From: a virus
DNA: 20,122 nucleotides
Virus record (IMG/VR): IMGVR_UViG_3300037485_002005
Coordinates: 1-20,122 of that record
Reading direction: 5' to 3' (one strand)
Below the pieces are notes generated by a model that did not search any database, had not been told where the DNA came from, and saw only the letters and a list, made by a program, of their open reading frames with translations. Each line of letters starts with the position of its first letter. Within the stretch, counting starts at the first letter, position 1. Shown one piece after another: positions 1 through 20,122 of the stretch. Position numbers and translations under genes: made by a program.

Positions 1-218
1 TAGATATATTTATATTTGCAGGGAATGGAACTAAAAGAACATCTCTTATTGCAGACAAGCTAGACTCTTATTTAGTGGGTAAATCGTTATCAACCGAAAC
101 TAACACTGTAACCCAATTTGGAAACAGTGCATTAGACTATTTAGGTCTTGATAAAGATAACCCAATACTATTTAGAGCAACTTACTCAATCCCTTTTAAT
201 TTCTTCGGAGCTTTATAA
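1..218 (+). CDS. Tail terminator-like protein, C-terminal part (5' truncated)
   Basis: The frame is open from base 3 to a TAA at 216-218 and gives about 71 residues of C-terminal protein; the start lies outside the window. Visible segments are IFAGNGTKRTSLIADKL near the beginning, and ATYSIPFNFFGAL at the end. This layout (a short protein directly before the major tail protein, ending in a strand with the hydrophobic pattern of SIPF) resembles small tail-terminator proteins of the lambda gpU / DUF4128 type, which cap the tail tube and join it to the head. The assignment rests on gene order and a faint sequence resemblance, so it is an inference. Only 2 bases separate its stop from the next ATG, which suggests translational coupling. 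Confidence 0.55.
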   Translation, partial: DIFIFAGNGTKRTSLIADKLDSYLVGKSLSTETNTVTQFGNSALDYLGLDKDNPILFRATYSIPFNFFGAL

Positions 219-220
219 AA

Positions 221-835
221 ATGGCACATATTTCTTCTATTGGCGCTGCAATGTTTACAGATCTTTCTGTTATCACAGGTACTGTTGTTGCAGGCAAGGC
301 AGAGACTTCACCTACTCAACCTGCAACAAAAGATGCAACAGGCTTTCAAGCATTGTTTACAACTGCAACTTCTGTTTCAAAGTATGCTAAAATAAACAAC
401 GTTAGAGAGTTTCCTGCAATTGGGGCACCTGCAAACATTGTCAGTGTTCCTGTTTATGGTCAAAAACAAGGTCAAAGTATCGGTGGTCAAGCTGATGCAC
501 CTTCTTTGGAAATTACAATTAACTTTGTTGCGAGTGAATGGGCTAAAGGAACTACAGGCACCACTCCAGCATCATCTCTTGCAAATATGGTTGGTGACGG
601 TATTTCTCGTGTTTGGCGTTTTACTTTAATGAACGCTGATTCAACAGCTACTGTTACTGCATCTTTGGGTCAATATGACTCTGTTGCGGGTGGTCTAGGT
701 ACTACTCAAAACAGCCAATATTACTTTTTCGGTAAATTGGAGTCTTTATTGGTAACTCCATCGTTGACTGACGCTACAACTGCAACTCTTGCAATTTCTG
801 TACAATCAGACTTCTACGGTGCTTATACAATCTAA
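221..835 (+). CDS. Major tail tube protein
   Basis: 204 residues, starting at an ATG 2 bases after the upstream stop, with GGAG at 207-210 as likely ribosome-binding site inside the preceding gene. The protein is rich in Thr, Ser, Ala, Val and Gly, has no signal peptide or cysteines, and shows alternating strand patterns typical of tail tube proteins. Motifs in order: a tube-like start (residues 1-25), a segment around ANIVSVPVYGQKQGQS (about 71-86), LEITINFVASEW (about 96-107), and a C-terminal strand ending DFYGAYTI. Known tail tubes of lambda gpV type are 150-250 residues and sit directly upstream of the chaperone pair, as here. It should be the most abundant protein of the tail, stacked in hexameric rings around the tape measure. 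A strong hairpin follows the stop, fitting a highly expressed transcript. The tube role is inferred mainly from position, size and composition. Confidence 0.8.
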   Translation: MAHISSIGAAMFTDLSVITGTVVAGKAETSPTQPATKDATGFQALFTTATSVSKYAKINNVREFPAIGAPANIVSVPVYGQKQGQSIGGQADAPSLEITINFVASEWAKGTTGTTPASSLANMVGDGISRVWRFTLMNADSTATVTASLGQYDSVAGGLGTTQNSQYYFFGKLESLLVTPSLTDATTATLAISVQSDFYGAYTI

Positions 836-842
836 GTAGATT

Positions 843-872
843 ATGGGGGATACATAATATCCCCCATTCTTT
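843..872 (+). terminator. Strong hairpin after the major tail gene, possible terminator
   Basis: A perfect 10-bp stem, ATGGGGGATA (843-852) with TATCCCCCAT (858-867), encloses a 5-base loop, CATAA. It is followed by TCTTT, which is U-rich but shorter than a classic U-tract. It begins 8 bases after the major tail stop codon. It could partly terminate transcription or protect the 3' end of the tube mRNA; the weak U-tract leaves both open. Confidence 0.6.
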
Positions 873-886
873 AATTAAGGATAATT

Positions 887-1123
887 ATGACAGACGAATT
901 ACAAAAACCATTCAGTACAAGTTATGTACTAAAAACAACTGCTAAACACATGCGTAAAAGCATTGACATTAGCATAAGAAAAACATTTGAAAGAGTTAAA
1001 GAATTTGAGCCGGATACAGATAAGGCAAAAGAAGTTTTTATAACTTTATCAATATTACACCAAATGCGAAAAAATCTCGATGATTTTCAAGCTTTGAATT
1101 CAGATAATTTTAAAGGTGAATAA
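887..1123 (+). CDS. Small helical protein of unknown function, tail module
   Basis: 78 residues, ATG preceded by AAGG (877-880) at a 6-base spacing. I do not recognise a family. The protein is charged and probably all-helical: residues 15-42 alternate basic and hydrophobic residues (KTTAKHMRKSIDISIRKTFERV), and a second amphipathic helix is likely around residues 45-68 (KAKEVFITLSILHQMRKNL). There are no membrane segments, cysteines or catalytic motifs. It lies between the tube gene and the tail assembly chaperones, a place where many siphoviruses carry one small unassigned gene. A role as an assembly partner of the tube or chaperones is a guess from position only. The hairpin just upstream means it may be transcribed less than the tube gene. 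Confidence 0.7.
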   Translation: MTDELQKPFSTSYVLKTTAKHMRKSIDISIRKTFERVKEFEPDTDKAKEVFITLSILHQMRKNLDDFQALNSDNFKGE

Positions 1124-1163
1124 TTTATTCACAATAACGGAACGGTAAAATGATTCCACAAAT

Positions 1164-1168
1164 TAAGG
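1164..1168 (+). promoter_or_regulatory. Ribosome-binding site deciding the start of the G-like chaperone
   Basis: TAAGG lies 8 bases before the ATG at 1177. The alternative in-frame ATG at 1150 has only a weak ACGGAAC upstream. This favours 1177 as the translation start. Confidence 0.6.
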
Positions 1169-1176
1169 TAAATAAC

Positions 1177-1479
1177 ATGTCAGGTATTAAAAGTTTAGTT
1201 GGTCGTAAAATGACTAAGTCTGTGAAATTCATGGGCGAAGATGTCAAAATTTCAAAATTGAGTGTTTCTGAAGTTATGGACATTCAAGTTAAGGCTAAAG
1301 AAATAGAATCAGATGAATCTGCAGGTCTCGAGTTGCTTCAAACAGTTATTCGTTCAGCTGTTGAGGGTGCTGAAGATTTGGCCGATGAAGATTTTCAAAC
1401 ATTCCCTATGGATGAGTTGTCAAAACTTTCCAATGAAATTATGAAATTTTCAGGCATCGGTGCAGAACAGGGAAAGTAA
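1177..1479 (+). CDS. Tail assembly chaperone, lambda gpG-like (short product)
   Basis: 100 residues from ATG 1177; an upstream in-frame ATG at 1150 would add 9 residues but has a poorer ribosome-binding site. The sequence reads as a compact domain: KSVKFMGEDVKISKLSVSEV near residues 13-32, then an acidic helical part (ESDESAGLELLQTVIRSAVE) and a helix MDELSKLSNEIMKFSG near the end. In lambda, gpG coats the tape measure and recruits tube subunits; the short form is made in excess over a frameshifted G-T fusion. The evidence here is strong from architecture: the frame ends at GGGAAAG followed at once by TAA (1477-1479), and the -1 frame continues as a T-like domain. It lies between the tube and tape measure genes, the usual place. 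Sequence identity to lambda gpG is not obvious by eye. Confidence 0.8.
   Translation: MSGIKSLVGRKMTKSVKFMGEDVKISKLSVSEVMDIQVKAKEIESDESAGLELLQTVIRSAVEGAEDLADEDFQTFPMDELSKLSNEIMKFSGIGAEQGK
1470..1476 (+). promoter_or_regulatory. -1 programmed ribosomal frameshift site GGGAAAG
   Basis: The heptamer G GGA AAG is in phase with the G-like frame (codons GGA 1471-1473, AAG 1474-1476) and the next codon is the stop TAA. It fits the X XXY YYZ slippery rule and is the same heptamer as the lambda G/T site. A slip of one base back leads into an open -1 frame that reaches the TGA at 1803-1805, giving a fusion of about 209 residues. Confidence 0.88.
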
Positions 1480-1805
1480 CTCTGACCGATGAAGACCTTG
1501 CCATATATGAATTAGCTTTTCATTTACATTTGCCTATCTATAAATTAGAGTCTGAAATGACTTATGAAGAACTTTTGGGTTGGTTTTCATATTTTGAACA
1601 AAGACCTGTTGGTTGGAGAGATGATGACCGCACAATGAAGTATTTACAAACACAAGGTGTTAAAGAAAAACCTTGGAATGTATTTGCCTCACTTGACCCT
1701 ATTTATAATCGTCAAAAGGAACACAAATCTGCCTTGTCAGGGTTTAAGAACTCAGGCATGTTCAGTAAACTTCTTTCGGCAACAGGTGGTGATAAAATTA
1801 CATGA
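1476..1805 (+). CDS. T-like domain of tail assembly chaperone, made as a GT fusion (1177..1805) by -1 frameshift
   Basis: The -1 frame is open from inside the G-like gene to TGA 1803-1805. After the slip it reads VTLTDEDLAIYELAFHLHLP and then continues through a segment with WFSYFEQRPVGWRDDDRT. That pattern (aromatic WxxYF, then RP, then W-R-acidic-R) is common in frameshift-expressed chaperone extensions of lambda gpT type. The extension adds 109 residues to the 100 of the short form. The only in-frame independent start is a TTG at 1530 without a good ribosome-binding site, and it would delete conserved-looking residues before it, so independent initiation is unlikely. In lambda the T domain contacts the tube protein while the G part binds the tape measure. 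The stop overlaps the next ATG (ATGA at 1802-1805), indicating translational coupling. Confidence 0.82.
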   Translation, partial: VTLTDEDLAIYELAFHLHLPIYKLESEMTYEELLGWFSYFEQRPVGWRDDDRTMKYLQTQGVKEKPWNVFASLDPIYNRQKEHKSALSGFKNSGMFSKLLSATGGDKIT

Positions 1806-2086
1806 TCAAATTAAATCTTAATAAGTTATATTTGAAAGAAGCAAATGTAATAAAACAAAAAACAATACAAGAGTTGCTTAATACGTTGAGAGAAACAACT
1901 CCTGTAGATACAGGAAAGGCTAGAGATGGTTGGTATTTTACCGGAAGTTCAATTCGAAATGATGTAGAATATATTGATGAATTAAATCAAGGAACTTCAA
2001 AACAAGCACCAGCACACTTTATAGAAAAGGCAGTATTAGCACAAAAAGGGGTTATACCTCTGGGTGTTATAGTCAAAACTATATGA
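1802..2086 (+). CDS. HK97 gp10-like neck / tail-completion protein
   Basis: 94 residues, starting at an ATG that overlaps the upstream TGA. Visible motifs are TPVDTGKARDGW (about residues 34-45), NDVEYIDELNQGTSKQAP (about 53-70) and AHFIEKAV (about 71-78). The order PVDTG, then a small linker, then N-x-V-x-Y-x-x-x-x-x-x-GTS, then HFIE is the signature of the HK97 gp10 / phage tail completion family, which sits at the head-tail joint. The protein is at the short end for the family, whose members usually exceed 100 residues. In many siphoviruses this gene lies upstream of the tail tube gene; here it is downstream of the chaperones and just before the tape measure. A perfect terminator follows 7 bases after its stop. 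Family assignment is fairly firm; the precise structural position is inferred. Confidence 0.78.
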   Translation: MIKLNLNKLYLKEANVIKQKTIQELLNTLRETTPVDTGKARDGWYFTGSSIRNDVEYIDELNQGTSKQAPAHFIEKAVLAQKGVIPLGVIVKTI

Positions 2087-2093
2087 TTATATA

Positions 2094-2123
2094 CCCGTTA
2101 GATATTTTTTCTAACGGGTTTTT
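2094..2123 (+). terminator. Rho-independent terminator before the tape measure gene
   Basis: A perfect 9-bp stem CCCGTTAGA (2094-2102) with TCTAACGGG (2110-2118) and a 7-base loop is followed directly by TTTTTATT. This is a canonical intrinsic terminator. The next ribosome-binding site is only 7 bases further, leaving no room for a promoter between them, so the tape measure must be expressed by readthrough or from a promoter inside the upstream gene. Confidence 0.9.
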
Positions 2124-2141
2124 ATTCGCAAGGAGAAATAA

Positions 2142-5100
2142 ATGGCGGTAGTAATTGACATTGAAACTAAAGCGGATTCTGCTAAAAGAGATTTGGATAG
2201 TTTAAACAAAAGTTTAGCTAAGCTGGTTACTTCGTCAAACAATTCAAATAAAGCTTTAGGCAATATTTCCGCAAATAGTTTTAAAAATATAAATAACGAT
2301 TTAAAAACAAATACTAAGGCATTTGAAAATTTTGGAAAAACTGGTAATTCAGCTTTTTCACAACTTAGTAAATCTTCCAACAAAGCCTCAGAATCTGTAA
2401 GTAAAGTCAGTAGCAGTACAAACAAAACCAGTTCTGCTCTCTCAGGTTTAAAAAATACAGTCTTAACGCTTTCAGCTGCATTTTTAGGAATGAGAGGTGT
2501 TTCTGCATTTAATAAAGCTGCAGATGATTTGACCAGTTTGCAAAACCGTTTAAAGTTGGTTGTATCTGATACAGAAAAACTAAGAGAAGTACAAAAAGAT
2601 TTATATAAAATCTCAAAAGAGACAAACACAGAATTTGGAAATACAATAAAAATTTATTCCGATTTCTCACGTGCAAATAAAAGTTTAAGACTTTCTCAAC
2701 AAGAACTTTTAAACTTAACAAAAACAATTAACCAATCGGCAATATTATCAGGTAGTTCTGTTGAATCTGTCAACGCAGCTCTTGTTCAATTTTCTCAAGG
2801 TATAAGTTCAGGAGCTTTTGCTGGAGATGAGCTTAGATCGGTTTTAGAGCAAATCCCCTACCTTGCACAAGGAATAGCAACACAACTTGAAAAGACAACA
2901 GGTGAATTAAAGAAATTTGCTTCCGAAGGCGGTTTGAGTCCAGAAACAGTAATCAAGGCTGTTCATAGAATGGCTGTTAAAACAGAGCAGGACTTTAAAC
3001 TGACAGTAATTACTTCAGAACAAGCGGTGGCCAGACTTGCTGTTTCGTTCAATTACATGCTTGCCGAGATTAATCAATTTTTCGGAGCATCGGAAAAATT
3101 TGCAAAAAAGCTACTATCACTTTCAGATGCAGTTGATACTTTCAATAACTCGATAAGAGATTCAACATTAATTTTAATTCAAAGACTAAGGAATTATATT
3201 CGTCAATTTGACATCTTTGATAAAATGAAATTGCTTGTTATTAGTATTGATGTCGTTGGAAAATTAAATGTAAATTTTAATCCTTTTACTGCTTATGATA
3301 GACTCAAAACAATCATGAGAATTAAAAAGGCAATAGGTTTTGGCAGAGAGATAAAAGAAACAATAGACTTAAATACTGATGTTTCAGCTGAAACCGCTGA
3401 TGATCCTCAATTTCAAAGCAAGGTAAAAAATAAAATTAAAATTATTGAGGAACTTAAGACAGCATCATCTCTGTTTGTAACAAATATAAAAAGATTAATG
3501 CCGGAATTTAGATTGGCTGTTGTTACAGCCTCAAGTCAAGCGACGAGAGATTTGAAAATATTCGGATCAAAATCAGAAGCAATAACATATGAACAACTTA
3601 TACCTTTTGCAAGAAGTTTAGAAAGTATTGCAGAAAAAATGACACTATGGAGAATAGCTGATAATGCTTTATCCAGATCTTGGGTTAATCTCTTTAATTC
3701 TACAAATTTAGTAGAATTTACAAATAACCTAGAAGAATTAAACAAACAAAGGCAAAAAACTGATTTGAGTGACTCTACTTTAAGAGTCTTGCGATACAGC
3801 GCGGCATTAAATACAGTAATAAACCCAATACAAACAATGCTTGTTGAGCTAAATCTTCTTGACAATGCACTTATCAGAATACAACAAAGCAGACTAGATC
3901 GAATAATTGGATATTTTAAAAATCTTGGAAAGGTTGTTACACGTGTTTATCAAGATATTTTTGCTCCTACACTAGAACCATTTTTAATAAAGATTGCAGC
4001 TATTGTAATTGCCGAAATAGAGGCTGTTGCGGACGCAATTAATGATATGTTTAACCTGTCTTCAGGAAAAGAATTTGCAAAAAATCTTTTCGAAATGTTT
4101 AATAAACTATTTAAAGATATTAAAGTATTCTTTAAAACTTTAGAGAGTAACGAAAACCCATTAAATAATTTATTTAAAAATATTAAAATCTCTAAAATAC
4201 AGTCAAGCTTAATAACAGCATTCAAGAGTATATTTGAATTTATTAAAGGATTTTTCTTACAAGTAGGTAACGAAATTAGCGATAGTGCTGTAGGTGATCT
4301 TTTTGATGACTTTTCTAATAAGGTTCAAAAAGAAATTTCGTATTTAAAACATTTTTACAAAGAAATTAAAAATAATATTTCAGAAAAAATTTTAGATTTT
4401 AAAATAAATTTTGCACTTAATTATATCTTTAATCCTACTCCTTTACAAAAGGCATTAAAACATCTTTTTAATCTATTTGAAAAGTTATCAGAAACAGGTG
4501 AAAGTAAATTAAAGATTGTACAAGAAAGGATTAAGTTATTTTCTGAAAGTATTATAGATTATTTCTATAATATATATGATAAGGTTGTTGGACATTCATA
4601 TTGGCCAGATATGATTGACGGTGTAAATGAATATGCACCTAATATTTTCAAATCAAAAGGTATTATAGAAAACTTTAAAGACAGTATAGTTTCTCTTTTT
4701 AAAACGCTTTCCAAAGATATTTTAAACGTTGCAAATGATATTGGAGGGATATTTAAAATTATTGTTAACAAGATAGCTGAACAGAATATTTCAGATATTT
4801 TTAAAGTCTTAGGAGAAAGATCTGGTGCAACCTTTTTAGCGGGTATCCTTTTTAGTTTTGGAGACCCCAGACTCAAAATAATGGCAGTTGCATACTTTGT
4901 GTCCTTAACAGATGCTGTTTTTAAAGGCATTGTTACAGATATTGGTCCTTATTTTGCTACAATATTTGGATCAATGATTGGCCAATTTTCGGCAAATGCT
5001 CTAAAAGGTTTGATGACTATACTTAATACAGGCATAAATGCATTTCCAGATATTGTCAGTAAATTTATCAGCTCATTGTCTCCTGTTTTTGGCGTTTTTA

Positions 5101-8100
5101 CTTCTATCCTTAGTAATTTTGAAATATTTCAGAATAGCCTTTTACACGGAATACTATTAATTGGTGCAGCATGGGCTCTTTTTACTAAAAAAGGATCTAA
5201 AGATATTTCAGAGATTCTATTTGGAAAGGCTGCTAAGAAAGGTAAACCAAAAACAGAAGGAGTTATTGATTATTTAAAAGCAGCATTTATTTCCGAAAAT
5301 GCTGTGGCATTACAACCTAAAGTTTTAAGCTTTTTTGATAAGGCGTTTAATAATAAAAAATTAGCATACATTGCAGCAGCAGCTTTTGGAACAGCAATTT
5401 TTGACAGTATTTCAATCATTGAAGCAAGTCAGTTTGGAATCCCTTTATTAGCTTTTGCAATAATGGGTAAAGACGGTGGCGGTAAAATACTTCGAGAAAG
5501 TATAACAATGATTTCTTATTTTGGTTCAACCTTGTTAGGGATATTTTTAAGACGTATTGGACTGGAAAGTGCCGCAACTTCTTTTTTAAAATCATTAATA
5601 CCTGAAAAACCTGAAATGAAATCTGCTTTTGAAAAAGCAGGTTCTGATTTGTTTAGTTCTTTTAAACAAATGGTTATAAATTTAAGATCAAATTCTAAAC
5701 AATTAGGTTCTGGTGTTTTCTCGTTTAAAGATGCTTTATTAAATACAAGAGAAGATATTCAAAAAATAAGACCCCTTACATCACAAGATAGATTGCGGCC
5801 AGCAACAAATATTGGTAAAATCACAAGAATACCAATTAAGTCTCAGTTAAATAAAACGATTGAAGAGTTTTCTTTTACAGATACAGGCAAAAAGTTAAAA
5901 TACAACTTTGATTTAATAAAAGATTCTATTGAAAATGCATTTTTAAATTTTCAAACAACATTTGAAAAAGGTTTTAAAATATTAAGCAAACTGACAAAAA
6001 CAGGTCTTACCAGTATTGTTGATTATTTTTCAGACCCTGCGCTTATGGGCAAAATTGGCAAAAGCATTAACGCCTTATTAGGAGCTATAACGTTAAGTTT
6101 TAAAAGTGTTTTTAATAATGCAAAAATAGGTCTTTCAGGTTCAATCAAAGCAATATTGATAACAATAAGTGCTATATTCGGTCAATATGCGTCTGCAGCT
6201 TCAAATTCAGAAGCGGCTGTCGATTCGCTTCAAGATAGCATTACAATGATTACCTTATCAACAGTAGGGCTGGTTGCTGCTTTTTCAACAATTGGCTACT
6301 TAATGAAGGCCTATAAAATATATAGTAAAGAAGGCTTTGATGCAACCATTCTTTATTTTAAAGATTCAATAAAGTGGATTACAATCTTATCTGATAAGTT
6401 TTCAGATTTTATAAAATTGTCTGCCTTTAAAAGTGAATGGTGGAAAGAAAAAGGCAATTTAGTAAAGAATCATTTTAAACTTTCTCCAAGTTTTGCAAAA
6501 CAATGGATATCTGCTTATAATTCATTAATCGGCAAAAATAATGGATTATTAACATCTCTTGGTGAATTGTATGCTACAGAAACAGGTCTTTCAAAAATAA
6601 TAGTCTTATTAAAAATAGTAGGCAGAGCCTTTACAAGTTTTGGAAGCGGTGCTATAAGATTAAGCTTATTATCGCTACTGGCTTATTTAGAAACAATTCG
6701 AAGTTCTTTTACAGGATTTGTAAAACTTGTTTCATCAGATAAACTTTATAATGCTTTGAAGAAAAACTTTACTTATAGCCTTTTTACAAGAAAGATGATT
6801 GACGATTGGTCGACAACATATAAAAAGGTTGAAATGTCTATGCCAGGACTAGATAAAGTTGGCAATAAGTTTATAGCTTTTTTACATTTTGTTATATTAT
6901 TTCTTTCAGCTTCAAGCGAAACATTTTATATGCTTAATAAAGCAATCATTATAATTGGAGACTCAATTGCACACACTTTGTTTTCTTTATTAAAACCTGG
7001 TACTCTAGTTAAAAACATGATGACAGGGCTTTCAGGAGTTTTTACAGTTGCTGTAGAAATGATTACAAGTTCTTTGTTTTATCTTGCAAGAACAGCTTTA
7101 AGCGTTATAGGTAAACTATTACGAATGGTTGCTCCATTCGTAGGAATTGTTACAGCGGTTGGTGCTTTTGGTCTTTATTTATTCGGTCCTGGAAATACTT
7201 TTGTAGATAAGATTGAATGGGCCTATGATAAAATAAGAAGTATATTTGATCTTAAACCAACAACACGTTTTGGTAAAATGAATGAAATGTTGGAAGCAAC
7301 AAAACCTATAAGCATGGGAGGAAATGTTGCAGACCTTCAGAGTGCTGTTGCAAAGATTGATGTAAAGAAACAAAATGCAGCAGAATTTGTTGTATTGAAA
7401 GAGGCAGCTGATGCAGCCACAACGGGTTTGAAAGATTTACAAACCTTATATATAAAACAAGGTTATGTTTCTGAAGAAATGTTACAAGAATGGAATACTC
7501 TTGTAAACAATTTTAAAGATATTGCATCAAATCAACCTCAAGATACTACCAAAGCTCCTGAATCTTTAAAAGATCTTGCTGTATCTATGCTGGAGGTAAA
7601 GACAACTGCATGGGACTTGACAAAAGCTCTTTTAGGTATTTCTGATACATTCTCTGAAGAAATCTCAGGAATAGAGTACAATATTGAAAAGTCTAAACCA
7701 AAAATAAAGTCATTTATGCAAAGTCTATCTGACTCTTTAATGACAGGATTGGACACAGCCATTGAAGTTGGCTTTGTAGCAACAGTAGCCAACAAAATAA
7801 GTAGAATATTCACTGCAATAAGTTTGCCAAAACCATCACAAATGGCATTGACAACAAGAGAGTATGTTGCTCAAGTTGCTGCCAGAGATGCTTTAATAGC
7901 AGGTTCTGGAAAGCTTGCAGTTGGTGCTGTTAGTTGGCAACTTGCAATAGCAGCAACAGTTGTACAAATGACTCCTGCAATAAAATCCTTAATGGCTTTT
8001 GGTACTCATTTGCGATTCTTAGGGATAGAAGGTACAAGTAACGCTGTTATTTTTGACAAGCTTGCTAAAAAGTTCTTAAACATTGATGATGCAGGTTCAA

Positions 8101-11100
8101 AAGTTAGTGGTGGAATTGATGAGTTTTTAAATATATTTTCAGGAGAAAACTTTGATGCAGCTTACAATGATGTACTCAACAATACAAGTAGTTTTCTAGA
8201 TAAATTTAAATCAACAATTATAACTGATCTTGACTTTTTATTTGAATATTTTGGTGGTAAATTTAAAGTAAAACCTCAAAAATCTCGTTATGATAAGGAT
8301 AGTATTCTTAGCAGAACCTCTTTTGTTCCAGGTGAAAGCTATAGTGGACGTTTAGATAGACTTACAAGAGAAAGAGAAGCTTCTTTTGCCGAAAAGAATC
8401 CAAAACTTGTCGAATTGTCCAGTAAAACTTCGATGCTAAATATTGATAAGTTGGTTGCAGATATTGCCGACCCTGAATTGAAAGCTTTTACTGAAGCAGG
8501 AATACAGCAATATAAAGATGCTTTGAAGGCTTATAAGATAATTGCGGATCAAAATTACGATCCTAGCAAAAACCCTTCAGGAGCTAGAGATGCAAAAGAT
8601 TTTAATAGACTAAAAGGAAAAGCTTCAAAAGATCTTTTTGACATTGGTGTACCTAAGTTATTCTCTCTTGAAAAGAATGTGGCACCTATTGCAAAACAAG
8701 ATAAGCTGGTAAAAGAATTTGCTTCTGATTTTGCAGAACTTGGCGACAACATGAAAAATGTTCTCGGCATAGATATGGGAGTTAAGTTTAAAGATTTCTT
8801 TGGTAACAAAGAAGATATAGAGAAATTTAAAAAGTCTGTAGAAGAAGTTAGAAAAATAGATATTCAGCTAGCTGTTAAAACTAACACTTATGAACAAAAA
8901 TCTGAACTTCAAAAGCAAAAAGCAAAAATAATCAAAAACATCGATACAACAGTAAGTAACATCAAAGCATATGCAGATAAATATGGAACAGTAGATTTAA
9001 CACTGTCGACACAAGCTAATATAGTTGGTGGTGCTGAATATAAAAGTGCTGTTGCCATGCTTCAAAAAACAGATGCAAACAAGTATGAAAAGTTTAGTTT
9101 ATTATCAAAAGCACTTGAAGAAAATCAATTAAAACTATCTAATTGGAATATTGCTGTTGACGGTAGTATTGAGCGTTACGATGCTCTTGAGAAGAAAAAT
9201 AGACAAGCTCAACAAAGTCTTTTGGATATGTTACCTAAAAATAATTGGGTAGACGCTTTAAATGAAAAATTACAAAAATTAAACTTAACAGCAATTAATG
9301 TTGAATCTTTTGCTTATTTTAGTAAATCGGATACCGAGCAATTTAATTCTCAACTTGACAGTATTATACAAAAAGAAAAAGATCTTTCACAACTAAGGTC
9401 TGACAATAAGCCTTTTGAAGAGCAAATAAAAGTATTGAAAGAGATATTCATGCTTCAACAAAATGTTGCTATTGGATTGGAGCAAGCTTCAAATAAAGCT
9501 TTAAGCTCTGCCGTAAAAGACTCTACTTCTACATTGAGTAATAAAATCACCCAATATGAAAAATTAACAGGTGATGTTGTACCCAATACAGTTAAAGCTA
9601 CAGGTGAAGCTCAACAGTATATGGATACAAAGAGTCAAATAAAAGACTTTGAAACTGCAAGTAAATCTGGTCAGTTGTCTACACAGTATGCTGCACAAGA
9701 AATTTATAAATTGGAAGAAAATCTAACTAGATTAGGTGTGATAACAAAACTTACATTAGATTCTATAATTTCCAGTTTTGGTGATTTAGGTTTAACAATA
9801 AACAATTTAAGTTTTTCAAGGCTATCTTCAGATACTCAAACCTTCTTAGCAAGCTTAAGTAGTGAAATACAATCTATAACAAAAATATTGTCTGAAACAG
9901 AATTTAGTTCAGCCACAGCAGATTTGTTAAAGAGACAAGAACAGTTATTAATGACAGCCGCAGATGTTTTAATCGAAGCAAGTTATAAAACTGGAGAAGG
10001 TATTTCATCAGCATTGAGTCGTTTAGGATTATCAGAAAACAGTACAATTGCAAATCTCAATAAGGCTCAACTCAGCGGTCTGCTTGAAATGGACAAGGCA
10101 GCTGAAAAGGCAAGAATTCTTGCCTCCAGAGCTTCAAATCCTGAAGATTATTTAAAGAGAATTAGAGATCAGGCAAAAGCCACAATTCGAGGTACTCAAG
10201 AAGCCGAGAGAATGGCAAATAGCTTTGAGAAGAATATTTCTAATCTTAATGAAGTGTTTAAGACAAGTCTTGATGGTTTTGATGTAACAGCAATGTCACC
10301 TCAAATAGTTTCTTTTGCGACAGATATGGCAAGAGAGCTTAAAAATGAATTGGAGATTGCAATTGCCGAAAACCAACCAACTGCGGAGTTGTTTGAAGCT
10401 TTCAAAGCTGCTGAAGTTATTGGTGGTTTCATTACATTATTTAAAGATTTAGGAACAGGTCTTAGAGATGCTATTGTTGGTGGTGCTGAAGCGGGCTTTG
10501 AGAAAATTAAGAGTGTGTATTCTGAAAGTCAGTTGACTTTCAAACAATATGCAGGATTAAAGCCTGAAAGAAGACGCCAAATGGCTCAAGAAGCAACATA
10601 TCAAGAAGCTTTTAGGAAAGCTGCAAATATGCAGTTGACACCTGATCAGGCTAAAACACTTGATCGTATTGGTGCTGGTGAAGATGTTTCAAAGGTCATG
10701 AAGGACTTTAAAGATCAATTTGGTGATATACTGAATAAAAGCGACAATCCAATTGTTCTTTCTCAAGACAGTTTAAAAATATCTATTGATTCCCTAAAAG
10801 ATTCTATTGATATTTGGAGAAAAGAAAGACAAATTATGACCGATGAAGCTTCAGGTAAATTGAAAGGAACAGAAGCACGATCTCAACTAAATGATTTTGT
10901 TGAATCAATAAATAAAAAGAAGGATAACAAACCTTTTGGAAGTGTTGACTTATCTTCAAAAACTCTAATGAGAGCAAGAGAAGCTACTTTAGCCACAAAG
11001 AAACAAGATTTTGAAACTCTTGGAGCAATGCTATCAGAAGCAAATTTTAAAGACGTATTGGATGCTGCTGACGGTTTTGGAAAAGAAACTATGAATCTGG

Positions 11101-12167
11101 CCAGTGATGCGCAATTAAAACAAGCTGCGGAAATTAAAGTTAAACTTGCAAAATTAGAAACTGACCTTGCTTATGCTAGCCTAAACAACCTTGATACAAA
11201 AGATATTCAAAGAAAGATTGACGACTATACTTCTGAATTAAGCAGAATACCTTATGCTATTGACTATTTGCGTAATGCTGTAAGAGAAGCCGGTGTAAAT
11301 ATGAGAGATACTGTCGATACAACTTTCAGAGCAGCTTTCACTGATCTATTGAAAGGTAAAACTGCTGAAGGGCAATCTGCATTTTCAACATTCACAAGCG
11401 CTATCATGGACAGTATAACTAATTCTATTGTCGATACGTTTGCTAAAGGAATAACTGATAAGATAACCGGACCGGGAAGTTTAATTGCAGGTGCTGCTCA
11501 ATCAATGGGTGAAGGTATATATGGACTCTTCGGTAATGCAACCAAAGGAATAAATAGTAATGGTGTGCCAAGCCTTTTGGATAAAAATGGTCCAGATTCA
11601 CAATGGATGACCGATATGTGGACAGGTTTGAAAAGTGGTGCAGAGTCTGTTTTTGGCGGTAATGGCTATATAATGACCAGCCTCAAATGGCTTGGAACCA
11701 ATGCTATGGACATTTTTAGTAGTGTAACTGATTTCTTCACCAAAGGTGGAGGTTCAGATTTGTGGGGTTCAGTCACAAAATTGTTTGTTGCTACAGGTGG
11801 TCAAATAAAAGGCTCAGGAACAGGCACTTCAGACTCAATACCTGCAATGCTTTCAAATGGCGAATTTGTAATAAACGCTAAAGCCACAAAAGAAAATTTA
11901 AAGCTATTGCATGCAATAAATAGTGGAAATATTCCTAAATTTGCCACTGGAGGTCTGGTCAACAATCTTCCAAGCTTCTCTTTAAGTACAGCAAAAAGCC
12001 TTGATACATCTAAACTTAACAAGACCAATGACGGAAATAGTCAAATAATAAACTTGACAATTACAGGTGATATCTCTCGTCAAACAAAATCGGAAGTTTA
12101 TAAAATGCTACCTCAAATTGCAAATGGGGTAAATTCTCACAACAAAGAAAAAGGTTATAAGGGATAA
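2142..12167 (+). CDS. Giant tape measure protein
   Basis: 3341 residues from an ATG with AAGGAG at 2130-2135, 6 bases upstream. Tape measures fill the tail tube, set tail length, and are ejected with the DNA. Residues about 121-273 match the conserved N-terminal tape-measure domain, including SSGAFAGDELRSVLEQIP and, after it, a segment ending SPETVIKAV. A C-terminal conserved block (about 3217-3273) reads ATGGQIKGSGTGTSDSIPAM and ends FATGGLV, seen in many tape measures. Residues about 900-1700 carry many hydrophobic segments, e.g. about 998-1014, 1366-1388 and 1662-1682, while the last 1500 residues are mostly charged and helical. No peptidase or lysozyme motif was found by eye. Lambda gpH is 853 residues for a 135-nm tail, so this protein implies about 500 nm. 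The coding frame is intact throughout. It is followed 2 bases later by the next gene. Confidence 0.95.
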   Translation: MAVVIDIETKADSAKRDLDSLNKSLAKLVTSSNNSNKALGNISANSFKNINNDLKTNTKAFENFGKTGNSAFSQLSKSSNKASESVSKVSSSTNKTSSALSGLKNTVLTLSAAFLGMRGVSAFNKAADDLTSLQNRLKLVVSDTEKLREVQKDLYKISKETNTEFGNTIKIYSDFSRANKSLRLSQQELLNLTKTINQSAILSGSSVESVNAALVQFSQGISSGAFAGDELRSVLEQIPYLAQGIATQLEKTTGELKKFASEGGLSPETVIKAVHRMAVKTEQDFKLTVITSEQAVARLAVSFNYMLAEINQFFGASEKFAKKLLSLSDAVDTFNNSIRDSTLILIQRLRNYIRQFDIFDKMKLLVISIDVVGKLNVNFNPFTAYDRLKTIMRIKKAIGFGREIKETIDLNTDVSAETADDPQFQSKVKNKIKIIEELKTASSLFVTNIKRLMPEFRLAVVTASSQATRDLKIFGSKSEAITYEQLIPFARSLESIAEKMTLWRIADNALSRSWVNLFNSTNLVEFTNNLEELNKQRQKTDLSDSTLRVLRYSAALNTVINPIQTMLVELNLLDNALIRIQQSRLDRIIGYFKNLGKVVTRVYQDIFAPTLEPFLIKIAAIVIAEIEAVADAINDMFNLSSGKEFAKNLFEMFNKLFKDIKVFFKTLESNENPLNNLFKNIKISKIQSSLITAFKSIFEFIKGFFLQVGNEISDSAVGDLFDDFSNKVQKEISYLKHFYKEIKNNISEKILDFKINFALNYIFNPTPLQKALKHLFNLFEKLSETGESKLKIVQERIKLFSESIIDYFYNIYDKVVGHSYWPDMIDGVNEYAPNIFKSKGIIENFKDSIVSLFKTLSKDILNVANDIGGIFKIIVNKIAEQNISDIFKVLGERSGATFLAGILFSFGDPRLKIMAVAYFVSLTDAVFKGIVTDIGPYFATIFGSMIGQFSANALKGLMTILNTGINAFPDIVSKFISSLSPVFGVFTSILSNFEIFQNSLLHGILLIGAAWALFTKKGSKDISEILFGKAAKKGKPKTEGVIDYLKAAFISENAVALQPKVLSFFDKAFNNKKLAYIAAAAFGTAIFDSISIIEASQFGIPLLAFAIMGKDGGGKILRESITMISYFGSTLLGIFLRRIGLESAATSFLKSLIPEKPEMKSAFEKAGSDLFSSFKQMVINLRSNSKQLGSGVFSFKDALLNTREDIQKIRPLTSQDRLRPATNIGKITRIPIKSQLNKTIEEFSFTDTGKKLKYNFDLIKDSIENAFLNFQTTFEKGFKILSKLTKTGLTSIVDYFSDPALMGKIGKSINALLGAITLSFKSVFNNAKIGLSGSIKAILITISAIFGQYASAASNSEAAVDSLQDSITMITLSTVGLVAAFSTIGYLMKAYKIYSKEGFDATILYFKDSIKWITILSDKFSDFIKLSAFKSEWWKEKGNLVKNHFKLSPSFAKQWISAYNSLIGKNNGLLTSLGELYATETGLSKIIVLLKIVGRAFTSFGSGAIRLSLLSLLAYLETIRSSFTGFVKLVSSDKLYNALKKNFTYSLFTRKMIDDWSTTYKKVEMSMPGLDKVGNKFIAFLHFVILFLSASSETFYMLNKAIIIIGDSIAHTLFSLLKPGTLVKNMMTGLSGVFTVAVEMITSSLFYLARTALSVIGKLLRMVAPFVGIVTAVGAFGLYLFGPGNTFVDKIEWAYDKIRSIFDLKPTTRFGKMNEMLEATKPISMGGNVADLQSAVAKIDVKKQNAAEFVVLKEAADAATTGLKDLQTLYIKQGYVSEEMLQEWNTLVNNFKDIASNQPQDTTKAPESLKDLAVSMLEVKTTAWDLTKALLGISDTFSEEISGIEYNIEKSKPKIKSFMQSLSDSLMTGLDTAIEVGFVATVANKISRIFTAISLPKPSQMALTTREYVAQVAARDALIAGSGKLAVGAVSWQLAIAATVVQMTPAIKSLMAFGTHLRFLGIEGTSNAVIFDKLAKKFLNIDDAGSKVSGGIDEFLNIFSGENFDAAYNDVLNNTSSFLDKFKSTIITDLDFLFEYFGGKFKVKPQKSRYDKDSILSRTSFVPGESYSGRLDRLTREREASFAEKNPKLVELSSKTSMLNIDKLVADIADPELKAFTEAGIQQYKDALKAYKIIADQNYDPSKNPSGARDAKDFNRLKGKASKDLFDIGVPKLFSLEKNVAPIAKQDKLVKEFASDFAELGDNMKNVLGIDMGVKFKDFFGNKEDIEKFKKSVEEVRKIDIQLAVKTNTYEQKSELQKQKAKIIKNIDTTVSNIKAYADKYGTVDLTLSTQANIVGGAEYKSAVAMLQKTDANKYEKFSLLSKALEENQLKLSNWNIAVDGSIERYDALEKKNRQAQQSLLDMLPKNNWVDALNEKLQKLNLTAINVESFAYFSKSDTEQFNSQLDSIIQKEKDLSQLRSDNKPFEEQIKVLKEIFMLQQNVAIGLEQASNKALSSAVKDSTSTLSNKITQYEKLTGDVVPNTVKATGEAQQYMDTKSQIKDFETASKSGQLSTQYAAQEIYKLEENLTRLGVITKLTLDSIISSFGDLGLTINNLSFSRLSSDTQTFLASLSSEIQSITKILSETEFSSATADLLKRQEQLLMTAADVLIEASYKTGEGISSALSRLGLSENSTIANLNKAQLSGLLEMDKAAEKARILASRASNPEDYLKRIRDQAKATIRGTQEAERMANSFEKNISNLNEVFKTSLDGFDVTAMSPQIVSFATDMARELKNELEIAIAENQPTAELFEAFKAAEVIGGFITLFKDLGTGLRDAIVGGAEAGFEKIKSVYSESQLTFKQYAGLKPERRRQMAQEATYQEAFRKAANMQLTPDQAKTLDRIGAGEDVSKVMKDFKDQFGDILNKSDNPIVLSQDSLKISIDSLKDSIDIWRKERQIMTDEASGKLKGTEARSQLNDFVESINKKKDNKPFGSVDLSSKTLMRAREATLATKKQDFETLGAMLSEANFKDVLDAADGFGKETMNLASDAQLKQAAEIKVKLAKLETDLAYASLNNLDTKDIQRKIDDYTSELSRIPYAIDYLRNAVREAGVNMRDTVDTTFRAAFTDLLKGKTAEGQSAFSTFTSAIMDSITNSIVDTFAKGITDKITGPGSLIAGAAQSMGEGIYGLFGNATKGINSNGVPSLLDKNGPDSQWMTDMWTGLKSGAESVFGGNGYIMTSLKWLGTNAMDIFSSVTDFFTKGGGSDLWGSVTKLFVATGGQIKGSGTGTSDSIPAMLSNGEFVINAKATKENLKLLHAINSGNIPKFATGGLVNNLPSFSLSTAKSLDTSKLNKTNDGNSQIINLTITGDISRQTKSEVYKMLPQIANGVNSHNKEKGYKG

Positions 12168-12169
12168 TT

Positions 12170-12763
12170 ATGTACGGTATCTATGAAAACGGAAAAATTA
12201 TTGCGGGCTTTGTCGCACCGATAAAGGTGATCAGCAATAAACCTGTCTTCGTTTCAGATACCCTTTCATTGAAAAGAGCAACATTTTCAAGAACAGCTCA
12301 ACGATGGGAAATAGAAACTAATCTAGAACCTCTCGTTGAGACTGCTCATGATCTGTTTGTAAATTTAGTGACAAAGGGTTATTCTGAAACCATTACAATT
12401 TTAATGCCACAAAATTATGGCGTAATTTTAAAAAGAACATCCACAGCAACTCCAACGGCAACACAAGCTGTTGCAGGGTCTTCAAGTGTTGTTGTGACAA
12501 ATAATAGTGGATTGATACCCAAAGGTACATTCATCAAGTTTGCTGAACACAGCAAAATCTATATGACAACAAATGATTTGTCAGGAAACGGAACTTTAGG
12601 AATATATCCAGCACTTAAAACGGCCACATCAGGTATATTCAAGCACCGTGATGATGTCTTAATGTCTTGCTTATATGATACAACAACAGTTATTGGAATG
12701 GCTTATACCGACGGTATTCTTATGGATATAGGCTCAGTAAAGCTTGTGGAGAAATTGGCATGA
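12170..12763 (+). CDS. Distal tail / tail-tip protein
   Basis: 197 residues; ATG 2 bases after the tape measure stop, with AAGGGA at 12159-12164. The N-terminal part (about 1-85) is strand-rich and contains LKRATFSRTAQRWEIETNL, a pattern seen in distal-tail proteins that form the ring at the end of the tube. A second beta-rich segment (about 95-165) has SSSVVVTNNSGLIPKGTFIK and then FAEHSKIYMTTNDL, resembling a module inserted in tail-tip proteins of many siphoviruses. The chain then returns to the first fold near the C terminus (MDIGSVKLVEKLA). Position directly after the tape measure matches lambda gpM/gpL or Dit proteins. The final TGA overlaps the next ATG (ATGA at 12760-12763). The tail-tip role is well supported by context; the exact family name is uncertain. 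Confidence 0.65.
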   Translation: MYGIYENGKIIAGFVAPIKVISNKPVFVSDTLSLKRATFSRTAQRWEIETNLEPLVETAHDLFVNLVTKGYSETITILMPQNYGVILKRTSTATPTATQAVAGSSSVVVTNNSGLIPKGTFIKFAEHSKIYMTTNDLSGNGTLGIYPALKTATSGIFKHRDDVLMSCLYDTTTVIGMAYTDGILMDIGSVKLVEKLA

Positions 12764-13347
12764 TACAATTCAGCGCGAATATACAAGCTTGTTTAGACTC
12801 AGATAATATTGAAGCTTTTTACTTACTGAGAATAACATACAGTAATGGTACACCGATATACTCAAGCACTTCACATTTTTTAGATATTACTCTGTCAAAT
12901 GGTTATGTTTACACAGCAGATTCTTTAATTGAAGCTGTTGATCCTCCAAACTTATCATCAAGTGTGGATAAAGAACAGTATAAGATTGTACTGGCTGATC
13001 CATCACTTTCTGAAATGCCGATACTGGAATCTAATATAATAGGTAAACTTTTAGAAACAAGAGTTGGTTTTATCAATAAAGCCACAGGCTTTCCATTTCT
13101 GAATACATCAGACACATTAGTAGTTTATAAAGGTAGAATTGAAAGTGCAAGTTACATTATTGATACAAAAGAAATTGGAGAATGTAAATTACAGATTTCA
13201 GGTTCAAGTCCAATAGTTAATTTGGATCAAAAGAACGGAATATATTTAAGTAAAGATTCTATAAGAAGAAGAGACGGCACTGATACTTGTTGTGATCAAA
13301 TTTATGAAGGATCAGGTGCTTTAGTTTTAAAATGGGGGAAAGCCTAA
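12760..13347 (+). CDS. Tail-tip hub-associated protein
   Basis: 195 residues; ATG overlaps the previous stop and has TGGAGA (12747-12752) at a 7-base spacing. The sequence is beta-rich: SHFLDITLSNGYVYTADSLI (about 38-57), a segment ending DPPNLSSSVDKEQYKIVLAD (about 61-80), and YKGRIESASYII (about 122-133). The C terminus has a Cys-Cys pair in DTCCDQIYEGSG and ends LKWGKA. Proteins of this shape, with a WGK-type ending, are found between distal-tail and gpJ-like genes in lambda-related siphoviruses and are thought to join the tip complex. I see no NlpC/P60 Cys-His-His arrangement, so it does not look like the lambda gpK peptidase. Its stop (TAA 13345-13347) shares a base with the likely start of the gpJ-like gene (TAATG), indicating coupled translation. 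Confidence 0.65.
   Translation: MIQFSANIQACLDSDNIEAFYLLRITYSNGTPIYSSTSHFLDITLSNGYVYTADSLIEAVDPPNLSSSVDKEQYKIVLADPSLSEMPILESNIIGKLLETRVGFINKATGFPFLNTSDTLVVYKGRIESASYIIDTKEIGECKLQISGSSPIVNLDQKNGIYLSKDSIRRRDGTDTCCDQIYEGSGALVLKWGKA
13334..13338 (+). promoter_or_regulatory. Ribosome-binding site favouring ATG 13347 for the gpJ-like gene
   Basis: GGGGG ends 8 bases before the ATG at 13347 and can pair with the CCUCC of 16S rRNA with one G-U pair. The earlier in-frame ATG at 13332 lies before this element and has no good site of its own, so 13347 in the TAATG overlap is preferred. Confidence 0.5.
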
Positions 13348-16300
13348 TGGGTTTCTGGACACAGCTTGTAATGCTGATAATTAGTGTAGCTTCTACTGCT
13401 TATCAAATGGTACAAGCTTCAAAAAAGAAAGTTACAAATCCTGCAACAAGCGATGCTGCTGCTCAAGCAAGATTGGGTTTTGAATTACCCACAGAAGGGA
13501 GAGCCGAGTTTTTACCCAAAGTATACGGTAAAGCTAAAGTAGGAGGAGTGAGAGTTTATCATAATACAACAAGCGCATTTAAGTATACATCGACAAATGC
13601 TGATCGTTCTTTTCAAACTGGACCTACGTCTATAGCTGGAGGGACATTTTCAAGAGTTAAAAAAGATGTCAGTGGAAATCTTTACAATGAAGTCGAAAAT
13701 TATGCAAGTATCGACTCAGGGGAATTATCTAAAGATATCGAAGGAACTAAAAATGAATTTTTATTCTTTCAACAAGCCTTATGTCAAGCACCTATAAATG
13801 GTATAATTGATGTAATAATAGATGAATCTAGACATTTGGATGATCCTGCACTGGGTTCGTTCAAGGCTGAAGTATGGTCGAAAGTCAAAGCGGCAATGAG
13901 AATAGACATTCACAATACAGGTAATGCTTCAGACTCAATCATGTCAGCAAATTTCAGTGAAAGACTGGATGCCAAATTTAAAGATATTGCATATGCATCT
14001 GTTGTAATTCGTTTGGATCGTGATGATCCTCAGTTCAGTTCAGTACCTGCATTACAATTTTTAATGGAAGGCTCACTCGTAAGAAAAGTTATTGGCGGTG
14101 TACTTTCAACAACCTATGTATACTCAAACAACCCTGCTTGGTGTTTATTAGATTATCTGTTAGATACAAAATCAGGCAAAGGTGTAAACCCATTAACTGA
14201 AGTTGATTTGGCTTCTTTTGAAGATGTTGCTGCAGTTTGTGAAATGATAGTTCAGCAAGATGCGATTGTTGGTGGAAAATTATACCAACCTACAGACGAT
14301 TCAAGAAATATTTATACAAGAGATTTACCTCTATATGAATGCAACTTGATCACCGACCCTAAGAAATCTATAAGAGATAATATAGAATCTATATTGGAAA
14401 CAATGGGCGATGCAAGACTTGTTTGGTCAGGTGGTAAATATAAGTTGAGTTTACAATATCCAGCAAACAATCAAGAACTAAATGTTGCAGCCACAATAAC
14501 CGATGATGTTCTTTCTCTAGATCAAAGTGTTGAAATAAATTGGCCAACTGCAAGTCAAAGATTTAATAACTGTACTTTAAGATTTCATAATGAATGTGAA
14601 GACTTCAAAGAAGATTCTGTATCATGGCCACCAAAAGTTACAACAACAATTTTCAAAGGTATTGGAGGTTTCAACTATTCTCCATCAATAGGTGAGTATG
14701 ATGAAGATACCGCAGGAGGCAGACTTCTCAACAAGTATGGTGTATGGTCGGGTGGCGGTACAACAACAACTTTAGATTATAAGTTTTTGGTTTCAAAGAT
14801 ACAAAGTGGCGCTTGTACATTAACTATCTCTGCAGATAGTGCAATGACATTGACTATAAAAGATGATATTACAAATACTGTAATTTATACACTAAGTTCA
14901 ACAGCTGCTAAATCAATAAACACTTTAGCTCTGAATTTGGGCAATGCAAATATTGATAAGGTATACTCAATACACATCACAGCTTCAGGTGGTTCAAAAA
15001 CAAGAGCTGTTTCTGCAAGTATAACAAGTACAAATTATGTAATTTGGACAACTCGTACATTGGCTTACACTGCATTTGTAACAAATGTTTTAAACTCAGC
15101 AGTATATGATGAAATGCTGATTGAAGATAGTGGATTAGTTTTAGAACTTGATATGTTTTCTGAAGGAATTACCGATGCTTATCATGCTCTAGCCAAAGCT
15201 GAAGAATTGGTCAGGACAAGTCGTTCAGCTTTCGGATTGAAATTTAGTTATGTGGTTAAGTCTGTTTATTTAGAACCTGGCGATTATATAAGCATAAACA
15301 GCGATACATTACTTATAGGTTCCGGAGTTGATCCTTTATATTTCAGAGTTGAGTCTGTAAAGATAACTGAAGAAAATACTTGTGAAGTTTTTGCAAGTAG
15401 ATTCGATTATACACAATTGGCATGGAGTATTAAGGATGATCAGTATCCGAAACCACCTCCTGTCTATGATTCTAGAATACCTGCCCCTGAATGGATTGAA
15501 TACACACCTCAAGCAAGTGGTCTTACAAATTCTTCTGGATATTTAAATTGGGCGTCAGTAAGTTTGGTTGATACTTATGTTTTATATGTACATACATCAA
15601 ACGATCTGATTGATGAAAATGGAATACCTGTTTTTACTGAAATAGGCAGAACACCAACAACTTCTTTTTCATTGCCTCTTTTAAATGCAACAAGTGCATA
15701 TTTTGGTGTTAAAGCTTCTTTGAATGGTCGTTTATCTCAAATGACCTATACAGATACTTCATCACCCATTCTGCTTGATCAGTACACTTACTCATTTACA
15801 AATTTAAGTTTTACATATAACAGTCCATCTACCAATCAAATTTCTTGGAACAATTTCACCATAACTTTAAATGGTATTGTCACAAAAAATATCAGTGCCG
15901 GAAATGCAACATGGACTTCAGATCACTTATATATTTATTACAATCCAATTTCAAATCTTGTCTTATCAACAACACTAATAAATATTGCGAATTCAGGCAA
16001 ACTTTTGGCCATATACGATGGTGGAAATAACTTAGTTGTTAAAGTTTCTAATCTTGATCCGCCAATAAATCTATATGTAAAAGATACAACAGCAGGAATT
16101 TATTCAAATAAAGATTTAGAATTGACTTGGGAATATCCTTTAAGTAATGATAATAAAACAGATGTATTCAGTCATTACTTGATACAATTGTATACTACTT
16201 CAAATGTTTTAAAACATAGCGAAAAAGTGGAGTATTCAACAAACAGAAGTGGTTATTATAAACTGTTGTTCAGTAATAATATAAACTATTTTGGAACTGC

Positions 16301-17555
16301 AACTCGGTCTTTTATTGTTAAAGTTTATAGTGTGGACATTTCAGGTTCTTTGTCATCAGCAATAACTTTGACAGTTAATAACCCTGTACCCACCCTGACA
16401 GCTTGGACAGTATTGCCAAGTTTTAATTCTGTGAGTGTAAAAATAACAAACTCAGCTGAATTGGATATCAATGAATATCGTATTTATAAATCTCCAACTC
16501 CAAATTTCACGAAAGATTCATCAACTCTTGTCTATGCAGGAAAAGAAACTTATGTGAATATTAATGCATTGGGTGAAGTTTTGTATTATTATTCGACTTC
16601 AATAACAGATACATTCGGTGATGCTGGTATATCTTTTTCTCAAGAGCAATCGGCAATGTCAGCCAAGACAGATCCTGATACATATACATATACAGGTTTA
16701 ACTTTTGTTGCAAATCATAATGCAGCTCAATCTGTCTCAAACGGTGTTGATTCAGGATATGCTCTGAATAATGTATATTGGTCAGCTTTCACTGTGTCAA
16801 AAAATGGAGGTACAGCGTCTTCGTTACCTGCAGGAACTGCGGCTTGGACTACAGGTGTATTGTATATTTATTATATTCCTGGAGATACTGTTTTAAGAAC
16901 CAATGTAAGTCTTTTGGGAGCAATTACCGCAGGTGGAAGGATTCTCGCCACATATAAGGGTGGAACAGATCTTACACATGATGAAGGCCGTGCTTTTGTT
17001 TCTGGGGATCAGTTGCTTGCCGGAACAGTAGGCGCAAACGCTTTAGTCACAAATACTGCTGTGATTACAAACTCAGCCCAAGTTGGTAATATACTTGAAA
17101 GTAGTAACTATAGCTGGACAACGGGCAACTATGCCGGTTGGCGAATTGATAAAACAGGGTATGCTCAATTCGGTGGTCTGACAATTCGTAAATCTAATGG
17201 CGATTTGGTAATGTCTGCAGGAAACGGTGTTGAATGGGATACAGGAATTACAGGTACAGGCAAACCTGCTGATGGTGCAACTGTGGGTGGAAGCTTTGGA
17301 GGTATAGATGGGGCAGGTGGAAACATTTCAGGAACAATTAATTCTGGAAATGCGTCCACCTATATTGCCGATGCTGCAATAGGTACTGCTCAAATAGGTA
17401 GTTTAAGTCTTACCGGTACAGATTTCAGTTATAAATCCAGTGTAAATACTAGTGCAGACCGTATTGAAATGGATAGCCAAAGTATAAGAATATATGCAGC
17501 AAACCCTTTAGGAGGAGCAGCAATACTTCGAGTTAGATTGGGGAATTTGTCGTGA
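13347..17555 (+). CDS. Tip attachment / receptor-binding protein, lambda gpJ-like
   Basis: 1402 residues from ATG 13347 (1407 if ATG 13332 is used). The protein should form the trimeric tail tip that contacts the host surface. The start is hydrophobic (FWTQLVMLIISVASTAYQMV, residues 3-22). It is followed by the gpJ-type core, with ELPTEGRAEFLPKVYGKAKVGG at about 45-66 (its GRAEFLPKVYGKAKVGG part is typical), NPAWCLLDYLL about 261-271, and SILETMGDARLVWSGGKYKL about 346-365. From about residue 700 there are fibronectin-III-like units and two copies of a beta domain (about 812-899 and 1111-1209). The C-terminal part has DQLLAGTVGANALVTNTAVI and then GWRIDKTGYAQFGG, a layout common at gpJ C-termini; the last 50 residues are Gly/Ala/Ser-rich. 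Distal modules probably determine receptor specificity. The TGA overlaps the next GTG start (GTGA at 17552-17555). Confidence 0.9.
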   Translation: MGFWTQLVMLIISVASTAYQMVQASKKKVTNPATSDAAAQARLGFELPTEGRAEFLPKVYGKAKVGGVRVYHNTTSAFKYTSTNADRSFQTGPTSIAGGTFSRVKKDVSGNLYNEVENYASIDSGELSKDIEGTKNEFLFFQQALCQAPINGIIDVIIDESRHLDDPALGSFKAEVWSKVKAAMRIDIHNTGNASDSIMSANFSERLDAKFKDIAYASVVIRLDRDDPQFSSVPALQFLMEGSLVRKVIGGVLSTTYVYSNNPAWCLLDYLLDTKSGKGVNPLTEVDLASFEDVAAVCEMIVQQDAIVGGKLYQPTDDSRNIYTRDLPLYECNLITDPKKSIRDNIESILETMGDARLVWSGGKYKLSLQYPANNQELNVAATITDDVLSLDQSVEINWPTASQRFNNCTLRFHNECEDFKEDSVSWPPKVTTTIFKGIGGFNYSPSIGEYDEDTAGGRLLNKYGVWSGGGTTTTLDYKFLVSKIQSGACTLTISADSAMTLTIKDDITNTVIYTLSSTAAKSINTLALNLGNANIDKVYSIHITASGGSKTRAVSASITSTNYVIWTTRTLAYTAFVTNVLNSAVYDEMLIEDSGLVLELDMFSEGITDAYHALAKAEELVRTSRSAFGLKFSYVVKSVYLEPGDYISINSDTLLIGSGVDPLYFRVESVKITEENTCEVFASRFDYTQLAWSIKDDQYPKPPPVYDSRIPAPEWIEYTPQASGLTNSSGYLNWASVSLVDTYVLYVHTSNDLIDENGIPVFTEIGRTPTTSFSLPLLNATSAYFGVKASLNGRLSQMTYTDTSSPILLDQYTYSFTNLSFTYNSPSTNQISWNNFTITLNGIVTKNISAGNATWTSDHLYIYYNPISNLVLSTTLINIANSGKLLAIYDGGNNLVVKVSNLDPPINLYVKDTTAGIYSNKDLELTWEYPLSNDNKTDVFSHYLIQLYTTSNVLKHSEKVEYSTNRSGYYKLLFSNNINYFGTATRSFIVKVYSVDISGSLSSAITLTVNNPVPTLTAWTVLPSFNSVSVKITNSAELDINEYRIYKSPTPNFTKDSSTLVYAGKETYVNINALGEVLYYYSTSITDTFGDAGISFSQEQSAMSAKTDPDTYTYTGLTFVANHNAAQSVSNGVDSGYALNNVYWSAFTVSKNGGTASSLPAGTAAWTTGVLYIYYIPGDTVLRTNVSLLGAITAGGRILATYKGGTDLTHDEGRAFVSGDQLLAGTVGANALVTNTAVITNSAQVGNILESSNYSWTTGNYAGWRIDKTGYAQFGGLTIRKSNGDLVMSAGNGVEWDTGITGTGKPADGATVGGSFGGIDGAGGNISGTINSGNASTYIADAAIGTAQIGSLSLTGTDFSYKSSVNTSADRIEMDSQSIRIYAANPLGGAAILRVRLGNLS
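15780..16043 (+). repeat. Beta-domain repeat, copy 1, inside the gpJ-like gene
   Basis: Encodes about 88 residues beginning QYTYSFTNLSF and containing NISAGNATWTSDHLYIYY and GKLLAIYDGGNNL. It aligns with the segment at 16677-16973 by eye: YTY-F/L-T/S start, AGxAxWTxxxLYIYY core and the LAxYxGGxxL end. The divergence shows an old duplication or two independent acquisitions. Confidence 0.75.
16677..16973 (+). repeat. Beta-domain repeat, copy 2, inside the gpJ-like gene
   Basis: Encodes about 99 residues beginning DTYTYTGLTF and containing LPAGTAAWTTGVLYIYY and GRILATYKGGTDL. It matches copy 1 at 15780-16043 in order and spacing of these motifs; the loop after the first strand is about 10 residues longer. 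Two fibronectin-III-like segments lie between the copies. Confidence 0.75.
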
Positions 17556-18142
17556 GTTACGGATTACAAATATTCAATGCTCAGGGTAATCCAATCATGG
17601 ACACAGATGAGAGATTTACGAGAGTCTATGGGACTTACAACAACATTACGATACAAGGAACTCGCACTACAACTAATGATACAAAATACGTACAGATGTC
17701 TACATTTTCAAAGTCTGTATCTGTAAACTTACCATCAACAATTCAAAACTGGGCACCAATGATAGTGTCAGCTACTTCCGTATGGACAGGTAGCAACACG
17801 CTAGTGCAAGTTAATGCTAATACCACTAGAATGGTTGACGGTATAAGTTATGCAGTACATGTAAATGCTTTTGCAGGTAAGGGAAATTATCTTAATATTT
17901 CTGAATCAACTGCATTAGTGCTTACAGGTGGACAAGCGATGCAAGAAGATGGTAATGGTGCAGGACTTCCTCCAACTGCAACCGACTTAAGCCCAAGGGT
18001 TTCAGCAGAAGCCGTACCAGGGTCATCTCCTTCTGTTAAACTATATTATACATATTTAGCAAATATTTCCCACAAAGACATTGTTAGAGTTTATGCATCA
18101 GAAAGAAGAGCAACAATTTCTTTTATAATTGTAGGATATTGA
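17552..18142 (+). CDS. Tail-associated protein, MSYG paralogue 1
   Basis: 196 residues, beginning at a GTG that overlaps the gpJ-like stop, with GGGG (17540-17543) 8 bases upstream. The GTG start is supported because the next gene also begins MSYG. The first 29 residues (MSYGLQIFNAQGNPIMDTDE and on to RV) match the following protein at M-S-Y-G-h-x-I-x-N-x-x-G-x-x-I-x-D, where h is hydrophobic. The rest is strand-rich, Thr/Ser/Val-rich and has no signal peptide, membrane segment or cysteines; it ends RRATISFIIVGY. Small proteins with this MSYG-type start commonly follow gpJ-like genes in siphoviruses and have no experimentally fixed role that I can name. A part in decorating the tail tip or fibre is inferred from position. 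Confidence 0.75.
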   Translation: MSYGLQIFNAQGNPIMDTDERFTRVYGTYNNITIQGTRTTTNDTKYVQMSTFSKSVSVNLPSTIQNWAPMIVSATSVWTGSNTLVQVNANTTRMVDGISYAVHVNAFAGKGNYLNISESTALVLTGGQAMQEDGNGAGLPPTATDLSPRVSAEAVPGSSPSVKLYYTYLANISHKDIVRVYASERRATISFIIVGY

Positions 18143-18143
18143 C

Positions 18144-18785
18144 ATGAGTTATGGAATAGAGATTAGAAATCAATATGGTGAAATTATTCTTGACAATACC
18201 CCTTACTCTGTTATGAGGGTATTAGACGGTTATCCTGCAACAACGTCTAGACACACTGCAAAAAGAAGTTCTCTTTTTTCAGTTAATTCTGGTGAAGCTG
18301 TTTTTATTCGAGCATCAAACGATGGTGGGGTTGGGGGAGCAGGTGACGGATTATCTCCTAATAGTTCACTTGATGTAATAAGTACTGATTCGGGTGATTT
18401 AACGTATGTTAAAATAAAATCTTGTGAAAACCTTACAGCATCAGGCTATGGTTTAGCTGTGTTCAGTAATGAAGGTACTCCAAAACTTGTATTCTCTGAT
18501 TCTATTAAATTTGCAAAACTTGTTTATGCAAACTACCTCTCTGTTCCTAGTACAGGAGTTACTGTAAATATACCTGCCCTGTCAGTAGGTATGCATCGAT
18601 ATGTTTCTTTATACTCTTTTGGATTATGTGGAAATAGTAGCCAAAATGATGCTGATATGCTAAGAGTATCTTTTGGTTTGACTACTGCAACATTTAGTAA
18701 AGAAGCTTGGGGTTTTGGCTCTAAAACATTCACCTCGGTAAATTCATTCCAAATACCAATAGGTATTACGATAATTGAATGTTAA
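18144..18785 (+). CDS. Tail-associated protein, MSYG paralogue 2
   Basis: 213 residues; ATG 1 base after the preceding TGA, with AGGAT (18133-18137) 6 bases upstream. The N terminus MSYGIEIRNQYGEIILDNTP parallels the gene before it, so the two are paralogues at least over the first 30 residues. The rest has diverged: a glycine-rich turn (RASNDGGVGGAGDG, about residues 52-65), several predicted strands, two cysteines (one in KSCENL, one in LCGNS) and another at the very C terminus (IIEC). There are no catalytic motifs. Tandem paralogues at this place suggest adjacent subunits of a tip or fibre assembly, or a duplicated receptor-interacting module. The function remains unknown. Confidence 0.75.
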   Translation: MSYGIEIRNQYGEIILDNTPYSVMRVLDGYPATTSRHTAKRSSLFSVNSGEAVFIRASNDGGVGGAGDGLSPNSSLDVISTDSGDLTYVKIKSCENLTASGYGLAVFSNEGTPKLVFSDSIKFAKLVYANYLSVPSTGVTVNIPALSVGMHRYVSLYSFGLCGNSSQNDADMLRVSFGLTTATFSKEAWGFGSKTFTSVNSFQIPIGITIIEC

Positions 18786-18791
18786 AAAGAA

Positions 18792-18830
18792 TTTAGATAG
18801 TAATATCTAAAGCGACACAGCGCAACTGTG
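18792..18830 (+). other. Two consecutive RNA hairpins in the intergenic gap
   Basis: The 70-base gap holds a perfect 8-bp stem TTTAGATA (18792-18799) / TATCTAAA (18804-18811) with a GTAA loop. Then comes a 5-bp stem CACAG (18816-18820) / CTGTG (18826-18830) with a CGCAA loop. No U-tract follows either, so they are poor terminators. GTAA and the central GCAA of the second loop are tetraloop-like, so RNA stabilisation or processing is possible. Confidence 0.45.
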
Positions 18831-18855
18831 GGTAGTAAATAAATAGGAGACCATA

Positions 18856-19731
18856 ATGGTTGATCCAACTGAAGATACAGGTAGCATGCCTGAAAGTACA
18901 CTCGCTAAAGATGTAAAAACTATTTTAAAATCAATCGGAGAAAGTAACATGGGTAATTTATTGGGTAATGCAGGTCAAGACGGCATGGGCGGTGGAGTAT
19001 TATTGGGTTTGCTTTTGGGCAGATCAGGTATACTTGGCGGTGAAAATGGTGTTGCTTCTGAAAGAGCTGCCATTGATGCTGCTGTGGCTGCTGCTTTAGC
19101 TTCTTCAAATCAAGCCAATAACAACTCTATGTTACTTTTGAAGGATATTCAAGATAGCTCACAGCAAGTTATAAACAATGTGACCGCAGGTACTCAAACC
19201 TTAATGGCCACAAGTTTGCAAGGTCAAATCGCAAATCTTCAAGGTCAAGCAGGTATTCTTGCCGGTGTTGAATCTGCCAAAGGTACTGTGGTTAATGAAA
19301 TACATGAATCTTCAACTGATCTGGGTAATGGTATCAGTACACTTGCTGCATCAACTGCTGCCGCTTTCGGTGTTGTAAATACTAACATCGCAAGTCAAAC
19401 TGCAACCACACTGGCTGCTGTCAATGCGGATGGTGAAAAGACTCGTGCATTGATTCAATCGATTTCAACTGCAGATTTGAATCGTCAGATCACTGTGGCT
19501 CAAAATGAAATTAGCGATTTACGTCACGATAGACGCATTCAAGATTCGGGTGTGAATGTGACCAACAACATTAATCAAACTGCTGTGGCAACAGCTAATG
19601 CAACCGCTCAACAACAAATTGTTGGGTTGTTAAGTACACTTGCTTCAAGTTTACAACATAATACAAATTCTATTGTTAATTTAGGTACAATGAGAAATTC
19701 TGGTCAAGCAGCTACTAACGTAGTGGCGTGA
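18856..19731 (+). CDS. Helical glycine-rich virion-associated protein, probable fibre base
   Basis: 291 residues; ATG with AGGAGA (18845-18850) 5 bases upstream. Residues 1-30 are polar and acidic. A glycine-rich hydrophobic stretch (GGGVLLGLLLGRSGILGG, about 45-62) follows. Then a long region (about 65-280) is rich in Ala, Gln, Asn, Thr and Ser with heptad-like hydrophobics, e.g. NSMLLLKDIQDSSQQVINNV and ADLNRQITVAQNEISDLRHD, consistent with an extended helical or coiled-coil trimer. NVTNNINQTA (about 235-244) recalls asparagine-rich segments of similar phage proteins. No enzyme motif is seen. After its TGA (19729-19731) the same frame continues into a collagen-like tract, so this may be the N-terminal stalk of a longer readthrough fibre protein. 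The exact family is not recognised; a structural role is inferred from context. Confidence 0.75.
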   Translation: MVDPTEDTGSMPESTLAKDVKTILKSIGESNMGNLLGNAGQDGMGGGVLLGLLLGRSGILGGENGVASERAAIDAAVAAALASSNQANNNSMLLLKDIQDSSQQVINNVTAGTQTLMATSLQGQIANLQGQAGILAGVESAKGTVVNEIHESSTDLGNGISTLAASTAAAFGVVNTNIASQTATTLAAVNADGEKTRALIQSISTADLNRQITVAQNEISDLRHDRRIQDSGVNVTNNINQTAVATANATAQQQIVGLLSTLASSLQHNTNSIVNLGTMRNSGQAATNVVA

Positions 19732-19767
19732 ATTAGAACACCTGAACGTACCCGTAAAAGAGATGGA

Positions 19768-20122
19768 TTGACCTATATCGTTGGACCGAAAGGTGATAAG
19801 GGTGATACTGGACCACAAGGTATTCAGGGTGAAATTGGACCACAAGGTGTTGCGGGACTTGATGGAAAAGATGGAGACAAAGGAGAAAAGGGAGATCAAG
19901 GCAACACGGGAGCAACAGGAGCTAATGGCAATGATGGCAATAAAGGAGAAAAAGGTGATAGTGGCTCCAATGGCAATCAAGGTAATGATGGACCAAAAGG
20001 TGATAAAGGAGATCGTGGTAATGATGGCTCCACCGGACCTAAAGGCGATACTGGCTCTAAAGGTGATAAAGGCGATAAAGGAGATACTGGTCCCAAAGGG
20101 GACAAAGGAGAACCTGGACAGC
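19768..20122 (+). CDS. Collagen-like Gly-X-Y fibre protein (partial, 3' end outside)
   Basis: The frame is open from 19732, directly after the TGA of the preceding gene and in the same phase, to the window end. From 19783 it encodes 37 uninterrupted Gly-X-Y triplets plus a further Gly-Gln, with many GDK, GPK, GEK and GDT units, i.e. a collagen-like triple-helical shaft as found in phage tail fibres. Between the TGA and the first triplet are 17 residues rich in Arg and Lys. No ATG or GTG occurs in this frame there: the only common alternative start is TTG at 19768 (giving MTYIVGPKGDKG), preceded by a weak AAAAGAG (19756-19762). The start given here is therefore provisional; readthrough of the TGA, making a fusion from 18856, is the main alternative. 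The receptor-binding end presumably lies beyond the window. Confidence 0.7.
   Translation, partial: MTYIVGPKGDKGDTGPQGIQGEIGPQGVAGLDGKDGDKGEKGDQGNTGATGANGNDGNKGEKGDSGSNGNQGNDGPKGDKGDRGNDGSTGPKGDTGSKGDKGDKGDTGPKGDKGEPGQ
19783..20122 (+). repeat. Collagen-type 9-base periodic repeat tract
   Basis: Imperfect 9-base units coding Gly-X-Y run to the window edge. Near-identical blocks such as AAAGGTGATAAAGG recur (for example near 19999 and 20060), giving many short direct repeats that could recombine or slip in 9-base steps and keep the frame. Confidence 0.85.

Follow-up and report, generated by a model that had tools for sequence, protein, structure and literature searches.

A conserved extension without a start of its own behind the TGA stop of a siphovirus tail-module gene: probable UGA readthrough in ten phage lineages

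The 3' end of a siphovirus tail module raises the question of how a frame without an evident start of its own might be translated: gene P ends in a TGA, and the same frame then runs on into a collagen-like tract. The window, that is, the whole stretch of DNA analyzed here, is an IMG/VR virus record of 20,122 bases, whose end it includes. It encodes a major tail protein, tail assembly chaperones, a tape measure protein (3341 amino acids), distal tail and tip proteins, and two small proteins, followed at the 3' end by P (18856 to 19731) and the collagen-like tract. Judged by the tail-tip protein, EBPR siphovirus 1 is the nearest named relative (41.6% identity over 815 amino acids of the J-like tip protein of 1407 amino acids); no P homolog was present in the two stretches of this phage inspected. 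The tail chaperones are encoded by two adjoining open reading frames (ORFs) at 1150 to 1805, one spanning 1150 to 1479 and the other lacking a clear start and reaching to 1805, which is the usual gpG/gpGT-type frameshift arrangement and is likewise found in L106. Both small proteins, encoded in succession at 17552 to 18785, start with MSYG(L/I) and are possibly a duplicated pair; other genes take their place in the closely related contig L002. An inverted repeat (TTTAGATA-gtaa-TATCTAAA, 18792 to 18811) and a structured-looking leader precede P. From 18792 onward, this leader is nearly identical in L002 and L006 despite upstream genes unlike those of the window, which would suit either a border of recombination or an expression leader.

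P comprises 291 amino acids and is encoded on the plus strand. Its Gly-rich, hydrophobic N-terminus is followed by a predicted helix of about 166 residues. AlphaFold2, supplied with 18 sequences, modeled the protein as a single helix (residues 65 to 230, pLDDT 70 to 90, pTM 0.22) with low-confidence ends, and a second structure model, that of the L129 relative, gave the same rod. No annotated family matched P, except for a weak match of some relatives to the unnamed phrog_9288. In the absence of virion data, its role as a virion component is inferred. The stop codon lies at 19729 to 19731 in the context GCG TGA ATT, and re-reading of the sequence confirmed both the position and the frame given in an earlier note on this DNA. 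In relatives with 40 to 48% identity (L003, L005, L007, and L089 to L094), P stops at the same aligned place, as it does in L102 and Flavobacterium phage FL-1. The TGA is thus the old end of P.

Beyond the TGA, the P frame stays open for 17 codons (19732 to 19782, IRTPERTRKRDGLTYIV) and then enters Gly-X-Y repeats. On the plus strand it encodes a variable basic spacer, IRTPERTRK (19732 to 19758; a similar SPDTRKATTRNGL occurs in another frame of L003), the conserved motif R-D-G-L (19759 to 19770), a hydrophobic strand T-Y-I-V (19771 to 19782), and the collagen-like tract (19783 to 20122), of which 37 complete Gly-X-Y triplets and a Gly-Gln are present before the contig ends at 20122. The reading-frame check thereby bore out the earlier description, in which 17 open codons precede 37 triplets and an ATT at 19732 and a TTG at 19768 stand in place of a regular start. 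Neither ATG nor GTG occurs anywhere in this frame. The tract, located downstream of tail genes, matches Pfam PF01391 (E=1.1e-20, 73.6 bits versus a cutoff of 27.2). The second contig, L002, encodes a P with 94% amino acid identity to that of the window behind different immediate upstream genes, and it shares the TGA and, base for base, the 17-codon spacer. Here the tract is complete: the extension comprises 141 codons after the TGA and ends with ...GEPGQPSNPGNDNNNK-TAA, the next ATG follows 9 nucleotides on, and no globular tip terminates the collagen.

A search with the gene located after the collagen identified L113, and the P protein of L113 in turn led to L129 to L134 and L142/L143. All relatives except that of FL-1 stem from metagenomic contigs; two scans of cellular genomes returned none, and among isolated phages only FL-1, which lacks the extension, was found. 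In ten phage lineages, P, its TGA, and an extension of 13 to 141 codons form one frame with a common [R/K/Q]-x-G-L motif. The extensions read NRYGLVSLGSKSR in L089, TTKRYGLVYYKGK in L129, VKPKKYGLVLITTEI in L130, KKGEKEVKYGLKILERP in L005, EYRPKMKRYGLLILKTEK in L132, and IEATIVPTIEVKKAKPKQHGLVTITKGK in L133; longer ones are TPVALDD...SPRSGLKQL in L113 (60 codons) and IPVAFDD...SPRNGLVNKKV in L131 (61 codons). Collagen stands behind the motif in two lineages only, namely in the window and L002 (IRTPERTRKRDGLTYIV plus collagen) and in L134 (TKMSDLTNVQSGIQSGLVILQDND... plus collagen, 139 codons), whose repeat sequence is different. In most lineages, the frame remains open until 1 to 9 nucleotides before the next gene, which lies farther away in L134. 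The earlier note had pictured a helical stalk prolonged by a collagen fiber; the two do lie in one frame, but the conserved unit is P with its TGA and a short [R/K/Q]-x-G-L extension. When TGA was translated as Trp, MAFFT produced an alignment in which the TGA position and the G-L of the motif are invariant in all rows. The spacers between them keep the frame throughout, at lengths of 1, 3, 4, 7, 7, 9, 13, 17, 52, and 53 codons; with lengths this different, the DNA was not simply copied. AlphaFold2 modeled the fused window protein with a hairpin in the extension (E299-302/E305-308) that turns at the x-G of the motif and includes the T-Y-I-V strand, at low confidence (pLDDT about 50); for L129, the model shows only a bridge at R-Y-G-L.

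An open frame downstream of a stop codon carries little weight by itself, with a chance of roughly one in five, and becomes significant through the relatives. This estimate derives from 58 gene pairs of the family contigs with gaps of 30 to 250 nucleotides, the control counts being the total minus the P rows: 9 of 50 control pairs were open to the next gene. In the same contigs, the motif followed 8 of 8 P genes and none of the 50 control genes, and dinucleotide shuffles of the individual lineage sequences placed it in an open P frame in 0.3 to 3% of cases. Thirteen lineages bear the motif, ten of them in the P frame (binomial probability of at least 10 of 13, 0.0016). TGA terminates P in all ten in-frame lineages and in none of the three others (Fisher p = 0.0035), against a background of 59 TGA among 164 stops (36%). 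Between L113 and L131, the extensions differ by indels that are all multiples of 3, show a dN/dS of about 0.47 (0.21/0.44; for P, 0.27, from 0.16/0.60) and an excess of identical amino acids (p = 0.045), and have remained free of stops, whereas a stop arises in 79% of random mutation sets. The definition of the motif followed inspection of the data, and the p-values are only guides, not results from independent samples, because the lineages share ancestry.

We consider it likely that programmed or tolerated readthrough of the UGA produces a minor, C-terminally extended form of P, a proposal made without protein or ribosome-profiling data. Among the possible readings, the leaky TGA suggested in the earlier note has the strongest comparative support, which comes from the ten lineages, the motif, the frame, and the identity of the stop codon. 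The locus meets the sequence criteria of programmed readthrough: a downstream ORF in frame, lack of its own initiation signals, a conserved UGA, and an extension conserved at the protein level, with invariant G-L, codon-like variation, and the L113/L131 dN/dS ratio. P would be made mainly as the 291-amino-acid form, and a minority of ribosomes would insert an amino acid at the UGA and add the extension; if the analogy with Qbeta holds, this is probably Trp, delivered by tRNA-Trp. In most relatives, this would be a tag of 13 to 61 residues with the [R/K/Q]-x-G-L motif, possibly a beta-hairpin; a collagen-like shaft may have been inserted later behind this ancestral tag in the window phage and in L134, so that only a fraction of the P subunits would carry a fiber. 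Phase, missing starts, and conservation of motif, frame, and TGA are observed, while readthrough itself, its efficiency, the inserted amino acid, the presence of P in the particle, and fiber display are inferred. A helical rod bearing a small tag or collagen on some copies would fit a minor longer subunit form, with the caveat that the place of P in the virion has not been shown. Against readthrough stand the out-of-frame motifs of L003, L142, and L143, the absence of an extension in L102 and FL-1, and the lack of a shared stimulator.

In these three out-of-frame relatives the motif follows a TAG (L003) or TAA (L142 and L143), and the extension has therefore either been lost there or is reached by frameshifting. 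L143 has RYGLISLKKGR-TAA in the -1 frame directly before the next gene. In L142, a 67-codon tract without a start (4736 to 4938) contains RYGLT in the -1 frame; it stands behind the TAA TAG at the P end and overlaps the beginning of the following gene. A 96-codon frame without a start (5746 to 6036) is present in L003; it is +1 relative to P and holds SPDTRKATTRNGLVLLEG, similar to TPERTRKRDGL of the window. No start codon occurs in the motif frame of these three lineages, and no obvious slippery site was seen. These lineages may have lost the extension, may owe the frame change to assembly errors, or may use the same device in a frameshifting form. In the tree, in-frame TGA extensions occur in both main groups; L003 is sister to the TGA-bearing L005/L007, and its out-of-frame state therefore looks derived, while the positions of L142, L143, L102, and FL-1 are unsure. 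That one conserved P extension is reached by interchangeable recoding, through UGA readthrough in the ten lineages and, in L003 (+1) and in L142 and L143 (-1), through ribosomal frameshifting close to the stop of P, is a conceivable but rather unlikely generalization. If true, it would imply selection on making a minor extended P, whatever the mechanism, and the tag would offer a site at which new display modules, for example collagen, could land.

The region after P might instead be a conserved noncoding DNA or RNA element, such as the leader of the next gene, in which the [R/K/Q]-x-G-L reading is fortuitous. The letters TATGGTTTA, common to many copies and located just before the next gene, would suit such an element. 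It is made improbable by the codon-like variation of the motif, with Arg written as CGA, CGG, CGT, AGA, or AGG and Leu as TTA, TTG, CTT, or CTG; in a column permutation, this pattern reached p = 0.0009 for the 13 lineages and p = 0.08 for the ten in-frame ones. Moreover, between the motif and the next gene there may be only a few codons or more than a 120-codon collagen tract, the frame is kept over spacers of 1 to 53 codons, and TGA goes with the frame.

We also doubt strongly that the extension is a separate small gene, initiated at TTG 19768 or a near-cognate codon and coupled to the end of P translation. Phages commonly use termination-reinitiation, the TTG lies 36 nucleotides after the stop, and in L134 an ATG forms the third codon after the TGA. 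Nevertheless, the Shine-Dalgarno (SD) pairing at the TTG, described as weak in the earlier note, amounts to -2.9 kcal/mol, a random-level value that 36% of random window positions equal or better, compared with -3.8 to -8.5 kcal/mol for other genes of the window; at the L134 ATG it is only -2.1 kcal/mol, and it is weak or absent in the other extensions tested. The TTG, the only start candidate in the window extension, is the Leu codon of the motif. Initiation at this codon, which the earlier note had kept as an alternative, falls away because relatives write the same Leu with the non-start codons TTA, CTT, or CTG. Likewise, a TTG in the L113 extension is TTT in its homolog L131, and the extensions of L129, L131, L089, and L005 contain no ATG, GTG, or TTG at all. 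Initiation would also not need the P frame, yet ten of 13 motifs lie in it. SD energies and the codon at the TTG position led us to reject a separate collagen gene with a normal start.

It appears very improbable that the extension was translated ancestrally but has since become neutral or begun to decay in several lineages including the window, as its out-of-frame state in three lineages and its weaker constraint relative to P might suggest, since long open extensions of 60, 61, 139, and 141 codons persist and two lineages have in-frame collagen tracts. One fused gene might also have been split by a sequencing error or a recent nonsense mutation, for which a single base would suffice in one contig. 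As a general explanation this can be excluded because the same TGA occurs in L002, with its identical spacer and full tract, and in nine further diverged lineages, and because relatives that lack the extension terminate P at the same aligned position.

Genome-wide reassignment of TGA was rejected: the 3341-codon tape measure gene contains no in-frame TGA, and TGA is common as a stop. With reassignment excluded and an own start unlikely, UGA readthrough remains. The base after the TGA is A in eight of the ten lineages, and a Gly, Ala, or Ser codon precedes it in nine of ten; UGA-A is a leaky context in Escherichia coli. No RNA structure downstream of the stop common to the lineages and no downstream stimulator were detected, with only L133 and L005 folding clearly better than shuffles after the stop. 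No Rfam element was found, nor was a suppressor tRNA on the contig parts examined. Without a shared RNA structure, readthrough would depend on the local context alone, a common situation in bacteria.

Functional stop-codon readthrough is textbook knowledge for small RNA phages, and tailed phages are known for frameshifting. In Qbeta (Leviviridae), UGA ends the abundant coat protein, and its occasional decoding (as Trp, about 1/15) yields the minor extended coat protein A1 (PMC8067240). P resembles this system in having an in-frame extension behind UGA and a proposed minor form, but it is a gene of unknown function in double-stranded DNA tailed phages, with a variable tag or collagen extension and no sequence relation to the Qbeta protein. 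Programmed frameshifting in structural genes of tailed phages, such as lambda gpG-gpGT and those of PSA, A118, and A500, likewise provides two C-terminal forms from one start (PMC5009743). There, however, the frame changes, whereas the P extension stays in frame behind TGA in ten lineages; a second ORF in another frame is missing in the window and the nine other lineages and exists only in L003, L142, and L143, which might be frameshift counterparts. The Gly-X-Y tract matches the profiles of collagen-like phage tail fiber proteins (PF01391; PHROG 6320, 819, and 5073). Other collagen loci retrieved by a spacer search were discarded as counterparts; they lack the spacer and look like ordinary ORFs, most of which have long leaders or additional domains, while the tract described here has neither a start nor a tip domain. 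The only isolate found with a P relative is FL-1, whose hypothetical protein APZ82874.1 shares 37% identity over the C-terminal half (E = 3e-9) and the same NSIVNLGTMSGSGQT end but stops at TAA, with the next gene 4 nucleotides on.

A description of readthrough of a tailed-phage structural gene was not found in the open literature searched, the coverage of which was incomplete. If readthrough of P is true, the conserved UGA and the extensions without starts, in at least ten lineages, would represent an added route of decoding that lets tailed phages combine a long and a short form of one protein, and gene callers that stop at TGA would miss the extension in every such genome. That two collagen tracts stand in frame behind one and the same tag suggests how a fraction of the subunits can gain a fiber while no new gene is needed.
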